Positions 1-64,000 of a stretch of DNA of 64,000 nucleotides are shown here, piece after piece (positions within the stretch are counted from its first letter, which is position 1; the number at the start of each line of letters is the position of its first letter). The stretch is from Halorubrum sp. JWXQ-INN 858 (GTDB lineage Archaea; Halobacteriota; Halobacteria; Halobacteriales; Haloferacaceae): the NCBI RefSeq assembly GCF_009806985.1, contig NZ_WUAX01000005.1, positions 271,373 through 335,372 of the forward strand, in the 5' to 3' direction. The notes beneath the pieces are model-generated. The model made no database searches, was not told where the DNA came from, and worked only from the letters and a program-made list of their open reading frames with translations. The position numbers and the translations under genes are program-made.

Positions 1-1055
1 TGGGTGCGGAGCTCGGGATCGTCTTCCTGTTGTTCTTCCTCGGGCTGGAGTTCAACCTCGATCGGCTGCTCGACCGCCGCACGGAGATCGGGACGGCGGG
101 GACGATCGACCTCGGGATCAACTTCGGGGCCGGCTTCGTCATCGGCTGGCTCGTCTTCGGCTCGTTCCTGCCGGCGTTCCTGATCGCCGGGATCGTCTAC
201 ATCTCCTCGTCGGCGGTGATCACGAAGTCGCTCATCGACCTCGGCTGGATCGCCAACGACGAGTCCGAGCCGATGCTCGGCACGCTCGTCTACGAGGACC
301 TCTTCATCGCCGTCTACCTCGCCGTCGTGTCCGCGATCGTCCTCGGGAGCGGCGGGGTCGAGGAGGCCGCCATCGACGTCGGCGTCGCGGTCGCGTTCAT
401 CGTCGCGCTGCTGTTGCTCGTCTACCTCGGCACCGGCTTCTTCTCCCGACTGGTCGAGACCGACGACCACGAGTCCGTGGTGCTCCGGACCGTCGGGGTG
501 CTCGTGCTGATCGCGGGGGCGGCGCTCACGCTCGGCGTCAGTGAGGCGGTCGCGGCCTTCTTCGTGGGGATGGCGTTCTCCGCGACGGACCACGTCCACC
601 AGCTCGAGGAGCTGCTCGAGCCGTTGCGGGACACGTTCGCCGCCGTCTTCTTCTTCTGGATCGGGCTCGTCACCGACCCGCTGCTGTTCGGCGGGGTGGC
701 GGCACTGATCCTGTTGGCGGTCCTCGTCACGACGCCGACGAAGCTCGTCAGCGGCTTCCTCGGCGGGCGGGCGTTCGGGCTCGACACGCGCCGCTCGACA
801 CGCGTCGGGCTCGGCATGACGACCCGCGGGGAGTTCTCGCTCATCATCGCGACGATCGCCATCGCCGGCGCGGAGGCCGGGACGTTCGACGCGACGCTCG
901 CGGCGACGATCAACGCGTTCGCCGTCGGCTACGTGCTGGTCATGGCGATCCTCGGGACCACCCTGATGGGCTACTCCGAGCCGTTCGAGAAGTTCGCCGT
1001 CTCCCGGCTCGGCGCCGGGGACTCGGAGCGGTCGGCCCCCGAGCCCGGCGACTGA
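1..1055 (+). CDS. Kef/CPA2-type cation:proton antiporter, 5' end missing
   Basis: Membrane transporter of the monovalent cation:proton antiporter-2 family, expected to exchange K+ or Na+ for H+. The frame is already open at base 3, coding GAELGIVFLLFFLGLEFN, typical of the second or third helix of Kef/Nha-type proteins, so the gene begins outside the window. About 350 residues follow with some nine hydrophobic segments. The TRGEFSLIIA stretch near the end is characteristic of the family. No TrkA-N (RCK) domain is seen; the protein stops in a short acidic tail, so regulation may come from a separate TrkA-C protein upstream. A 15-bp piece containing the stop codon is repeated 35 bp downstream. 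Ion specificity cannot be read from the sequence. Confidence 0.85.
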   Translation, partial: GAELGIVFLLFFLGLEFNLDRLLDRRTEIGTAGTIDLGINFGAGFVIGWLVFGSFLPAFLIAGIVYISSSAVITKSLIDLGWIANDESEPMLGTLVYEDLFIAVYLAVVSAIVLGSGGVEEAAIDVGVAVAFIVALLLLVYLGTGFFSRLVETDDHESVVLRTVGVLVLIAGAALTLGVSEAVAAFFVGMAFSATDHVHQLEELLEPLRDTFAAVFFFWIGLVTDPLLFGGVAALILLAVLVTTPTKLVSGFLGGRAFGLDTRRSTRVGLGMTTRGEFSLIIATIAIAGAEAGTFDATLAATINAFAVGYVLVMAILGTTLMGYSEPFEKFAVSRLGAGDSERSAPEPGD

Positions 1056-1147
1056 ATGAAACCGGCCGTCCCCCGGAGCCCGGCGACTGACCCGGGCGCC
1101 GCTCGCGGTCGTCGGTCTCGCCGGGTCGTTTCCGCCCTTCCCGTCGC

Positions 1148-2029
1148 CTACTCGTCGAGCACCGTCGCACCCGGCCCGATCCGCGTCTGGTACGCCCGCG
1201 AGTCGATGCCCGCGTCCGCGAACGCGTCGAGCATGGCGGCGGCGATCCCCTTCCGTCGGCCGTCGCGGCAGGCGGCGACCACCGCGGGCCCCGCGCCGCT
1301 GACAGTCACGCCGGTCGCGCCCGCGTCGAAGGCGGCCTCGCGGACCCCGTCGTAGCCGGTGATGAGGCGGGCGCGCTCGGGCGTGACGACCGGGTCGTTC
1401 ATGCCCGCGCCGACGAGCGTCGGGTCGGACCGGCACATCCCGACGGCGAGCGTCGCGGCGTTGCCGACCGTCTCGACGAGCGCGTCCATCGAGGCCGTCT
1501 CCGGGACGACCCGTCGCGCGTCGCGCGTCGAGACGGCGACGTCGGGCAGGCAGACGACGAGGGGGACGTCGGCGCTCACCGCGTGGGTGCCCTCGGTCGT
1601 CGTGATGGTGAACCCGCCGAGCAGCGACGGCGCGACGTTGTCCGAGTGGGCGACGCCCGAGACGACCGCCTCGCCCTCGGCGGCGACGGGGACGAGCTCG
1701 GCCCGCGAGAGGCCGCGGTCGTACAGGCGATTGAGGGCGACGGCCGCGCCGGCGGCGCTCGCGGCCGACGAGCCGAGCCCCGACGCGGGCCGGACCCCCT
1801 TGTCGATGTGGATGTGGGCGGGCGCGTCGAGCTCCTCGACGACCGCGCCGACGGTGTTCTGCTCCGGGTCCTCCGGGATGTACTGGGCCCCGACGCCGGT
1901 CACCTCGATGGTCGTCCGCTCTGCCTTCTCGACGGTCACGACGTCGGCCGGGCGGGAGAGCGCGGCCCCGAACACGTCGAAGCCGCTCCCGAGGTTGGCG
2001 CTGGTCGCGGGTGCCCGTACCGTGATCAT
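1148..2029 (-). CDS. thrB: Homoserine kinase (GHMP kinase family)
   Basis: Phosphorylates L-homoserine to O-phosphohomoserine with ATP, the step before threonine synthase in threonine synthesis; cytoplasmic. The protein is 293 residues, usual for the family. It opens MITVRAPATSANLGSGFD, the N-terminal GHMP motif, and carries the ATP-binding glycine-rich loop GLGSSAASAAGAA near residue 90. A C-terminal TVSGAGPAVVA matches the third GHMP motif. The start was placed at the ATG before ITVRAP because the 15 codons upstream are unlike the family. It is transcribed away from the next leftward gene, with no partner in an operon. Recognition is strong from the ordered motifs. Confidence 0.93.
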   Translation of the reverse strand: MITVRAPATSANLGSGFDVFGAALSRPADVVTVEKAERTTIEVTGVGAQYIPEDPEQNTVGAVVEELDAPAHIHIDKGVRPASGLGSSAASAAGAAVALNRLYDRGLSRAELVPVAAEGEAVVSGVAHSDNVAPSLLGGFTITTTEGTHAVSADVPLVVCLPDVAVSTRDARRVVPETASMDALVETVGNAATLAVGMCRSDPTLVGAGMNDPVVTPERARLITGYDGVREAAFDAGATGVTVSGAGPAVVAACRDGRRKGIAAAMLDAFADAGIDSRAYQTRIGPGATVLDE

Positions 2030-2138
2030 AGCGGTGGGTGGAGACGGGGACGCAAAAAGGAGCGGGATCCGCACGAGCCGTCCGACCCGAATCGGTAGGC
2101 GATCGCTACGGGGGATCCGGGACTCCGATGTCGGCGAC

Positions 2139-2195
2139 CGTTTCAGGAGTCGGCGGCCGTTTCAGGGGTCTGCGGTCGTCTCAGGAGTCGGCGGT
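2139..2195. repeat. Three 19-bp tandem repeats
   Basis: Three consecutive copies of a 19-bp unit (2139-2157, 2158-2176, 2177-2195) with the core TTCAGGAGTCGGCGG, 2-4 mismatches between copies. The third copy contains the last codons and stop of the minus-strand membrane protein gene ending at 2181. The array looks like a gene 3' end duplicated twice into the intergenic gap. Confidence 0.85.
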
Positions 2196-2432
2196 CGTCC
2201 ACAGCATCGGGCCGATGACGGCGAGCCCGATCCCGAAGAGGATGTAGGTCGCCGGCATCGTCGTGAACGGGGCCATCAGGAAGATCGCGCCGAAGCCCAT
2301 CACGACCGCGGCGATCACTTTCTGGGACTTCAGCGGTGCCGCCCCGAGCAGCGACGCGCCGAACGCCAACAGCAGGACGTGTCCCAGATGATAATCGAGC
2401 AGGATCTGGTCGACGAGCAGCAGCGTATCCAT
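2181..2432 (-). CDS. Small haloarchaeal membrane protein, function unknown
   Basis: An 83-residue protein that I do not recognise by function. It opens MDTLLLVDQILLDYHLGHVLL and has two clear hydrophobic segments, around residues 13-30 and 36-75; the second is long enough for two helices. It lacks charged catalytic motifs and ends in the short polar tail WTTADS. The ATG at 2432 was preferred over upstream codons because the ten preceding residues are polar and arginine-rich. Its stop lies inside a 19-bp tandem repeat. Codon use matches its neighbours, so it is likely a real gene. Confidence 0.65.
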   Translation of the reverse strand: MDTLLLVDQILLDYHLGHVLLLAFGASLLGAAPLKSQKVIAAVVMGFGAIFLMAPFTTMPATYILFGIGLAVIGPMLWTTADS

Positions 2433-2519
2433 TCTGTCCGGAGATGCGCGGGATTCGCGCATTAAAGTTCCGTTTCGTACGACCCGCGCCGAGAGGTCGG
2501 CCGCCGCACGACCCCCGTC

Positions 2520-2527
2520 TTATAAGC
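2520..2527 (+). promoter_or_regulatory. TATA-like box for the DUF389 gene
   Basis: TTATAAGC lies 24-30 bases before two in-frame GTG codons at 2544 and 2550. The spacing fits a leaderless haloarchaeal transcript starting at or next to the start codon. Confidence 0.6.
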
Positions 2528-2543
2528 CGCTTCCGGGCAACCG

Positions 2544-3845
2544 GTGTCCGTGCGACTCGTCCAGGTCATGATCCCGGCGGGCAAGCGCGCGGCGGTGATC
2601 AGTGCACTCGATAAGGAGGGTGTCGATTACGTCGTCACCGACGAGACGAGCAGTCGCGAGTACACCGCGGTCGCGACGTTCCCGCTGCCGACCGCGGCCG
2701 TCGAGCCGGTGCTCGAACGGCTCCGGGAGGTCGGCATCGACGAACGGACGTACACCGTCATCGTCGCCGCCGAGACGGTGATCTCCCGCCGGTTCGATCA
2801 GTTGGAGGCGCAGTACGCGGCGAAGTCGGAACGCAACGAGGACCGGATCTCCCGACAGGAGCTCCAGGCGAAGGCCGCAGACCTCGTCTCCGGCACCCAG
2901 ACGTACGTGCTGATGACGGTGCTGTCGGCGGTGATCGCGACCGCCGGGCTGCTGCTCGACTCGCCCGCGACCGTCGTCGGATCGATGGTGATCGCGCCGC
3001 TGATCGGCCCCGCGATGTCGGCCGCCGTGGGCACCGTCGTCGACGACGACGAGCTGTTCCGGCGGGGCGTCCGCCTGCAGGCGCTCGGCGTCGCGCTCGC
3101 GGTGGGGTCCGCTGCGGTGTTCGCCACGGTCCTCCGTGCCACCAACCTCGTCCCGCCCGGGGTCGACCCGCTCACGCTCGCGGAGGTATCGGAGCGGCTC
3201 GCGCCGAACGTGCTCGCGCTCGCGGTCGCGCTCGGCGCGGGCGTGGCCGGGATCGTCTCGCTGATGACCGGCGTCTCCGCGGCGCTCGTCGGCGTCATGA
3301 TCGCCGTCGCGTTGATCCCGCCGGCGGCCGCCGTCGGGATCGGGATGGCCTTCGGCATCCCGCGGCTCGCGGTCGGCGCGGGGGTCCTCGTCTTAGTGAA
3401 CGTCCTCTCGATCAACCTCGCGGCGCTCGTCATGCTGTGGTACGAGGGGTACCGTCCGGAACGGTGGTTCCGCGAGGACGACGCGAAGGCCGCGCTGGTC
3501 AAGCGGGCGGCGATCCTCGTCGCCGCCATCGCGCTGTTGTCCGTCTTCCTCGGCGGCGTCACCTACGACTCGTACGTCGCGACGACCACCGAGGGGGAGA
3601 TACGGAGCGCCGTCGGGGACGAGCTGGCGTCGATCGACGCCGGGATCGAGCTCATCGATATCGAAATCGAACGCGCCGGCAACGTTCCGCCCCGCTCGAC
3701 CGAACGCGTGGTGATCACCGTCGGTGCGCCGCCCGGGACGGGGATCGAGGGGCTCGCAGCGAGACTCGACACACGGATCGAGGCCGTCATCGGAACGGAG
3801 ACGACCGTCGAGGTCAGGCTGCTGACCGTCGAGCGATCGTCGTAG
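2544..3845 (+). CDS. DUF389 (TIGR00341-type) integral membrane protein
   Basis: Membrane protein of the DUF389 family, 433 residues; its molecular role is not established. The N-terminal 110 residues form a soluble alpha/beta domain beginning VRLVQVMIPAGKR. About six transmembrane segments then cover residues ~120-340, including the conserved stretch VVGSMVIAPLIGPAMSAAVG typical of the family. A soluble C-terminal domain of about 90 residues (GEIRSAVGDELASID onward) follows. Either GTG 2544 or GTG 2550 could be the start; both sit at the predicted transcription start, so the message is probably leaderless. It stands alone between a divergent small membrane gene and a co-directional transporter. 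Confidence 0.85.
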   Translation: MSVRLVQVMIPAGKRAAVISALDKEGVDYVVTDETSSREYTAVATFPLPTAAVEPVLERLREVGIDERTYTVIVAAETVISRRFDQLEAQYAAKSERNEDRISRQELQAKAADLVSGTQTYVLMTVLSAVIATAGLLLDSPATVVGSMVIAPLIGPAMSAAVGTVVDDDELFRRGVRLQALGVALAVGSAAVFATVLRATNLVPPGVDPLTLAEVSERLAPNVLALAVALGAGVAGIVSLMTGVSAALVGVMIAVALIPPAAAVGIGMAFGIPRLAVGAGVLVLVNVLSINLAALVMLWYEGYRPERWFREDDAKAALVKRAAILVAAIALLSVFLGGVTYDSYVATTTEGEIRSAVGDELASIDAGIELIDIEIERAGNVPPRSTERVVITVGAPPGTGIEGLAARLDTRIEAVIGTETTVEVRLLTVERSS

Positions 3846-3937
3846 CCCACACGCCGTCGTTCCGGGAACGACCGTGACCGTCGGGCTCTCGGCACCGAGA
3901 AGGAAGCTCTTTGCCGTTCCACGCGGTGAGTACCGCC

Positions 3938-5818
3938 GTGACCGACCAACCAGTATCCGACGACGAGCCCGTTCGGGACGTCGTCGAACGGTCCCGGGGC
4001 GGCGCGCCCGCGGTGGGCGAGGCGGTACGGGACCGGTTCTCCTCCGACGAAGTTTTTCAGCGGATCATCGCCGCGGCCGACGAGGAGGTGACCTCCGGCA
4101 ACCGCGAGCTGTTTTTCAGCGGCGTCGCCGCCGGGCTCGCGATCACCATCACGTTCCTCCTGTACGCCTCGATGACCGCCTCGACCGACGGCCATCCCGT
4201 TTTGAGCGTCCTGTTGTACCCGCTCGGGTTCATCTACATCATCATCGGCGGCTACCAGCTCTTCACCGAGAACACGCTCCCGCCGGTGGCGTTGACCCTC
4301 GAGCGGCTCGCGAGCTTCCCCACGCTGTTGCGTCACTGGGGGATCGTTCTCGCCGGGAACTTCGCCGGCGGCGCGATCGGCGCGGTCGTCCTGTCGTACG
4401 GCGGCGTCTTCTCGCCGGAAGCGGCCACCGTCGCCGCGGACATCGCCCGATCAGGCGTCGAGACCGGCTGGTGGCCGCTCTTCTTCAAGGCCGCCATCGC
4501 GGGGCTGATCGTCGCCGGGGTCGTCTGGGTCGGGTTCGCCTCCACGGACTCGGTCACCCGTCTGCTCGTCGTCTACCTCGCGTTCCTCGCGATCCCGCTG
4601 GGGAACCTCTATCACGTCGTCGTCTCGTTCACCGAGGCGCTGTTCCTGATGTTCGCCGGCACCCTCGGGCTGTACGTCGGAATGGTCGAGTTCGTGCTCC
4701 CGGTTCTCCTCGGGAACACGGCCGGCGGGGTCGTACTCGTCACGCTCGTCAACTACTTCCACACGAGCGAGAAACGCCTCGAGTCGGCGCGTTTCGACGG
4801 AATGAACCGCCGCCTCTCGGTCCCGGAGTGGCTGTTCGGACAGGCCGTCGGTCGGTCGTACGTGCCGATACTGAACAGCGCCGAGGCGGCGCTGTTCGCC
4901 GACGAAGGCCACCGCGTGATGGTTCCGATCACGAACCTGCGGACCGACGAGAAGCTCGTCGAGCTCGCGAGCGCGCTCGCGAGCGACCACGAGGACGGTA
5001 CGGTCCACGTGGTCCACGTCGTGCAGGCCCCGGAGGGCATGTCGTTGACGTCCGGGGACAACAGCGACCGCATCATCGGGGCCTCCGAGCGACACATGGG
5101 GCCGGTCCGCTCGATCGCGGAGCGGTACGACGTCGACGTCGAGACGTCGACCGTCGTCTCACATCGGTCCTTCGAGGAAGTGTTCGACATGGCCCGCCGG
5201 ACCCGACCCGAGACGGTTCTGATGGGCTGGAGGGACGACCAGCTGTGGAGCGCGGCCCGCGCGGAGCGGCCGATCGAGGAGCTGACGAACCAGCTGCCGT
5301 GTGACTTCCTGATCCTCGACGAGAGCGAGTTGGACACCTCGCGGGTGCTCCTGCCGACGGCCGGCGGACCGGACTCCGTACTGGGGGCGGAGGTCGCACG
5401 CGTGCTCTCCCGGACCGCCGACGCCGAGGTGACCCTGCTCCACGTCGTCCCGGACGACGACGCCCGCGAGGAGGGCGAGCGGTTCCTCTCGGAGTGGGCC
5501 ACGGAGAACGGACTCGAGGGGGCGACGCTGACCGTCGACACCGGCGGCGACGTGGAGGGCGCGATCGAGGCGGCCGCGGTCGACAACACCCTCATCATCA
5601 TCGGGGCGACCGAGAAAGGGCTGTTGTCCCGGCTCCTCTCCGACTCGCTCCACCTCGACTTGGTCAAGCACGTCGACTGTTCGGTACTGCTCGCGGAGCG
5701 ACCCAGCCATCGGTCGATCAGGCAACGGCTCTTCGGTCGCGGGCGACGAGCACGAAAGGCCGACCGCGAGGTCGTCGCCGTTCCGGACGGCCGCGAAGAG
5801 CCGCCCGAAACGCGGTAA
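3938..5818 (+). CDS. Formate/nitrite transporter-like channel fused to universal stress domains
   Basis: A fusion protein of about 626 residues. Residues ~60-290 carry six hydrophobic segments resembling the formate/nitrite transporter (FNT) fold, with the paired signatures GGYQLFTENTLPP and NLYHVVVSFTEALFLM where FNT channels have their pore loops and central histidine. The rest is cytoplasmic: two universal stress protein (UspA) units, one from VMVPITNLRTDEK and one from RVLLPTAGGPDS. Only the second has an ATP-type loop, GATEKGLLSRLLSDS. FNT channels move small monovalent acids; the Usp part probably senses nucleotide or stress. GTG 3938 (VTDQPVSDDEP) was chosen because upstream residues look unlike a start; GTG 3926 is possible. 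Substrate is unknown. Confidence 0.8.
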   Translation: MTDQPVSDDEPVRDVVERSRGGAPAVGEAVRDRFSSDEVFQRIIAAADEEVTSGNRELFFSGVAAGLAITITFLLYASMTASTDGHPVLSVLLYPLGFIYIIIGGYQLFTENTLPPVALTLERLASFPTLLRHWGIVLAGNFAGGAIGAVVLSYGGVFSPEAATVAADIARSGVETGWWPLFFKAAIAGLIVAGVVWVGFASTDSVTRLLVVYLAFLAIPLGNLYHVVVSFTEALFLMFAGTLGLYVGMVEFVLPVLLGNTAGGVVLVTLVNYFHTSEKRLESARFDGMNRRLSVPEWLFGQAVGRSYVPILNSAEAALFADEGHRVMVPITNLRTDEKLVELASALASDHEDGTVHVVHVVQAPEGMSLTSGDNSDRIIGASERHMGPVRSIAERYDVDVETSTVVSHRSFEEVFDMARRTRPETVLMGWRDDQLWSAARAERPIEELTNQLPCDFLILDESELDTSRVLLPTAGGPDSVLGAEVARVLSRTADAEVTLLHVVPDDDAREEGERFLSEWATENGLEGATLTVDTGGDVEGAIEAAAVDNTLIIIGATEKGLLSRLLSDSLHLDLVKHVDCSVLLAERPSHRSIRQRLFGRGRRARKADREVVAVPDGREEPPETR

Positions 5819-5845
5819 CGGACCGTCCCTCGCCGGCGGTGGCCG

Positions 5846-6835
5846 CTACTCGCCGTCGCGTTCGCGGGTCGGGAGGTCCGGCTCGTAGGCGGCGGCGTCG
5901 ACGATCATCGCGAGCACTTCCTCGACGTTCTCGCCCTCGGTCACGCTCATGGTCGCGTCGACGCCCTCGGCGCGGATCGCCTCGAACCGGTCGTGTTTGT
6001 TCGCGACGGTGTGCATCGGGATGGATTCGTCGAACAGGGCACGGACTTCCTCGCGGAGCTCCAGTTGGACGTCGAGCGGATAGCCGCAGTCGCCGGAGGG
6101 GTCGAGCACGAAGAGGACGACATCGGCGAGGTGGACCAGCGCGCTGACCGCCTGCCGTTCGATGTCGTTACGCTCGTCCTCGGGGCGGTCGAGGAGCCCG
6201 GGCGTGTCGACGATCTGGTAGCGGACGTGGTCGCGTTCGAAGTGACCGACCTGGACGCCCCGCGTCGTGAACGGGTACTCCGCGATCTCGTTGGACGCGC
6301 GGGTGACCTCGTTCACGAACGAGGACTTGCCGACGTTCGGGTAGCCGGCGACGACGACTGCGGGCTCGTCCGGACGGATGTCGGGCAGGTTACGGAGGGC
6401 GTCGCGGGAGTCGCCGATGTACCGGAGGTCGTCCTCGATCTGGTCCATCACGTCGGCCATGCGCGCGAACGCCTGTTTCCGGTGTTTCTTCGCGGCGTCG
6501 ACGTCCGAGTTGCGGACCTTCGTGGTGTACTCGTCGCGGAGGCGCTCGATCTGGCGGCTCGCCCACATCACCTGCGCGAGCGCCTGTCGGAGGCGGTCGA
6601 CGTCGACGATGGCGTCCGCGAGCTCGTAGTAGAACGGCTTGACGTCGAAGCCGAAGTCCGGCCACGAGACGACCACGTTCTCGAGGTTGTCCGAGAGGAT
6701 GTTGCCGGCCGTGCGAAGCATCGCCTCCTGGGCCTCGTGGCCGCTCTTGGCGTGACCCGTTCGCGCCGCCCGGGAGAACGCCTTGTCGAGGAGTTCCTCC
6801 GCACGGGGCGTCGTCGGGAGGCCCTCAAATATCAT
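5846..6835 (-). CDS. NOG1-type GTPase
   Basis: Obg/NOG1 family GTPase of 329 residues, likely acting in large-subunit assembly as its eukaryotic relative does in the nucleolus. An N-terminal helical NOG1 domain (residues ~1-155; MIFEGLPTTPRAEELLDKAF) precedes the G domain. G1 is GYPNVGKSS (~163-171), the threonine of switch I lies in YPFTTRG, G3 is DTPG and G4 is NKHD. The protein ends just after the G domain, as usual for archaeal NOG1 and much shorter than the eukaryotic form. A TATA-like CTTATACG lies about 25 bases upstream of the ATG on the minus strand. Motifs make the family certain; the role is by analogy. Confidence 0.9.
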   Translation of the reverse strand: MIFEGLPTTPRAEELLDKAFSRAARTGHAKSGHEAQEAMLRTAGNILSDNLENVVVSWPDFGFDVKPFYYELADAIVDVDRLRQALAQVMWASRQIERLRDEYTTKVRNSDVDAAKKHRKQAFARMADVMDQIEDDLRYIGDSRDALRNLPDIRPDEPAVVVAGYPNVGKSSFVNEVTRASNEIAEYPFTTRGVQVGHFERDHVRYQIVDTPGLLDRPEDERNDIERQAVSALVHLADVVLFVLDPSGDCGYPLDVQLELREEVRALFDESIPMHTVANKHDRFEAIRAEGVDATMSVTEGENVEEVLAMIVDAAAYEPDLPTRERDGE

Positions 6836-7038
6836 ATTGCCCCTTTCTTGCCCCTCAGCGCGTATAAGAGCGTCCGTTTCCGGACCCGAACGACACGCCG
6901 ACACACGCCGGGGTGTGCCGACGCCTCCCGTTTCCTCGGGGTGACCGCCGATCGGGTCACCGAATCCGACGTTTGTCCCGTGTCGCCCGGACGGCTGGGT
7001 TCGGTAGGTTTACCGGCGTCGACGGCCCTCCCTCGCGT

Positions 7039-7494
7039 ATGAGTCTGGAGGTCGCCGTCGCGGTCCCGTTCAAACGGCGCGGCAAGCAACGGCTCGGCGA
7101 GGGGGAGTTCGTCGTCGCGCTCTCGCTCGACCGGGAGTGGTTCTCGCCCGATCAGGCGAAGCGGCTCGTCGACGTCGCCGTCGGGCGCGGGCTCCTCGTC
7201 GAGGAGGACGGCGACCTCGTCGCCCGGTTCGACCCGGCCGACGTCACGATCCCCGAAGAGTTCGTCCCCGACGAATCGCTCCTCCGCGAGCAGTCCACCT
7301 TCGAGACGGCGCTCGACGCCATCGTCGCCGCCGGCGTCGAGAAGCAGCGCGCGGTCGCCGCGATCAACGAGCGCCAGCGCACGCTCGCCGTCACGCTCGA
7401 GGCGGCGGCGGTCCTCTACGCGAAAGAGCACGGGGCCGCGGTCGATCGGCTCGCCGACGACGTGCGCGCCGGGCTCGTGGAGGAGGAGGCGTGA
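7039..7494 (+). CDS. DUF2240 family protein
   Basis: A 151-residue soluble protein of the archaeal DUF2240 family; no biochemical role is known. It opens MSLEVAVAVPFKRRGKQRL, then a helix-rich region with a winged-helix-like pattern (FSPDQAKRLVDVAVGRGLL, residues ~35-55) and the family segment VTIPEEFVPDE. The C-terminal helices (residues ~85-150) are charged and acidic. The ATG at 7039 fits the family start; earlier codons in frame are arginine-rich. The next gene begins 29 bases after its stop, so the two are probably co-transcribed. The HTH-like pattern suggests nucleic-acid contact, but that is inference. Confidence 0.75.
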   Translation: MSLEVAVAVPFKRRGKQRLGEGEFVVALSLDREWFSPDQAKRLVDVAVGRGLLVEEDGDLVARFDPADVTIPEEFVPDESLLREQSTFETALDAIVAAGVEKQRAVAAINERQRTLAVTLEAAAVLYAKEHGAAVDRLADDVRAGLVEEEA

Positions 7495-7522
7495 CCGCCG
7501 TCGGCCACGCGGGGGGCCGGTG

Positions 7523-8026
7523 ATGGTCACGGACCGACTGACCGACGGCGTCCGCATCGCCCAGCTGCTCGCCTCCGAGGTGACCGGGAACCGGGGACGG
7601 CTCCGCGACCTCGTCGTCACGGACGCCGACCCCGACGTCGAACCGACCGTCGACGGCGCGCTCGCTTACTCGCTGGCGCTCGCCCCGAAACGTGAGGACG
7701 ACGGGGAGGGTGGGAACGGGGACGAGGAAGACGGGACGGACGAAGACGGGACGGACGCAGACGAGGGCGACGAGGACGGATCCGAGCGCGTCGCGGACGT
7801 GTTCGTCCAGCCCGATCGGGTGCGGGTGGAGTTCGTCGTCGCGCCCGACGTCGCGGCGACGACGGCCGAGGGGGCGGGGCTTCGGGTCCGGCCGAAGGCG
7901 GTTCGTCCGCCCCGAACCCTCGTCTTCCTCGAGGACGGGGCGGCCGTCAAGCGCGTCCTGCCGACGCTCGAGGCGGTCCTCGAGGCCGCCCTCGAGGTGA
8001 CCCCCGCGGACGCCGGCGGCGAGTGA
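7523..8026 (+). CDS. Haloarchaeal conserved hypothetical protein with acidic insert
   Basis: A 167-residue protein that I do not recognise. Residues 1-52 (MVTDRLTDGVRIAQLLASEV) predict alpha/beta structure; residues ~53-90 are a low-complexity Asp/Glu/Gly linker; residues ~90-165 return to beta-rich sequence with VRVEFVVAPDVAATTAE and LVFLEDGAAVKRVLPTLEA. It follows the DUF2240 gene by 29 bases, which suggests a shared transcript. A GTG directly precedes the ATG at 7523 and could also serve as start. The acidic insert may simply be haloadaptive. No signal peptide or membrane segment is seen. Confidence 0.6.
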   Translation: MVTDRLTDGVRIAQLLASEVTGNRGRLRDLVVTDADPDVEPTVDGALAYSLALAPKREDDGEGGNGDEEDGTDEDGTDADEGDEDGSERVADVFVQPDRVRVEFVVAPDVAATTAEGAGLRVRPKAVRPPRTLVFLEDGAAVKRVLPTLEAVLEAALEVTPADAGGE

Positions 8027-8129
8027 GGCGGCCCCGCCTCGTCCCGTTTCGCGGTTCCGTTTCGGGGTCACGTTCACGGAGCCGTGCGGACCCCACCCAC
8101 TTTTGGTCGCCGCGTCCCCTCGGGGAGGT

Positions 8130-9371
8130 GTGACGCTCGATCCGATCCACGTCGAGAACATCGCGCGGCTCGCGTACGACATCGCGAGCGACGTGGACAC
8201 GACGGACCACGAGGACCTCGTCGGCCAGGTCTGGGAGGAGTGGCTCCCGTCGCTGCGCCGGGACGGCCGGGTCGTGATCGAGCCGGTCGGCGACCACGAG
8301 CGCCGTCGGACCGACATCGACGCGGTCGCGCTCGCGGAGCGCCCGTTCGGGACGGTTCACGGGCTCGACTCCGGAACGATCAACCCGACCACGTTCAAGA
8401 ACGGGCTCGTCGTCGACGTCGCGCACGCGGCGATGGCGTCGGAGCCGACGGACCTGTCGCTCCACCGGGACCGCACCATCGTCGCGACCGTCCACGCGGG
8501 CGACTCGACGACGGACTTCGACCGCGAATGGACGCGCCGCGACGCGGGTCACACCCGCCAGCGGGTGCTCCACGCCCCGCGCGTGAACCGGTACGCAGAG
8601 GGGGTCGTCCACGCGCTCGCGCTCTACCTCGCCGAGGGGACGCACGCGCTCACCCACGCCGACCGCGTCGACGAACTGCTCGTGCTCGACGGGCCGGTGT
8701 ATCCCAAGGAACTGTTCACGTGGGGCGACCGCGACCCCGAGCTGGGCGAGATCGCTCGGGAGGCGAAACCCCGGTCGGTCGTCGAGAACTACGTCCGGCT
8801 CGTCGAGCGGTTCGTCGAGCGGGACGTCCCCCTCGCGGGGTTCGTCAAGAACCCGGCGAGCCGCACGATCGTCCGCACGCTCGCGGACCGCGGGGTCGAG
8901 CCGCCGTGGCCCGACGACGCCGCGCTGTTCACGGCACTGCTCGAACGGCGGGCCGACGGCGACCGCCTCGACGACGCGCTCACGTTCACCACGTGGTTCC
9001 ACAGCCGCGGGGGCGCGGACGGGACGATGGCGGCCGACGCGGACGCGCTCGGGATCGAGCGTGAGCTCGACCCGACGCTGTACGAGCCGACGTTCATGGT
9101 CGTCTACGACCCCCGAACGGACGTGACGTACAAGCTGGAGGCTCCCTATGCGTTCGCCCGCGACGCGTCGACGCGCGACCGGCTGACCCGACAGGTCCTC
9201 TCCGACGTGGCGGCGACCCGCGGCCCGCCCGAGGCGGTCGCGAAGGCCGACGAGCTCGCGCGGATCAACGCCGGCGAGAAGGCCGCGCTCCGCCGGAAGT
9301 TCGAGGAGCGGTTCGACAGCGACCAGCAGGCCACCTACGACGACCTCCGCTGGGGGAAAGAGCGGTACTGA
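8130..9371 (+). CDS. nurA: NurA domain nuclease
   Basis: A 413-residue protein with a NurA-type nuclease fold, the family that works with the HerA helicase to resect DNA double-strand breaks. The core begins near residue 75 with VHGLDSGTINP, holding the first catalytic aspartate of the NurA fold, and later carries DELLVLDGPVYPKELF with the second acidic site. The C-terminal half includes VVYDPRTDVTYKLEAPYAF. GTG 8130 is taken as start (VTLDPIHVENIARLAYD); a T-rich TATA-like box near 8101-8106 lies about 25 bases upstream, which fits a leaderless message. HerA is not in the window, so the pairing cannot be confirmed here. Confidence 0.8.
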   Translation: MTLDPIHVENIARLAYDIASDVDTTDHEDLVGQVWEEWLPSLRRDGRVVIEPVGDHERRRTDIDAVALAERPFGTVHGLDSGTINPTTFKNGLVVDVAHAAMASEPTDLSLHRDRTIVATVHAGDSTTDFDREWTRRDAGHTRQRVLHAPRVNRYAEGVVHALALYLAEGTHALTHADRVDELLVLDGPVYPKELFTWGDRDPELGEIAREAKPRSVVENYVRLVERFVERDVPLAGFVKNPASRTIVRTLADRGVEPPWPDDAALFTALLERRADGDRLDDALTFTTWFHSRGGADGTMAADADALGIERELDPTLYEPTFMVVYDPRTDVTYKLEAPYAFARDASTRDRLTRQVLSDVAATRGPPEAVAKADELARINAGEKAALRRKFEERFDSDQQATYDDLRWGKERY

Positions 9372-9405
9372 CGGGGTCGTCGAGAAGGGCCGTCCCGCGG
9401 AGGGC

Positions 9406-10197
9406 TCACAGCACGCCGGCGAGGAGTACGGCGTAGATCGCGGCGTTGTACGCGCCGTGGGCCAGCCCGGGGACCACCACGTTCCCCGTCCGCTCGTACA
9501 GGAGGCCGAGCACGCAGCCGAGCAGGACGACGACGCCGACGTACGCGAGCTGCTCGGGGAGCGCGCCCTCGATCGACGGGAGGTGGATGACCCCGAAGAC
9601 GAGGCTCGCGATCAGGATCGCCGGACCCGCGTCGAACGCCCGCCGCAGCCCCCCTTGGACGACGCCGCGGAACAGCAGCTCCTCGATCGGACCGACTACG
9701 AGCAGCGAGACGGCGATCATCGCGAGGTAGTAAGGGACCGGGTCGCCGGCGGCGACGGTGGCTCGGTTCTCCCCGGTCGTCAGCCCGACCTCCGCGAGCA
9801 CGAGCAGCGCCCCGTACTGGAGCGCCAACAGTCCGACGGCCCCGCCGACGACGAGGGCGGTGTCGATCCGGGACGGGCGGGCGACGTCGACGACGTCCCA
9901 CTCGTCGGTGAACGCGAGGTAGCCGACGACCGCGAGCAGGAACCCGCCGAACTGCACGACGGTCCGGAGGACCTGCCACGCGCTCGTCCCCTCGGCCACG
10001 AGGCCGGCGCTCACGGCGAGTCTCGCCGTCGGGCCGGTGATCGCGGAGGCGACGAGGAGCGCGAACACGACCACGACCACCGCGCTCGCTACGCGAGTGA
10101 CCCGCTCCAGCGGGACGGCGAACCTGGCGACGGGATCGGAGGCGTCGCGGGCGTCTTCACCGTCGCGATCCGATCGACCCTCACGGTCCTCGCTCAT
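9406..10197 (-). CDS. CPBP (CAAX-type) intramembrane protease
   Basis: Integral membrane metalloprotease of the CPBP/Abi family, 263 residues. After an acidic N-terminus (MSEDREGRSDRD) there are about eight hydrophobic segments. The three family motifs are in order: EELLFRGVVQGGLRR (the EExxxR motif, residues ~165-180), FGVIHLPS (FxxxH) and HGAYNAAIY (HxxxN-like). These residues build the glutamate/histidine active site of CAAX proteases such as Rce1. Archaeal substrates are mostly unknown; roles in protein maturation or lipid-anchored protein processing are possible. The ATG at 10197 was chosen because the ten codons upstream are basic and atypical. Confidence 0.88.
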   Translation of the reverse strand: MSEDREGRSDRDGEDARDASDPVARFAVPLERVTRVASAVVVVVFALLVASAITGPTARLAVSAGLVAEGTSAWQVLRTVVQFGGFLLAVVGYLAFTDEWDVVDVARPSRIDTALVVGGAVGLLALQYGALLVLAEVGLTTGENRATVAAGDPVPYYLAMIAVSLLVVGPIEELLFRGVVQGGLRRAFDAGPAILIASLVFGVIHLPSIEGALPEQLAYVGVVVLLGCVLGLLYERTGNVVVPGLAHGAYNAAIYAVLLAGVL

Positions 10198-10285
10198 CGC
10201 CAGCCGTAGGGTCGGCGACGGTTTCAACGCTCCGGAAGGCGGGCGCTGGCGACGTCAGATGCCGGTCCTCACGTCGTCCGGCGGC

Positions 10286-11578
10286 CTACGACCGTTCGAT
10301 ACGCAGCTCGCGTTTGTCCGCGACGGCGGCCGCCTCCTCGAAATCGCCGCCGCCGAGGAGCCCCCGAGCGGCCTTCTTGCCCCACTCGACGGCGGGCTGG
10401 GTGAACGTCGGGACGCTCGCGAGCTCCCCGTAGAGGACGCAGGCGGCCTCCATCCCGTAGAGCAACTCCCCGAGCGCGCGCTCGTCGACCCGGTCGATCT
10501 CGACCCTGACGTTGGGGACGCCGGCGGCCGCGAGGCTCGCTTCGGTCGCCTCGAACTCCGCGTCGAGGAGGTCGCCGAGCGAGGAGCCGCCGAGGTAGGC
10601 GAGCCCCTCGAGGTCGGTTTCGGGGATGGGCGTCGACGCACGCTCCCGCGGCCGGACGACCGTGACGAGTTTGTCGCGCGGGCCGGCGCGGTACAGCTGG
10701 AGCTGTGAGTGTTGGTCGGTCGCTCCGAGCGCGCGCACGGGAGTCTGCCCGAGGCCGTCTTTCCCGAGGCTCTCGGCCCACAGCTGTGCGAACCACTCCG
10801 CGAACGTCTCGAGCGACTCGGCGTAGGGCATCACGGCGTTCGTGAGCGCGCCGCGCTCGGCGAGCGCGTACGTCGTCGCGCCGTAGGCGTACGCGGGCGA
10901 CTCGAACAGCGAGCCGGCGAGCGCGTCGCGACCGTCCCGCCCGCCCGCGAGGACCGCCTCGATGTCGTGGCCCTGCAGGGCCGCGACCGCGAGCCCGACC
11001 GTCGAGAGCACCGAGAAGCGTCCAGAGACGCCTTCGGGAACGTCGAGCGCGGGGAGGTCGTGGCGGTCGGCGAGCCGGCGCAGGTTTCCTTCGTCGCCCG
11101 TCGTGACGAGGGTCCGTTCCGTCCAGTCGACCCCCGCGTCGGCCATCGCCTCGCGCACGACGAGGAAGTTCGCGAGCGTCTCCGCCGTGGTGCCCGAGTT
11201 GGAGACCACGTTGACGACGGTGTCCGCGAGCGGGAGCTCGGCGAGCAGCGCGTCGACGGCGTCGGGGTCGACGTTGTCGAGGACGTACGCGTCGGCGTCG
11301 CCGCCGAGCGCGTTCGACAGCGTCGCCGCCCCCAGCGCGCTCCCGCCGATACCGACCGTCAGCACGGCTGCGGGGTCGTCGAACGCGCCCGTCGCCGCGC
11401 GGATCGCCGCCGGGTCGGTGGTTTCGGGCAGGTTCAGCGCGGCGTACCCGAACTCGTCGTCGGCCATCCCCCGCTCGATCCGCTCGTGTGCGTCCCCGAC
11501 GCGCTCGTCGAGCCGTTCCAAGGTCGCCTCCGTCACGCCCGGGGTCGTTCCCAGCGCGTTGCCGATGTCTACGTCCAT
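10286..11578 (-). CDS. pgi: Glucose-6-phosphate isomerase
   Basis: Interconverts glucose-6-phosphate and fructose-6-phosphate; in haloarchaea this mainly serves gluconeogenesis and entry to sugar oxidation. The 430-residue protein has two SIS domains. VGIGGSALGAATLSNAL (residues ~80-96) is the first phosphate-binding loop and VVSNSGTTAETLANF (~130-145) the second. DQHSQLQLYRAGPRDKL and the C-terminal EWGKKAARGLL with its lysine match classical PGI signatures. ATG 11578 follows a TATA-like TTTAAGG about 25 bases upstream, a leaderless arrangement. It is a conventional PGI, not the cupin type found in some other archaea. Confidence 0.95.
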   Translation of the reverse strand: MDVDIGNALGTTPGVTEATLERLDERVGDAHERIERGMADDEFGYAALNLPETTDPAAIRAATGAFDDPAAVLTVGIGGSALGAATLSNALGGDADAYVLDNVDPDAVDALLAELPLADTVVNVVSNSGTTAETLANFLVVREAMADAGVDWTERTLVTTGDEGNLRRLADRHDLPALDVPEGVSGRFSVLSTVGLAVAALQGHDIEAVLAGGRDGRDALAGSLFESPAYAYGATTYALAERGALTNAVMPYAESLETFAEWFAQLWAESLGKDGLGQTPVRALGATDQHSQLQLYRAGPRDKLVTVVRPRERASTPIPETDLEGLAYLGGSSLGDLLDAEFEATEASLAAAGVPNVRVEIDRVDERALGELLYGMEAACVLYGELASVPTFTQPAVEWGKKAARGLLGGGDFEEAAAVADKRELRIERS

Positions 11579-11931
11579 ACACACTCACGCGGGCGAGCGG
11601 GCCTTAAAGCGTGGGCGTCGGCCGCGGTCGCGTCGCCCCTGCGGCTCGCGGGCCGAGTGGGGGCGACCCGCGGATCGAGGCGGGACGGGCCGCTAGCACA
11701 ACAGTGTTGTTCCACCGGACGCTTCGACAGGTATGGACGCGTTATCGAGGGTGCATAGCGATCGATGAGCGTGACGTATCCCGTTCGGACGACGACGACC
11801 CTCACACCGGCGGCCTTCACACCGGCGGCCTTCACACCGGCGACCCTCACACCGGCGACCCTCACACCGAGGAGCCTCGCTTCCGCCACGACGACCTCCG
11901 TCGCAACGACTGACCTCCTCGCCCGCCGTCG
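11579..11931. other. Divergent intergenic region between pgi and the MFS gene
   Basis: This 353-bp gap holds the minus-strand pgi promoter (CTTTAAGG complement at 11601-11610), a short inverted repeat ACAAC-AGT-GTTGT at about 11698-11710, and five 15-bp repeats. A 56-codon frame from ATG 11765 to TGA 11935 reads through the repeats, coding LTPAA/FTPAA/LTPAT units, and its stop overlaps the ATG of the MFS gene. I could not decide whether that frame is translated. Confidence 0.5.
11801..11875. repeat. Five 15-bp tandem repeats
   Basis: Five in-register copies of a 15-bp unit, consensus CTCACACCGGCGACC with variant GGC for GAC. Units start at 11801, 11816, 11831, 11846 and 11861; the last is degenerate. 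Because 15 is a multiple of three, an open frame passes through without interruption. Confidence 0.9.
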
Positions 11932-13248
11932 ATGAAGAACCTATTGGGCGTCAACCCGCAGGTGTTGGCGCTCGCGCTCGCCCGGATGTCCGAGTCGGTC
12001 GGCAACTCGTTTCTCGTCGTGGTGCTCCCGCTGTTCATCGCGACGGACTTCGTCACCGGGGCCACCTTCGGGCTGACCGAGGTGTTCATCACCGGGCTCA
12101 TCCTCTCGGTGTTCGGGTTCGTCAACAGCCCGCTCCAGCCGTTCACGGGGCGACTCTCCGACCGGACCGGCAAGCGCAAGGTGTTCGTCCTGTTCGGGCT
12201 CGTGCTCATCGCGGCGGCGAGCTTCGCGTACTCGTTCGCGACGACGTACTGGCACCTCATCGGCCTCCGGGTGTTCCAGGGGATCGCGGGCGCGTTCATC
12301 ATTCCGACGACCGTCGCGCTCGTCAACGACCTCGCCACCGACGAGAACCGCGGCGGCAACATGGGGACGTACAACACGTTCCGGCTCGTCGGCTTCGGCG
12401 TCGGCCCGATCGCCGCGGGCGGGGTGATCGCCGCCGGGCCGTACTCGATCCCCCTCGGCGCGACGACGCTCGCGATCTCCGGGTTCGACGCGGCCTTCTA
12501 CTTCGCGGCGTTCACCGCCACGCTCGCGTTCTTCCTCGTGTTGGCGCTCATCCGTGACCCGTCGGTCGAGCCCTCCGAGTCCGACGAGTCCGTTCTCGAC
12601 GGGATCCCGATCCTCGACCGGAGCGGGTCGAACCTGCTCGACCCCGTCTTCGCGCTCGGCGTCGTCTCCTTTTTCATGGCGGTCGGCATCGCCGTCTTCG
12701 CCACGCTCGGTGAGATCGTCAACACCCAGCTTGACCAGGGGCCGGAGATGTTCGGGCTCCAGTTCGCAGCGTTCGTGCTCGCGCAGATCTTCTTACAGGC
12801 CCCGATCGGTCGAGCCACCGACTTCTACGGCCGCAAGGCGTTCATCGTCGTCGGGACGGTGCTGCTCGTCCCCACGACGCTCGTGCAGGGGTTCATCCCC
12901 GACATCACGCTGCTTTCGGGGGTCGTCTCGGACTCCTGGCTGATGTTCATCGCGCGCTTCCTCCAGGGGGTCGCCGGCGCGATGGTGTTCGCGCCCGCGC
13001 TCGCGCTCGCCGGCGACCTCGCGCCCGAGAACCGGTCGGGAGCGACCCTCTCGGTGTTGACGATGGCGTTCGGCTTCGGCGTTGCGTTCGGGCCGCTGCT
13101 CTCCGGGTTCCTCGTCGCCTGGGGCTTTGCGGTCCCGTTCGCGTTCGCGGCCGCGCTCGCGATGATCGGCGTCGTCCTCGTCGTCACGCAGGTCGACGAG
13201 GTGATGACGCCCCGGCGGCCGATCCCCTTCATCGGCTACGTCACCTGA
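11932..13248 (+). CDS. MFS family transporter
   Basis: Major facilitator superfamily permease of 438 residues with about twelve hydrophobic helices and a polar loop at ~205-235. The loop between helices 2 and 3 carries GRLSDRTGKRKVFV, the canonical MFS motif A (GxLaDrxGrkxxl), and its second-half copy is GRATDFYGRKAFIV. FQGIAGAFIIPTTVALVNDLA resembles drug/metabolite exporters, so efflux is a reasonable guess; the substrate cannot be inferred. The ATG at 11932 overlaps the stop of a short upstream reading frame in an ATGA arrangement. Downstream genes run in the opposite direction, so it is probably monocistronic. Confidence 0.88.
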   Translation: MKNLLGVNPQVLALALARMSESVGNSFLVVVLPLFIATDFVTGATFGLTEVFITGLILSVFGFVNSPLQPFTGRLSDRTGKRKVFVLFGLVLIAAASFAYSFATTYWHLIGLRVFQGIAGAFIIPTTVALVNDLATDENRGGNMGTYNTFRLVGFGVGPIAAGGVIAAGPYSIPLGATTLAISGFDAAFYFAAFTATLAFFLVLALIRDPSVEPSESDESVLDGIPILDRSGSNLLDPVFALGVVSFFMAVGIAVFATLGEIVNTQLDQGPEMFGLQFAAFVLAQIFLQAPIGRATDFYGRKAFIVVGTVLLVPTTLVQGFIPDITLLSGVVSDSWLMFIARFLQGVAGAMVFAPALALAGDLAPENRSGATLSVLTMAFGFGVAFGPLLSGFLVAWGFAVPFAFAAALAMIGVVLVVTQVDEVMTPRRPIPFIGYVT

Positions 13249-13334
13249 CCGGTCAAGCAGCGGGGGTCTCACTCGGGCGTTCTCGTGGCTCCCGACGATC
13301 CGGATCGGTGGTGGACGGTTCCTTGCCGTGTCGT

Positions 13335-13772
13335 TCAGCGACCCGACGCGGTGAACTCCTCCCGGTAGACGCGTCCGAACGCGTTCCGCCGGAGGGTGCT
13401 AACGGCCGCCGCCTGCTCCTCGTGGAACGTCGTCGCGATCACGGCGTCGGCGAAGGGGATCGGGTGCCACGTGATCCGGTCGACGTGATCCGAACCAAGC
13501 GTGACGACGTCCGCCTCCGTGAACTCGCTGTCGGCGAGCCACGCGTCGAACTCGTCGCGGTCGCCGACGTGGACCGCGAGCAGCTCGGCGAAGATCGCGT
13601 CCCGGGCGGTCTCGATGACCTCCGGACGGACCCGCTCGTCGTACTCGTCGGCGTCGAACTCCATCGCCTTCGTCGTCTCGCGCACGACGACCCGCGCGGC
13701 GGGGCCGGCGTCCTCGTAGCGCTCGAGCGCCGTCGCCCGCGTCGTCGGCGCGAACGCACCGATCGTTTGCAT
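13335..13772 (-). CDS. DUF5809 family haloarchaeal protein
   Basis: A 145-residue soluble acidic protein, which I assign to the haloarchaea-only DUF5809 family from memory of its sequence and neighbour. It begins MQTIGAFAPTTRATALERY and contains TTKAMEFDADEYDERVRPEV and VHVGDRDEFDAWLADSEF. No catalytic motif is obvious. It lies 36 bases downstream of the DUF5810 gene on the same strand, and the two families often sit together, which suggests one operon and a shared, unknown role. No membrane segment or signal peptide is seen. Confidence 0.7.
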   Translation of the reverse strand: MQTIGAFAPTTRATALERYEDAGPAARVVVRETTKAMEFDADEYDERVRPEVIETARDAIFAELLAVHVGDRDEFDAWLADSEFTEADVVTLGSDHVDRITWHPIPFADAVIATTFHEEQAAAVSTLRRNAFGRVYREEFTASGR

Positions 13773-13808
13773 ATCGGTCGGTTGTCCGGCGACCCAAAAG
13801 GGGTTGCG

Positions 13809-14378
13809 CTACGCGTCGGCCGGGTCGCTGCGATCGTCCCCGCCGCTTCCGTCGCTTCCGCCGCTTCCGTCCCTTCCGCCGCTTCCGTCGCTATCGCTCG
13901 CGCTCTCGCCGGTGTCCAGTTCGTGATCGCCATCGTCCGAACTGTCGTCCTGCCCGCCGTCCTCTCCGTCCTCTCCGTCCTCTCCGTCCTCGTCGTCGTA
14001 CATCTCGCGGGTCAGTGCCCGCGCCTCGCGGAGCACGGCCGCCGTCTCGGGGTCGGTTCCGGCGTCGTCGACACCGAGCCCCTGGCCGCCGTCGCCGCTT
14101 CTCGTGCCGCGTCCGTGGCCGACGTGCCCGCCCGCGTCGACGCCGGGTCGGCCGCGGTCGACGGTGTCCTCGAACGTCTCGTGGTACGTCGCGTCCTCGG
14201 CGTGCGGGACGACGGCCTCGGCGAGCCCCTCGGGATCCATCCCGCCCCAGCCGGGGGCGTGCTCGTCGAGCCACGCCTCGTGGTCGTCGCCGTGGATCAT
14301 CGCCGTGAACGCGAGGTGGTGCGCGAGGTGTTCGCCGTCTCGCTGCGGGGTATCACACACCGGGCAGGCGTATCCCAT
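13809..14378 (-). CDS. DUF5810 family zinc-finger-like protein with repetitive tail
   Basis: A 189-residue protein of the haloarchaeal DUF5810 family. The N-terminal MGYACPVCDTPQRDGEHLAHHLAFTAMIH has CxxC followed by two histidine pairs, a likely zinc site, with WLDEHAPGWGGMDPEGL following. From about residue 130 the chain becomes low complexity: EDGEDGEDGEDGG, then GSGGSDGSGG units encoded by short DNA repeats. The ATG at 14378 places the zinc motif at the N-terminus; upstream residues are basic and do not fit. It precedes the DUF5809 gene by 36 bases. Nucleic-acid or protein binding is a guess from the zinc motif. Confidence 0.7.
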   Translation of the reverse strand: MGYACPVCDTPQRDGEHLAHHLAFTAMIHGDDHEAWLDEHAPGWGGMDPEGLAEAVVPHAEDATYHETFEDTVDRGRPGVDAGGHVGHGRGTRSGDGGQGLGVDDAGTDPETAAVLREARALTREMYDDEDGEDGEDGEDGGQDDSSDDGDHELDTGESASDSDGSGGRDGSGGSDGSGGDDRSDPADA

Positions 14379-14530
14379 GACGGGACCGCCTACGCCGCTC
14401 GGGCCTAAAGCGGCGTCGGACCCGTTCGGTCGTTCCCGACGCGACGCCGCTCCCGCTCCTTTCGTCGCCTTGGGTCCACTCGCTGTCGCCCACCGCGTCC
14501 ACACCGCCCTCGTGACGCCGCTAGAACAGC

Positions 14531-14584
14531 AACTTTATCACTCGCACGGGGCGAAATTCGCACAAGACTGCTCCCTTGGGAGGT
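14531..14584 (+). promoter_or_regulatory. Promoter and Shine-Dalgarno site of aIF2-gamma
   Basis: AACTTTATCA (14531-14540) is a TATA-like box. GGGAGGT (14578-14584) is a strong anti-16S site six bases before GTG 14591. It decides the start: the in-frame TTG at 14576 would put the site inside the gene. A leadered message with a ribosome site contrasts with the leaderless genes around it. Confidence 0.75.
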
Positions 14585-14590
14585 TCAACA

Positions 14591-15814
14591 GTGACTCAAG
14601 CCAACACACAACCGGAGGTGAACATCGGTCTCGTCGGTCACGTCGACCACGGGAAGACGACGCTCGTCCAGGCGTTGTCCGGATCGTGGACCGACCAGCA
14701 CAGCGAGGAGATGAAACGCGGGATATCCATCCGGCTGGGGTACGCGGACGCGACGTTCCGTCGCTGCCCCGGCGTCGACGCGCCCGAGTGTTACACCATC
14801 GACGAGGAGTGTCCGGACGGCTCCGAGAGCGAGGTCCTGCGGACGGTCTCGTTCGTCGACGCCCCCGGACACGAGACGCTGATGGCGACGATGCTCTCCG
14901 GGGCCTCGATCATGGACGGGGCGGTGCTCGTCGTGAGCGCGACCGAAGACGTCCCGCAGGCACAGACGGAAGAACACCTGATGGCGTTGAACCTCATCGG
15001 CATCGAGAACGTCGTCATCGCGCAGAACAAGGTCGACCTCGTCGACCGCGACCGCGCCGTCGACAACTACCGACAGATACAGGAGTTCGTCGAGGGCACG
15101 GTCGCGGAGGACGCGCCGATCGTCCCCGTCTCCGCCCAGCAGGAGGTCAACCTCGACCTCCTCATCGAGGCGATCGAAACGGAGATCCCGACGCCCGAGC
15201 GCGACCCCGACGAGGACGCGCGGATGTTCGCGGCCCGCTCGTTCGACATCAACCGCCCCGGCACGAACGCCGCGGACCTCAAAGGCGGCGTCGTCGGCGG
15301 CTCGCTCGTCCAGGGCGAGCTCGCGGTCGGCGACGGGCTCGAGATCCGCCCCGGCCGCCAGGTCGAGGAGGGCGGGCAGACCGAGTGGCAGTCGTTGGAG
15401 ACGACGGTCCGGTCGCTACAGGCCGGCAGCCAGCAGGTCGACGTCGCCAAACCCGGCGGGCTGCTCGGCGTCGGCACCGGCCTCGATCCGAGCCTGACGA
15501 AGGGCGACGCGCTCGCCGGCCAGGTCGCGGGCGAGCCCGGCACGCTCCCGCCGACGCGCAACGACTTCGAGATGACGGTCGATCTCCTCGACCGCGTCGT
15601 CGGCGAGGGCGAGGTCGACGAGATCAGCACCGGCGAGCCCCTGATGCTCACGGTCGGCACCGCGACGACGGTCGGCGCGGTGACGAGCGCGCGCGACGGC
15701 GAGTGCGAGGTGAAACTCAAACGACCCGTCTGTGCGGAGTCGGGCGCACAGATCGCCATCAACCGCCGCGTCGGCGCGCGATGGCGCCTCATCGGCGTCG
15801 GGACGCTGTCGTAG
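14591..15814 (+). CDS. eif2g: Translation initiation factor aIF2 subunit gamma
   Basis: GTPase subunit of aIF2, which delivers initiator Met-tRNA to the small ribosomal subunit. The protein has 407 residues, the usual archaeal size. G1 is GHVDHGKTT (residues ~16-24), switch I includes the [14 protein letters not shown] stretch, a zinc-binding knuckle follows ([16 protein letters not shown]), G3 is DAPGHE, G4 is NKVD. Two beta-barrel domains complete it from about residue 205. GTG 14591 is set by a strong ribosome-binding site. A PIN-domain gene begins one base after the stop, an arrangement often seen in archaea. Confidence 0.96.
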
Positions 15815-15815
15815 C

Positions 15816-16283
15816 GTGCCCGGCACGGACCGCGGCGACGCGACGTACGGGCCGACGGCGGACGCCGACGACCGCGACGCCGACGGTCGCGACGACGGGA
15901 CCGCCCCCGTCGTCGCGCTCGACGCGAGCGCCCTGATGGCCCCGATCGAGGCGAACGTTCGCCTGTTCGAGGAGCTCGATCGGCTCCTCGGGTCGCACGC
16001 GGCGGTCGTCCCTGCCGCGGTCGTCGCCGAGCTCGACGGGCTCCGATCGGGGGCCGGGACGGAGGCGACCGCGGCGAGCGTCGGCGCGGACCTCGCGGAG
16101 CGGGCGGAGACGGTCGAGACGGACGCATCGTACGCGGACGACGCGTTGGTCGAGCTGGCCACGACGGGCCGGGTCGGCTACGTCGTTACGAACGATCGAC
16201 CCCTGGCGAGACGGGTGCTGGACGCGGACGTACCAGTAATCTGTTTAAGGGGTCGGAACACACTGGCGATAACGGAACCCTAG
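15816..16283 (+). CDS. PIN-domain nuclease, Fcf1/Utp24-like
   Basis: A 155-residue protein whose residues ~29-150 form a PIN domain. The acidic metal-binding residues are visible in VVALDASALM, VAELDGL, DASYADDALVEL and VVTNDRPLARRV, and the end is CLRGRNTLAI. The first 28 residues are an acidic, probably disordered extension. Its position one base after aIF2-gamma is the usual place of the archaeal Fcf1-like PIN protein, whose eukaryotic relative cuts pre-rRNA, so rRNA processing is likely. No antitoxin gene is next to it, which argues against a VapC toxin. GTG 15816 is the start because it abuts the previous stop. Confidence 0.78.
   Translation: MPGTDRGDATYGPTADADDRDADGRDDGTAPVVALDASALMAPIEANVRLFEELDRLLGSHAAVVPAAVVAELDGLRSGAGTEATAASVGADLAERAETVETDASYADDALVELATTGRVGYVVTNDRPLARRVLDADVPVICLRGRNTLAITEP
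16244..16250 (+). promoter_or_regulatory. TATA-like box upstream of rpo7
   Basis: TTTAAGG lies inside the 3' end of the PIN gene, about 63-69 bases before the rpo7 ATG. A transcript from it would carry a leader of roughly 40 bases. The rpo7-spt4 genes could instead be read from the aIF2-gamma promoter. Confidence 0.35.
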
Positions 16284-16312
16284 CGCAGGGATACAGCGCA
16301 CACCCCACGCAT

Positions 16313-16894
16313 ATGTACAAACGAGTTCGACTCAAGGACACGGTCGAGGTCCCGCCGAAGCACCTGGCGGACGTCACCGACGAGCGGGTGAAAGCCCTGC
16401 TGCAGGACAAACTGGAAGGACGAATGGACGAGGACGTCGGCAGCGTCGTGAGCGTCATCGAGGTCCACGAGATCGGCGACGGCGCGGTGTTACACAACCG
16501 CCCCGGCGTCTACTACGAGGCGGAGTTCGACGCGCTCACGTTCGACCCCGACATGCAGGAGGTCGTCGACGGGACGGTCGTCGAGACGGTCGAGTTCGGC
16601 GCGTTCGTCGGGATCGGCCCGGTCGACGGGCTACTCCACGTCTCCCAGATCACCGACGAATACCTCACGTTCGACGGGGCGAACCAGCAGCTCGCCTCCT
16701 CCGACTCCGACAAGACGCTCGGCGTCGACGACGCCGTTCGCGTCCGCGTCGTGACGAAGAGCATCGACGAGCGCAACCCGCGCGACTCGAAGATCGGGCT
16801 CACGGCGAAACAGCCGGGGCTCGGCAAACACGAGTGGCTCGAAAGCGAGCGTCGCCGCCGCGCGGAGACCGGCACGGCCGCGGAGGACGACTGA
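16313..16894 (+). CDS. rpo7: RNA polymerase subunit Rpo7 (E')
   Basis: Stalk subunit of archaeal RNA polymerase, equivalent to eukaryotic Rpb7; with Rpo4 it helps open the promoter and guides the nascent RNA. The 193 residues comprise the N-terminal RNP-like domain (MYKRVRLKDTVEVPPKH onward, 1-80) and an S1/OB RNA-binding domain (~81-170) with VVETVEFGAFVGIGPVDGLLHVSQI. An acidic tail follows. Its stop overlaps the ATG of the Spt4 gene (TGATG), so the two are translationally coupled; pairing of rpo7 with spt4 is conserved across archaea. Confidence 0.95.
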   Translation: MYKRVRLKDTVEVPPKHLADVTDERVKALLQDKLEGRMDEDVGSVVSVIEVHEIGDGAVLHNRPGVYYEAEFDALTFDPDMQEVVDGTVVETVEFGAFVGIGPVDGLLHVSQITDEYLTFDGANQQLASSDSDKTLGVDDAVRVRVVTKSIDERNPRDSKIGLTAKQPGLGKHEWLESERRRRAETGTAAEDD

Positions 16895-17091
16895 TGGCGG
16901 AGGACCGCCTCGCCTGCCGTGAGTGCCACCTGGTGAACGACCCGGACGCACAGACCTGCGAGCACTGCGGTTCCTCCTCGCTGACCGAGGACTGGGCCGG
17001 CTACGTCATCATCTCGCACCCCGAGGAGAGCCAGATCGCCGAGGAGATGAACGTCACCAAGGCCGGTTCGTACGCGCTCAAGGTCCGATAG
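16894..17091 (+). CDS. spt4: Transcription elongation factor Spt4 (formerly RpoE'')
   Basis: A 65-residue zinc protein that pairs with Spt5 to increase RNA polymerase processivity. Four cysteines in two CxxC pairs (C8/C11 in ACREC, C22/C25 in CEHC) form the zinc ribbon. GYVIISHPEESQIAEEMNV carries the serine-rich family signature. The ATG overlaps the rpo7 stop by one base. It ends with YALKVR, as in archaeal orthologues. The next gene, for a CoA kinase, starts 36 bases later, probably on the same transcript. Confidence 0.95.
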   Translation: MAEDRLACRECHLVNDPDAQTCEHCGSSSLTEDWAGYVIISHPEESQIAEEMNVTKAGSYALKVR

Positions 17092-17127
17092 CCGGCCGGC
17101 GTTCCCGAATTCCCGATAGTTCTCCCA

Positions 17128-17700
17128 ATGCTCACGCTTCCCGACTCGCTTCGCGACGCGTTCAAGGAGCCGCTCGGCCCCGTGACGACCGACGCGGACG
17201 CGCTCCTCGCGGCCGCCGAGCGGACCCGTGAGACGCACGACGCCCCGGAAGCGTCCCTGATAGCGGTCGGCGACGTCGTCACGTTCCACCTCCGCGAGGC
17301 GGGACGGGTGCCCGACGTCGCGCTCGTCGACGGCATGACGGAACGCGAGGCGGTTCGCGCCGAGATCGACGACGCGCTCGGGGAGGCGACACAGCGACGG
17401 GTCTCCGTCTCGAACCCCGCCGCGGAGCTGACCGCGGAGCTGTTGTCGGCGCTCCGTGACGCGCTCGCCGCCGCGGAGCCGACCATCCTCGAAGTGACCG
17501 GCGAGGAGGACCTGGCGGCGCTCCCCGCGATCCTCGCCGCGCCCGTCGGGTCGACGGTCGTCTACGGCCAGCCCGGCGAGGGGATGGTCCACGTCGCTGT
17601 CACGCCGGACGCGAGGTCACACGCACGGGAGCTGTTCGACGCGATGGACGGCGACGTCGCCGGCGCGTATCGGGCGCTGGGCGTCGACCCGACGGCGTGA
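17128..17700 (+). CDS. GTP-dependent dephospho-CoA kinase (DUF359)
   Basis: Phosphorylates dephospho-CoA to CoA with GTP, the last step of archaeal coenzyme A synthesis; this family replaces bacterial CoaE. The 190-residue protein has the expected segments: PLGPVTTDADAL near the N-terminus, IAVGDVVTFHL (~46-56), VALVDGMTER (~64-73) with its acidic residue, VSNPAAELT, VTGEEDLAALPAILAAP and VVYGQPGEGMV. It lies next to spt4, the context in which the family was first noticed. A 20-bp tandem repeat array begins 20 bases after its stop. Confidence 0.9.
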   Translation: MLTLPDSLRDAFKEPLGPVTTDADALLAAAERTRETHDAPEASLIAVGDVVTFHLREAGRVPDVALVDGMTEREAVRAEIDDALGEATQRRVSVSNPAAELTAELLSALRDALAAAEPTILEVTGEEDLAALPAILAAPVGSTVVYGQPGEGMVHVAVTPDARSHARELFDAMDGDVAGAYRALGVDPTA

Positions 17701-17720
17701 GACGCGAGGGACGACGTAAC

Positions 17721-17840
17721 TCCCTGGACGACCGCGTAACTCCCTGGACGACCGCGTAACTCTCTGAGCGACCGCGCAACCCTCTGAGCGACCGCGCAAC
17801 CCTCTGAGCGACCGCGCAACCCTCTGAGCGACCGCGTAAC
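17721..17840. repeat. Six 20-bp tandem repeats in a convergent gap
   Basis: Six head-to-tail 20-bp units in perfect register from 17721 to 17840. Two are TCCCTGGACGACCGCGTAAC, then TCTCTGAGCGACCGCGCAAC, two identical CCTCTGAGCGACCGCGCAAC, and CCTCTGAGCGACCGCGTAAC. A half-copy precedes at 17711. There are no spacers. The array lies between the 3' ends of two converging genes, so it could affect termination; it codes for nothing I recognise. Confidence 0.95.
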
Positions 17841-17877
17841 CGCGTGGAAGAGGACTCGGGATACCCGCGACGCGTGT

Positions 17878-18165
17878 CTACTCCTCGACTCGGTCGGCCT
17901 CGATGACCTCCCCGACGACGCTCCAGCCCTCCTCGTCGGGTCCCTGTCGTCCGAGCAGTACGCGCTCGTAGTCGTCCGAGGTGATCAGCCGAAACGACGC
18001 GTCGACGTCGGCGTCGACGCGGGCGCCCTCGCCGCGGAACTCGCGCTGGAAGAACTCCGTGGCGACGAACTCGTACACGCCGGCGTCGCCCGTGTCGAGT
18101 TCGAGCCGTACCGGTCGAGGCTGGACGTTGTGGATCCGCTTGGCGATCGGGTGTAGGTCGGCCAT
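17878..18165 (-). CDS. Small haloarchaeal conserved protein, function unknown
   Basis: A 95-residue acidic soluble protein that I cannot place in a named family. It begins MADLHPIAKRIHNVQPRPV and predicts mostly beta strands: RLELDTGDAGVYEFVATEFF, then ARVDADVDASFRLITSDDYERVLLGRQ and WSVVGEVIEADRV. No cysteine motif, membrane segment or signal peptide is seen. It converges on the CoA kinase gene across the 20-bp repeat array. Its base composition and acidity resemble its neighbours, which supports a real gene. Confidence 0.65.
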   Translation of the reverse strand: MADLHPIAKRIHNVQPRPVRLELDTGDAGVYEFVATEFFQREFRGEGARVDADVDASFRLITSDDYERVLLGRQGPDEEGWSVVGEVIEADRVEE

Positions 18166-18310
18166 ACGTGACCCACGGGGCGGTCGGGGAATAAAAGCCG
18201 TCGTGATGACGCAGTCGTGGCGGATCCCATCGTGGCCCGTCGGAGCCGGTCGGGAGACGCGAAACGGTCGTCGACGTCGCCCGCGCGGCGGGCAACACCC
18301 GCTTCGAAAT

Positions 18311-18319
18311 CCTTTTACA
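18311..18319 (+). promoter_or_regulatory. TATA-like box for rps24e
   Basis: CCTTTTACA lies 32-40 bases before ATG 18351. The predicted start near 18340 would exclude an out-of-frame ATG at 18337, which supports ATG 18351 as the true start. Confidence 0.5.
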
Positions 18320-18350
18320 GCTTTCGAGGGGAAGTAATGGTAACTGAACT

Positions 18351-18659
18351 ATGGACGTCGATATCATCTCCGAGGAGGAGAACCCCATGCTACACCGTAC
18401 AGACATTCGATTCGAGACGACCCACGAGGACGCGACGCCCTCTCGGCTCTCCGTGCGCGACTCGCTCGCCGCCAAGCTCGACAAGTCCTCGGACGAGGTC
18501 GTCGTCCACGAGCTCGACACGAAGTTCGGGATGCGCAAGACGGTCGGCTACGCGAAGGTGTACGACTCGGCCGCCGACGCGCTCGAGGTCGAACAGGAGT
18601 ACATGCTCGAACGCAACAAGATCGGTGCCGAAGAGGACGCGGCCGCGGAAGAAGCCTGA
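18351..18659 (+). CDS. rps24e: 30S ribosomal protein S24e
   Basis: Small-subunit protein eS24, 102 residues. MDVDIISEEENPMLHRTDIRFE and KFGMRKTVGYAKVYDS are family signatures, and the end is an acidic Glu/Ala tail. Kae1-Bud32 starts 15 bases after its stop. In many archaea the tiny zinc protein S27ae sits between these two genes; here there is no room for it. Confidence 0.95.
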   Translation: MDVDIISEEENPMLHRTDIRFETTHEDATPSRLSVRDSLAAKLDKSSDEVVVHELDTKFGMRKTVGYAKVYDSAADALEVEQEYMLERNKIGAEEDAAAEEA

Positions 18660-18673
18660 TACGGCCCTCTCGA

Positions 18674-20386
18674 ATGCGAGTTCTCGGGATCGAGGGGACG
18701 GCGTGGTGTGCGAGCGCCGCCCTCCACGACTCCGGGTCCGACACCACTTTCATCGAATCCGACGCGTACGAACCCGATAGCGGCGGCATTCACCCGCGCG
18801 AGGCCGCCGAGCACATGAGCGAGGCGATCCCCGCGGTCGTCGACGCGGTCCTGACGCACGCGACCGACGAGTACGGCCCCGACGCGATCGACGCGGTCGC
18901 CTTCTCCCGCGGCCCGGGCCTCGGCCCGTGTCTCCGTACCGTCGGCACCGCGGCGCGGGCGCTCGCGGGGGCGCTCGACGTCCCGCTCGTCGGCGTCAAC
19001 CACATGGTCGCCCACCTGGAGATCGGTCGCCACGAGTCCGGGTTCTCGAACCCGGTGTGTCTGAACGCCTCCGGCGCGAACGCGCACCTGCTCGGCTACC
19101 ACGACGGGCGCTACCGGGTGCTCGGCGAAACGATGGACGCGGGCGTTGGCAACGCGCTCGACAAGTTCACGCGGCACGTCGGCTGGAGCCACCCCGGCGG
19201 GCCGAAGGTGGAGGCGGCCGCGTCGCGCGCCGACGCCGACGCGGACCTCCTCGACTTACCGTACGTCGTCAAGGGAATGGACTTCTCGTTTTCGGGGATC
19301 AGCTCCGCCGCCAACGACGCGGTCGACGACGGCGTCTCCGTCGAGGAGGTCTGTTTCTCGCTTCAAGAGCACGTGTTCGCGGTCCTGACGGAGGTGTCCG
19401 AGCGGGCGCTCTCGCTGACGGGGGCCGACGAGCTCGTCCTCGGCGGCGGCGTCGGGCAGAACGCCCGGCTGCGGGAGATGTTGGCGACGATGTGTGCGGA
19501 ACGCGGGGCGCGGTTCCACGCGCCCGAGCCGCGGTACCTCCGCGACAACGCCGGGATGATAGCCGTGCTCGGCGCGAAGATGGCGGCGGTCGGCGACACC
19601 GTGCCGATCCGCGAGTCGGCGATCGACCCGAACTTCCGTCCCGACGAGGTCCCCGTGACGTGGCGTGAAGGGGAGCCGTCGGTCGTCCGGGACGCCGGGA
19701 GTGACCGTCGGGACGGGGAGGCAGGGAACGGGACCGCGGATGGTGACGCCGACCACCGGGGTGCGGAGGCGGTCGTCGACGTTCGCCCCCCGGACGACGC
19801 TCCGGGAGCCGGGGAATCGACCGATCCGTTGACCGCCGGGCGACGGGTCCGCAAGCGCCGCGTCCCGAAGTCGTACCGCCACCCGGGGCTCGACGCCACG
19901 CTCCGTCGCGACCGGACCGTGTCCGAGGCGCGGCTGACGAGCGAGGCGCGCCGGGCCGGCGTTCCGACGCCGCTGGTGTACGACGTCGACGTCGCGGACG
20001 CGACCCTGACGCTCCAACACGTCGGGGACCGCGACCTCGCGGCGGCGCTCTCGCCCTCGCGCGCGCGGACGGTCGGCCGACACCTCGCGGGGCTCCACGG
20101 CGCGGGCGTCGTCCACGGGGACCCCACGACGCGGAACGTCCGGGTCGAAGCCGGGGCCGACGGCGACGACGACCGCGTCTTCCTCATCGACTTCGGGCTG
20201 GGCTATCACTCGGCCCACGTCGAGGACCACGCGATGGACCTCCACGTCTTCGAGGGGTCGGTCGTCGCGACGGCGACGGATCCCGACCCGGTTATCGAGG
20301 CGTTCGAGGCCGGCTACCGCGAGGTCGGTGCCGAGCGGGTCCTCGACCGGCTCCGGACCGTCGAAGGCCGCGGGCGGTACCGCTGA
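18674..20386 (+). CDS. kae1: Kae1-Bud32 fusion: tRNA threonylcarbamoyltransferase and its kinase
   Basis: A 570-residue fusion of the two KEOPS subunits that make N6-threonylcarbamoyladenosine at tRNA position 37. Residues 1-325 are Kae1: the metal-binding HMVAH (H110, H114), FSRGPGLGPCLRT, FSFSGISSAAND and LVLGGGVGQNARLREM are all present. An acidic linker covers ~330-395. The Bud32 kinase/ATPase domain follows, with HGDPTTRNV (~479) as catalytic loop and IDFGLGYHS (~505) as the DFG site. Kae1-Bud32 fusion is known in several euryarchaea. It follows S24e by 15 bases. Cgi121 and Pcc1 are not in the window. Confidence 0.95.
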   Translation: MRVLGIEGTAWCASAALHDSGSDTTFIESDAYEPDSGGIHPREAAEHMSEAIPAVVDAVLTHATDEYGPDAIDAVAFSRGPGLGPCLRTVGTAARALAGALDVPLVGVNHMVAHLEIGRHESGFSNPVCLNASGANAHLLGYHDGRYRVLGETMDAGVGNALDKFTRHVGWSHPGGPKVEAAASRADADADLLDLPYVVKGMDFSFSGISSAANDAVDDGVSVEEVCFSLQEHVFAVLTEVSERALSLTGADELVLGGGVGQNARLREMLATMCAERGARFHAPEPRYLRDNAGMIAVLGAKMAAVGDTVPIRESAIDPNFRPDEVPVTWREGEPSVVRDAGSDRRDGEAGNGTADGDADHRGAEAVVDVRPPDDAPGAGESTDPLTAGRRVRKRRVPKSYRHPGLDATLRRDRTVSEARLTSEARRAGVPTPLVYDVDVADATLTLQHVGDRDLAAALSPSRARTVGRHLAGLHGAGVVHGDPTTRNVRVEAGADGDDDRVFLIDFGLGYHSAHVEDHAMDLHVFEGSVVATATDPDPVIEAFEAGYREVGAERVLDRLRTVEGRGRYR

Positions 20387-20429
20387 CCCGTCGCCACGAT
20401 TTATATTCCCGGCGCGTGACGTACCTACC

Positions 20430-20717
20430 ATGGCAGACAAACCGTCGTCCGGAGAGATATTCGGGATCCCGTACAACTTCGAGCGACCGAGCATCGGGCG
20501 GCTGCTCTCCGCACACTGGCAGCCCGGGAAGGGGATGCTGGTGGAGAAGCCGTTCGGCATCGGCTACACGCTCAACCTCGCCAACTGGCGCTCGTGGGTC
20601 GTCGTCGCGGTCGCGGGCGGGCTCTACTGGCAGGGCAAACAGAGCGAGGCCGCGCGCGCCTCCGCGGCCGACGCGGCCGACGACGAGCCCGTCGAAGTGA
20701 TCGTCGACGACGACTGA
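20430..20717 (+). CDS. DUF5808 domain protein with one membrane segment
   Basis: A 95-residue protein. Residues 5-55 (GEIFGIPYNFERPSIGRLL) match the DUF5808 pattern seen in haloarchaeal and bacterial membrane proteins; a short hydrophobic stretch, SWVVVAVAGGLYW (~65-77), may anchor it. The C-terminus is Ala/Asp-rich (ADAADDEPVEVIVDDD). A TATA-like TTTATATTC around 20399-20407 lies about 25 bases before ATG 20430, so the message is probably leaderless and separate from kae1. Function is unknown. Confidence 0.72.
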   Translation: MADKPSSGEIFGIPYNFERPSIGRLLSAHWQPGKGMLVEKPFGIGYTLNLANWRSWVVVAVAGGLYWQGKQSEAARASAADAADDEPVEVIVDDD

Positions 20718-20810
20718 CGCGGTCCGCGACGACGAAGCTCGGGCCGGGTCGGAGCACCGACCACGCCCGCTCGAAGCGGCCGGTTATCAACCCTGGGTAT
20801 CGAGACGGAC

Positions 20811-20820
20811 TTTTTAAGTA
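20811..20820 (+). promoter_or_regulatory. TATA-like box for the zinc micropeptide gene
   Basis: TTTTTAAGTA ends 24 bases before ATG 20844, ideal for a leaderless transcript. It supports the 44-codon frame as a gene. Confidence 0.6.
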
Positions 20821-20843
20821 GTCGTCCGTCGTACGAACGGTCA

Positions 20844-20978
20844 ATGAAGGTACAGTTCGAGTGCTCCTGTGCGGAGGAGATCTCCGAGTTCACGCGCGGA
20901 CAGACCAGCCGCGGGATACACGTCGAGTGCGGGAACTGCGGTGCGGTGTACGCCGTGACGATCACCGAACTCGAGTGA
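20844..20978 (+). CDS. 44-residue zinc-ribbon micropeptide
   Basis: A very short gene for MKVQFECSCAEEISEFTRGQ followed by a second half with CGNCGAVYAVTITELE. The four cysteines (C7, C9, and the CxxC pair near 30-33) form a plausible zinc site, like the many small CPxCG-type zinc proteins of haloarchaea. A TATA-like box 24 bases upstream and the tidy stop directly against the next gene support reality. Its TGA (20976-20978) touches the stop of the opposing histidine kinase gene, so the two converge without any gap. Function is unknown. Confidence 0.75.
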   Translation: MKVQFECSCAEEISEFTRGQTSRGIHVECGNCGAVYAVTITELE

Positions 20979-22013
20979 TCACGCTCGGCCATCCGCCCTT
21001 CCGCCGTCCGTCTTTTTGCCGTCCATCCTTCCGCCGTCCGTCTTTTTGCCCTCCGTCCTTCCGCCGTCCGTCCTTCCGCCGTCCGTCCTTCCGCCGTCCG
21101 CCGTTCCGACCGTGCCGGCATCGCCGGGTTTGGTCGCTCGGAAGCGAAGCTGTACCGTGGTCCCGTCGTCGGTGACGTCGAACCGGACGGTTCCCCCGTG
21201 GAGCTCGCACATCCACTTGACGAGCCACAGGCCGATGCTGCTCGCGTGTGACAGCGGCGTCTCCTCTTCGGCCCGCAACACCGCCTGCTCGCTTTCCGGG
21301 ATACCGGGGCCGTTGTCCCGCACGCGCAGGCAGACCGCGGAGCTGTCGGCGTCGATCCGTGCGTCGAGCCGGCAGACTCGTTTGTCGTTGTGTGCGATCG
21401 CGTTCTCGAACACTTCCCGGACCGGGTAGCCGACGGACCGGTCCGCGTGGATCCACGCCTCGGACGGCGTTTCTACCGTGATGTCGACGCCGGCGGCGCG
21501 GACGTCGTCGACCGCCTCGTGGACGACATCGACCAGGTTCACGCGTGTCCGGTCCGTCGGCGAGACGTCCTCGACGACGCGGAGCTTCTCGCTTATCGCG
21601 ACGACGTCGTCGGTCGTCTCCTGGATCGTCTCGAGGTACCGGCGGCTCCGTTCGTCGTCGACGCGATCCTCCAGGAGGTTGGTGTAGCCCTGGACGACGT
21701 TGAGGTCGTTTCGGACGTTGTGGCGGAACACGCGACTCAACACCTGCAGCTGCTGATTCGAGGTCTCCAACTCGCGACGTGCGTCGTCCGCGCGTCCGTA
21801 GTGATGGGCGGCCACCCCGTAGACGACGAGCGCGGAGAGCGCGACGAGCAGCCAGCCGCCCGCCAACCCGGCCGCCCCCGTCGGCTCCGCCGTCGCGACG
21901 GTCGTCGCGAGCAACCGATCGATCGCCGGGACCCACACGATCCCGAAACCGAAGTAGACGACGGCGACCGTGAACGGCGACCGACCGAGCAGTTCACGCC
22001 CGATATCTTTCAT
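20979..22013 (-). CDS. Membrane-bound sensor histidine kinase with repetitive tail
   Basis: A 344-residue two-component sensor kinase. Two hydrophobic helices (~14-35 and ~48-70) anchor it, with almost no external domain between them. The dimerisation box FRHNVRNDLNVVQGY holds the phospho-acceptor histidine H98. The ATPase domain has the N box (ENAIAHND), G1 (DNGPGIPESE) and G2 (SSIGLWLVK). The last ~40 residues are a repetitive DGGRT/EGKKT tail encoded by 15-bp DNA repeats. No response regulator is next to it, so it is an orphan; it converges gaplessly on the micropeptide gene. The signal is unknown. Confidence 0.9.
   Translation of the reverse strand: MKDIGRELLGRSPFTVAVVYFGFGIVWVPAIDRLLATTVATAEPTGAAGLAGGWLLVALSALVVYGVAAHHYGRADDARRELETSNQQLQVLSRVFRHNVRNDLNVVQGYTNLLEDRVDDERSRRYLETIQETTDDVVAISEKLRVVEDVSPTDRTRVNLVDVVHEAVDDVRAAGVDITVETPSEAWIHADRSVGYPVREVFENAIAHNDKRVCRLDARIDADSSAVCLRVRDNGPGIPESEQAVLRAEEETPLSHASSIGLWLVKWMCELHGGTVRFDVTDDGTTVQLRFRATKPGDAGTVGTADGGRTDGGRTDGGRTEGKKTDGGRMDGKKTDGGRADGRA
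20998..21110. repeat. 15-bp repeats coding the histidine kinase tail
   Basis: About seven imperfect units based on CCTTCCGCCGTCCGT, with TCTTTTTGCCGTCCA variants. The last three, just before 21110, are nearly identical. On the minus strand they code DGGRT or GKKTD pentads at the C-terminus of the kinase. The unit is a multiple of three, so copy number can change without a frameshift. Confidence 0.85.
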
Positions 22014-22156
22014 ACATGTATCACTTGAGACGAGCGGGAGCGTGTCGTAACGAACGGGTATCGGGCGACCGTATTAAACCTTCATCGTCGGCCGACGGCG
22101 GCCGCATCGCGTCGGATCCGCCTCGACCGATCGGGCTGTGCGACCGTCGTCGCCGG

Positions 22157-22480
22157 TCACCACGCCGTACAGTCCGCACAGACCGTCTCCCCGTCGTCGA
22201 CCCATCGCCGTTCGACGACCGCGCCGCACCGATCGCAGGCGGCCCCGCCGGTCGTCCACGTCGACGTCGAGACGGCCGGGTCGACGTCGGCATCGGTGTC
22301 CGGGTCCGTGTCCGGGTCGGTATCCGCGTCGGTGTTCGCGCCGGTATCCGCGTCAGCGTTCACGTCGGTGTCGCCGTCGGCGTTCACGTCGGTATCCGCG
22401 TCGGCATTCGCGTCGTCCCCGTCGGACGCGTCCCCGTCCGGGTCGGCGGCGAAGTCGTCGAGGGTGGCGTCGTCGTCCAT
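22157..22480 (-). CDS. Small zinc protein with Asp/Asn/Ala repeat linker
   Basis: A 107-residue haloarchaeal protein (I think of the DUF7573 type). The N-terminal MDDDATLDDFAADPDGD precedes a long acidic repeat of TDVNAD, ADTGAN and DTDPDTDP units (~25-70). The C-terminus, CDRCGAVVERRWVDDGETVC plus ADCTAW, has two CxxC pairs that should hold zinc. The ATG touches the lysS stop, so it is the third gene of the pyrH-lysS operon and is probably coupled to lysS translation. The linker may vary in length by slippage. Function unknown. Confidence 0.75.
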   Translation of the reverse strand: MDDDATLDDFAADPDGDASDGDDANADADTDVNADGDTDVNADADTGANTDADTDPDTDPDTDADVDPAVSTSTWTTGGAACDRCGAVVERRWVDDGETVCADCTAW

Positions 22481-24319
22481 CTACGCCTCGCGCCGGAGCC
22501 GGGCAACGACGTAGTCGCGCTCGAGCTCGCCGAGGAACTCGCCGAGCCGCGGCCCCTGCGTCTCGTCGAAGAAGAGCCGGTACCCCGCCGCGAAGAAGTC
22601 GGCCACCTCGACGCCGTGTTCGCGGGCGGTTTCGTACATCTCGCTCTGGATCGCGTCGCCGTCGTGTCCCTCCGCGACGAAGTCGGCGAGGTCGTCGAGC
22701 GCGGCCGCCACCGCTGCGTCGAAGTCCGCGTCGGGCAGCTCGGTCTGGAGGCGGTAGTTGTACTCGTTGTCCATCCGCTCGGCCCAGTTGCGCGCGCGCT
22801 CGACGCGCTCGAGCGCCTCCGCGACCGCCCAGTCGGGGGTATCGTCCGCGAAGTGTCCCTCGTCGCGGGCGAGCTGTTCGCGGAGTTCGGGGTCGTCGAC
22901 CATCCCGAGCACGGCGGCGAACGTGTACGGGAGCCGGACGCGGTCGCGCGGGTCGGCGTCCGGCGGCCGCTCGTCGGCGACGTCGCCCACGACGAACGGG
23001 TACGCCCGCTCCGCAAAGCGGACGAGCTCGGGATCGTCGACCTCGCCGAAGGACGCGCGCTCGAAGCGGTCGAAGCGGTCGACGAGCTGGTCGAGCCTGG
23101 CTAACTCGAGGTCGCGCGCCTTCTTCGGGTGGAGCGCGAAGAAGTACCGGAGCACCTCCGGCTCCAGCAGGTCGAGCAGCTCGGGCACGGTGACGATGTT
23201 GCCGGCCGACGAGGAGAGCGCCTCGCCGTTGAGGGTGAACCACTCGTACACCATCGGTACGGGGGGCTCGATCCCGAGGACGTTCCGGGCGACGTCGACC
23301 CCGGAGGGCCAGGAGCCCTCCGCGTGGTCCTTCCCGAACGGCTCGAAGTCGACCCCGAGCACCCGCCACTGGCCGGGCCACTCGAGCCGCCACGGGAGCT
23401 TCCCCTCGCGGAACGTCGCGGTCCCCTCGTGGCCACAGCCCTCGATCGTGTCGCCGCCGACGTCCATGTCGGCACAGACGTAGTCGACGGTCCCCGCCTC
23501 GACGTCGACGGCGGTCACGCGCTCGGTCACCTTCCCGCAGGACGCACAGACGGGGTTGAACGGGACGTACTCGTCGTCGACCTTGTCCTGATACGTCGAG
23601 AGCACCTCGCGGACGCCCTCGAGGTCGGCGAGGACGGCCCGCGTCACGTCGTCGAACGCCCCTTCGGCGTACAGATCGGTGTTCGAGAGCATCTCGATGG
23701 GGACGCCCAATCGTTCCGCGTCCGCCCGTAACAGCCCGGCGAAGTGGGCCGCGTACGACGTCGCCTCGCCGAACGGGTCGGGGATCGACGTGTACGGCTT
23801 GCCGAGGTTCCGACCGAGCGCGCCGGCGTCGACGTCGCCCAGGCCGACGATCTCGCCGTCCGCGTTCGCGAGCTTCCGCGGGATCTTTCGGAGCGGGTCC
23901 TTGTCGTCGGAGGTGAACACCTGCCGCACCTCGTGGCCGCGCTCGCGGAGCACCTCGGCGACGAAGTAGCCGCGCATGACCTCGTTGACGTTCCCGAGAT
24001 GGGCCACCCCCGAGGGGGAGACGCCGCCCTTGATCACGATCGGATCGTCGGGGTTCCGCGCCTCGATCTCGTCGGCGACGACGTCGGCCCAGAAGGCGTG
24101 GAACGCCGCGGGCTCCCCGTCGGCACTCGCCTCGTCCCCGTCGGCACTCGCCCCGTCCCCGTCGGCGTCCGTCACCCCGCCCGTCCTCCCGGCCGCTTCC
24201 GAGAGGATGTGCGGGGAGTCGTCGTGGGGCGTTCCGGCCGGACCGGCGGCTCGCTCGTCGGACTGCCGGCCGTCGGCCGTCCGCTCACCCGCCCCTTCCA
24301 CGGGCTCCTCGTCGCTCAT
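22481..24319 (-). CDS. lysS: Lysyl-tRNA synthetase, class I
   Basis: Charges tRNA-Lys with lysine. The 612-residue protein is the class I type typical of euryarchaea. The core starts around residue 71 with AAFHAFWADVVADEIEAR; SPSGVAHLGNV (~98-108) is the HIGH-type motif and LSSSAGNIVT (~365) the KMSKS-type motif, with alanine where a second lysine is common. CASCGKVTERV and later cysteines suggest a zinc knuckle. The first ~70 residues are an unusual acidic low-complexity extension with ASADGDEASADGEP repeats. ATG 24319 overlaps the pyrH stop by four bases (ATGA), which fixes the start, unless an internal start is used. Confidence 0.93.
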   Translation of the reverse strand: MSDEEPVEGAGERTADGRQSDERAAGPAGTPHDDSPHILSEAAGRTGGVTDADGDGASADGDEASADGEPAAFHAFWADVVADEIEARNPDDPIVIKGGVSPSGVAHLGNVNEVMRGYFVAEVLRERGHEVRQVFTSDDKDPLRKIPRKLANADGEIVGLGDVDAGALGRNLGKPYTSIPDPFGEATSYAAHFAGLLRADAERLGVPIEMLSNTDLYAEGAFDDVTRAVLADLEGVREVLSTYQDKVDDEYVPFNPVCASCGKVTERVTAVDVEAGTVDYVCADMDVGGDTIEGCGHEGTATFREGKLPWRLEWPGQWRVLGVDFEPFGKDHAEGSWPSGVDVARNVLGIEPPVPMVYEWFTLNGEALSSSAGNIVTVPELLDLLEPEVLRYFFALHPKKARDLELARLDQLVDRFDRFERASFGEVDDPELVRFAERAYPFVVGDVADERPPDADPRDRVRLPYTFAAVLGMVDDPELREQLARDEGHFADDTPDWAVAEALERVERARNWAERMDNEYNYRLQTELPDADFDAAVAAALDDLADFVAEGHDGDAIQSEMYETAREHGVEVADFFAAGYRLFFDETQGPRLGEFLGELERDYVVARLRREA

Positions 24320-25035
24320 TCCGCACCCGCCCAGTAGCTGGGCTCGCCGGTACCGGCCGGAACGACGTCAGTCCCGGTGTGTTCGCCGCGCAACACCGCG
24401 TCGACGAGCACGGCCGGGTCCGTGCCGTCCAGGACGACCGAGCGGATCCCCGCGCGGTCGATCAGCTTGGCCGCGAGCAGGTCGACGGGGGCGGACGCCC
24501 CGGCGTCACGGCTCATCGGAAGGACGACGTCGACGAGCTCCGCCGGCGTCATCTCGGCGTACTGGGTCGCGTCCGCGTGGACGTTGGGGTCGGCGTCGTA
24601 CACGCCGTCGGCGCTCGTCGCGTACACGAGGAGGTCGGCGTCGACGGCTTCCGCGAACGCGGCGGCGACGGCGTCCGTGGTCTGTCCGGGCGTTACGCCG
24701 CCCATCACCGACACCTCGTCGCGGCGGAGCGCCGCCGCGGCCTCGTCGTACTCCGTTGCGGGCGAGATGGTCGCGGCCTCGCCCAGCGCGGCGATCAGCA
24801 GCCGGGCGTTGAGCCGGGTCGTTCCGATCCCCAGCTGGTCGAGCTGGACCTCGTTGGCTCCCAGCTCGCGGGCGGCCTCGATGTACTCGCGCGCGACGCC
24901 GCCCCCGCCGACGACGACGCCCAGTTCACACCCGTCCGCCGCCAACCGTTCGAGGGCGTCGGCGTGAGCGGCGACCCGGTCCGGGTCGAGATCCGGCGCG
25001 AGCACGCTCCCGCCGATGGAAACGACGACTCTCAT
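24316..25035 (-). CDS. pyrH: UMP kinase (archaeal type)
   Basis: Amino-acid-kinase-family enzyme making UDP from UMP. The 239 residues open MRVVVSIGGSVLAPDLD (phosphate loop), followed by GVVVGGGGVAREYI, SVMGGVTPGQTTDAVAA (UMP-binding and gating segment) and YATSADGVYDADP. The length suits archaeal PyrH. A TATA-like box on the minus strand (CCTTAAG, 25061-25067) sits 26 bases before the ATG, so the operon message is probably leaderless. The stop overlaps lysS by four bases. Confidence 0.94.
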   Translation of the reverse strand: MRVVVSIGGSVLAPDLDPDRVAAHADALERLAADGCELGVVVGGGGVAREYIEAARELGANEVQLDQLGIGTTRLNARLLIAALGEAATISPATEYDEAAAALRRDEVSVMGGVTPGQTTDAVAAAFAEAVDADLLVYATSADGVYDADPNVHADATQYAEMTPAELVDVVLPMSRDAGASAPVDLLAAKLIDRAGIRSVVLDGTDPAVLVDAVLRGEHTGTDVVPAGTGEPSYWAGAE

Positions 25036-25155
25036 TGATCCCGGGTAGCCCGGTTGCGCTCTTAAGGATTGTCAAGCCGGGACGAACGGGCGGGCGTCGA
25101 CGGCGATTGGGAACGCCGGATATCGGAGCACTCCCCGGCCGAGGGGAATATGGCG

Positions 25156-25195
25156 TTTATAAATGTCGAGAACGGCATCCGCGATCCTTATAAAG
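25156..25195 (+). promoter_or_regulatory. Two TATA-like boxes ahead of the structured block
   Basis: TTTATAAAT (25156-25164) and CCTTATAAAG (25186-25195) are strong haloarchaeal TATA matches. The second predicts a start near 25218-25222, directly before the first stem. No open reading frame follows, so a non-coding RNA is the simplest product. Confidence 0.5.
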
Positions 25196-25224
25196 AGGTC
25201 CCGCTCAGACCGTATTCCCACCGT

Positions 25225-25545
25225 CGGCGCGCGCGAGAAACGCGCGCGAGGGAGCCCGCGACTGGCAGCAGCCAGTCGCGGCGAGGCTGGGGAGGTGTGA
25301 GGTGCGGTCGCGGTGCGGGGTGGGACTGGAAGGGGCAGCCGCGATCTCCGTGAGCGAAGCGAACGGAGGCTCGGGAGACTGCGTCTCCCGGTGGGACGAA
25401 GCACGGTGAAGCAAGCACCGCAGTACCCGCGGCGGCTCTTTTAAAGGGCCGTCGCGGAGTGTCCGAGGAGCGTAGCGAGCCGCGCGAGTCCTCGCGGCTG
25501 GGGCTTCCGAGGTAGCGGTCCGTGCGTCACTCATACCGATCGCAG
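25225..25545. ncRNA. Candidate structured RNA or dispersed repeat element
   Basis: The block contains several strong stems: GCGCGCG-AGAAA-CGCGCGC (25227-25246), CCGCGACTGGC-AGCA-GCCAGTCGCGG (25256-25281, 11 paired bases), GGGAGAC-TGC-GTCTCCC (25373-25389), and a weaker one around GCGGCGGCTCTTTTAAAGGGCCGTCGC (25429-25455). In between lies GGGTGGGACTGGAAGGGGC. It lacks the GAGGAAxGUC and ACAGAA cores of RNase P RNA and the helix-8 signature of SRP RNA. From general familiarity, similar GC-rich blocks recur between Halorubrum genes, so it may be a dispersed element instead. Strand is assumed plus from the TATA boxes. Confidence 0.4.
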
Positions 25546-25682
25546 GCAAATCGTCTTATAAGCGCATGGCCGGGGCTTCCGGTGCGGAAGTATCGGCGAC
25601 TAATAGGTGGACATCATTCCTCACCTCGTCTACTCGATCACGAGCGGGAAACGCCTAAGCCGCTGGCTCCCCGCCCTCAGGT

Positions 25683-26564
25683 ATGCAACCGATCTCGATC
25701 CTCGGCCCGGGGGCGACCGACCTCGCCGGAGCGCTCGCGGAGGGGTTCGACGGACGCGTCGCCGTCGTCGACCGCGACGACGGGACCGCCGAGGGGACCA
25801 CCGACGGCGGCGTCTCGGTGCCGGACGACGGAACCCCTGCGACCGCGTCCGACACCTCCGAGACCGCTGACGCCGCAGATGCCGCCGAACCCGCCGCGAC
25901 GTCGATACGGCTCTCGTCGGACGGCTCCTGGACCGGTCACGGAACCGTCGACGGCTTCGACGACCTGCTCGACGGGCTCGCGCCGGCCCACGACTACCTC
26001 GTCGCCGTCGGCTACACCCGCCTCCGCGTGCCCACGGTCCTGCTCGGGGCCGACCTCAACCCGGACGACGTCCCGGGCGACGTGATCGCGACCGCCGCTG
26101 CTCCCGGGGACCTCGATCTCGACGCGCTCCGCGCCGACCTCGACGCTGCGGAGCCGTGGATCACCCTCGAGGAGCTCGTGGACCGGGCCCGCGACGCGCC
26201 CGACGCGGACCGATCGGGCGCGATAGCGACCTTCACCGGGCGAGTTCGGGCGCGGGACGCGCCGGACGACGACCGAACGACCCACCTCGCGTTCGAGAAG
26301 TACGAGGGGGTCGCCCGCGAACGCATGAACGCCATCGCCGACGAGCTGACCGACCGGGACGGCGTCTTCGAGGTGCTCATGCACCACCGGACCGGCGTCA
26401 TCGAGGACGGCGAGGACATCGTCTTCGTCGTCGTCCTCGCCGGCCACCGCGAGGAGGCGTTTCGGACGGTCGAGGACGGGATCAACCGGCTGAAGGACGA
26501 GGTCCCGATCTTCAAGAAGGAGACGACGGAATCCGAGGCGTTCTGGGTCCATCAGCGGGCGTAG
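25683..26564 (+). CDS. moaE: Molybdopterin synthase MoaE with MobB-like N-terminal domain
   Basis: Large subunit of molybdopterin synthase, which converts cyclic pyranopterin monophosphate to molybdopterin with sulfur from MoaD. The MoaE domain is residues ~158-293: GAIATFTGRVRARDAPDD, LAFEKYEGVARERM, MHHRTGVIEDGED and the active-site lysines in PIFKKETTESEAFWVH. The N-terminal ~155 residues resemble a MobB domain but its P-loop reads GPGATDLAGAL, without the GKT/S of a working nucleotide site. An acidic Ala/Asp insert covers ~35-75. MoaD is not in the window. The fusion is common in haloarchaea; the degenerate loop is the odd part. Confidence 0.88.
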   Translation: MQPISILGPGATDLAGALAEGFDGRVAVVDRDDGTAEGTTDGGVSVPDDGTPATASDTSETADAADAAEPAATSIRLSSDGSWTGHGTVDGFDDLLDGLAPAHDYLVAVGYTRLRVPTVLLGADLNPDDVPGDVIATAAAPGDLDLDALRADLDAAEPWITLEELVDRARDAPDADRSGAIATFTGRVRARDAPDDDRTTHLAFEKYEGVARERMNAIADELTDRDGVFEVLMHHRTGVIEDGEDIVFVVVLAGHREEAFRTVEDGINRLKDEVPIFKKETTESEAFWVHQRA

Positions 26565-26900
26565 CCGGCGATCGCTCCCACGACAGTTTATAAGGCCCGT
26601 ATGGATCGGGCCGCTGCGCGGGGACCGCCGCATCCGCGGGCGAGCACGCCTCGGGCGATATGGCGGAATTTATTGCTGGTACGGCCGGCATAGTGTCGGC
26701 ACTATCGACCGGTAGTCGCCGTCGGGTTCGGGTATCGATCGCGGCGTTAAAAACACCCATAAACTGTCTCGGACCCTCTGAAACGGTTCTGAACGGTTCG
26801 TCTGACACGTTTCATCTCCCCGGGCCGCCTGAAAGCGTCCGAACGCCGCCGAACGTTCTTCCCTTTATAACACCCTCCATGGACAACGGTTGGGTGTATC
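26565..26900. other. Lower-GC intergenic region with promoter signals and hairpins
   Basis: No convincing gene in 336 bp. TTTATAAGG at 26586-26594 is a strong TATA box followed by the hairpin GGCCCG-TATGGAT-CGGGCC. ATAGTG-TCGG-CACTAT forms another stem near 26690-26705. TGAAACG (26779-26785) and CGTTTCA (26808-26814) are inverted copies 22 bases apart. TTTATAA at 26864-26870 serves the next gene. A short transcript from 26618 is possible. Confidence 0.55.
26864..26870 (+). promoter_or_regulatory. TATA box for the 26901 gene
   Basis: TTTATAA lies 30-36 bases before ATG 26901, predicting a leader of under ten bases. Confidence 0.6.
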
Positions 26901-27161
26901 ATGAGCGCGACTGCGACTCCCTCCACGGACGGGGGCCCGACCGAGGACCGAAGCAAGGAAGAGCGGCTGAAAACGTACCTGCTCGACCGCGCCGAGGACG
27001 GCGAGATGTACTTCAAGGGGAAGTTCATCTCGGAGGACGTCGACCTCTCGCCGAAGGAGATCGGCGCGCTGATGGTGAAGCTCCGGGACTCCGCCACTGA
27101 GCTCACCGTCGAGAAGTGGTCGTACACGGGCGCGACCACCTGGCGCGTCGAAACCGTCTAG
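26901..27161 (+). CDS. Small haloarchaeal DUF7123-like protein
   Basis: An 86-residue acidic protein, probably a small winged helix. After a polar N-terminus (MSATATPSTDGG) come KEERLKTYLLDRAEDGEMYF, KGKFISEDVDLSPKEIGALM and KLRDSATELTVEKWSYTGAT, a helix-turn-helix-like order ending in a short wing. I believe it belongs to the haloarchaeal DUF7123 family, from memory. DNA binding is plausible but unproven. It has its own promoter and the region before it is rich in possible operator repeats, so it may be autoregulated. Confidence 0.75.
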   Translation: MSATATPSTDGGPTEDRSKEERLKTYLLDRAEDGEMYFKGKFISEDVDLSPKEIGALMVKLRDSATELTVEKWSYTGATTWRVETV

Positions 27162-27315
27162 TCGGGCGGAGGCGCACAGCGGTCCCCGTCGAGCGCCACG
27201 ATCACCCGAACTCCCCGTTCTCCGACCCGTTTTCCCCTGGTTTCCACCCGTTGCGCTCCACCGATCGGGGACGGAACCGCCCGATCCCACCCACCGAGCC
27301 GCCGCCGACGCGGGG

Positions 27316-27322
27316 TTTATAC
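27316..27322 (+). promoter_or_regulatory. TATA box for the site-2 protease gene
   Basis: TTTATAC ends 24 bases before ATG 27346, a leaderless arrangement. Confidence 0.6.
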
Positions 27323-27345
27323 ACGCCCGTGGCTAACTCCTGACG

Positions 27346-28497
27346 ATGCCAGACCGCGAGGACGGGTCGCCGTCGGCGGAGGCCGACGTCCCCCGTCCGG
27401 AGCCCCTCCGGACGTTCTTTCGGGTCGACGACGTCCACTACGACGACGGTCGCGTCCGATACCGCGGCGAGTCGTACATCCCGGAGCGAACGCTGTTGCG
27501 CAAGGTCGTTCCGGCGTTCCGCGACCGCGGGTACGACGTCGAGCTCGAGGTGACCGAGGCGGGCCACGTCCTCGTCGCGACCCCGTTCGACCACGGCCGC
27601 GACGGGGTGCCGTGGACGAACGTCGTCCTGTTCGTCACGACGGTGCTCACGACGCTGTTCGTCGGCGCGTACGGGTGGTACTACGTCCCGCTCGGCGAGA
27701 TCCGCGCGAACCCCCTCACGATGCTGCAGGCGTGGCCGTTCACCGCCGCCGTGCTCGGCGTGCTGATGGTTCACGAGCTCGGCCACTACGCCGCGGGGAA
27801 GTACCACGGGATCGACGTCTCGCTCCCGTACGTGATCCCCTTTATCTTCCCGTTCGGGACGCTCGGCGCGGTCATCCGGATGCGCGGACGGATGCCGTCG
27901 CGGAAGGTGCTGTTCGACGTGGGCGTGGCCGGCCCGATCGCCGGGCTCGTCGCCACCGTCGTCGTGACGGTCATCGGGCTCTCGCTCGACCCGATCCGAG
28001 TGCCGGCGGAGGTCGCCAGCCAGTCGGGGACGATGATCCGCTTCAACAACCCGCCGCTGCTCACGCTCATCGCCGACCTGCTCGGCCAGCAGACGGGCTA
28101 CGAGGACCCGGGGCTGGCGGCCCATCCCGTGATCATCGGCGGCTGGGTCGGGATGTTCTTCACCCTGCTCAATCTCCTGCCGGTCGGCCAGCTCGACGGC
28201 GGCCACATGATCCGGGCGATGGTCGGCCCGCGCCAGGAGACGATCGCGTCGCTCGTCCCCGGCGTGCTCTTCGGGCTCGCCGCGTACCTCTACTACTGGC
28301 GCGGCCTCGGGCTCGACCAGTCGGTCGGGCTGTGGGCGTTCTGGGGCGTGTTCGCCATGGTGATCGCCTTCAACGGGCCGGCGAACCCGGCCGAGGAGGA
28401 TCGGCTCGGCCCCGCCCGCATGGCCGTCGGCGTCCTCACGTTCGCCGTCGGCGCGCTCTGTTTCCTGGTCGTCCCCATCGAGGTCGTCACGACCTGA
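27346..28497 (+). CDS. Site-2 protease (M50 metalloprotease)
   Basis: Intramembrane zinc protease of 383 residues. A soluble N-terminal region (~1-85) precedes about six transmembrane helices. VMVHELGHYAAGK carries the zinc-binding HExxH (near residue 142), and NLLPVGQLDGGHMI the third ligand (LDG motif, near 282). This class cleaves membrane-tethered substrates such as anti-sigma or transcription factors; no substrate is apparent here. No PDZ domain is inserted, as usual in archaeal forms. The FkbM-type methyltransferase begins 12 bases after the stop and is probably co-transcribed. Confidence 0.92.
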   Translation: MPDREDGSPSAEADVPRPEPLRTFFRVDDVHYDDGRVRYRGESYIPERTLLRKVVPAFRDRGYDVELEVTEAGHVLVATPFDHGRDGVPWTNVVLFVTTVLTTLFVGAYGWYYVPLGEIRANPLTMLQAWPFTAAVLGVLMVHELGHYAAGKYHGIDVSLPYVIPFIFPFGTLGAVIRMRGRMPSRKVLFDVGVAGPIAGLVATVVVTVIGLSLDPIRVPAEVASQSGTMIRFNNPPLLTLIADLLGQQTGYEDPGLAAHPVIIGGWVGMFFTLLNLLPVGQLDGGHMIRAMVGPRQETIASLVPGVLFGLAAYLYYWRGLGLDQSVGLWAFWGVFAMVIAFNGPANPAEEDRLGPARMAVGVLTFAVGALCFLVVPIEVVTT

Positions 28498-28508
28498 CCG
28501 AGTCACGC

Positions 28509-29309
28509 ATGACCGACCTCCGAACGCGGCTCGAACGGCTCGGGTTCCGCGGCTACTACCGCCTCGCCGACCTGACGTACGCGCTCGGCGTCGCCACCCC
28601 GAAACGGACCGTGGCCGGCCGCTACTGGAGCTACGAGCCGACGAATCCGCACGGCGACGACCCGGGGCTGGCGGCCCTCGCGGACCTCCCGTCCGACGCG
28701 ACCGTGTTCGACGTCGGGGCACACGTCGGCGAGCACGCGATCCCGCTGGCGGTCGGGACGGATCGGCGGGTCGTCGCCTTCGAGCCCAACGGGGAGAGCG
28801 CGGACCGGCTCGCGCGGAACGCCCGCCGGAACGGGCTCGACGGGAGCGTCGACCTCCGACGGATCGGCCTCGGCGACGCGAACGACGAGCTGACCTTCTA
28901 CCGCTCGACGTTCTCGAAGTGTTCCGCGTTCGACCGCGCGGACGCGACCCGCTGGGGGGCGAGCGTCGCCGCCGCCGAGCGCGTCCCGATACGTCGGCTC
29001 GACGACCTCCTCGACGGGACGACCGCATCGGCGACCGACGGCACCCCGACCGCCGGCCCCGTTCCCGACCCCTTGCGCGACTCCGACCCCTTGCCCGATC
29101 CCGACGCGATCAAGGTCGACGTCGAGGGTCACGAGCTCGCGGTGCTTCGGGGGGCCGCGGGGACGATCGACCGGTGCCGACCGCTCCTCGTCGTCGAGAC
29201 GCACGGCGCGGACGACGCGCGGGAGGTCCGTTCGTGGGTCACGGACCGCGGGTACGCCGTGGACGAGCGCGGTGACGTCCTCGTCTGTCGATCGTTCGCG
29301 GGCCCGTGA
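28509..29309 (+). CDS. FkbM family methyltransferase
   Basis: S-adenosylmethionine-dependent methyltransferase of 266 residues. The Rossmann core starts at VFDVGAHVGEHAIPLA (motif I, ~67-82), with VVAFEPNGESADRL (motif II) and the FkbM signature IKVDVEGHELAVLRGA near residue 200. An acidic proline-rich insert (GTPTAGPVPDPLRDSDPLPD) interrupts just before it. FkbM enzymes O-methylate sugars, polyketides or glycans; in haloarchaea many modify surface glycans, though nothing nearby supports that. ATG 28509 lies 12 bases after the protease gene. Confidence 0.85.
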   Translation: MTDLRTRLERLGFRGYYRLADLTYALGVATPKRTVAGRYWSYEPTNPHGDDPGLAALADLPSDATVFDVGAHVGEHAIPLAVGTDRRVVAFEPNGESADRLARNARRNGLDGSVDLRRIGLGDANDELTFYRSTFSKCSAFDRADATRWGASVAAAERVPIRRLDDLLDGTTASATDGTPTAGPVPDPLRDSDPLPDPDAIKVDVEGHELAVLRGAAGTIDRCRPLLVVETHGADDAREVRSWVTDRGYAVDERGDVLVCRSFAGP

Positions 29310-29389
29310 CCGAGCCCCGGTGGGCGGCGGCCGCCACGGATCGCGACCGGATCGCCATCAGTTTAGTGGTCGGGACGGAACGGGTATCC

Positions 29390-29788
29390 ATGAGCGAGAC
29401 CCTCGACTCGGACCTGTACCAGCGGACGAAGGCACTGCTCGAGCCGGGCGAGATCGAACTCGTCGGCTGTATCGTCCACACCGACCTCTCCGGGCAGGAG
29501 GACCTGGAGATGCACGAGCTGACCGTCGCGACCAACGACGTCATCGCCGAACACGCCGGGAGCGGGGAGACGTACATCGAGGCGGGCAACGACGACACGT
29601 CGTTCTCCTCGAACCAGTTCCAGGGGCGTACCCTCGAGGACGAGTCGTTCGTCTGGGAGTGTCAACAGCTCCTCCGCGACGGGACCTTCGACCTCGTGTT
29701 CTACTACGAAGCCGGGGTCGACCAGGACGCGCTCGCCACGGCCCTGGGGGAGCTCGACGGCGTCGGCGACGTGACGCAGGTCCCCTGA
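29390..29788 (+). CDS. DUF5778 family haloarchaeal protein
   Basis: A 132-residue acidic soluble protein, assigned to DUF5778 from memory. It begins MSETLDSDLYQRTKALLEPG and has an alternating alpha/beta pattern: LVGCIVHTDLSGQED, LTVATNDVIAEHAG, YIEAGNDDTSFSSNQFQGR and FDLVFYYEAGVDQDALATAL. No active-site motif is evident. It is the third gene in a co-directional series after the protease and methyltransferase, 80 bases beyond the latter's stop. The ATG at 29390 gives the expected family start. Confidence 0.75.
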   Translation: MSETLDSDLYQRTKALLEPGEIELVGCIVHTDLSGQEDLEMHELTVATNDVIAEHAGSGETYIEAGNDDTSFSSNQFQGRTLEDESFVWECQQLLRDGTFDLVFYYEAGVDQDALATALGELDGVGDVTQVP

Positions 29789-29865
29789 CGGGCGACCCGG
29801 CCGGTGGAACGGGTGGAACTGCTGTGTACCCTCTTCACGCGAACGGGGTCGCCCCGCGGATCCCT

Positions 29866-29872
29866 TTTATAA
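29866..29872 (+). promoter_or_regulatory. TATA box for the alpha/beta hydrolase gene
   Basis: TTTATAA lies 24-30 bases before ATG 29896; leaderless transcript predicted. Confidence 0.6.
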
Positions 29873-29895
29873 CCCGGCCACGGGAACGGTCACGC

Positions 29896-30666
29896 ATGGA
29901 GCGGATAACCCATCACGGGCGGGAGACCGCCTACCGAGTCTCGGATCGCGGCGGGGACGGTCCGGCCGTCTGTTGTGTCCACGGAAGCGGCGGGTCCTCG
30001 GAGGTGTGGAAGGCGCAGGCCCGGCTGTCGGACCGTTTCCCCGTCGTCTCGCTCGACCTCTCGGGCCACGGCGAGAGCGACGACCTGGACGCCGACCCCG
30101 GCTACGAGACGCTCGGCGCGTACGCGGACGACGTCGCCGCCGTCATGGACGCGACCGGCGCGACCGTCGTCTGTGGCAACTCGCTCGGCGGGGCGGTCGC
30201 CCAGTGGGTCGCGCTCGAACACGACGTCGCGCTCGACGGACTCGTGCTCGCGGGCACCGGCGCGAAGCTCGCCGTCCTCGAGGACCTCCTCGGCTGGCTG
30301 GCGACGGACTTCGACCGCGCCGTCTCCTTCCTCCACGGCGAGGACCGGCTGTTCCACGACGCGCCCGACGAGTACGTCGAGCACTCGGCGGCGACGATGC
30401 GCGCGTGCGGCCGCGCGGTGACGGAACGCGACTTCCGTACCTGCCATCGGTTCGACGTGCGCGACCGGCTCGTGGAGATCGACGTCCCGGCGCTCGCGGT
30501 CGTCGGCGAGCATGACCGGCTCACGCCCCCGGCGTACCACGACTACTTCGCCGACGAGATCGCCGACTGTGAACGCGCCGTTATCGAGGACGCGGCACAC
30601 CTCGCGATGATCGAACAGCCGGCGGCGTTCAACGCGGCCGTGGGCGCGTTCGTCGACCGGCTCTAG
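29896..30666 (+). CDS. Alpha/beta hydrolase
   Basis: Serine hydrolase of 256 residues with the alpha/beta hydrolase fold. CCVHGSGGSSEVWKAQA forms the oxyanion-hole HG motif (~residue 25-40), CGNSLGGAVAQW the nucleophile elbow with serine near residue 97, VVGEHDRLTPPAYH supplies the acid aspartate and EDAAHLAMIEQP the catalytic histidine. A helical cap lies at ~125-190. It resembles esterases and C-C hydrolases, but the substrate is unknown. It has its own promoter and no co-transcribed partner is apparent. Confidence 0.9.
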   Translation: MERITHHGRETAYRVSDRGGDGPAVCCVHGSGGSSEVWKAQARLSDRFPVVSLDLSGHGESDDLDADPGYETLGAYADDVAAVMDATGATVVCGNSLGGAVAQWVALEHDVALDGLVLAGTGAKLAVLEDLLGWLATDFDRAVSFLHGEDRLFHDAPDEYVEHSAATMRACGRAVTERDFRTCHRFDVRDRLVEIDVPALAVVGEHDRLTPPAYHDYFADEIADCERAVIEDAAHLAMIEQPAAFNAAVGAFVDRL

Positions 30667-31038
30667 TCACCGCCTTCGCCTCGTCAGGGACGTCGTGGCG
30701 CGCCGCCAACGGCCGCTCACCGGGCGGTAGACGCCGGCTTCCGGGCGACGCTCACGGGTCATCGGTCGCTCCGCGGATCGCCTGTCTCTTAAAAATCGTG
30801 TCGGATCTGGCGAGGTCTCCCGCGCCCGATCCTCTTCTCGTTTCGAACGCGTCGGCGGACGCTCTCGTCGATACTCCGTTCCGTTCGTCGCCGATGGGTC
30901 GTGTGTTCGATAGCGTCCGTACTCACCTCTTGATACATGCTAACACACCAACAGTCATAAACGATGCGGTTGCGGCGACCGTTGCACCCGCCCTGGCGGT
31001 CCGACACACCTTTGAAGAGCGGCTGTCGATCCGCGGCC
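30667..31038. other. Intergenic region before the DUF2391 pair
   Basis: This 372-bp gap has an AT-richer centre (30930-30965). On the minus strand a TATA-like CGTTTATG (30956-30963) lies about 20-25 bases before an ATG at 30938 that opens a 49-codon frame ending at TAA 30789; its product is basic and unlike haloarchaeal proteins. ACCTTTGAAG at 31008-31017 may be the promoter of the gene at 31039. Nothing else is recognised. Confidence 0.5.
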
Positions 31039-31716
31039 ATGAGGAACGACGACCGTTCGGGTCCGCCCCCGGCCGACGGGGTTGACCCCCGGGTCAGCGG
31101 CGTGTCCAACGGCGGACCCGAGAACCCGGACATCAACGACCTGTTGGCGAAGCTGGACGCGCTCGAGGGGGTCGTCGACGACGACGCCGAGCGCCGCAAG
31201 GTCCGCCAGACGATCGCCATGGTCGAGCGGATGCCGGGGAGTTCGGCGTTCCGGACGCGGATCAGCAAGTACACGAGCCGGGACGTCGCCGAGTCGTTCG
31301 TGGGGGCCGTGCTCTTCTCGCTCCCGCTGCTCGTGGAGGACGGCGTCTTCGAGATCGCGGAGTGGTTCCTCGCGGTCACCGTCGTGGGGGTGCCGGTGTT
31401 CTTCGTCGGCAACGCCCTGTTCGTGCTCGCGATGACGGCCGGCCTGCTCTACTACGCCGACTTCCGGCAGGTGCAGGTGACGAAGCCGATCTTCGGCGTC
31501 ATCCCCCGGCGATACGTCGGCGTCCTGGCGGTGTCGCTTTTCACCGCCGTCTTCATGCTGATGCTGTGGGGACGGCTCCACTCGGGAGACCCGACGGCGG
31601 CCGAACGGCTCGCCCGAGTGACGGTGATCTGGGCGGTGGCGGCGTTCGGGGCGGCGCTGGGTGACATCCTCCCGGGCGAGTCGAAGGGCGCGGACATCAG
31701 CGATCGCTTCGACTGA
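31039..31716 (+). CDS. DUF2391 family membrane protein (first copy)
   Basis: A 225-residue membrane protein of the DUF2391 family, role unknown. The N-terminal third is soluble: DINDLLAKLDALEGVVDD looks like a short coiled coil, followed by KVRQTIAMVERMPGSSAFRT. Four hydrophobic helices follow (~90-200), and the last conserved segment is FGAALGDILPGES. The next gene codes a clear paralogue, with stretches of near-identical DNA including synonymous sites. A TATA-like box near 31008-31017 is 22-31 bases upstream of the ATG. Confidence 0.82.
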   Translation: MRNDDRSGPPPADGVDPRVSGVSNGGPENPDINDLLAKLDALEGVVDDDAERRKVRQTIAMVERMPGSSAFRTRISKYTSRDVAESFVGAVLFSLPLLVEDGVFEIAEWFLAVTVVGVPVFFVGNALFVLAMTAGLLYYADFRQVQVTKPIFGVIPRRYVGVLAVSLFTAVFMLMLWGRLHSGDPTAAERLARVTVIWAVAAFGAALGDILPGESKGADISDRFD

Positions 31717-31770
31717 CGCGAGGCGCGGGCCGAGCCCGCGTCCACCGCGTCCGCCGGGACGCCGACGGCT

Positions 31771-31778
31771 TTTATAAA
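31771..31778 (+). promoter_or_regulatory. TATA box for the second DUF2391 gene
   Basis: TTTATAAA lies 22-29 bases before ATG 31800. The second copy therefore has its own leaderless promoter and is not simply a distal operon gene. Confidence 0.65.
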
Positions 31779-31799
31779 CCCCGCCGTGAGCCATGACGT

Positions 31800-32540
31800 A
31801 TGAGCCACGACGAGGGACCGGGAGCGCCGTCGGGAGGCGGCGCGGGGGGCGGGGGCGGGGGCGACTGGGGCGGTAACTCGGATCGGGACGTCGGCATAAG
31901 TCGGCACGTCGATCCGGAAAACCCGGACATCAGCGACCTGCTCGACAAGCTCGACGCGTTGAAAGAGACGGTCGACGAACCCCACGAACGGGAGAAGGTC
32001 CGCCAGACGATCTCGCTCGTCGAGCGGATGCCGGGGAGTTCGGCGTTCACGACGCGGATCAGCAAGTACACGAGCCGGGACGTCGCCGAGTCGTTCGTCG
32101 GCGGGATCGTGTTGTCGCTCCCGCTGCTCGTGGAGGACGGCGTCTTCGACATCGCCGCGTGGTTCGTGGCGTCGACGGTCGGACCCGTCCCGGTGTTCCT
32201 CGCGTTCAACGTCCTGTTCGTCGTCGCGATGACGACGGGGCTGTTGTACTACGCCGACTTCCGTGACGTCCGGATCGAGAACCCGCTTCTCGGGATCGTC
32301 CCGCACCGACTCGTCGCCGTGTTGCTGATCTCCTTTACCGTCGCCTTCTCGATGATGCTCCTCTGGGGCCGGCTCCACGAGGGCGATCCCCCGGCGGTGG
32401 AGGCGTTCGCCCGGGTGACCGTGATCTGGGCGGCGGCGGCGTTCGGGGCGGCGCTGGGGGACATCCTCCCGGGCGAGTCCGAGGGGCGGAAGCTCGGCGA
32501 CCGCTTGGGCGACCTCGGCGAGTCGCTCCGCGACGACTGA
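31800..32540 (+). CDS. DUF2391 family membrane protein (second copy)
   Basis: Paralogue of the preceding gene, 246 residues. The N-terminus is a glycine-rich stretch (GGGAGGGGGGDWGG) absent from the first copy. The soluble segment DISDLLDKLDALKETVDEP, the joint block VERMPGSSAFTTRISKYTS, four membrane helices and FGAALGDILPGESEG match copy one. The C-terminus adds KLGDRLGDLGESLRDD. The two proteins may form a hetero-oligomer through their coiled-coil-like segments, which is inference only. An out-of-frame ATG at 31793 is ignored because the frame at 31800 matches the paralogue. Confidence 0.82.
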   Translation: MSHDEGPGAPSGGGAGGGGGGDWGGNSDRDVGISRHVDPENPDISDLLDKLDALKETVDEPHEREKVRQTISLVERMPGSSAFTTRISKYTSRDVAESFVGGIVLSLPLLVEDGVFDIAAWFVASTVGPVPVFLAFNVLFVVAMTTGLLYYADFRDVRIENPLLGIVPHRLVAVLLISFTVAFSMMLLWGRLHEGDPPAVEAFARVTVIWAAAAFGAALGDILPGESEGRKLGDRLGDLGESLRDD

Positions 32541-32584
32541 CCACGGCGCGTCCCCAGTGTGGCCGGGATCACGCGGGAACCCGA

Positions 32585-32692
32585 GACCGGTTCGTCGGTC
32601 CACTCCCTCTCCGATCCAGCGACCGGTTCGTCGGTCCACTCCCTCTCCGATCCAGCGACCGGTTCGTCGGTCCACTCCCTCTCCGATCCAGC
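32585..32692. repeat. Three 36-bp tandem repeats
   Basis: Three identical, or nearly identical, 36-bp copies (32585-32620, 32621-32656, 32657-32692) with the core ACCGGTTCGTCGGTCCACTC, followed by a partial fourth. They lie in the gap before the hsp20-like gene. An open frame runs through and joins the hsp20 frame, but a promoter-like CTTTTTCG near 32762-32769 downstream argues that the repeats are not translated. Confidence 0.95.
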
Positions 32693-32792
32693 GGCCGGTC
32701 GACCCCCGCTCCGGCGGTCCGTCGGCCCACGCTCGGCCTCGATCCGACCCACGTACCACACCTTTTTCGCCGGTGACCCCCAACGGCTACAT

Positions 32793-33317
32793 ATGTCAGC
32801 GCTGCGCGATGCGCTTCGGGACCTCCCGGACGCGGTGTTTGCGGACCTGCTCGAATCCGACGACGCGTACGTGCTCGTCGTCGACCTCCCCGGCGCGACC
32901 GCCGACACGACGGAGGTCCTCTCCGAGGACGGCCGCCTCGTGATCGAGGCCCGCCGCGAGAAGGCGACGCCCGAAGGGTTCCGGTACGTCCGCGAGGACC
33001 GGCCGTTGTTCCTCGACGCCGAGCTCCCGCTGCCGTCCGACGCCGACGGCACCGCGGCCGACGCCGAGATGGACCGCGGCGTGCTCGAGGTCACCCTGCC
33101 CAAACGGGCCGGCGGCGATTCGAACCCCATCCCCATCGACGGGGACGACGACGGGGACGGAGACGACCGGGAGGGAGACGCGGGAGCCGGCGGTGCGGAC
33201 GAAACGGGGGACCACGCCGCCGATGGCACCGACGTCGACGTGGGCGACGGCGTGGACCACGACGTGGACGCCGACGATGACCCCGCGGGCGACCCCGACG
33301 AGGAACGTGCGGCCTAA
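32793..33317 (+). CDS. Hsp20/alpha-crystallin family small chaperone
   Basis: A 174-residue protein. Residues ~1-110 resemble the alpha-crystallin domain: AYVLVVDLPGATADTTEVLS, GRLVIEARREKATPEGFRYV, then RGVLEVTLPKRAG, the GVLxVxLPK signature of small heat-shock proteins. The C-terminal 60 residues are an acidic low-complexity tail (DDDGDGDDREGDAG onward) and no IxI motif is seen, so oligomer assembly may differ. A T-rich promoter-like box lies about 25 bases upstream of ATG 32793. The UbiB-like gene starts four bases after its stop, suggesting co-expression. Confidence 0.82.
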   Translation: MSALRDALRDLPDAVFADLLESDDAYVLVVDLPGATADTTEVLSEDGRLVIEARREKATPEGFRYVREDRPLFLDAELPLPSDADGTAADAEMDRGVLEVTLPKRAGGDSNPIPIDGDDDGDGDDREGDAGAGGADETGDHAADGTDVDVGDGVDHDVDADDDPAGDPDEERAA

Positions 33318-33320
33318 CGG

Positions 33321-34994
33321 GTGGTGACGCTGGTCACCTTCCGCGCCTACTGGCGGTTCCTGGTCGTCATCCGACGGTTCTCGCCGCTGATCGTCGCCTA
33401 CTGGCGGGACCGGAAGCGCTTCCTCCTGTTCGGCGGCGGACGCGAGGTCGACGAGGCGACCCAGCGCGAACGCGCGGACGTGCTCCTCGACATCCTGTTG
33501 ACGCTCGGCCCGACGTTCATCAAGCTCGGGCAGCTGCTGTCGACGCGGCCGGACGTCCTCCCGCCGGCGTACATCGACGTGCTGGAGGGGCTCCAGGACG
33601 ACGTCCCGCCCGCCCCGTGGCCCGAGTCGAAGCGCGTCCTCGAGGCAGAGCTCGGCCCGATCGACGAGACGTTCGACGAGTTCGACACCGACCCGATCAG
33701 CGGGGCCAGCCTCGGGCAGGTGTACACCGCACGGTACCGCGGTGACGACGTCGCCGTCAAGATCCGCCGGCCGGGGATCGAGGAGCTCGTCGAGGCCGAC
33801 CTCCGGGCGATCCGTTGGTCGCTCCCGATCGTCCGGCGGTTCATCGGCGGCGGGCGGGCGTTCTCGCTGGAGAACCTCTCCGACGAGTTCGCGAAGACGA
33901 TCCGCGAGGAGATGGACTACCGGCGCGAACGCGAGATGCTCGAGGAGATCCGTACGAACTTCGCGGACAACGACCGGATCCGGATCCCGTCCACTTACGA
34001 GTCGGCCTCGAGCGCGCGCGTGCTCACGATGGAGTACCTCCCGGGAACGAAGATCAGCCGGATCGACGAGCTCGACACGGCGGGGATCGACCGGACGGAG
34101 ATCGCGACGACGCTCCAGCGCGTCTACCTCCAAATGATCGTCGAGGACGGCGTGTTCCACGCGGACCCGCACCCGGGGAACCTCGCGGTCGCCGACGACG
34201 GCGCGGTGATCTTCTACGACTTCGGGATGTCCGGGCGCGTCGACCCGTTCGTCCAGGAGCGGATCGTCGACTTCTACGTCGCGGTGGCGCGACAGGACAT
34301 CGACGCCATCCTCGACACGCTGATCGCGATGGGGACGCTGTCGCCGGAGGCCGACCGCGACGTGATGGGCGACGTGATGGAGCTCGCCATCGCGGACGCC
34401 CGCGGCGAGGACATCGAGCAGTACCGCGTCAACCAGATCATCGAACAGGTGGAGTCGACCATCTACGAGTTCCCGCTGCGGCTCCCCCGAAACCTCGCGT
34501 TGGTCCTCCGGGTGGCGACCGTCGTCGAGGGGGTCTGCGTCACGCTCGACCCCGAGTTCGACTTCATCGCGACGGCGACGGACTACCTCAAAGAGGAGGG
34601 CTACTACGAGCAGACCGTCCGCGACCTCGCCGAGGACGCCGGCAAGCAGGCCCAGCGGACGGCCGAGTCGCTGTTCACCGTCCCGCCGAAGGCGGACGAG
34701 TTCCTCGACCGCGCGAACCGCGGCGACCTCCACGTCAACGTCACGATCGAGGACGAGACCGGCGTCCTCGACAAGCTCGCGATGCGGATCGCCTACTCGG
34801 TGCTGCTCGCGGTCGGCGTCCTCTCGGCGACGATCCTCTACTCGTTCGCCGACGAGTGGCGGCTCGCGCTCGTCGTGTTGGCGCTCGCGGTCCCCCTCGC
34901 CATCGCGCTCTACCGGTCGTTCCGGAAGAAGCGCGGGATCCGCGCGCGGCCGCAGTTCACCAGGCAGGGGATGAAACAGCGCCGCGAGGAATGA
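33321..34994 (+). CDS. ABC1/UbiB (AarF) family atypical kinase
   Basis: Protein-kinase-like enzyme of 557 residues; relatives support quinone synthesis or membrane lipid handling. The KxGQ motif is in FIKLGQLLSTRPDVLPP (~70-86), the alanine-rich loop is GASLGQVYTA, the ATP lysine is in VAVKIRRP, the catalytic loop HADPHPGNL, and the metal site YDFGMSGR. Two C-terminal hydrophobic helices (~495-535) anchor it, and the end is basic. GTG 33321 or 33324 could be the start. It follows the small chaperone gene by four bases. Menaquinone is the haloarchaeal quinone, so a link to its synthesis is possible. Confidence 0.92.
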   Translation: MVTLVTFRAYWRFLVVIRRFSPLIVAYWRDRKRFLLFGGGREVDEATQRERADVLLDILLTLGPTFIKLGQLLSTRPDVLPPAYIDVLEGLQDDVPPAPWPESKRVLEAELGPIDETFDEFDTDPISGASLGQVYTARYRGDDVAVKIRRPGIEELVEADLRAIRWSLPIVRRFIGGGRAFSLENLSDEFAKTIREEMDYRREREMLEEIRTNFADNDRIRIPSTYESASSARVLTMEYLPGTKISRIDELDTAGIDRTEIATTLQRVYLQMIVEDGVFHADPHPGNLAVADDGAVIFYDFGMSGRVDPFVQERIVDFYVAVARQDIDAILDTLIAMGTLSPEADRDVMGDVMELAIADARGEDIEQYRVNQIIEQVESTIYEFPLRLPRNLALVLRVATVVEGVCVTLDPEFDFIATATDYLKEEGYYEQTVRDLAEDAGKQAQRTAESLFTVPPKADEFLDRANRGDLHVNVTIEDETGVLDKLAMRIAYSVLLAVGVLSATILYSFADEWRLALVVLALAVPLAIALYRSFRKKRGIRARPQFTRQGMKQRREE

Positions 34995-35443
34995 CCTCGC
35001 AGGGACGGGGCGATCCGAGGTGGAGTGGTCCGATGAGAAACGGTCCCGTGAGGTGATTCGGACCGCTGTCGTCGTTCGATGAGGAAAGAACGTGGCCGTC
35101 GTTCGACGCGACCGGAACGTGGCCGTCGCTCGGATCGTGAGCGCGGAAGGAACGGAACAGTGCACCGGCCGAGATTTGAACTCGGGTTGCAACCATGGCA
35201 AGGTTGCGTGATACCACTACACTACCGGTGCGTGCTTCGCATCTACGACTAACCGGCGACGGGAACATAAGGGTTGCGAACGGGCGACCGTTCGAGGGTC
35301 AGCCGCTCGGGTCGCGGGAACGATTCACACGCGCCGATCGGCGAAAACCGCCGTCAAGGCCCGTGTGAACGGCCCACAGCCCCGAAACGGGACCGCTACC
35401 CTTTTACGCGCTCGTCGGGAAGTCGGGATACAGTCTCGCAACG
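34995..35443. other. Intergenic region containing tRNA-Gly
   Basis: Besides the tRNA, this 449-bp gap holds two exact 14-bp direct repeats GAACGTGGCCGTCG (35088-35101 and 35115-35128) just beyond the tRNA 3' end, and a T-rich promoter-like CCCTTTTACG (35399-35408) 35-45 bases before the SPOUT methyltransferase gene. No protein gene is seen. Confidence 0.6.
35161..35231 (-). tRNA. tRNA-Gly (anticodon GCC)
   Basis: Read on the minus strand the 71 bases fold as a complete cloverleaf. The acceptor stem is GCACCGG with CCGGTGC plus discriminator A. The D arm is AGTGTAGTGGTATC; the anticodon stem is CAACC/GGTTG around loop TTGCCAT, giving GCC. The T arm is CCGAG-TTCAAAT-CTCGG. There is no encoded CCA and no intron. 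It decodes GGC/GGU glycine codons. Confidence 0.97.
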
Positions 35444-36310
35444 ATGCGCACCGAGGACGGACTCACGATCTGTGTGCCGTCCTCGCTCGTCCGCGAAGCC
35501 GAGGACCAACGCGAGGCGACTCGCAAACTCGGCTACGTCGCCCGCGCGGCGGCGGTCTTTCGGGCGGGCCGGCTCGTCGTCTTCCCCGACAGGGAAGGGG
35601 AGAGCCGCTGGGGCGAGGGGTTCGTCCGTGCCGTGCTGGGCTACGCCGCGACGCCGCCGGAGCTCCGAAAGGACCTCTGGGGCGAACGCGACGAGCTCCG
35701 GTACGCCGGAATACTCCCCCCGCTCCGCGTGTCGTGGCGGACCGGCTCCCCCCCCGACGGGGCGGAGTCGAAAACACAGGGACTCGTGACCGAGGTCGGA
35801 CCTGAAGGCCGCGTTCGGGTCAATTCCCCGCTGGGGGAACACCCGATCTCCCTGCTCGTCCCCTCCGAAATGGAGGTCGAGCGGGGGGAACGCGTCACCA
35901 TCAGGGTCTCTTCGAGAGAACCGGTCCGCGCCCGCATCACCGGAAAGCCGGAGGACGGCTTTCAGGTCGTGGCCGCGGACCTGTCGGAAGCGCTCACGGG
36001 CGACGAACTCGCCATCGCGACGTCGCGGCACGGGGAACCGCTCTCCGTCCCGCGGCTCGGCGAACTCGTCGCCGACGCACGGGAGGCCGGCGGCTACACC
36101 GTCGCCTTCGGTGCGCCCGGACGAGGGCTTCCGGACATGCTCGGGCTCACGCCCGAGGACATCCGAGCGGCCGTCAACGACGGCCGCCGAGTCGAACCCG
36201 ATCCGGGGTTCGACCTCTGGCTGAACACGATCCCGGCACAGGGCAGCGAGGTAGTCCGAACGGAGGAGGCTCTGTTCGCGACCCTCGGCTCGCTCACACT
36301 CACGGAGTAA
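35444..36310 (+). CDS. SPOUT-family RNA methyltransferase (DUF171)
   Basis: A 288-residue SPOUT-fold methyltransferase of the type encoded directly before rpl3 in archaea, thought to methylate rRNA uridine. The N-terminal SPOUT half has VPSSLVREAEDQREATRKLG and FRAGRLVVFPD. An OB-like insert follows (GLVTEVGPEGRVRVNSPLG). The C-terminus has the knotted SAM site: VAFGAPGRGLPDMLGL and WLNTIPAQGSEVVRTEEAL. It stops four bases before rpl3, so it should be the first gene of the ribosomal transcript, with a promoter-like CCCTTTTACG about 40 bases upstream. The exact target base is not shown by the sequence. Confidence 0.85.
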   Translation: MRTEDGLTICVPSSLVREAEDQREATRKLGYVARAAAVFRAGRLVVFPDREGESRWGEGFVRAVLGYAATPPELRKDLWGERDELRYAGILPPLRVSWRTGSPPDGAESKTQGLVTEVGPEGRVRVNSPLGEHPISLLVPSEMEVERGERVTIRVSSREPVRARITGKPEDGFQVVAADLSEALTGDELAIATSRHGEPLSVPRLGELVADAREAGGYTVAFGAPGRGLPDMLGLTPEDIRAAVNDGRRVEPDPGFDLWLNTIPAQGSEVVRTEEALFATLGSLTLTE

Positions 36311-36314
36311 ACAC

Positions 36315-37331
36315 ATGCCACAACCAAGCCGACCACGAAAAGGCTCGCTGGGCTACGGCCCGCGCACCCGCGCCGAGAGCGAGGTGCCGCGGATCCGTTC
36401 GTGGCCAGACGACGACGGTGCGCCCGCACTGCAGGGTTTCGCCGGCTACAAGGCCGGAATGACCCACGTCGTGATGGTCAACGACGAGGCCAACTCGCCG
36501 CGTGAGGGGATGGAAGAGTCCGTCCCCGTCACGGTGGTGGAGACGCCGCCGATGTACGCGGTCGCCCTGCGCGCCTACGAACAGACGCCGTACGGACAGA
36601 AGCCGGTCGCTGAGGTCTGGGGAAGCGAGTTCCACGAGGAGCTCGACCGTGCCCTCGACCTCCCGGCGGAGGACACCTTCGAGGAAAACGCCGAGGAGCT
36701 CCACGAGCTGCTCGAGGACGGGGTCGTCGACGACCTCCGCGTCATCACGCACACCGCGCCCTCGGAGCTCGCGAACGTCCCGAAGAAGGAACCCGACGTC
36801 ATGGAGACCCGCGTCGGCGGCGGCTCCCTCGAGGAGCGCGCCGACTTCGCGCTCGACCTCGTTTCGGAGGGCGGTGCCCACGAGTTCGGCGACGTCTTCC
36901 GCGCCGGCCAGTACGCCGACGTTTCGGGCGTCACGAAGGGGAAGGGGACGCAGGGTCCCGTCAAGCGATGGGGCGTCCAGAAGCGGAAGGGCAAACACGC
37001 CCGCCAGGGATGGCGGCGTCGGATCGGCAACCTCGGTCCGTGGAACCCGTCCCGCGTTCGCTCCACCGTCCCCCAGCAGGGACAGACCGGCTACCACCAG
37101 CGCACCGAGCTCAACAAGCGCCTCATCGACTTCGGTGAGGGCGACGACGCGAGCGTCGACGGCGGCTTCGTCAACTACGGCGAGGTCGACGGCGACTACG
37201 CGCTGATCAAGGGCTCGCTGCCGGGACCGAACAAGCGCCTGCTTCGGTTCCGCCCGGCGATCCGGCCGAACGACCAGCCGCGCCTCGACCCCGAGGTCCG
37301 GTACGTATCCACCGCATCCAACCAGGGATAA
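36315..37331 (+). CDS. rpl3: 50S ribosomal protein L3
   Basis: uL3, 338 residues, an early-assembly large-subunit protein reaching the peptidyl transferase centre. PRKGSLGYGPRTRAESEVPR at the N-terminus, GFAGYKAGMTHVVMV and KGKGTQGPVKRWGVQKRKGK (the extended loop) are diagnostic. Two acidic inserts near residues 115-150 fit haloadaptation. It is four bases after the methyltransferase gene and four bases before L4. Confidence 0.98.
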   Translation: MPQPSRPRKGSLGYGPRTRAESEVPRIRSWPDDDGAPALQGFAGYKAGMTHVVMVNDEANSPREGMEESVPVTVVETPPMYAVALRAYEQTPYGQKPVAEVWGSEFHEELDRALDLPAEDTFEENAEELHELLEDGVVDDLRVITHTAPSELANVPKKEPDVMETRVGGGSLEERADFALDLVSEGGAHEFGDVFRAGQYADVSGVTKGKGTQGPVKRWGVQKRKGKHARQGWRRRIGNLGPWNPSRVRSTVPQQGQTGYHQRTELNKRLIDFGEGDDASVDGGFVNYGEVDGDYALIKGSLPGPNKRLLRFRPAIRPNDQPRLDPEVRYVSTASNQG

Positions 37332-37334
37332 CCA

Positions 37335-38081
37335 ATGAACATCACAGTACACGACCTGGACGGCGGGGACGCGGGCAGCGTCGAGCTGCCTGCCGTCTTC
37401 GAGACCGCGTTCCGACCGGACCTCATCGCTCGGGCGGTCACCGCCGCACAGGCCAACCGGAAACAGGCCTACGGTGCCGACGAGTTCGCCGGGCTGCGAA
37501 CCCCTGCGGAGTCGTTCGGCTCCGGCCGCGGGCTCGCTCACGTTCCGCGTTCCGAGAACGTCGCCCGCCGCGTCCCGCACGCGGTGTCGGGTCGCCGCGC
37601 ACACCCGCCGAAGGCCGAGAAGGACCAGACGAAGAAACTGAACGACAAGGAGCGCCAGCTCGCCACCCGGTCGGCCATCGCGGCCACCGCCGACACCGAG
37701 CTCGTCGCCGAGCGCGGTCACGCGTTCGATTCGGACCTCGAGCTCCCGCTCGTCGTCTCCGACGAGTTCGAGGACCTCGTGAAGACCCAGGAGGCACTCG
37801 CCGTGCTCGACGCGCTCGGCGTCGCCGACGACGTCACCCGCGCCGAGGAGGGTCGCTCCGTCCGAGCGGGCCAGGGTAAGGCCCGCGGCCGCAAGTACAG
37901 CCAGCCGAAGTCCGTGCTCGTCGTCACCAGCGACTCCACGTCCCGCGCCGCCCGCAACCTCGCGGGCGTCGACGTCGCGACCGCGAGCGAGGTCAACGCC
38001 GAGGACCTCGCGCCGGGCGCACACCCGGGTCGACTGACGCTGTGGACCGAGAGCGCCCTCGAGGAGGTGGCCGACCGATGA
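37335..38081 (+). CDS. rpl4: 50S ribosomal protein L4
   Basis: uL4, 248 residues, lining the nascent-peptide tunnel. It starts MNITVHDLDGGDAGSVELP; the long loop contains AGLRTPAESFGSGRGLAHVP and GRRAHPPKAEKDQTKKLNDK. GQGKARGRKYSQPKSVLVV is the C-terminal rRNA-binding signature. Its TGA overlaps the L23 ATG by four bases. Confidence 0.98.
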   Translation: MNITVHDLDGGDAGSVELPAVFETAFRPDLIARAVTAAQANRKQAYGADEFAGLRTPAESFGSGRGLAHVPRSENVARRVPHAVSGRRAHPPKAEKDQTKKLNDKERQLATRSAIAATADTELVAERGHAFDSDLELPLVVSDEFEDLVKTQEALAVLDALGVADDVTRAEEGRSVRAGQGKARGRKYSQPKSVLVVTSDSTSRAARNLAGVDVATASEVNAEDLAPGAHPGRLTLWTESALEEVADR

Positions 38082-38332
38082 GCTCGCTCATCGAGCATCC
38101 GCTCGTCACCGAGCAGGCCATGAACGAGATGGACTTCAAGAACAAGCTGCTGTTCATCGTCGACGTGGACGCGACGAAACCGGAGATCCGCGACGAGGTG
38201 GAGACCCGGTACGACGTCGCCGTCACGAGCGTGAACACGCAGGTGACCTCGAAGGGCAAGAAGAAGGCGACCGTCACGCTCTCCGAGGACGACGACGCGA
38301 CGGAGATCGCGTCACGCATCGGGGTGTTCTGA
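38078..38332 (+). CDS. rpl23: 50S ribosomal protein L23
   Basis: uL23, 84 residues, at the tunnel exit where the signal recognition particle docks. IEHPLVTEQAMNEMDFKNKL and VNTQVTSKGKKKATVTL are family signatures. The start at 38078 overlaps the L4 stop (ATGA), which indicates coupled translation; one base separates it from L2. Confidence 0.97.
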   Translation: MSSLIEHPLVTEQAMNEMDFKNKLLFIVDVDATKPEIRDEVETRYDVAVTSVNTQVTSKGKKKATVTLSEDDDATEIASRIGVF

Positions 38333-38333
38333 G

Positions 38334-39056
38334 ATGGGACGACGAATTCAAGGACAACGGCGTGGACGCGGCGGCTCGACGTTCCGGGCCCCCTCCCACC
38401 GTTACAAGGCGGAACTGTCGCACAAGAAGCTCGAAGACGTGGACACGATCTCCGGCGAGATCGTCGGGATCGAACACGACCCCGCCCGCTCGGCTCCGCT
38501 CGCGGAGATCGAGTTCGAGGACGACGACCGTCGGCTCGTGCTCGCGCCGGAAGGCGTGCGCGTGGGCGACACGATTCAGGTCGGCGTCTCCGCGGAGATC
38601 AAGCCCGGGAACACGCTCCCGCTGGCGGAGATCCCCGAGGGTGTGCCGGTCTGTAACGTCGAGAGCAACCGCGGTGACGGCGGGAAGTTCGCGCGCGCCT
38701 CCGGCGTGTCTGCGACGCTTCTCACCCACGACCGCGACGTCGCGGTCGTTCAGCTTCCCAGCGGGGAAGTCAAGCGGCTCGACCCGCAGTGCCGCGCCAC
38801 GATCGGCGTGGTCGCCGGCGGCGGCCGAACGGAGAAGCCGTTCGTCAAGGCCGGCAACAAGTACCACAAGATGAGATCGCGCGGGACGAAGTACCCGCGC
38901 GTCCGCGGCGTCGCGATGAACGCCGTCGACCACCCCTTCGGTGGCGGTGGTCGTCAACACCCCGGCCAGCCGAAGTCGGTCTCGCGGGACGCCCCGCCGG
39001 GACGGAAGGTCGGTGACATCGCATCCAAGCGCACCGGACGAGGTGGCAACAAATGA
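38334..39056 (+). CDS. rpl2: 50S ribosomal protein L2
   Basis: uL2, 240 residues, essential for subunit joining and the peptidyl transferase centre. [20 protein letters not shown] opens it; the catalytic-region histidine lies in [20 protein letters not shown]. The C-terminus is basic ([11 protein letters not shown]). Its stop overlaps the S19 start by four bases. Confidence 0.98.
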
Positions 39057-39478
39057 GTTCCGAATACCGCACCGGCCGTGAGGGCAAGGAGTTCGCCTAC
39101 CGCGGTCACTCGCTCGACGAGCTGCAGGAGATGGACGAAGAAGAGGTCGTGGCACTGCTGCCCGCACGCCAGCGGCGAACCATGACGCGAGGGCTGGGCA
39201 CCGAACAGCGCAAGCTGCTCGAGAAGGCCCGGAACCGCGACGAGGAGGAGACGACGAACGAACCGATCCGGACGCATCTGCGCGACATGCCGATCCTGCC
39301 GGAGTTCGTCGGCCTCACTTTCGCCGTGTACAACGGACACAGCTTCGAGCGCGTGAAGGTCGAACCCGAGATGATCGGTCATTACCTCGGCGAGTTCCAC
39401 CTCACCCGAAGCACCGTCCAGCACGGCCAGGCCGGCATCGGCGCGACCCGGTCCTCGAAGTTCGTGCCCCTCAAGTAA
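39053..39478 (+). CDS. rps19: 30S ribosomal protein S19
   Basis: uS19, 141 residues, in the small-subunit head. [20 protein letters not shown] and [20 protein letters not shown] are diagnostic. The first ~65 residues ([20 protein letters not shown]) form the archaeal/eukaryotic extension. It overlaps L2 by four bases; L22 begins three bases after its stop. Confidence 0.97.
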
Positions 39479-39481
39479 CCC

Positions 39482-39946
39482 ATGGGAATCAACTACAGCG
39501 TCGAGGCCGACCCGGACACCACCGCCAAGGGGATGCTCCGCGACCGGCCCATCAGCGTGAAGGACAGCAAGGAGATCTCCCGGGAGATCAAAGGCGAAAC
39601 CGTCGCCGACGCCGAGGCGTTCCTCCAGGCCGTCATCGAGAAGGAACGGTCGGTCCCCATGCGCCAGCACAACGCCGGCGCGGGCCACCGTTCGGACATC
39701 GACGGCTGGGACGCCGGGCGTTACCCCGAGAAGGCCGCCAAGGACTTCCTCAAGCTCCTGGAGAACGTGAAGAACAACGCGATCGAGCAGGGGTTCGACG
39801 GCGACGAGATGGTTATCAAACACGTCGCCCCCCACAAGGTCGGTGAACGGCCGGGACGGAACCCGCGCGCCGCGGGGGCGACCCAGTGGAACACCACGCT
39901 CGCTGACGTCGAACTCATCATCGAGGACCCGGAGGTATCCGAATAA
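39482..39946 (+). CDS. rpl22: 50S ribosomal protein L22
   Basis: uL22, 154 residues, with a beta hairpin lining the exit tunnel. MGINYSVEADPDTTAKGMLR and GRYPEKAAKDFLKLLENVKN are typical, and the hairpin region includes HKVGERPGRNPRAAG. Its last base is the first base of the S3 ATG. Confidence 0.97.
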   Translation: MGINYSVEADPDTTAKGMLRDRPISVKDSKEISREIKGETVADAEAFLQAVIEKERSVPMRQHNAGAGHRSDIDGWDAGRYPEKAAKDFLKLLENVKNNAIEQGFDGDEMVIKHVAPHKVGERPGRNPRAAGATQWNTTLADVELIIEDPEVSE

Positions 39947-40866
39947 TGGCTGACGAACACGAATTCATCGAGAACGGGCTTCGCCGCTCGCAGATCAACG
40001 AGTTCTTCGAGACGGAGCTCGGTCGCGCCGGCTACGGCGGCATGGACGTCGCCAAGACGCCGATGGGGACGCAGATCGTCCTGAAGGCGGAAAAGCCCGG
40101 CATGGTCATCGGCAAGGGCGGGAAGAACATCCGCAAGATCACCGCCGAGCTGGAGGACCGGTTCGACATGGACGACCCGCAGATCGACGTTCAGGAGGTC
40201 GACGAGCCCGACCTGAACGCCCAGATCGTCGCGGACCGTCTCGCGAACGCGCTCGAACGCGGCTGGTACTTCCGGAAGGCCGGCCACACCACGATCGATC
40301 GGATCATGGACTCCGGCGCACTGGGCGCGGAGATCGTCCTCTCCGGGAAGGTCACCGGTGCGCGCTCGCGCATCGAGAAGTTCAACCGCGGCTACATCAA
40401 ACACAACGGCGAACCCGCCAAGACCGTCGTCGACGAGGGTCAGGGCGTCGCCGTGATGAAGCTCGGGACGATCGGCGTCACCGTGAAGATCATCCCGCCG
40501 GGAGCGAAGCTCCCCGACGACTTCGACGTCCGCGAGGACGCCGAGGTCCCGCAGGTCGAACAGGCCGCCGAGGACGAGGGCGTCGAGTCCCTCCTCGAGG
40601 AGGAGCCCGAGGAGGTCCCCGAGGCCGACGACGACGACGTCGACGTCCCCGACGAGGACCCCGCCGACGTCATCGACGAGGAGATCGTCGAAGAGGTCAT
40701 CGAGGAGGCTCCCGACGAGGAGCCCGTCGAGGAGCCCGTCGAGACGGGCGACGTCGACGACGACGCCGACGAGGAGCCGCTCGACGACCTCGACGAGGAG
40801 ATCGAATCGGAAGCCGCCGACCTCGTGGCGGAGATGGAAGCGGCAGACGAGGAGACGGAGGAGTAA
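39946..40866 (+). CDS. rps3: 30S ribosomal protein S3 with long acidic tail
   Basis: uS3, 306 residues, at the mRNA entry channel. The KH domain carries GMVIGKGGKNIRKITAEL (~46-63); the C-terminal domain contains GVTVKIIPPGAKLPDDF. From about residue 200 the protein is an almost pure Asp/Glu/Val/Pro tail of some 100 residues, longer than the core needs, as seen in several haloarchaeal S3 proteins. It shares one base with L22 and is three bases from L29. Confidence 0.97.
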   Translation: MADEHEFIENGLRRSQINEFFETELGRAGYGGMDVAKTPMGTQIVLKAEKPGMVIGKGGKNIRKITAELEDRFDMDDPQIDVQEVDEPDLNAQIVADRLANALERGWYFRKAGHTTIDRIMDSGALGAEIVLSGKVTGARSRIEKFNRGYIKHNGEPAKTVVDEGQGVAVMKLGTIGVTVKIIPPGAKLPDDFDVREDAEVPQVEQAAEDEGVESLLEEEPEEVPEADDDDVDVPDEDPADVIDEEIVEEVIEEAPDEEPVEEPVETGDVDDDADEEPLDDLDEEIESEAADLVAEMEAADEETEE

Positions 40867-40869
40867 CAC

Positions 40870-41082
40870 ATGGCGATCCTCTACACCGAAGAGATCCGGG
40901 ACATGACCGCCGCGGAGCGGGAGGTCGAACTGGAGGAGCTCGAAACCGAGCTGCTCAACACCAAGGCACAGCAGGCCGCCGGTGGGATGCCCGAGAGTCC
41001 CGGGCGCATGAACGAGCTGAAGAAGACGATCGCGCGGATCAAGACGATCCAGCGCGAAGAAGGCGACTTCGACGACGAATAA
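40870..41082 (+). CDS. rpl29: 50S ribosomal protein L29
   Basis: uL29, 70 residues, a two-helix protein beside the tunnel exit. [20 protein letters not shown] and [19 protein letters not shown] are the expected helices; an acidic tail ends it. The RNase P subunit gene starts after a single base. Confidence 0.96.
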
Positions 41083-41083
41083 G

Positions 41084-41530
41084 ATGATAACCCCCGAGAC
41101 GCTCACGCGGCACGAACTCGTCGGCCTCCCGGTTCGGGTGGCCGACGCCGACAGCGATGCCCACGTCGGGATCGCCGGTCGCGTGCTGTCCGAGACGTAC
41201 CACACCGTCGTGGTGCGAACGAGCTCGGGGGACAAACGCGTGCCCAAGTCGGGCACGACGTTCGAGTTCGCGGTCGTCGATGACGCAACCGTCCGCACAG
41301 ATGAAGCCGCCGACGACGGCCAGTCGTCGGGGTCCACGTCCCAACTCGGGTCGGATACTACGGGGGTACGCCCCCGTCAGTCCGGCCCGTCCGCGCCCGG
41401 CGTCTCCGACGCCGACGCGGCGAGCCGGTCAGGCGAGTGCAAAGACGTGGTCTACGTAACGGTGGATGGCATGCGGTTGCGGCATCGACCCGCCGAACGC
41501 ACCGAACGAGGTGTCACACAATGGCGATAG
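41084..41530 (+). CDS. rnp1: RNase P protein component 1 (Rpp29/Pop4)
   Basis: Protein subunit of archaeal RNase P, which removes tRNA 5' leaders. Its place between L29 and S17 is conserved in archaea. The Sm-like barrel is split: residues 1-70 hold LTRHELVGLPVRVADADSDA and YHTVVVRTSSGDKRVPKSG; the last strand, DVVYVTVDGMRLRHRPAERT, comes after a ~50-residue Ser/Gly/Asp-rich insert (~72-120). The insert resembles an unstructured loop and adds to the usual archaeal length of about 95-130 residues. It overlaps the S17 start by ten bases. Confidence 0.9.
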   Translation: MITPETLTRHELVGLPVRVADADSDAHVGIAGRVLSETYHTVVVRTSSGDKRVPKSGTTFEFAVVDDATVRTDEAADDGQSSGSTSQLGSDTTGVRPRQSGPSAPGVSDADAASRSGECKDVVYVTVDGMRLRHRPAERTERGVTQWR

Positions 41531-41865
41531 GAATCGACGTACCCACGCCTCCGGAGCCAGACAACCCGGAGGATTACGACTACGAGAAATGCCCGTTCTA
41601 CGGGCAGCTCTCCGTCCGCGGCCAGACCCGTGAGGGAACGGTCGTGTCGACGGATATGGAAAAGACCGTCATCGTCGAGCGGGAATACGACGTCTTCGTA
41701 CCGAAATACGATCGGTACATGAAGCGTCGTTCGCGCATCCCGGCCCACGTGCCGGGCGTGCTCGACTCGCTCGAAGTCGGTGACGAAGTGAAGATCGCGG
41801 AAACACGACCGCTCTCGAAGACGAAGTCCCACGTCGTCGTCGAGAACCTCTCGGGTGATCAGTGA
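41521..41865 (+). CDS. rps17: 30S ribosomal protein S17
   Basis: uS17, 114 residues. The archaeal N-terminus [20 protein letters not shown] and [20 protein letters not shown] precede the OB core, with [20 protein letters not shown]. It begins ten bases inside the Rpp29 gene and shares one base with L14. Confidence 0.97.
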
Positions 41866-42263
41866 TGGAGGCGCTCAAGGCCGACGTCACGCAGGGGCTC
41901 TCGAAGGGCTCGCTGATCACGTGCGCCGACAACACCGGCGCGCGTGAGCTGAAGGTGATCTCCGTCGCCGGCTACTCCGGCACGAAGAACCGCCACCCGA
42001 AGGCCGGTATCGGCGACAAGGTGACCGTCTCGGTCACCAAAGGGACGCCGGAGATGCGGCGACAGGTGCTGGAGGCGGTCGTCGTCCGCCAGCGCAAGTC
42101 GATCCGCCGCCCGGACGGCACGCGCGTCCGCTTCGAGGACAACGCGGCCGTGATCATCGACGACCTCGACGAGCCACGGGGCACGGAGATCAAGGGCCCC
42201 ATCGCCCGCGAGGTCGCCGAACGATACGGGAGCATCGCGTCCACCGCGACGATGATCGTCTGA
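41865..42263 (+). CDS. rpl14: 50S ribosomal protein L14
   Basis: uL14, 132 residues, at the subunit interface. [20 protein letters not shown] and the [20 protein letters not shown] segment are diagnostic. The ATG at 41865 overlaps the S17 stop (TGATG); the alternative GTG three bases earlier is less likely. L24 follows after two bases. Confidence 0.98.
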
Positions 42264-42265
42264 TC

Positions 42266-42622
42266 ATGACGAAACAGCCACGCAAACAACGAAAGCAGTC
42301 GGGGACCGCGCCGCTCCACCAGCGGCAGAACCAGGTCCGAGCCACGCTCACGGACGAACTCCGCGAGGAGTACGGCCGTCGGAACGTCCGCGTCAACGCG
42401 GGCGACACCGTCGAGGTGCTCCGCGGCGACCACGCCGGAACGGAAGGCGAAGTCGTCGCCGTGGACCTCTCCTCGGAGCGTATCACGGTCGAGGACGTCA
42501 CCGTCGAGAAGGCGGACGGGGAGGAGGTTCCCCGGCCGCTCCCGGCGAGTAACGTCCGCGTGACCGATCTGGACCTCGAAGACGAGCGCCGCGAGGCGCG
42601 GCTCCAGGAGGACAACGAATGA
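42266..42622 (+). CDS. rpl24: 50S ribosomal protein L24
   Basis: uL24, 118 residues, an assembly initiator. The KOW motif is [20 protein letters not shown] (~55-74). The basic N-terminus [20 protein letters not shown] contacts rRNA. It overlaps S4e by four bases. Confidence 0.97.
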
Positions 42623-43350
42623 CGCGACATCAGAAACGACTGGCAGTACCGAAGTCCTGGCCGGTCGAGCGAAAGACGGCCACCTTCACCGTGAAGGCCG
42701 GAGCCGGCCCGCACGGCGAGGCCGGCGTGCCGTTGGTCGTCCTGCTGCGGGACGTGCTCGGCTACGTCGACTCGAAGAAGGAAGCGCGCTACGCGCTGAA
42801 CAACGACTCGATCCTCGTGAACGGCGACGCGATCTCGGACGAGCAGCGTCCGATCGGGATGTTCGACATCCTGGCGTTCCCCGAGCGCGGGGAGTTCTTC
42901 CGCGTCTTCCCCGACGAGGGCGGTCGGCTCACGCTGACGCCCATCGACGAGGACGCCGCGGACGGTCGACTCGGCAAGGTCATGAACAAGTCCGTCGTTC
43001 CCGGCGGGGAGGTCCAGCTGACGCTCCACGACGGGACGAACGTCCGCGTCGACGCCGACACGGACTACGACACGAAGGACTCGCTCGTCATCGACAACGA
43101 GTCGAAGGAGATCGTCGCCCACTTCGAGTACGAGGAGGGCGCGCTCGTCACCGCCGTCGCCGGCCAGCACGCCGGTCGCATCGGCGTGATCGACGAGATC
43201 GACGTCACCCTCGGCTCGGGCGCGAACAGCGTCGTCGTTGCCGACGGCGACGACGCCTACGAGACCGTCGAGGAGTACGTCGTCGTCATCGACGAGAACT
43301 TCACCGACGACTCGGACGACGCCGACGAGGCGGGTGATTCGGATGAGTGA
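42619..43350 (+). CDS. rps4e: 30S ribosomal protein S4e
   Basis: eS4, 243 residues, absent from bacteria. It opens [20 protein letters not shown], has an S4-like RNA-binding segment ([20 protein letters not shown]) and a KOW segment near [20 protein letters not shown]. The end is acidic and its last eight bases overlap L5. Confidence 0.97.
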
Positions 43351-43867
43351 ATCCGAGAGCGCGAGCCACGAGATGCGCGAGCCGTCCATCGAGAAGGTCG
43401 TCGTCCACATGGGCGTCGGCCAGGGCGGTGAGCCGCTCGCGGACGCCGAGGAGATCATCGAAGCGGTCACCGGACAGCAGTCCGTCCGGACGACCGCGAA
43501 GCGAACGATCGCCGAGTTCGGGATCCGCAAGGGCGACCCGATCGGCGTCAAGGTAACGATCCGCGGGGAGGACGCACACGAGTTCCTCCGAACCGCCTTC
43601 GAACTGGTCGAGATCTCCGAGCGCCAGTTCGACGACACGGGGAACCTGAGCTTCGGGGTCGACGACCACACCGACTTCCCGAGCCAGGAGTACGACCCGA
43701 ACATCGGCATCTACGGGCTCGACGTGACGATGGCGATCGTCCGGCCGGGGTACCGCGTCGCCAAGCGCGACAAGGGCACCCAGTCGATCCCGGCGAGCCA
43801 CCGGATGACGGTCGAGGACGCGGCCGCGTTCCTCGAAGCGAACTTCGACGTGGAGGTAACGGAATGA
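43343..43867 (+). CDS. rpl5: 50S ribosomal protein L5
   Basis: uL5, 174 residues, part of the 5S r[23 protein letters not shown] and [20 protein letters not shown] are signatures; [20 protein letters not shown] closes the core. ATG 43343 lies inside the S4e end; the stop overlaps the S14 start by four bases. Confidence 0.97.
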
Positions 43868-44037
43868 GCGAAGCAAACGAAGAGACGGGCGAACACGCCG
43901 CGAAACGCACCGGCCAGCAGAACGAGTGCCGGCGCTGTGAGCGCAAGCAGGGGCTCGTCGGGAAGTACGACATCAACCTCTGCCGACAGTGTTTCCGCGA
44001 GGTCGCTCGAGACATGGGATTCGAAAAGTACAGCTAA
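43864..44037 (+). CDS. rps14: 30S ribosomal protein S14, zinc form
   Basis: uS14, only 57 residues, so easily missed. CRRC and CRQC (C22, C25, C40, C43) hold one zinc ion in the short C+ form of the protein. [20 protein letters not shown] is typical, and it ends [11 protein letters not shown] 43864 overlaps the L5 stop by four bases; S8 starts two bases after its TAA. Confidence 0.97.
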
Positions 44038-44039
44038 TC

Positions 44040-44432
44040 ATGGCAGGAAACGACCCCTTCGCCAACGCGCTCGCCGGCATGGACAATGCCGAGGGCGTTG
44101 GCCACCTGTCGTTTACGGTAGAGCCCGCCTCCAACATCATCGGCTCCGTCCTCGAGGTCTTCTACGACCGCGGGTACGTCGACGGCTTCGAGTTCGTCGA
44201 CGACGGGAAAGCCGGGAGATTCGAGGTCGAACTGAAAGGCGCGATCAACGAATGTGGCGCCGTCAAGCCCCGCTACTCGGTGGGCGCTGACGAGTTCGAG
44301 AAATGGGAGAAGCGATACCTCCCCGCCCGTGACTACGGGACGCTCGTCGTCACGACCAGCCACGGCGTCATGAGCCACTACGAGGCCCGCGAGGAGGGCA
44401 TCGGTGGCCAGGTGATCGCATACGTCTACTAA
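44040..44432 (+). CDS. rps8: 30S ribosomal protein S8
   Basis: uS8, 130 residues, a primary 16S rRNA binder. The N-terminal [20 protein letters not shown] and C-terminal [20 protein letters not shown] match archaeal S8. One base separates it from L6. Confidence 0.97.
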
Positions 44433-44433
44433 T

Positions 44434-44967
44434 ATGAACAGAGTCGAAATCGAGATCCCGGACGACGTCTCCGCCACGATCGACCACCTCGACATCGTCG
44501 TCGAGGGTCCCAACGGGAGCGTCACGCGACGCCTCTGGTACCCCGACGTCGACGTCACGGTCGAGGACGGCGCGGTCGTCATCGAGTCCGCGAACGAGGA
44601 CGCGAAGACGAACGCGACGATCGGAACGTTCGAGAGCCACGTCGCCAACATACTCCACGGCGTCACCGAGGGATGGGAGTACACGATGGAAGTGTACTAC
44701 GCCCACTTCCCGATGCAGGTGACCGTGGAGGGCGACGAGGTCGTCATCGAGAACTTCCTCGGGGAGAAGGCCGCGCGCCGCACCCCGATCCGGGGAGACA
44801 CAGAGGTACAGGTAGACGGTGAGACGGTGACGCTGACGGGCTCCGACAAGGAGGCCGTCGGCCAGACCGCCGCCGACATCGAACAGCTGACGAAGGTGAC
44901 CGACAAGGACACGCGCGTCTTCCAGGACGGCGTGTACATCGTCGAGAAGCCCACCGGAGGTGCCTAA
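44434..44967 (+). CDS. rpl6: 50S ribosomal protein L6
   Basis: uL6, 177 residues, near the factor-binding site. Two repeated alpha/beta domains; MNRVEIEIPDDVSATIDHLD starts the first, and VEGDEVVIENFLGEKAARRT the second. ITKVTDKD-type signature appears as LTKVTDKDTRVFQDGVYIVE near the end. Confidence 0.97.
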   Translation: MNRVEIEIPDDVSATIDHLDIVVEGPNGSVTRRLWYPDVDVTVEDGAVVIESANEDAKTNATIGTFESHVANILHGVTEGWEYTMEVYYAHFPMQVTVEGDEVVIENFLGEKAARRTPIRGDTEVQVDGETVTLTGSDKEAVGQTAADIEQLTKVTDKDTRVFQDGVYIVEKPTGGA

Positions 44968-44970
44968 CCC

Positions 44971-45681
44971 ATGGCCGAAGAACTCGAAGACATCAGCGGC
45001 GTCGGTCCATCGAAGGCGGACGCCCTTCGTGCGGCCGGCTACGAGACGGTCGAGGACGTGAAGGCCGCCTCTCAGTCGGAGCTCTCGGAGGTCGACGGCG
45101 TCGGGAACGCGCTCGCTGCGCGTATCAAAGCCGACGTCGGCGGTCTGGAGGTCGACGAGGAGGCGGACGCGGAGATCGAAGACGAGACGGACGAGGAGGA
45201 GGAGGCCGACGAGGCCGACGCCGACGAGGACGTCGAGACCGAGCTTCGACCCCGCGGTCACGCCGACAAGACGCCGGCGCTGGACGACGGAACCGCTCGC
45301 GCGCTCGCACAGAAGCACCGCGAGGGGAAACCGCAGTTCAACCGGCAGGACTACCACAAGAAGAAGCGCATCCCGACGTCGTGGCGGAAGCCGCGCGGCG
45401 GGCTGTCGAAGCAGCGCCGCCGTATGAAGGGCAAGGGCCCCGTCGTCGAGGCGGGCTTCCGCTCGCCGACGGCGTCGCGTGACCTGCACCCGAGCGGCTT
45501 CGAGGAGGTCCACGTGCACAACACGGACGACCTCGAGGGCGTCGACGGCGACGCGCAGGCGGTCCGCATCGCGGGCTCCGTCGGCGCGCGCAAGCGCGAA
45601 CTGATCGAGGACGAGGCGGAGGAGCGCGAGATCCGCGTGCTGAACCCGACCTACGTCGAAGTGGAGGTCGACGATGAGTGA
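44971..45681 (+). CDS. rpl32e: 50S ribosomal protein L32e with helix-hairpin-helix extension
   Basis: eL32, 236 residues, much longer than most archaeal forms. The first ~55 residues form a helix-hairpin-helix unit ([20 protein letters not shown], then [12 protein letters not shown]), followed by an acidic linker (~60-90). The L32e core starts near residue 110 with [20 protein letters not shown] and [20 protein letters not shown]. The extension is known in haloarchaeal L32e. Its end overlaps the L19e start by eight bases. Confidence 0.96.
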
Positions 45682-46135
45682 TCTGAAAGCCCAGAAGCGG
45701 CTCGCCGCTGACGAACTCGACGTCGGGAAGGGCCGCGTGTGGCTCGACCCCGAGGCCGAAGCGGAGATCGAGGACGCGATCACCCGAGAGGACGTCCGCG
45801 AGCTCATCGACCAGGGGACGATCCGCGCGAAGGACGCGAAGACGAACTCCCGCGGTCGTGCCCGCGAGCGCGCCGAGAAGCGCTCGTACGGTCACAAGAG
45901 CGGGGCCGGCACCCGGAAGGGGAAAGCCGGCGCGCGACAGAACACGAAGGACGACTGGAAGGCGCGGATCCGCGCACAGCGGGCCCGTCTGAAGGAGCTC
46001 AGAGACGAGCAGGACGTGCTCGACTCGTCGGAGTACCGCGAGCTGTACAACAAGGCGAGCGGTGGCGAGTTCGACGACGTCGCCCGTCTCGAGGCGTACA
46101 TCCGGACGCAGTACGGATACGAGGTGACGAACTAA
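45674..46135 (+). CDS. rpl19e: 50S ribosomal protein L19e
   Basis: eL19, 153 residues, a long helical rRNA-binding protein. [20 protein letters not shown] and KSYGHKSG-like [20 protein letters not shown] match the family (here [19 protein letters not shown]). It overlaps L32e by eight bases and shares one base with L18. Confidence 0.97.
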
Positions 46136-46692
46136 TGGCGACAGGACCACGATACAAAGTGCCGATGCGTCGCCGCCGCGAGGTCCGGACCGACTACCAC
46201 CAGAGGTTGCGCCTGCTGAAATCGGGCAAGCCTCGCCTGGTCGCCCGGGTGAGCAACGCTCACGTCAGGGCGCAGCTGGTCACTCCCGGACCCAACGGCG
46301 ACGAGACCCACGCGGCCGCCTCCAGCGAGGAGCTCGGCGAGTACGGCTGGGAAGCCCCGACGGGCAACCTCCCCAGCGCGTACCTCACCGGGTACCTCGC
46401 GGGCGCTCGCGCCGTCGACGCCGGCCTCGACGAGGCCGTCCTCGACATCGGGCTCAACACGGCGACGCCCGGCAACAAGACGTTCGCAGTACAGGAAGGA
46501 GCGATCGACGCGGGCCTCGAGATCCCCCACAACGACAGCGTGTTGGCCGACTGGTCGCGCACCCGTGGCGAGCACATCGCCGCGTACGCCGAGCAGCTCG
46601 ACGAGCCGCTGTACGCCGGGGACCTCGACGCCAGCGACCTACCCGAGCACTTCGACGACGTGCTCACGAGGATCCAGGAGGACCATGAGTAG
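46135..46692 (+). CDS. rpl18: 50S ribosomal protein L18
   Basis: uL18, 185 residues, binding 5S rRNA. The start [20 protein letters not shown] and [20 protein letters not shown] are archaeal signatures. The ATG shares a base with the L19e stop, and its end overlaps S5 by eight bases. Confidence 0.97.
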
Positions 46693-47332
46693 ATACGACG
46701 ACGGCTGGGAGCCGCGGACGCGACTCGGCCGCAAAGTACAGGACGGCGACATCACGTCGATGGAACAGGCGCTCGACTCCGGCCTCCCGCTGAAGGAGGA
46801 GGAGATCGTCGACCAGCTCCTGCCGGGGCTCGAGGACGAAGTGCTGGACATCAACATGGTCCAGCGCATGACCGACTCCGGCCGCCGTGTGAAGTTCCGC
46901 TGTGTGGTCGCCGTGGGCAACCGCGACGGCTACCTCGGCTTCGCACAGGCGCGGGACGACCAGGTCGGCGGCGCGATCCAGAAGGCGATCGGCGTCGCGA
47001 AGCTGAACATCATCAGAGTCGACCGTGGCTCGGGGTCCTGGGAGGACCAGCCCGGCGGAACCAACTCGCTGACGCGCAAGGCGACCGGCAAGGCCGGCTC
47101 CGTTACGGTCGAGATCAAGCCCGCCCCGCAGGGGCTCGGGCTGGCGGCCGCGGAGACCGTCCGGAACATCCTCGAACTCGCCGGCGTCGAGGACGCCTGG
47201 ACGAACTCCGACGGCAACACGCGGACGACGGTGAACCTCGGCAAGGCGACGTTCAACGCGCTGGAGAACGCCGCGCAGTCGCGGACGCCACAGTACGCGC
47301 GTGAGGTCCACTACGACGAGGTGAGCGAGTGA
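46685..47332 (+). CDS. rps5: 30S ribosomal protein S5
   Basis: uS5, 215 residues, at the decoding site. The double-stranded RNA-binding domain includes [20 protein letters not shown], and the second domain has [20 protein letters not shown] and [20 protein letters not shown]. It shares one base with L30. Confidence 0.98.
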
Positions 47333-47796
47333 TGCAGGCTATCGTTCAACTCCGCGGCGAGGTCAACGTGAACTACGGCGTGAAGGACACGCTCGACATG
47401 CTGAACGTCGGCCGCGTCAACCACGCGACGCTCGTCCCCGAGACGGACTCGTACCGCGGGATGATCACCAAGGTGAACGACCTCGTCGCGTTCGGCGAGC
47501 CGAGCGCCGAGGCGGTCGCGGCCACGATCGCGCGGCGCGGCGAGCCCCTCGAGGGCTCCGACGACGTCGACGACGAGTGGATCGCGGACAACACCGACTA
47601 CGACGACCTCGAGGCGCTGGCGGAGGCGCTCGTCGCCGAGGAGACGACGCTGCGCGAGCAGGGTCTCTCCCCGACCCTGCGGCTTCACGCGCCTCGAGGC
47701 GGTCACGACGGCATCAAACACCCCACCGTCGAGGGTGGCGAACTCGGCCGACACACGACCGAGGAGATCGACGACCTGCTGGAGGCAATGCGATGA
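47332..47796 (+). CDS. rpl30: 50S ribosomal protein L30
   Basis: uL30, 154 residues, the longer archaeal form. QAIVQLRGEVNVNYGVKDTL opens it; LRLHAPRGGHDGIKHPTVEG near the end is archaeal/eukaryotic. The ATG at 47332 follows an in-frame GTG that is probably not used. The stop overlaps L15 by four bases. Confidence 0.97.
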   Translation: MQAIVQLRGEVNVNYGVKDTLDMLNVGRVNHATLVPETDSYRGMITKVNDLVAFGEPSAEAVAATIARRGEPLEGSDDVDDEWIADNTDYDDLEALAEALVAEETTLREQGLSPTLRLHAPRGGHDGIKHPTVEGGELGRHTTEEIDDLLEAMR

Positions 47797-48287
47797 GCAA
47801 GAAACGTCGACAGCGCGGCTCCCGAACGCACGGCGGCGGTACGCACAAGAACCGGCGCGGTGCCGGTCACCGCGGCGGTCGCGGCGCGGCGGGCCGCTCG
47901 AAACACGAGTTCCACAACTACGGACCGCTCGGCAAGCACGGCTTCAAACGGCCGGAGGCGTCCAAGGCGGACGTCCTCGAGGTCACGGTCCAGAAGCTCG
48001 ACGAGGACGCGGCGCTGTACGCCGCTGACGGCCTCGCCGAGGCGGACGGCGATGCGTACGTCATCGACGCACGCGACGTCGTCGACGGCGGCTACGACGC
48101 CGACGTCGTGAAGGTGCTCGGCGGCGGACAGGTCCGCCGCGAGCTCCGCGTCACCGCTGACGCGTTCACGGCCGGCGCGGTCGAGCTCATCGAGGAAGCG
48201 GGCGGCGAGGCGGCCCTCTCGGAGCGGGCCGAGGCCGCCGCGGACGAAACAGAAGACACTTCAGACGACGAGGCTGACGAGGCGTAA
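47793..48287 (+). CDS. rpl15: 50S ribosomal protein L15
   Basis: uL15, 164 residues. The glycine- and arginine-rich N-terminus (KKRRQRGSRTHGGGTHKNRR, GRGAAGRSKHEFHNYGPLGK) penetrates rRNA, and VTVQKLDEDAALYAADGLAE starts the globular part. The end is acidic. SecY follows after two bases, so both are likely on one message. Confidence 0.97.
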   Translation: MSKKRRQRGSRTHGGGTHKNRRGAGHRGGRGAAGRSKHEFHNYGPLGKHGFKRPEASKADVLEVTVQKLDEDAALYAADGLAEADGDAYVIDARDVVDGGYDADVVKVLGGGQVRRELRVTADAFTAGAVELIEEAGGEAALSERAEAAADETEDTSDDEADEA

Positions 48288-48289
48288 TC

Positions 48290-49765
48290 ATGAGCTGGAA
48301 GGAGGTCGCCGAACCGGTGCTCACGCGGATGCCCGTCGTGGAGCGACCCTCGGGTCACGTCCCGTTCAAGCGAAAGCTCGCGTGGACGGCCGGGATCCTG
48401 GTCGTCTACTTCTTCCTCACCAACATCAACCCGTTCGGGTTGCTGGCCGGTGGGGGGACGGACTTCTTCGGGCAGTTCCGGTCGGTGCTCGCCGGCGAGC
48501 ACGGGTCGCTGCTGCAGGTCGGCATCGGGCCGATCGTGACGGCGTCCATCGTGCTGCAGCTACTCGGCGGGGCGAACCTGCTCGGACTCGACACGAACGA
48601 CCCGCGTGACCAGGTCCTTTATCAGGGCCTCCAGAAGCTGCTGGTGATCATCGTGACCGCGCTGACGGCGGCCCCGATGGTGTTCACTGGCGAGTTCCTT
48701 CCGTCCGACCCGGCCGTCGCGGCCGCGCTCGGGATCGGCGAGTTCGGCGTCGAACTGCTGATCTTCGTGCAGGTGTTCATCGGCGGCGTCCTCATCCTGT
48801 TCATGGACGAGATCGTGAGCAAGTGGGGCGTCGGGTCCGGCGTCGGGCTGTTCATCATCGCCGCGGTGAGCCAGCAGATCGTCGGCGGGTTCTTCAGCTT
48901 CTCGGCGCTCGGCGAGACGGGCTTTTTCGCGAGCTGGTTCGGGATCATCACCGGCCAGGTCCCGCTCGAATCGCCGCTCACGCCCACCGGGCTCGAACAG
49001 CTGCTGTTCGCGCCGGGCAACGTGCTCGCGCTGTTCACGACGCTGTTCATCTTCGGGATCGTCGTGTACGCGGAGTCGGTCCGCGTCGAGATACCGCTCT
49101 CACACGCCCGTGTGAAGGGGGCTCGCGGTCGGTTCCCGGTGAAGCTCATCTACGCGTCGGTCCTACCGATGATCCTCGTTCGCGCGCTGCAGGCGAACAT
49201 CCAGTTCTTCGGGCAGATCCTCTCCTCGCAGTGGGCGGGGATGCCCGAGTGGCTGGGGGTGTACGGTGACCAGGGCCAGCCGGTGTCCGGGTTCTTCTAC
49301 TACGTGAACCCGATCCAACAGCCCACCGAGTGGATGTGGTTCCTCGGCGAGATCCCGGCGACCGTCGAGCCGTGGATGATCGTGACCCGGATCGTCGTCG
49401 ACCTGACGTTCATGGTGATCGGCGGCGCGATCTTCGCGATCTTCTGGGTCGAAACGACCGGGATGGGTCCGGAGGCGACCGCCAAGCAGATCCAGAACTC
49501 CGGGATGCAGATCCCCGGGTTCCGGCGGAACCCCCAGGTCGTCGAGAAGGTCATGGAGCGTTACATCCCGCAGGTGACCGTCATCGGCGGGGCGCTCGTC
49601 GGCCTGCTCGCGGTCATGGCGAACATGCTGGGCACGATCGGCCAGGTCTCCGGTACGGGTCTGCTGCTTGCGGTCTCCATCACGTACAAACTGTACGAGG
49701 AGATCGCCGAGGAGCAGCTCATGGAGATGCACCCGATGATGCGCCAGATGTTCGGGAACGACTAA
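48290..49765 (+). CDS. secY: Preprotein translocase subunit SecY
   Basis: Central channel of the Sec translocon, 491 residues with ten transmembrane helices. KRKLAWTAGILVVYFFLTNI is TM1; the plug follows around PFGLLAGGGTDFFGQFRSVL. SKWGVGSGVGLFIIAAVSQQ and RVEIPLSHARVKGARGRFPV (cytoplasmic loop contacting the ribosome) are typical. It closes the ribosomal cluster. Adenylate kinase, often next in other euryarchaea, is not seen here. An 8-bp hairpin lies 8 bases after the stop. Confidence 0.98.
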   Translation: MSWKEVAEPVLTRMPVVERPSGHVPFKRKLAWTAGILVVYFFLTNINPFGLLAGGGTDFFGQFRSVLAGEHGSLLQVGIGPIVTASIVLQLLGGANLLGLDTNDPRDQVLYQGLQKLLVIIVTALTAAPMVFTGEFLPSDPAVAAALGIGEFGVELLIFVQVFIGGVLILFMDEIVSKWGVGSGVGLFIIAAVSQQIVGGFFSFSALGETGFFASWFGIITGQVPLESPLTPTGLEQLLFAPGNVLALFTTLFIFGIVVYAESVRVEIPLSHARVKGARGRFPVKLIYASVLPMILVRALQANIQFFGQILSSQWAGMPEWLGVYGDQGQPVSGFFYYVNPIQQPTEWMWFLGEIPATVEPWMIVTRIVVDLTFMVIGGAIFAIFWVETTGMGPEATAKQIQNSGMQIPGFRRNPQVVEKVMERYIPQVTVIGGALVGLLAVMANMLGTIGQVSGTGLLLAVSITYKLYEEIAEEQLMEMHPMMRQMFGND

Positions 49766-49773
49766 TAGCCACG

Positions 49774-49797
49774 CTAGAACGTAACCGAGCGTTCTAG
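49774..49797 (+). terminator. Hairpin after secY
   Basis: CTAGAACG-TAACCGAG-CGTTCTAG forms a perfect 8-bp stem with an 8-base loop, eight bases past the secY stop, followed by moderately T-rich sequence (ACGTTCTTACG). It could mark the 3' end or a processing site of the ribosomal transcript. Archaeal termination depends more on T-runs, so the role is uncertain. Confidence 0.4.
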
Positions 49798-49958
49798 ACG
49801 TTCTTACGCGACCGTTATTGAGGCCCCTTGGTCGGTTCTGTGACCGATTCGATGATACGCAGCGGGTGCCGAGCCTCTCTCGCCTTCGTGACGTTTGATA
49901 GCCCCCGTACGCGTACTCCGTAATATCCCGGAGCTCGAAGCTCACCGAACGCGGGTGA

Positions 49959-49996
49959 CCTCGCCGGTCCGGGGCAACCTCGCCGGTCCGGGGCGA
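49959..49996. repeat. Two 19-bp direct repeats at the mutL 3' end
   Basis: CCTCGCCGGTCCGGGGCAA (49959-49977) and CCTCGCCGGTCCGGGGCGA (49978-49996) are adjacent, followed by a degraded third copy that contains the mutL stop at 49998. This is another example of a repeated gene end. Confidence 0.85.
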
Positions 49997-49997
49997 C

Positions 49998-51803
49998 TCA
50001 CCGGTCGCGACCGAACCCCGCGGCGAACGTCGCCTCCGACACCGACAGCGTCGTCGGCCGGCCGTGTGGGCACGCGAACGGTCGTTCGCACTCGCCGAGC
50101 CGGTCCAACAGGGCCCGCCGCTCCGCCGCGGTCAGCTCGTCGACGTCCCCTCGCTTCAGCGACGGGTGACACGCGAGGTCCGCGAGCAACGTCTCCCGGG
50201 CATCCCGTGACGACCCGCCCGCCGAAAGCGACGCGAGCGCGTCCCGGAACGCGTCCGCATCGGCGACGCGTCCGAACGGTGCGGGGACACCGCGAAGTCG
50301 AACCGTCCCACCGCCGAACGGCTCCGTCGCGAAGCCGAGCGTCGCCAACGCCTCCGCGTGCGCGTCGGCCGCCGCGGCCTCCGCGGCCGACAGCGACAGC
50401 GTCGCCGGCGGGTCGAGGTCGGCGGTCCGGACGGGGTCGCCGTCGAACGCCCGACGGAGCCGCTCGTAGTTCACCCGCTCGTGTGCGGCGTGGGCGTCGA
50501 CGACGAGGAGCTCGTCGCCGGACTCGAACAGCAGGTAGAGGTCACGGAACGACCCGAGGGGGGTCACGTCCGCGAACACCGCCCCTCGTGAGCCGTCCGG
50601 CTCGCCGACCGGCTCGAGCGCGGTTTCGAGGTCGGTGTCGACGGCCGCCCGTCGCCGGAGGTCGGCCCCGGTGAGCGCGTCCGCGACGGCCCCCTCGACC
50701 GCGTCGGCGACCGCCCCGCCGTCGTGGAGCCCGACCTCGCGTTTGGCCGGGTGGACGTTCGGATCGACCCGCTCGGGCGGGACCGAGACGTCGACGGCCG
50801 CCACGGGTTCGCGACCGTTCGGGAGCAACCGACCGTACCCCGCCCGAACCGCGGCCGCGAGCCGCTCGTTCCGCACCGGACGGCCGTTGACCGACGACCG
50901 AAGGTGGTCCCGGGACGCGCGGGTGACGGAGGGGTACGCGAGGACGCCCGTCACGTCGATCGGCCGCGTTCCGTCTCCGTCTCCGTCGTCGTCGACCTCG
51001 AGATCGACGGTCGCCGACAGCGTCGTCGACCGACCAGCCGTGTCACGGTCGTAGACGCCGAGGAGGGCGTCCGTCGGACCGGTGCCGGGCGTCGAGAGCG
51101 TTCGGGTCCCGTCGTGGTCGAGGGTGAACGCGACGTCCGGGTTCGCAAGCGCGTAGTTCCCCACGAGCGCGGAGACCCGGGCGAACTCCGTTTTCGGTCC
51201 GGCCAGCGACTCCCGGCGGGCGGGTCGCGTCGCGAACAGGTCGCGGACGACGACCGTCGTGCCGCGTCCCCGGCCGGCGTCGGCGACGTCGAGGTCGGCA
51301 CGACCGTCACTCCGTCGTTCGTCGGCGCCTCGGTGTCCGTCGGCGCCTCGTCGTTCGTTGACGTTTCGGTCCCCGCCCACGTCCGCCTCGGGGTCGGAGG
51401 CGTTCCCACCGAACCCCGGACCGGCCGTCACCCTGGTCCCGACCGCGCCGCCGTCGTTGGTCGTCAGCTCGAGGCGGGCGGCGTCGGCGATCGCCGCCAG
51501 CGCCTCCCCTCGAAAGCCCAGCGAGCCGACGCCGACCGGGTCCCCGCCGGGCGCGAGCTTGCTCGTCGCGTGGCGTTCGACCGCCAGCAGAGCGTCCGTG
51601 CGGTCCATTCCGCGCCCGTCGTCGTCGACTCGGATCCGCTCCGTGCCGTCGCCGTCGACCGCGACCGAGACCCGCGACGCGCCCGCGTCGAGCGCGTTGT
51701 CGACCAGCTCCGCGACGACGCGATCGGGGCACGTGATGACCTCTCCCGCCGCGATCCGGTCGACCGTCGCCCGGTCGAGCCGACGAACGCGTCCGTCAGT
51801 CAT
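49998..51803 (-). CDS. mutL: DNA mismatch repair protein MutL
   Basis: Matchmaker ATPase of mismatch repair, 601 residues. The GHKL ATPase has [14 protein letters not shown] (~31-44), DDGRGMD and [15 protein letters not shown] disordered insert (~135-175, [20 protein letters not shown] and [10 protein letters not shown] units) interrupts the N-terminal domain just before the [11 protein letters not shown] motif. The C-terminal dimerisation domain carries [12 protein letters not shown], the endonuclease DQHA-type metal motif with alanine for glutamine, plus [10 protein letters not shown] and CPHGRPT. It overlaps the mutS stop by eight bases, so both are co-translated. Mismatch repair seems dispensable for low mutation rates in a studied haloarchaeon. 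Confidence 0.95.
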
Positions 51804-54672
51804 GGCGTTCGACCCGGCCTTGGAGGTCGTACAGCGCGTTCAGCGCCTCGATCGGCGTGATCCGTGCGAGGTCGAGCTTGCGGAGATCGGCGACGAGGTC
51901 GTCCTCGACTTCCGTTTCGCGCTCCGTTCCCGCCCCCGCCTCGGCGACCTCTCCGTCCCGACCGGGGTCGGTTCCGGTTCGATCGCCGTCCCGGTCCGTT
52001 CCGTCTCTGCGGCCCGTCGTGTCGCCGCGGTTCGTATCGTCTCCGTGGTCCGTCCCGTCTCCGCGGTTCGTACCGCCTCCGTGGTCCGTCCCGCCTCCGC
52101 GGTCCGTCCCGTCTCCGTGACCCGTCGTGTCGCCGCGATTCGTGCCGTCGACGAGCTCCCGCGACCGATCGACGACCGGGCGGGGAACCCCGGCGAGCTC
52201 GGCGACCTCGACGCCGTACGACGACGACGAGGCCCCGGGAACGACCCGGTGGAGGAACGTCACCGCGCCGTCCTCGCGGGTCGCGGCGAAGTGCAGGTTG
52301 AACGCCCGCTCGCGGTCGGCGGCCAGGTCGGTGAGGTCGTGGTAATGCGTCGCAAAGAGCGTGGTCGCCGCCAGTTCGTCGTGGATGAACTCCGCGGCGG
52401 CGCGCGCGATGGCCCGGCCGTCCGTCGTCGCGGTCCCGCGGCCGACCTCGTCGAGCAGCACCAGCGACCTCGGCCCCGCGTCGTGCAGGATCTCCGTCAG
52501 CTCGCTCATCTCCCGCATGAACGTCGACTGGCCGCCGGCGATGTCGTCGGAGGCCCCGACCCGCGTGAACACCCGGTCGAAGACGGGGAGGCGGGCGGCC
52601 TGCGCCGGAACGAACGACCCGGTCTGTGCGAGCACGGTCGCCAGCGCGACCGACCGCATGTACGTCGACTTCCCGCTCATGTTCGGCCCCGTGATCACCG
52701 CGATCGACCCCCGCGGGAGGTCGGCGTCGTTCGGGACGTACGACGGCTCCGTGCGCTCGACGACGGGATGCCGTCCGCCCTCGATCTCGATGCCCGCATC
52801 GGGGTCCGTTACGAGTTCGGGCCGCACGTAGTCGTGCTCGACCGCGACGCTCGCCAGCGAGTGGAGGGCGTCGAGCTCCGCGAGGGCGTCCGCCAGCGCC
52901 TGGATCCGTTCGGTCTCTTCGGCGACGCGCTCGCGGACGTCGACGAAGCGCTCGTACTCGAGGGCGTTCGCGCGCTCGGCGGCCCCGACGATCTCCTCCT
53001 CGCGCTCCTTCAGCTCCGGCGTGTAGTAGCGCTCGCTGTTCTTCAACGTCTGGCGGCGGCGGTAGTCGTCCGGAACGCGGTCGCTGTTGGCGTCGGTCAC
53101 CTCGATGTAGTAGCCGTGGACCCGGTTGTGTCCCACCGACAGCGAGTCGATCCCGGTCCGGTCGCGCTCGGCGGCCTCCAGGTTCGCGACCCACTCGCGG
53201 CCCGCCCGCTCGGTCGCTCGGAGGTCGTCGAGATCGTCGTCGAACCCCTCCCGGATCACGTCGCCCTCGGTGAGTTCCTGTGGCGGGTCGGTCGCTATCG
53301 CCCGGTCGATCAGCTCGCGGACGGACGCCAGCTCGTCGAGGCGACCGTGGAGGTCCCGAAGGTGTTCGGTTCGCGGGCCGTCTCCGGCGTCGTCGTCGCC
53401 CTCGTCGCCCTCGTCGCCCGCCCCCGCGAGCACGCGCCTGAGCTCCGGGACGACCGCGAGGGTCGCGTGAAGCGACCGGAGGTCGCGGGCGTCCGCCCGG
53501 CCGCGGGAGACGCGACCGACGAGCCGCTCGAGGTCGTAGGCGGTCGCGAGCGAGTCGGCGACGGCCTCGCGGACGAGCGACCGGGCCGCCAGCTCGTCGA
53601 CCGCGTCGTGTCGCGACCGGATCGCGTCGGCGTCGACGAGAGGGCGACGGAGCCAGCGCTCCAGGCGGCGCCGGCCGAGCGCGCAGCTCGTCGCGTCGAG
53701 GGCGTCGAAGAGGGTGTCGCCCGCGCCGAGCCCGCGGTTCTCGAACAGCTCGAGGCTCCGCCGGGCCGCGGCGTCGAGCCGGAGGTGATCGCGGGGGTCG
53801 TACCGGCGCACGCGAGAGACGTACTCGAGCGGGCCGTCGTCGCCCTGCGTGTACTCCGCGTACGCGAGCACGGCTCCCGCCGCGCGACGCTCCGCTTCGG
53901 TGGCGAAGCGACGGTCCGGCGCGGGGACGTACGGTTCGAGCCGGTCCGTCGCGGCCTCCCGCCCGAACGCCGCCGGGTCGTACGCGTGGTCGACCCATCC
54001 GTGCTCGGCATCGGCGGGCTCGAAGGCGGGGGCGTCGGGCCCCGCGATGAGCTCGGCAGGCGCGATCCGATCGAGCTCGTCGGCGATCGTCGCTCGGTCG
54101 CCCGAGGTGACGAGACACTCGCCGGTGGCGACGTCGACGGCCGCGAGGCCGACGACTGGGGGGCCGTCCGGCTCGGTCGAGTCGCTCCCGCCGCTCGATT
54201 CGGCCGATCTCCCGTCAGGTTTCCCCGTTACGGCCGCGACGTAGTTCGTCGTCCCCGCCGCGAGGAGGTCGTCCTCGACGACGGTCCCCGGGGTGATGAC
54301 CTCGGTCACGGCGCGGTCGACGAGCCCGGACGCGGCGTCGGCGTCCTCCACCTGGTCGCCGAGCGCGACGCGGTAGCCGGCGTCGAGCAGCGCCTCGAGG
54401 TAGGGCGCGGCGTTGTCGATCGGGATCCCCGCCATCGGGTAGTCGCCCGTCGAGTCCGACCGCTCCGTGAGAGCGACCTCACAGACGCGTGCGACCGCCG
54501 CCGCGGCCTCACAGAACGCCTCGTAGAAGTCGCCCACCTGGAACAACACGAGGGCGTCCTCGTGGGCCGCACACAGGTCCGCGTACTGTGAGAGCATCGG
54601 GGTGAGGTCGTCGCGGGCGGCGGCCACCCCCGGAGGGATCCCGGTCACCGCCTGTCGGTCCGCCGTAGGCAT
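51796..54672 (-). CDS. mutS: DNA mismatch repair protein MutS
   Basis: Mismatch-recognition ATPase, 958 residues. Domain I has [10 protein letters not shown] with the Phe-x-Glu mismatch probe (near residue 44). The core lever and clamp cover ~300-620. The ATPase has Walker [12 protein letters not shown] (~660), the signature [12 protein letters not shown], Walker [17 protein letters not shown] and [10 protein letters not shown]. After VDRSRELV comes a Thr/Gly/Asp-rich tract (~850-905) built of six-residue units such as TDRGGG and TNRGDG, then a C-terminal helix-turn-helix ([13 protein letters not shown]). ATG 54672 has a TATA-like GTTTATCC about 30 bases upstream on the minus strand. The repeat tract is the odd feature. 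Confidence 0.95.
51985..52148. repeat. 18-bp repeats in mutS
   Basis: About nine imperfect copies of an 18-bp unit (forms such as GGTCCGTCCCGCCTCCGC and GGTTCGTATCGTCTCCGT) lie within mutS, coding six-residue [18 protein letters not shown] units. As 18 is divisible by three, changes in copy number keep the frame. Confidence 0.85.
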
Positions 54673-54710
54673 ATATCCCGGATCGGGTCGCCCGCGGGGA
54701 TAAACGGTGC

Positions 54711-54795
54711 GGAGGCGACGGCCCCGTGGACTCGGCGGCCCTGTGGAGGCGCCGGTCCTGTGGAGGCGACGGCCCTGCGGAGGCGACGACGCTTC
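54711..54795. repeat. 17-bp repeats in the mutS/J-protein divergent gap
   Basis: Four 17-bp units (54711-54727, 54728-54744, 54745-54761, 54762-54778) plus a partial fifth, consensus GGAGGCGACGGCCCTGT. They lie between the divergent promoters, just beyond the mutS TATA-like box. Confidence 0.85.
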
Positions 54796-54835
54796 CGCCC
54801 GAGAGCCTTACAACGCTGGCGGCCCGATCGATCCC

Positions 54836-55384
54836 GTGGCGAACCGAACGATCGTCGTCGGGATGGCTGCGACCTTCGCCGGGCTCACGGCCCTGCTCGT
54901 GATCGCGGGGATCGTCGTCAACCCCCTCCTCCTCGCGGTCGCCCTCCCGTTCGGCGCGGCGACGTACCTCCTGTGGTACCACGCGAGCGGGCGGCTCCGC
55001 GAGCGCGTCCGTCGGGAGGCCGCCGGCGAGCAGAACGGCCGAACGGACGCGTGGCGGCGTGCTCGCGCGGAGACCAACCGGCGGGACGCCTCCCGGTCGG
55101 CGGGCGGTGCGCGCGGGCGACACGCCGGGGCACGCGCTCGCGGCGAGGGCTCCCGGCGCGGCGAGGGCTCCCGGCGCGGCGACCCCCGCGATCGCGCGCC
55201 CCGGACGGACACGATGTCGAAGCGGGCCGCCTACCGGACGCTCGGCGTCGAGCCGAGCGCCGACGCCGACGCCGTCAGGACCGCCTATCGCGAGCGGGCC
55301 AAGCGGCTCCATCCCGACCGCGAGAACGGCGACGAGGAAGGGTTCAAGCGGCTGACGGAGGCGTACGAGGTCGTGAAACGCTGA
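54836..55384 (+). CDS. Membrane-anchored J-domain protein
   Basis: A 182-residue DnaJ-type co-chaperone. Two hydrophobic helices (TIVVGMAATFAGLTALLVIA and VVNPLLLAVALPFGAATYLL, residues 4-50) anchor it. A basic, low-complexity Arg/Ala/Gly linker follows (~55-122) with repeated ARGEGSRRGEGSRRG. The J domain is C-terminal: YRTLGVEPSADADAVRTAYR and RLHPDRENGDEEGFKRLTEA, with the essential HPD present. It would recruit Hsp70 (DnaK) to the membrane. GTG 54836 is chosen because it precedes the first helix closely. It is the reverse of ordinary DnaJ order. Confidence 0.85.
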   Translation: MANRTIVVGMAATFAGLTALLVIAGIVVNPLLLAVALPFGAATYLLWYHASGRLRERVRREAAGEQNGRTDAWRRARAETNRRDASRSAGGARGRHAGARARGEGSRRGEGSRRGDPRDRAPRTDTMSKRAAYRTLGVEPSADADAVRTAYRERAKRLHPDRENGDEEGFKRLTEAYEVVKR

Positions 55385-55481
55385 TCTCCGATGCCCGGTG
55401 GCCGTTCCCCGTTCACCGTTCCCCGTTCCAAACGGAAGGGCAACCGAAACCGTCGTGGTCGAGCGCGCGGATCCCGACGAT

Positions 55482-55787
55482 ATGGCGAAGTGGCTCCACA
55501 GCGGACGGCGGCGGGACCTCTGTGCGCTGTTGTACGACGCCGGCGAGCTCCGTGCACAGTCGCTGAAGAGTCGACTCGAGTCCCACTACGACGAGCGGAT
55601 CGACCCGGCCTCGTTTTACGGGACGCTCACGGCTCTCGTCGAATCCGGGTTCCTCGACCGGCGAACCGAGGGGATCGCGGACGTGTACGCGCTGACCGAC
55701 GCGGGCGAGCGCGCCCTGCTGGACCACTACGAGTGGCTCGGCGACCGCGTCGACGAGGGGGATCGGAACTCAAAGGTTAATAAGTAA
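55482..55787 (+). CDS. PadR-like winged-helix transcription regulator
   Basis: A 101-residue winged-helix protein. MAKWLHSGRRRDLCALLYDA starts it; SLKSRLESHYDERIDPASFY and GTLTALVESGFLDRRTEGIA form the helix-turn-helix and wing, and ALTDAGERALLDHYEWLGDR ends the PadR-like pattern. No C-terminal dimerisation domain of larger PadR proteins is seen. Its TAA falls within an inverted repeat ahead of nikR, 18 bases upstream of that gene, so the two may be one transcript. An in-frame GTG at 55455 is an alternative start. Its ligand is unknown. Confidence 0.75.
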   Translation: MAKWLHSGRRRDLCALLYDAGELRAQSLKSRLESHYDERIDPASFYGTLTALVESGFLDRRTEGIADVYALTDAGERALLDHYEWLGDRVDEGDRNSKVNK

Positions 55788-55804
55788 ACGCGACTGAGTT
55801 ATTA
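55778..55804. promoter_or_regulatory. Inverted repeat abutting nikR, possible operator
   Basis: TAATAA (55778-55783) and TTATTA (55799-55804) are exact inverted copies 15 bases apart, ending one base before the nikR ATG. Bacterial NikR sites have two 6-bp arms about 16 bases apart, similar geometry. Autoregulation is inference. Confidence 0.4.
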
Positions 55805-55805
55805 C

Positions 55806-56294
55806 ATGGCCGTAGTCAGCGTTTCGATGCCCGAAGAGCTCCTCGAACGTCTCGACGAGTTCGCGGACGAGCACGGATACACGGGGCGAAGCGAGGTGGT
55901 TCGTGAGGCGTCGCGGAACCTCCTCGGAGAGTTCGAGGACGCGAAACTGGAGGACCGGCCGCTGATGGCGGTCGTCACCGTCCTGTTCAACTACGAGACG
56001 ACGAGCGTCGAGGAGCGGATGATGCACCTCAGGCACGAACACGAGCGGCTCGTCGCCTCCAACTTCCACAGCCACGTCGGCCCACACTACTGTATGGAGC
56101 TGTTCGTTCTGGAGGGCGACCTCGCGGAGATCTCGACGTTCGTCGGGAAGGTCCGCGCGACGAAGGACACGCTCACGGTCGATTACAGCGTGATGCCCGT
56201 CGACGAGTTCGGGCCCGGCGGGCTGGACGGCGGGCACGGACACGCCCACGGGCACGGACACGGCGATGACGACGATCACGACTCCGAAGAGTAG
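55806..56294 (+). CDS. nikR: NikR-type nickel-responsive regulator with His-rich tail
   Basis: Ribbon-helix-helix repressor with an ACT-like nickel domain, 162 residues. [20 protein letters not shown] and [17 protein letters not shown] are the DNA-binding part. The metal domain has H77/H79 (RHEHE), H88, H90 and C96 in [11 protein letters not shown], which correspond to the high-affinity nickel ligands of E. coli NikR. The last ~25 residues are [17 protein letters not shown], an extra histidine tail able to bind Ni or other divalent metals. No nickel transporter or urease gene is in the window. It follows the PadR-like gene and an inverted repeat that could be its operator. Confidence 0.9.
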
Positions 56295-56348
56295 CGCGGG
56301 ACGGGGTCGGCGGTCGTCGGCCGGGTCAGTCGACGGTCGTCAGGTCGA

Positions 56349-56813
56349 TCACTCGGGGGTCGCCGACGCGGAGTGGCGCTCGATGTTCTCCCAGACGTCC
56401 GTCATGCGCTCGCCGGTGAGCGCGATCAGGTCCTCGACCTCCTCGTCGCAGTCGCCGGGCGCACAGCCGAGGTCGCGGATCGCCTTCGTCGCCGAGACGT
56501 GGTGGACGTGGACCCCGTCGTCGGTGGCGGTCTCGTAGACGACCGTCGTACAGGGGAGCAGCCCCGCGAGCGTCGGGTCGATCGCGAGCGCGTCGCGGGC
56601 GATCTCGGGGTGGCAGACGACGATGAGCGCGGTCCGCTCGACGTCGTCCTCGCCGAGCATTCCTTCGATCATCGAGTCCAATCGAGTCACCTTCACCGTC
56701 TCGAAGTCGGCGAGTTCGTGTTCGAGTTGGACGAACGGGACGGCGTCCTCGAACGGAACGTCCAACGTCGTGTGTAAGGCCTCCTCGGCGGTCGGGGTCG
56801 CGGATCGGGTCAT
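56349..56813 (-). CDS. DUF302 family protein
   Basis: A 154-residue soluble protein of the DUF302 family. After a polar start (MTRSATPTAEEALHTTLDVP) come VPFVQLEHELADFETVKVTR, TALIVVCHPEIARDALAIDP and AGLLPCTTVVYETATDDGVH, the alternating pattern of this family, whose function is unsettled (some members are tied to redox or heme). CAPGDC near the C-terminus could bind a metal. It converges on nikR with a gap of 54 bases; a metal-related role would be guesswork. Confidence 0.8.
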   Translation of the reverse strand: MTRSATPTAEEALHTTLDVPFEDAVPFVQLEHELADFETVKVTRLDSMIEGMLGEDDVERTALIVVCHPEIARDALAIDPTLAGLLPCTTVVYETATDDGVHVHHVSATKAIRDLGCAPGDCDEEVEDLIALTGERMTDVWENIERHSASATPE

Positions 56814-56995
56814 ACTCGACGTGGGGGGTGGGGACTCAAAAGGCTTCGCGAGGTGTTTGCTCGCCTACAGCCGCCGAGCACCGCACCCACTCGGGATCGC
56901 GGAACCGACGATGAACGTCCGGTTCCCGGCGTCGGCGACGGCCCCCGATCGCTGCCCTCCCGTCCCCGAGAACGCGGTTCCCGGGACGAGTCGCG

Positions 56996-57003
56996 GGGTT
57001 TAA
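56996..57003 (+). promoter_or_regulatory. TATA-like box for the 57029 gene
   Basis: GGTTTAAT lies 26-33 bases before ATG 57029; leaderless start expected. Confidence 0.5.
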
Positions 57004-57028
57004 TCGCGTCTCGCCCCTATCGCCGTCG

Positions 57029-57628
57029 ATGGCCGACAGCTACCGTGGCGTGTTCGGGGCGATCCCGTACGCGATCCGCAACACGGAGTCGTGGACGATG
57101 CGCGCGTACGGCGCCGTCGGGACGCTCGCGGCGGCGCTCATCACGATCGTCGTGACGCTGGCGCTCGTCGTCTGGATGGCGGAGACGGCCGACATGGAGG
57201 GCGGGCTGTTCCTGTTCTCCCGGTCGCTGTACGTGGTCGTCGGCTTCGCCGCCGTCGCCCCGCTCTTGGCTCCCCTGCTGTTCGTCGCACGCCGGCATCG
57301 ACGGAACGACCCCGTCGCCGACGGCTACGACCGGAAGCTGGCGTACACGGGGTTCCTCTTCCTCGCGTCGCTGTACGTCGGCATGGTGATCTCCGCCCCG
57401 GCCGACCTCCGGGACCCGACCGACTCCGTCGTCGTCGCCGCGCTGTACGCGCTGCCGCCTCTCTCGGGGCTCGTCCCTCCGACGCTCGCCGGCGCTCTCG
57501 TCTTCCTGACCCATCGCCGGCTTCGCGGGTCGGGCGACGGGGACGAGAGCGAGGCAGTTGACGGGGAGAACGGAGGCGATGCCGAGGGGGTTGACGGCCC
57601 CCACGTGGACGACGCCGAACCCGAGTGA
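57029..57628 (+). CDS. Haloarchaeal membrane protein, function unknown
   Basis: A 199-residue integral membrane protein, not recognised by function. It has about five hydrophobic segments: AAALITIVVTLALVVWMAET, LYVVVGFAAVAPLLAPLLF, FLFLASLYVGMVISAP, VVVAALYALPPLSGLVP and TLAGALVFLTHRRL. The start is MADSYRGVFGAIPYAIRNTE. The C-terminal 30 residues are acidic, cytoplasmic by charge, and repeat-poor. A TATA-like box lies at the right place upstream. It stands between DUF302 and DUF5812 genes with no evident partner. Confidence 0.72.
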   Translation: MADSYRGVFGAIPYAIRNTESWTMRAYGAVGTLAAALITIVVTLALVVWMAETADMEGGLFLFSRSLYVVVGFAAVAPLLAPLLFVARRHRRNDPVADGYDRKLAYTGFLFLASLYVGMVISAPADLRDPTDSVVVAALYALPPLSGLVPPTLAGALVFLTHRRLRGSGDGDESEAVDGENGGDAEGVDGPHVDDAEPE

Positions 57629-57744
57629 GCCCCGTCCACGGACCCGGCTGACCGTCGTCCACGGGTTCGCTTCCGGACTCCCCCTTCGTCCGCCCCCGGG
57701 CCGCGCTCGAAACCCCGAAAAGGCTCCGTCGCGTAGCGCCGCCG

Positions 57745-58215
57745 ATGACCGACGAGAAGGAGGGCACGTTCCTCGTCACCCACGTTGAGCCGGAGTCGGC
57801 CGTCCTGAAGGACGTTCACGACGGCCAGGTCCACACGCTGAGTTCGAACCCCGGGCTGGCGGTCGACGACGCCGTCGAGGCGACGGTCGCGCCCGACCCG
57901 CCGATGGAGGTCACGTATCAAGTGATCGAGGTCGCGGAGCGCCGCGGGCTCTCGATCGAGCGGAGCGAGGAGCCGCCGACGGCACACGAACGCGAAATCG
58001 CGGCCGACCAACCGGTCGGCGAGCTGACGCGCGAGCCGCGGGCGGGGATCGGGGAGATACACGTGTTGACTCCGGCGGAGGGAACGGCCGAGCAGGCGGC
58101 GACGGACGTGATCGAGGACCGCGAGGGAACGCTCTCGCGTGCCGCGCGGTTCGGCGTGAACCGCGTCGAGGTCCGCGCGGAGCCGGGCGTGGTGAGCGTT
58201 CGGTACCTGCCGTAG
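57745..58215 (+). CDS. DUF5812 family haloarchaeal protein
   Basis: A 156-residue acidic soluble protein, assigned to DUF5812 from memory. EKEGTFLVTHVEPESAVLKD and TLSSNPGLAVDDAVEATVAP form a beta-rich N-terminal half, and YQVIEVAERRGLSIERSEEP leads to GEIHVLTPAEGTAEQAATDV and the final VVSVRYLP. No catalytic motif is evident. It is transcribed alone, converging on the next gene. Confidence 0.75.
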   Translation: MTDEKEGTFLVTHVEPESAVLKDVHDGQVHTLSSNPGLAVDDAVEATVAPDPPMEVTYQVIEVAERRGLSIERSEEPPTAHEREIAADQPVGELTREPRAGIGEIHVLTPAEGTAEQAATDVIEDREGTLSRAARFGVNRVEVRAEPGVVSVRYLP

Positions 58216-58263
58216 CCGGGTCGGCTCGCCCATCTCGTCGGCCCGTCTGCCTCGTTCGCCCGC

Positions 58264-58596
58264 CTACCTCGTCGGCCCGTCCGCGCTCTGGACCAGCCAG
58301 CCGCCGTCGACGTCGCCGGGGCGGGTCTCGTAGACGACCTCGGTCGCCTCGTCGACGGTCGCCTCGGCGACCGGCTCGCCGTCGACCTCGATCCGCTCCA
58401 CCCGGAACGGGACGTCGAGGCTGTCGCCACAACAGCCGACGTCGACGAACTCCTCGCGGCGGTCCCCGACCGCGACCGTGCCGAGGACGCGCTTGAAGTA
58501 CCCGCGGTACCGCTCCGTCCCGATCTGTTCGCGCCCCCAGCCGCCGAGTCCCTCGGGATACGAGAGCACGACGCGGGAGGCAATCGGTCGATTCAT
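58264..58596 (-). CDS. Haloarchaeal conserved protein, function unknown
   Basis: A 110-residue soluble protein. It opens MNRPIASRVVLSYPEGLGGW, then GREQIGTERYRGYFKRVLGT and EEFVDVGCCGDSLDVPFRVE, and closes with a tryptophan near GDVDGGWLVQSADGP. The adjacent cysteines (CC) suggest metal or redox chemistry but nothing confirms it. The ATG at 58596 fits a compact family start; 25 upstream codons in frame look unrelated. Convergent with the DUF5812 gene, divergent from secF. Confidence 0.65.
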   Translation of the reverse strand: MNRPIASRVVLSYPEGLGGWGREQIGTERYRGYFKRVLGTVAVGDRREEFVDVGCCGDSLDVPFRVERIEVDGEPVAEATVDEATEVVYETRPGDVDGGWLVQSADGPTR

Positions 58597-58754
58597 GGCG
58601 ACCACTACGGCGTCGTGGCGGAAACGGGTTTCGCCGGTCCGGAACGCCCACGACCGATCGGCGGCCCCCACGACCTATCGGCGGTTCGCGCGGGCGTTTC
58701 CTCCGAGTTAGAGAGATAAGAAGGCTTATTCGGGCTCACGGACGAAACCGTTTC

Positions 58755-59639
58755 ATGGTAGCGATCGAGGTACCGGAAGTCGACTACACCGAGTACACGA
58801 ACCGACAGCTCGTGCTCGTCCCGCTTGCGGTGCTCGCGCTGGCGCTCGTGATCATCGGCGGCTGGTACCTCGCGACGGGTGCCCCCGCGAACCTCGGGTT
58901 GGAGTTCACCGGCGGCGTCGAGCTCCGGATCGCCGACGACGGCGAGGGGAACATGGAGGAACGCATCGAGGCGGCGTTCTCCGAGGAGCCGGACGCGATC
59001 CGGTCGATCCCCGCCGACGACGTCTACGTCGTGACGTTCCGCGCCGACGCCGACGACCCTGGCGGGCTCGCGAGCGATCTGGAGGATCAGGCGAGCGCGG
59101 CGGGGCTGTCGACTGAGGCGGTCGATCAGGTGTCGCCGAGCTTCGCGGCCGACACCGCCCAGACCGCGATCTTCGGGGTCGCCCTCGCGTTCCTCGGAAT
59201 GAGCGTGCTCGTCTTCGCGCTGTTCCGGACGTTCGTCCCCTCGGTCGCGGTCGTCGCCTCCGCGTTCTCCGACATCGTCATCCCCATCGCGGCGATGAAC
59301 CTGATCGGCATCGAGATGACCCTCGGGACGGTCGCGGCGCTGTTGATGATCATCGGATACAGCGTCGACTCCGACATCCTGTTGAACAACTCCGTGCTGC
59401 GACGGACCGGGGACTTCTACGAGTCGGTCAGCCGTGCGATGCGGACCGGGGTGACGATGACCGTCACCTCGATGGCCGCGATGATCGTCATGGCGATCGT
59501 CGCGACCGTCTTCGGTATCGACCTGCTTCGCGACATCGGGATCATCCTCGCGATCGGGCTGGCAGCCGACCTGATGAACACCTATCTGATGAACGTCACC
59601 CTGCTTCGCTGGTACAAGTTCGAGGGGGTGAACCGCTGA
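58755..59639 (+). CDS. secF: Protein-export membrane protein SecF
   Basis: Subunit of the SecDF complex, which pulls translocating proteins outward using an ion gradient. 294 residues with six helices: TM1 is VLVPLAVLALALVIIGGWYL, the periplasmic part holds LGLEFTGGVELRI, and TM2-6 follow from ~133 with LGTVAALLMIIGYSVDSDIL, the RND-type acidic site, and VLRRTGDFYE. In haloarchaea secF precedes secD; here the secD ATG touches the secF stop. A T-rich box near 58722 is the likely promoter region. Confidence 0.96.
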   Translation: MVAIEVPEVDYTEYTNRQLVLVPLAVLALALVIIGGWYLATGAPANLGLEFTGGVELRIADDGEGNMEERIEAAFSEEPDAIRSIPADDVYVVTFRADADDPGGLASDLEDQASAAGLSTEAVDQVSPSFAADTAQTAIFGVALAFLGMSVLVFALFRTFVPSVAVVASAFSDIVIPIAAMNLIGIEMTLGTVAALLMIIGYSVDSDILLNNSVLRRTGDFYESVSRAMRTGVTMTVTSMAAMIVMAIVATVFGIDLLRDIGIILAIGLAADLMNTYLMNVTLLRWYKFEGVNR

Positions 59640-61241
59640 ATGCTCGACCCGATCAAGAAGAACTGGCGCGTGCTGCTGCTCGTCGTCGTCATCGTCGCGG
59701 CGTCGATCGCGCTGTTCGCCCCCCAGTTCGCGCCCGACACCGCCCCCGGCGAGGAGGACGCCGACGCGAGACAGGGGCTGACGAACCTCCAGTACGGGCT
59801 CGACTTAGCCGGCGGGACGCGCGTTCGCGCGCCGCTGCTCGGCTACACCGCGACCGGCGTGGAGTTCGACGGCGACAACCCCTCCGAGGTGGCGTCGAAC
59901 GTCGCCGCCGAACTCGACGGCGTCTCGACCCGGGAGGTCAACGCCGAACGCCTCTCGGAGGACGGCGGCGAGGTCGAGGTGACCGACCCGGACGTCACGG
60001 AAGCGCAGTTCCGCGACGCGATGGACGCGTCCGGATACGCGCATAGCGGTGTCCGCGCGGGCGTCACCGAGGAGACGCGCAACGCGGCCGTTCGCGTCAT
60101 CGAGGGGAAGATCAACGAGGCGGGTCTCTCCGGCGGCAGCGTTCAACAGGTGCAGTCGATCACCGGCGAGTGGTTCGTCCTCGTCGAGGTCCCCGGCGAG
60201 GACCGTCAGGACGTGATCGAGCTGTTGGAGGAGCGCGGGACCGTCCAGATCGACATCGCCTACCCCGATTCGGACGCCGAGGACGGCCTCGGCGTCGAGG
60301 AGGAGGTGCTCGTCCAACAGGACTTCGAGAACATCGGTACCGCCGGCCGCGACGACCAGGACCAGCCGTACGTCCCCGTCTCGGTCATCAACGAGGCCCC
60401 GGAGGGCGAGCGGTCGCCCGCCGAGCGGTTCCAGGACGCGGTCGTCGATCGCGGGGTCGCGACCTCAAGCGGGGGCGCGCGATGTACCTACATGCAGGAC
60501 CCGGTCGGCGAGAGCAACGAGCCGTGTCTCCTGCTCGTCGTCGACGGCGAGGTCGTCAACGCCTTCGGCATGAACGACGGGCTCGCGGAGAGCATGGTAC
60601 GCGGGTCGTGGGCCGACACCGGGAACTTCCGGCTGACCACCACCTCCTTCGAGGACGCACAGCAGGTGTCGATCAACCTTCGCGCGGGCGCGCTCCCCGC
60701 CGAACTCGACATCGAGGGACAGGGGACGTCCTCGACGATCACGGCCTCACAGGGTGAGGACTTCCGGGTCTACTCGATGATCACCGGCCTGTTCGCGATC
60801 TTCGCGGTGGCCGGAATGGTGTTCTTACGCTACCGCGAGCCGAAGGTGGCGCTCCCGATGATCGTCACCGCGCTCGCGGAGGTGTACGCCCTGCTCGGCT
60901 TCGCCGCGCTCGTCGGCTACCCGATCGAGCTCGCGGTCATCGCCGGATTCATCGCCGTCGTCGGGACGGGGGTGGACGACCTCGTGATCATCGCCGACGA
61001 GGTGATGAGCGAGGGCGACGTGAACTCGCGGAAGGTGTTCGACTCGCGGTTCCGCCGCGCGTTCTGGGTGATCGGTGCCGCGGCCGCGACGACGATCATC
61101 GCGATGTCGCCGCTGATGGTGTTGAGCCTCGGCGACCTCTCCGGGTTCGCCATCTTCACCATCCTCGGCGTGCTGATCGGCGTGTTGATCACCAGGCCCG
61201 CGTACGGCGACATCCTCCGGCGGCTGCTGACGGTTCGGTGA
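59640..61241 (+). CDS. secD: Protein-export membrane protein SecD
   Basis: Partner of SecF, 533 residues. TM1 is VLLLVVVIVAASIALFAPQF; the large extracellular domain (~35-375) starts with LQYGLDLAGGTRVRAPLLGY, the D-x-x-GG motif. Five further helices include VIAGFIAVVGTGVDDLVIIA, with the transport aspartates, and RRAFWVIGAAAATTIIAMSP. It begins at the base after the secF stop. It converges on the RNase HII gene with a gap of only 28 bases. Confidence 0.96.
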   Translation: MLDPIKKNWRVLLLVVVIVAASIALFAPQFAPDTAPGEEDADARQGLTNLQYGLDLAGGTRVRAPLLGYTATGVEFDGDNPSEVASNVAAELDGVSTREVNAERLSEDGGEVEVTDPDVTEAQFRDAMDASGYAHSGVRAGVTEETRNAAVRVIEGKINEAGLSGGSVQQVQSITGEWFVLVEVPGEDRQDVIELLEERGTVQIDIAYPDSDAEDGLGVEEEVLVQQDFENIGTAGRDDQDQPYVPVSVINEAPEGERSPAERFQDAVVDRGVATSSGGARCTYMQDPVGESNEPCLLLVVDGEVVNAFGMNDGLAESMVRGSWADTGNFRLTTTSFEDAQQVSINLRAGALPAELDIEGQGTSSTITASQGEDFRVYSMITGLFAIFAVAGMVFLRYREPKVALPMIVTALAEVYALLGFAALVGYPIELAVIAGFIAVVGTGVDDLVIIADEVMSEGDVNSRKVFDSRFRRAFWVIGAAAATTIIAMSPLMVLSLGDLSGFAIFTILGVLIGVLITRPAYGDILRRLLTVR

Positions 61242-61266
61242 GCGGCGGGCCGCTCCCCCTGGCCCC

Positions 61267-61271
61267 TTTTT
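61267..61271 (+). terminator. Short T-run after secD
   Basis: TTTTT follows GGCCCC 26 bases past the secD stop and lies at the stop of the opposing rnhB gene (TAA at 61270-61272). It is the only T-run in the gap and a candidate archaeal terminator, but short. Confidence 0.35.
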
Positions 61272-61968
61272 AAAAGTCGTCGAGCGCCGACTGCTCCGCG
61301 GCCGCCAGCACGTCCGTACAGGTCGACCACGACCGTCTGGCACAGTCGGGAACGTCGCCGTGGTCGGCGACGTACGCCCGCAGGAACTCCCGTGTCGTCG
61401 GGTCGCTCGGATAGCCGCTCCCGACGCCGCCGTACGCCGGATAGGCAGCGTCGATCGCGGCCACGCTGGCGTCGCGGGCCACCTTCGCGACGACGCTCGC
61501 CGCCCCGACGAGCGGGTCGTCCTCGTCGGCCCCGTGTGCCGCCTCGACCGCGACGCCGGGGACGGCGTCCGTCCGATCGAGACTCGTGATACAGTCGTCG
61601 AGCCGACGCGCGAACCGCGCCTCGCTCGTGTCGCCGGCGTCGGCGACGACCCGGTCGCCCGCGGCCGCGACCGCCCGGACCGCCCGTGCCTGTCCGCGGA
61701 CCGTGAGCGTGTTCATGTCCGTGTCGGGTGCGTCGATCTCGTCGGGCTCCACGTACGCCACCGCGACCGCGACGTCGTCGCGATCGCGGAGGGTCGCGGC
61801 GATCGCCTCCCGCCGGTCCGGCGCGACGCGTTTCGAGTCGTCGACGTCGGGCGGGAGGTCGTCCGGATCGGCCCGGACGGCCGCGGCGACCATCGGTCCC
61901 AGCACGGGCCCCTTTCCGGCCTCGTCGACGCCTACGTACACGCACCGAGCGTCGGGTCGACGGGACAA
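61270..61968 (-). CDS. rnhB: Ribonuclease HII
   Basis: Cuts RNA in RNA-DNA hybrids and removes single ribonucleotides from DNA. The 232-residue protein starts MSRRPDARCVYVGVDEAGKG, where DEAGKG (residues ~15-20) supplies the first catalytic Asp/Glu with Lys for the common Arg. VVADAGDTSEARFA holds the third acidic residue; VGAASVVAKVARDASVAAID and SGYPSDPTTREFLR are typical. Both strands of neighbouring genes converge on or diverge from it, so it is monocistronic. Confidence 0.94.
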   Translation of the reverse strand: MSRRPDARCVYVGVDEAGKGPVLGPMVAAAVRADPDDLPPDVDDSKRVAPDRREAIAATLRDRDDVAVAVAYVEPDEIDAPDTDMNTLTVRGQARAVRAVAAAGDRVVADAGDTSEARFARRLDDCITSLDRTDAVPGVAVEAAHGADEDDPLVGAASVVAKVARDASVAAIDAAYPAYGGVGSGYPSDPTTREFLRAYVADHGDVPDCARRSWSTCTDVLAAAEQSALDDF

Positions 61969-62022
61969 ATAACTTCAGATGTCCGGGGACGTGCCTGTCG
62001 TGTCTCGAACCGCTCGTAAGCA

Positions 62023-62072
62023 GCCGTGGCGTCCCGACCGATCGGAAGCGGCCGTGGCGTCCCGACCGATCG
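62023..62072. repeat. Two exact 22-bp direct repeats upstream of rnhB
   Basis: GCCGTGGCGTCCCGACCGATCG occurs at 62023-62044 and 62051-62072, 28 bp apart. Both lie in the divergent gap between rnhB (start 61968) and the membrane protein gene at 62139. Their place fits a duplicated intergenic unit or a tandem binding site. Confidence 0.85.
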
Positions 62073-62138
62073 TGAGCCGTCGGAGGTGAACCGGATTCAT
62101 CCAGAACTGCTAACACGTTACACGACGTTTGAAACCGT

Positions 62139-62621
62139 ATGTCACAACGGAGTGCGCGGTCCTGGCGTGCCGGTGCGGTCGCCGGCGCGACCGCCGGGGC
62201 GGTCATGGGCGTCTTGTTACACGGGGTGTTGGGGCTGATGCCGACGATCGGCGCGCTCGTCGGCGTCGAGAGCGTGCTCGTCGGATGGCTCGTTCATCTG
62301 TTCAACAGCACGCTGTTCGGCGGGCTGTTCGTCGCGCTGTTCGAGCGGCCGCTGTTCGACGACCTCCGGGCGGACGTCGGCGGCTACCTCTCGCTCGGAG
62401 TGATCCACTCGGCGCTGCTCGGGCTGATCACGGGCGGGCTGTTGCTCCCGACGTCGCTGGCGCTCGCCGGGGCGACCGAACTCCCGATCCCGACGCTTCC
62501 CCTTCCGGGCGTCACCGCCGATGCCGAGTTCGCGGCCGTGATCGCGATCGCACACGCGGTGTACGGACTGGTTCTCGGGCGGGTGTACGCCGCGCTCGTG
62601 CTGCCGACCGACCGGCGCTGA
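62139..62621 (+). CDS. Small membrane protein, function unknown
   Basis: A 160-residue hydrophobic protein with four membrane segments: AVAGATAGAVMGVLLHGVLG, LVGWLVHLFNSTLFGGLFVA, YLSLGVIHSALLGLITGGLL and AVIAIAHAVYGLVLGRVYAA. Two histidine-bearing helices are the only notable polar residues within the membrane. The start MSQRSARSWRAGAVAGATAG is basic, which puts the N-terminus inside. I do not recognise the family. Two 22-bp repeats lie upstream. Confidence 0.72.
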   Translation: MSQRSARSWRAGAVAGATAGAVMGVLLHGVLGLMPTIGALVGVESVLVGWLVHLFNSTLFGGLFVALFERPLFDDLRADVGGYLSLGVIHSALLGLITGGLLLPTSLALAGATELPIPTLPLPGVTADAEFAAVIAIAHAVYGLVLGRVYAALVLPTDRR

Positions 62622-62751
62622 CGGCTCCCGGGCAGCTCGTCGAGCGCTGATCTGACCGTCCCCTTTCCCGTTCAGGCGGCTCGCCGCGCCGCCACGCCGT
62701 CCGTCCCCGCCGGACGCAACGCCCTTTTGTGGTGGCACCGAACGGTCGTGT

Positions 62752-64000
62752 ATGACTACGCGAGAGTTCGGCGGGATCCGGCTCGAGAAGGTACGCGAGC
62801 ACGTCTGGGAGATCGCACGCGAGGGGGAGATGAACGTCGACGCGCGGGTCCTCGCCAGCGAGGAGCTGCTGTCCGAGATCGGAGAAGACAAGACGCTCCA
62901 ACAGCTCCGAAACGCGACGCACCTCCCGGGGATCGTCGAGCCGGCGATCTGTATGCCCGACGGCCACCAGGGATACGGCTTTCCGGTCGGCGGCGTCGGC
63001 GCGATCGACACGGAAAACGGCTGTATCTCGCCCGGCGCGGTCGGCTACGACATCAACTGCGGCGTCCGGATGGTCCGAACCGACCTGACGTACGACGACG
63101 TCCGCGGGCACGAGGAGGAGCTCGTCGACGCGCTGTTCGAGGCGATCCCGTCGGGGCTCGGCGGGGGCGGGGTGATCGAGGGCGACGCCGACGCCATCGA
63201 GGGCGCGCTCGAACGCGGCGTCGAGTGGGCGATCGACGAAGGGTACGGGATCGAGTCCGACCTCGCCCACTGTGAGGACGAGGGGCGACGGGCCGACGCG
63301 CGCCCGGAGTACGTCTCACAGAAGGCGAAGGACCGGGGGCGGAACCAGATGGGGTCGCTCGGCTCCGGCAACCACTTCCTCGAGGTCCAACGCGTCACCG
63401 ACGTGTTCCGCGAGGAGGTCGCCGACGCCTACGGGCTCTCGGCGGGACAGATCGTCGTCCTGATCCACTGTGGAAGCCGCGGGCTCGGCCACCAGACGTG
63501 TAACGACTACCTCCGGCGGATCGAGAAGCGCCACGGGGACCTGCTGGCGTCGCTGCCGGACAAGGAGCTCGCGGCCGCGCCGGCGGGGTCCGAGCTCGCC
63601 GAGGAGTACTACGGCGCGATGGGCGCGTGTATCAACTTCGCATGGGTGAACCGGCAGCTGATCACCCACCGGACGCGGGCGGTGTTCGGCGACGTCTTCG
63701 ACGCCGACCCGATCGACGACCTCGGCATGGAGCTGCTGTACGACGTCGCCCACAACATCGCGAAAAAGGAGTCCCACGAGGTCGACGTCGGTCCGGACGG
63801 GCTCCCGACCGTCGCCGAGGACGCGGTCGACCGCGAGGAGCGCGAGCTCTACGTCCACCGAAAGGGCGCGACGCGCGCGTTCCCCGCCGGTCACGAGGAC
63901 GTACCGGAGGCGTACCGGTCGGTCGGCCAGCCCGTGATCATCCCCGGGAGCATGGGAGCGGGGTCGTACGTCCTCCGCGGCGGCGACGAGTCGATGACCG
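62752..64000 (+). CDS. rtcB: RNA-splicing ligase RtcB, 3' end missing
   Basis: GTP- and metal-dependent RNA ligase that joins tRNA exon halves with 2',3'-cyclic phosphate and 5'-OH ends. 416 of about 490 residues are inside the window. MPDGHQGYGFPVGGVGAI (~68-85) and GAVGYDINCGVRMV (Asp and Cys metal ligands) are diagnostic, as are LGSGNHFLEVQ and VLIHCGSRGLGHQTC. DVAHNIAKKE carries the histidine that accepts GMP (near residue 334). HRKGATRAFPAGHEDVP and PVIIPGSMGAGSYVLRGGDE follow. No intein is inserted in the visible part. A T-rich CCCTTTTGT lies about 25 bases before the ATG. Confidence 0.95.
   Translation, partial: MTTREFGGIRLEKVREHVWEIAREGEMNVDARVLASEELLSEIGEDKTLQQLRNATHLPGIVEPAICMPDGHQGYGFPVGGVGAIDTENGCISPGAVGYDINCGVRMVRTDLTYDDVRGHEEELVDALFEAIPSGLGGGGVIEGDADAIEGALERGVEWAIDEGYGIESDLAHCEDEGRRADARPEYVSQKAKDRGRNQMGSLGSGNHFLEVQRVTDVFREEVADAYGLSAGQIVVLIHCGSRGLGHQTCNDYLRRIEKRHGDLLASLPDKELAAAPAGSELAEEYYGAMGACINFAWVNRQLITHRTRAVFGDVFDADPIDDLGMELLYDVAHNIAKKESHEVDVGPDGLPTVAEDAVDREERELYVHRKGATRAFPAGHEDVPEAYRSVGQPVIIPGSMGAGSYVLRGGDESMT

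Follow-up and report, generated by a model that had tools for sequence, protein, structure and literature searches.

A dispersed, strongly folded non-coding element of Halorubrum, probably mobile, with near-invariant linkers and freely varying stems

The region between the genes for UMP kinase and a moaE-type molybdopterin synthase in Halorubrum sp. JWXQ-INN 858 holds a full-length copy (25226–25512) of a dispersed, strongly folded, non-coding kind of element. Positions are those of the window, by which we mean the whole 64,000-nucleotide stretch of DNA that was analyzed; the UMP kinase gene occupies 24316–25035 on the minus strand, and the molybdopterin synthase gene begins at 25683. The explanation that we favor, as the likelier one overall, is that this copy is a non-autonomous, mobile haloarchaeal element that folds as a single strand and whose hairpins are exchanged ectopically. 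A first-pass annotation of the block had offered a structured RNA or a dispersed Halorubrum-type element as alternatives, and these proved to be two aspects of a single dispersed element: its fold is conserved by compensatory change, and copies occur in every Halorubrum sampled.

The strong stems claimed for the block (at least three, with up to 11 perfect pairs) could be located as H1, H2, a perfect 8-bp stem, and a long-range stem (25328–25344/25492–25508; 17 nt, 82% complementary), and the parts of the window copy are collected in Table 1. On either strand the block folds better than every one of 100 dinucleotide-shuffled controls (z −4.71 on the plus and −3.80 on the minus strand), and the outer helix, H3, and rod derived from other genomes all reappear in the minimum-energy fold of the window copy. 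The earlier view that there is no plausible protein frame was borne out. Open reading frames crossing the block reach 114 amino acids, and across copies of the element (~100–400 nt) no frame is conserved, because linker lengths and stem sequences vary from copy to copy.

Table 1. Features of the window copy and its surroundings, in window coordinates (a dot marks an unassigned strand)
Feature	Start	End	Strand	Remarks
Insertion, approximate extent	25086	25640	+	UMP kinase (pyrH)–moaE intergenic region; exact ends undefined because the intergenic DNA is diverged
TATA-like box 1, GTTTATAAATG	25155	25165	.	
TATA-like box 2, CCTTATAAAGAGG	25186	25198	.	Most copies have TATA-like boxes before H1
H1, GGCGCGCGCG-AGAAA-CGCGCGCG	25226	25248	+	Modeled in covariance model R1; 8-bp stem, 25228–25235/25241–25248
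Linker AGGGA	25249	25253	+	Nearly invariant across copies
H2, hypervariable perfect hairpin	25254	25282	+	11 bp in the window copy (11 perfect pairs, 25256–25266/25271–25281); extra closing G-C, one bulged C
Purine-rich linker GAGGCTGGGGAGGTGTGAGGTGCGGT	25283	25308	+	Nearly invariant; present across haloarchaeal families
GGGACTGGAAGGGG	25322	25335	+	Outer helix 5′ arm (GGAAG 25328–25332, pairing with CTTCC 25504–25508) and GGG of the internal loop
H3 5′ arm CAGCCGCGA	25336	25344	+	Resumes as GGAC 25394–25397
Two small hairpins within H3, CTCCGTGAGCGAAGCGAACGGAG and CGGGAGACTGCGTCTCCCG	25346	25390	+	Predicted folds, not in the consensus 3′ domain; perfect 8-bp stem, 25372–25379/25383–25390
Rod, GCAAGCACCGCAG...CCGAGGAGCGTAGCGAG	25411	25479	+	Short Watson–Crick steps and G·A mismatches; apical hairpin replaced (25427–25457, TTTTAA center)
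H3 3′ arms	25488	25500	+	GTCC 25488–25491; TCGCGGCTG 25492–25500
GGGGCTTCCGAGG	25500	25512	+	Last H3 G, internal-loop GGG, and outer helix 3′ arm
Degenerate downstream unit TCTTATAAGCGCATGGCCGGGGCTTCCGG	25554	25582	+	Resembles the ~57–60-bp tandem units after many copies

The block contains no Rfam 15 family at gathering score (RNase P, SRP, and HEARO among others), and a search relaxed to E ≤ 1 gave only sub-threshold chance matches (E 0.75–0.77), which agrees with the first reading for RNase P and SRP RNA. The element turned up in no paper when the literature was searched for its topic or for its motif sequences, with most subscription papers outside the coverage of these searches, and a vesicle-RNA paper on other haloarchaea, examined for a matching ncRNA class, was among the leads rejected (PMC10927574). 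The family, whose folded copies measure about 100–300 bases, is apparently undescribed. Elsewhere in the window, positions 35802–35904 (plus strand) match the Rfam L4-Archaeoglobi ribosomal leader at 72.7 bits (gathering score 34.5), here in a haloarchaeon.

A BLAST search of the block, which had been proposed as a check, matched 25 places in its own genome, nearly all of them sharing one core made up of H1, AGGGA, H2, and then GAGGYTGGGGAGG..GAGG. Genome counts were made with the covariance model R1 at cut-offs of E ≤ 1 and E ≤ 0.01; the window's genome gave 36 matches at the first cut-off, 31 of which also passed the second, and ten other Halorubrum species have 31–136 copies per genome. Across the order the element was present in 53 of 293 genomes and 11 of 87 genera (E ≤ 1e-5), including all Halorubrum sampled, with lower copy numbers in the other genera; the named matching records are chiefly Halorubrum, with Haloparvum, Halorussus, and Halobellus besides. 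On plasmids, a relative's copy matched three records (Halobaculum, Halorubrum, and Natrinema) and the window copy one (Halorussus), while no viral or phage record matched either copy. The 87 copies of one genome (G008) are randomly scattered (spacing CV 1.05) and show no significant strand bias (52:35, p 0.09), and none of them lies on its smaller second replicon (approximately 0.38 Mb; P ~6e-5 if copies were evenly spread). Copies that we examined are intergenic, with neighboring genes in all four arrangements (17 convergent, 28 tandem, 7 divergent) as called by a simple codon-usage script, which gave one apparent gene overlap, at a doubtful element match. The fetched copies of any one genome are not nearly identical along their length, and there is thus no sign of a recent burst.

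Most of the Halorubrum copies that we examined continue beyond the core into a 3′ domain, GGGACTCAAAGGGG-CAG[H3]..CTG-GGGCTTTGGAG, with GGGAC first, then the outer helix, the GGG/GGG internal loop, the long stem H3, and last the G·A-rich rod. The outer helix, CAAAG/CTTTG, spans the invariant GGG/GGG internal loop, and its arms covary (CAAAG/CTTTG, CGAAG/CTTCG, GGAAG/CTTCC in the window copy, and GAAAG/CTTTC in Haloparvum copy L200); H3 encloses the rod, in which G·A mismatches separate short Watson–Crick steps. The window copy departs from this consensus in its apical hairpin and in having two additional hairpins within H3, and it is the only one among the fetched copies of its genome to carry the 3′ domain at all. 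The Halorussus copies examined consist of the core only. The sequence that the first-pass annotation named for similar GC-rich intergenic blocks is a real motif; GGGACTGGAAGGGGC stands at 25322–25336 of the window, and in most relatives the motif reads GGGACTCAAAGGGGC. Throughout the family the linkers are nearly invariant, whereas hardly any two copies have the same stem sequences, although pairing is kept; among 144 copies there are 115 distinct H2 sequences.

Several copies carry additional repeats. Head-to-tail units of ~57–60 bp (TTTATAAAYGAGCGGCTGGGGCTTTGGAGGTGTTCACCG..) lie downstream of H3 in L075, L077, L098, and others, and L075 has three that are almost identical. Small hairpin pairs, GTCGCCGGCGC..GCGCCGGCTGCCAGAGGGACC..GGTCCCTC.., sit inside H1/H2 in L072 (near 2389), L142, L147, and L161 and resemble inserts of the small mobile repeat (SMR) type. 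An optional insert of ~75–90 nt, reading CCCGCGAGYG..GGAAGTCGCAG..CCGTCTTCC, separates linker 2 from the 3′ domain in L066, L082, L083, L099, L101, L102, and L104.

A test for covariation found compensatory change far above that of shuffled alignments. For H1/H2, 98.4% of cells are paired, H2 has both-sides changes at 7 of its 9 pairs, and the alignment holds 33 both-sides cells compared to 12.9 after shuffling, with none of 500 shuffles as good; the pairing of H1 is register-ambiguous in CGCG runs and so carries little weight. For the 3′ domain (52 copies), 98.9% of cells are paired, both-sides changes occur at 20 of 33 pairs, 208 both-sides cells compare to 51 in shuffled alignments (again none of 500 as good), and sliding the partners by 1–3 columns brings pairing down to 24–40%, and although these controls lean toward structure, the fold having been predicted on the same alignment and the copies being related, the effect size is large. 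The GC-richness of the genome would favor a rival account in which the hairpins arose by chance or the block is unremarkable intergenic DNA, but the fold z-score, the tens of copies, and these compensatory changes refute it and reduce its probability to almost nothing.

We also asked on which strand the fold is maintained. A strand-symmetric stem walker counted 39 G·U compared to 10 A·C mismatches (p 4e-5), and among pairs predicted on both strands there were 28 and 5; these counts replace an initial one of 89 to 7, which was dropped because the stem walker used for it favored G·U. The consensus folding energy is −47.3 kcal/mol for the sense strand versus −35.5 kcal/mol for the antisense strand, and the loop GGAGCGAAGCGGA was seen 18 times in sense orientation. 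We take the excess of G·U over A·C in the strand-fair tests to mean that one strand, the sense strand, is under selection for its fold, be it RNA or single-stranded DNA. Of 93 apices, 57 are GNA triloops, closed mostly by G-C pairs; such triloops give DNA hairpins exceptional stability, and their frequency and stability keep single-stranded DNA among the possible forms. We consider it highly likely that selection acts on folded RNA or single-stranded DNA and not on duplex DNA.

Comparison of insertion sites suggests that the element moves. At the site of the window copy, 29 other Halorubrum species lack the element, with 56–135 bp between flank matches versus 581 bp, a pattern that repeated loss could in principle produce. 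At a second site, directly past the stop codon of the upstream gene, the element is present in most of the species fetched and missing from several. The L194/L174 pair differs by ~280 bp gained or lost, with inexact ends and no visible target duplication. Palindromes occur throughout the element, whose termini are undefined. A MITE would share its terminal inverted repeats and its target duplication with a known transposon; neither feature was seen in L194/L174, a pair in which the ends are not exactly placed. Target-site duplication at TTTATAAA boxes was considered and could not be shown. Mobility is in our judgment probable; that the second replicon of G008 has no copies, and that plasmids and viruses have almost none, would be unusual for a transposon and constitutes the main evidence against a simple mobile element.

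Within sites, the hairpins turn over and the linkers do not. Three close species with flanks 92–97% identical keep the linkers of a shared copy, whereas its H2 and H3 are unrelated. Among 54 orthologous pairs with flanks at least 90% identical, which are not independent of one another, H2 was at least 90% identical in 5, and mean H2 identity was 0.73 versus 0.66 in random pairs, compared to 0.95 for the linker that follows. The same H2 alleles recur among different copies. Same-site swaps of hairpins between fixed linkers argue for recombination between dispersed copies, and we consider hairpin replacement best explained by ectopic recombination in which the linkers of different copies serve as anchors; repeated re-insertion at one site is a possible alternative source of the differences. 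In L101 (minus strand, about 464–594), L155, and L295 (1702–1830), the interior of H3 is inverted, as if recombination between its two arms had flipped it.

In the mechanism that we propose, an enzyme supplied in trans would now and then insert a new copy into intergenic DNA, recognizing the sense strand by its fold, namely H1-AGGGA-H2-GAGG.TGGGGAGG, to which long copies would add the GGG/GGG loop and H3. Reading of this kind would fix only the linkers in sequence, since the stems would need merely to pair, and established copies would then swap stems with one another through the constant linkers. Searches for a partner enzyme gave no support to either candidate as a required partner: reverse transcriptase (PF00078) was found in 4 of the 293 genomes of the order and in none of the 53 that bear the element, and Y1 transposase (PF01797) was undetected in four of the element-bearing Halorubrum genomes sampled.

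The latter result bears on a narrower form of the same explanation, according to which the element is of the IS200/IS605/PATE type (PATE, palindrome-associated transposable element) and moves as single-stranded DNA whose one-strand hairpins are read by a Y1 transposase. The one-strand fold, the palindromes, the lack of a visible target duplication in one case, and the stable GNA triloops would all be expected of such an element, and many members of the order have Y1 transposases. IS605-type transposases, however, read specific hairpin sequences, whereas the stems here are free in sequence, and copies are scarce on plasmids as well as occurring in the four genomes with no detected Y1 transposase. 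We regard this narrower form as improbable.

A different reading takes the copies for true multicopy ncRNA genes, spread only by duplication and recombination, whose transcribed purine-rich linkers bind protein or RNA as a sponge or scaffold in the manner of bacterial CsrB-type RNAs. It would account for the large size and covariation of a fold in which single-stranded linkers are invariant and stems free, for the mismatch asymmetry on one strand, for long persistence at some sites, and for the zero copies on the second replicon of G008, and 57 of 103 copies do have a TATA-like box 14–24 nt ahead of H1. The usual archaeal TATA-to-start spacing is about 25 nt, however, and because the box mostly lies 14–22 nt before H1 in relatives, transcripts would start inside the 5′ arm of H1; box 2 of the window copy would set the start just before H1. 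Thus, of an earlier claim that the block has two TATA boxes and its own promoters, the boxes stand as TATA-like strings and the promoters remain putative, and the boxes may belong to the neighboring genes or to the element. Halorussus copies, moreover, are often without a box, and a copy number varying from 31 to 136 and a lineage-specific window copy would be odd for a housekeeping RNA. We consider the ncRNA-gene reading unlikely. A further proposal, which we hold only tentatively, is that large, structured haloarchaeal RNAs of a new class are transcribed from these copies, up to roughly a hundred in each genome; the fixed purine-rich linkers and invariant GGG/GGG loop would be the functional core and cassette-like hairpin exchange would vary the stems at one site.

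We additionally considered that Shine–Dalgarno-like tandem linkers (GGAGGUG) serve as a decoy for the 3′ end of 16S rRNA, given that the window copy has the linker GGGGAGGTGTGAGGTG and many copies have GGAGGTG after H3. In many copies, however, the T of GGAGGTG is replaced by C, and the downstream GGAGG elsewhere reads GGCGG, GGTGG, or GGAAG. Complementarity to 16S rRNA is not maintained across copies, and we rejected the decoy as very improbable.

If the favored explanation, a mobile element that folds as a single strand, is true, every sampled Halorubrum genome has tens to more than 100 copies of an elaborate fold undescribed in Rfam and in the literature searched, and fixed linkers combined with same-site hairpin swaps between close species would represent an unusual mode of evolution. 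The hairpin variants would provide a ready-made natural set for structure probing, and one could then test two possibilities for haloarchaea: that they use a structured RNA encoded in many copies, or that they mobilize single-stranded folds with no obvious partner enzyme.

Several known systems share some of these features. HEARO is a large structured bacterial RNA with many dispersed copies, mostly without an ORF; the element shares its size and dispersal and differs in anatomy, and its copies have no Rfam match. Bacterial sponge RNAs of the CsrB/RsmZ type likewise have stems whose sequence is free and, between them, single-stranded purine-rich motifs that are fixed, but they are few-copy regulators whereas the element is multicopy, and CsrA is not known in archaea. 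Bacterial palindromes of the REP/ERIC/BOX type are also dispersed, intergenic hairpin repeats, but their stem sequences are conserved, whereas the H2 alleles of the element are nearly unrelated between copies. Closer parallels come from Haloquadratum walsbyi, in which PATEs number 177 and 194 copies per genome, lack target duplications and terminal inverted repeats, and have palindromes near both termini that are similar in sequence to the palindromes of IS605 transposons (PMC3119063). Like PATEs, the element is short, non-coding, haloarchaeal, dispersed, palindromic, without a transposase gene (for which it is too short), and heterogeneous in sequence, and other small repeats are inserted into it; it differs in its free stems, fixed linkers, and covarying multi-helix 3′ domain (PMC3119063). 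We regard it as akin to PATEs and do not class it as one, since membership would depend on a resemblance of its palindromes to IS605 ends. The SMR-A repeats of Haloquadratum are ~110 bp small mobile repeats with terminal inverted repeats that insert within the palindromes of other elements, much as the uncharacterized hairpin pairs are inserted in H1, H2, and H3 of element copies (PMC3119063). Among described kinds, the PATEs and SMRs of Haloquadratum are the nearest to the element (PMC3119063).
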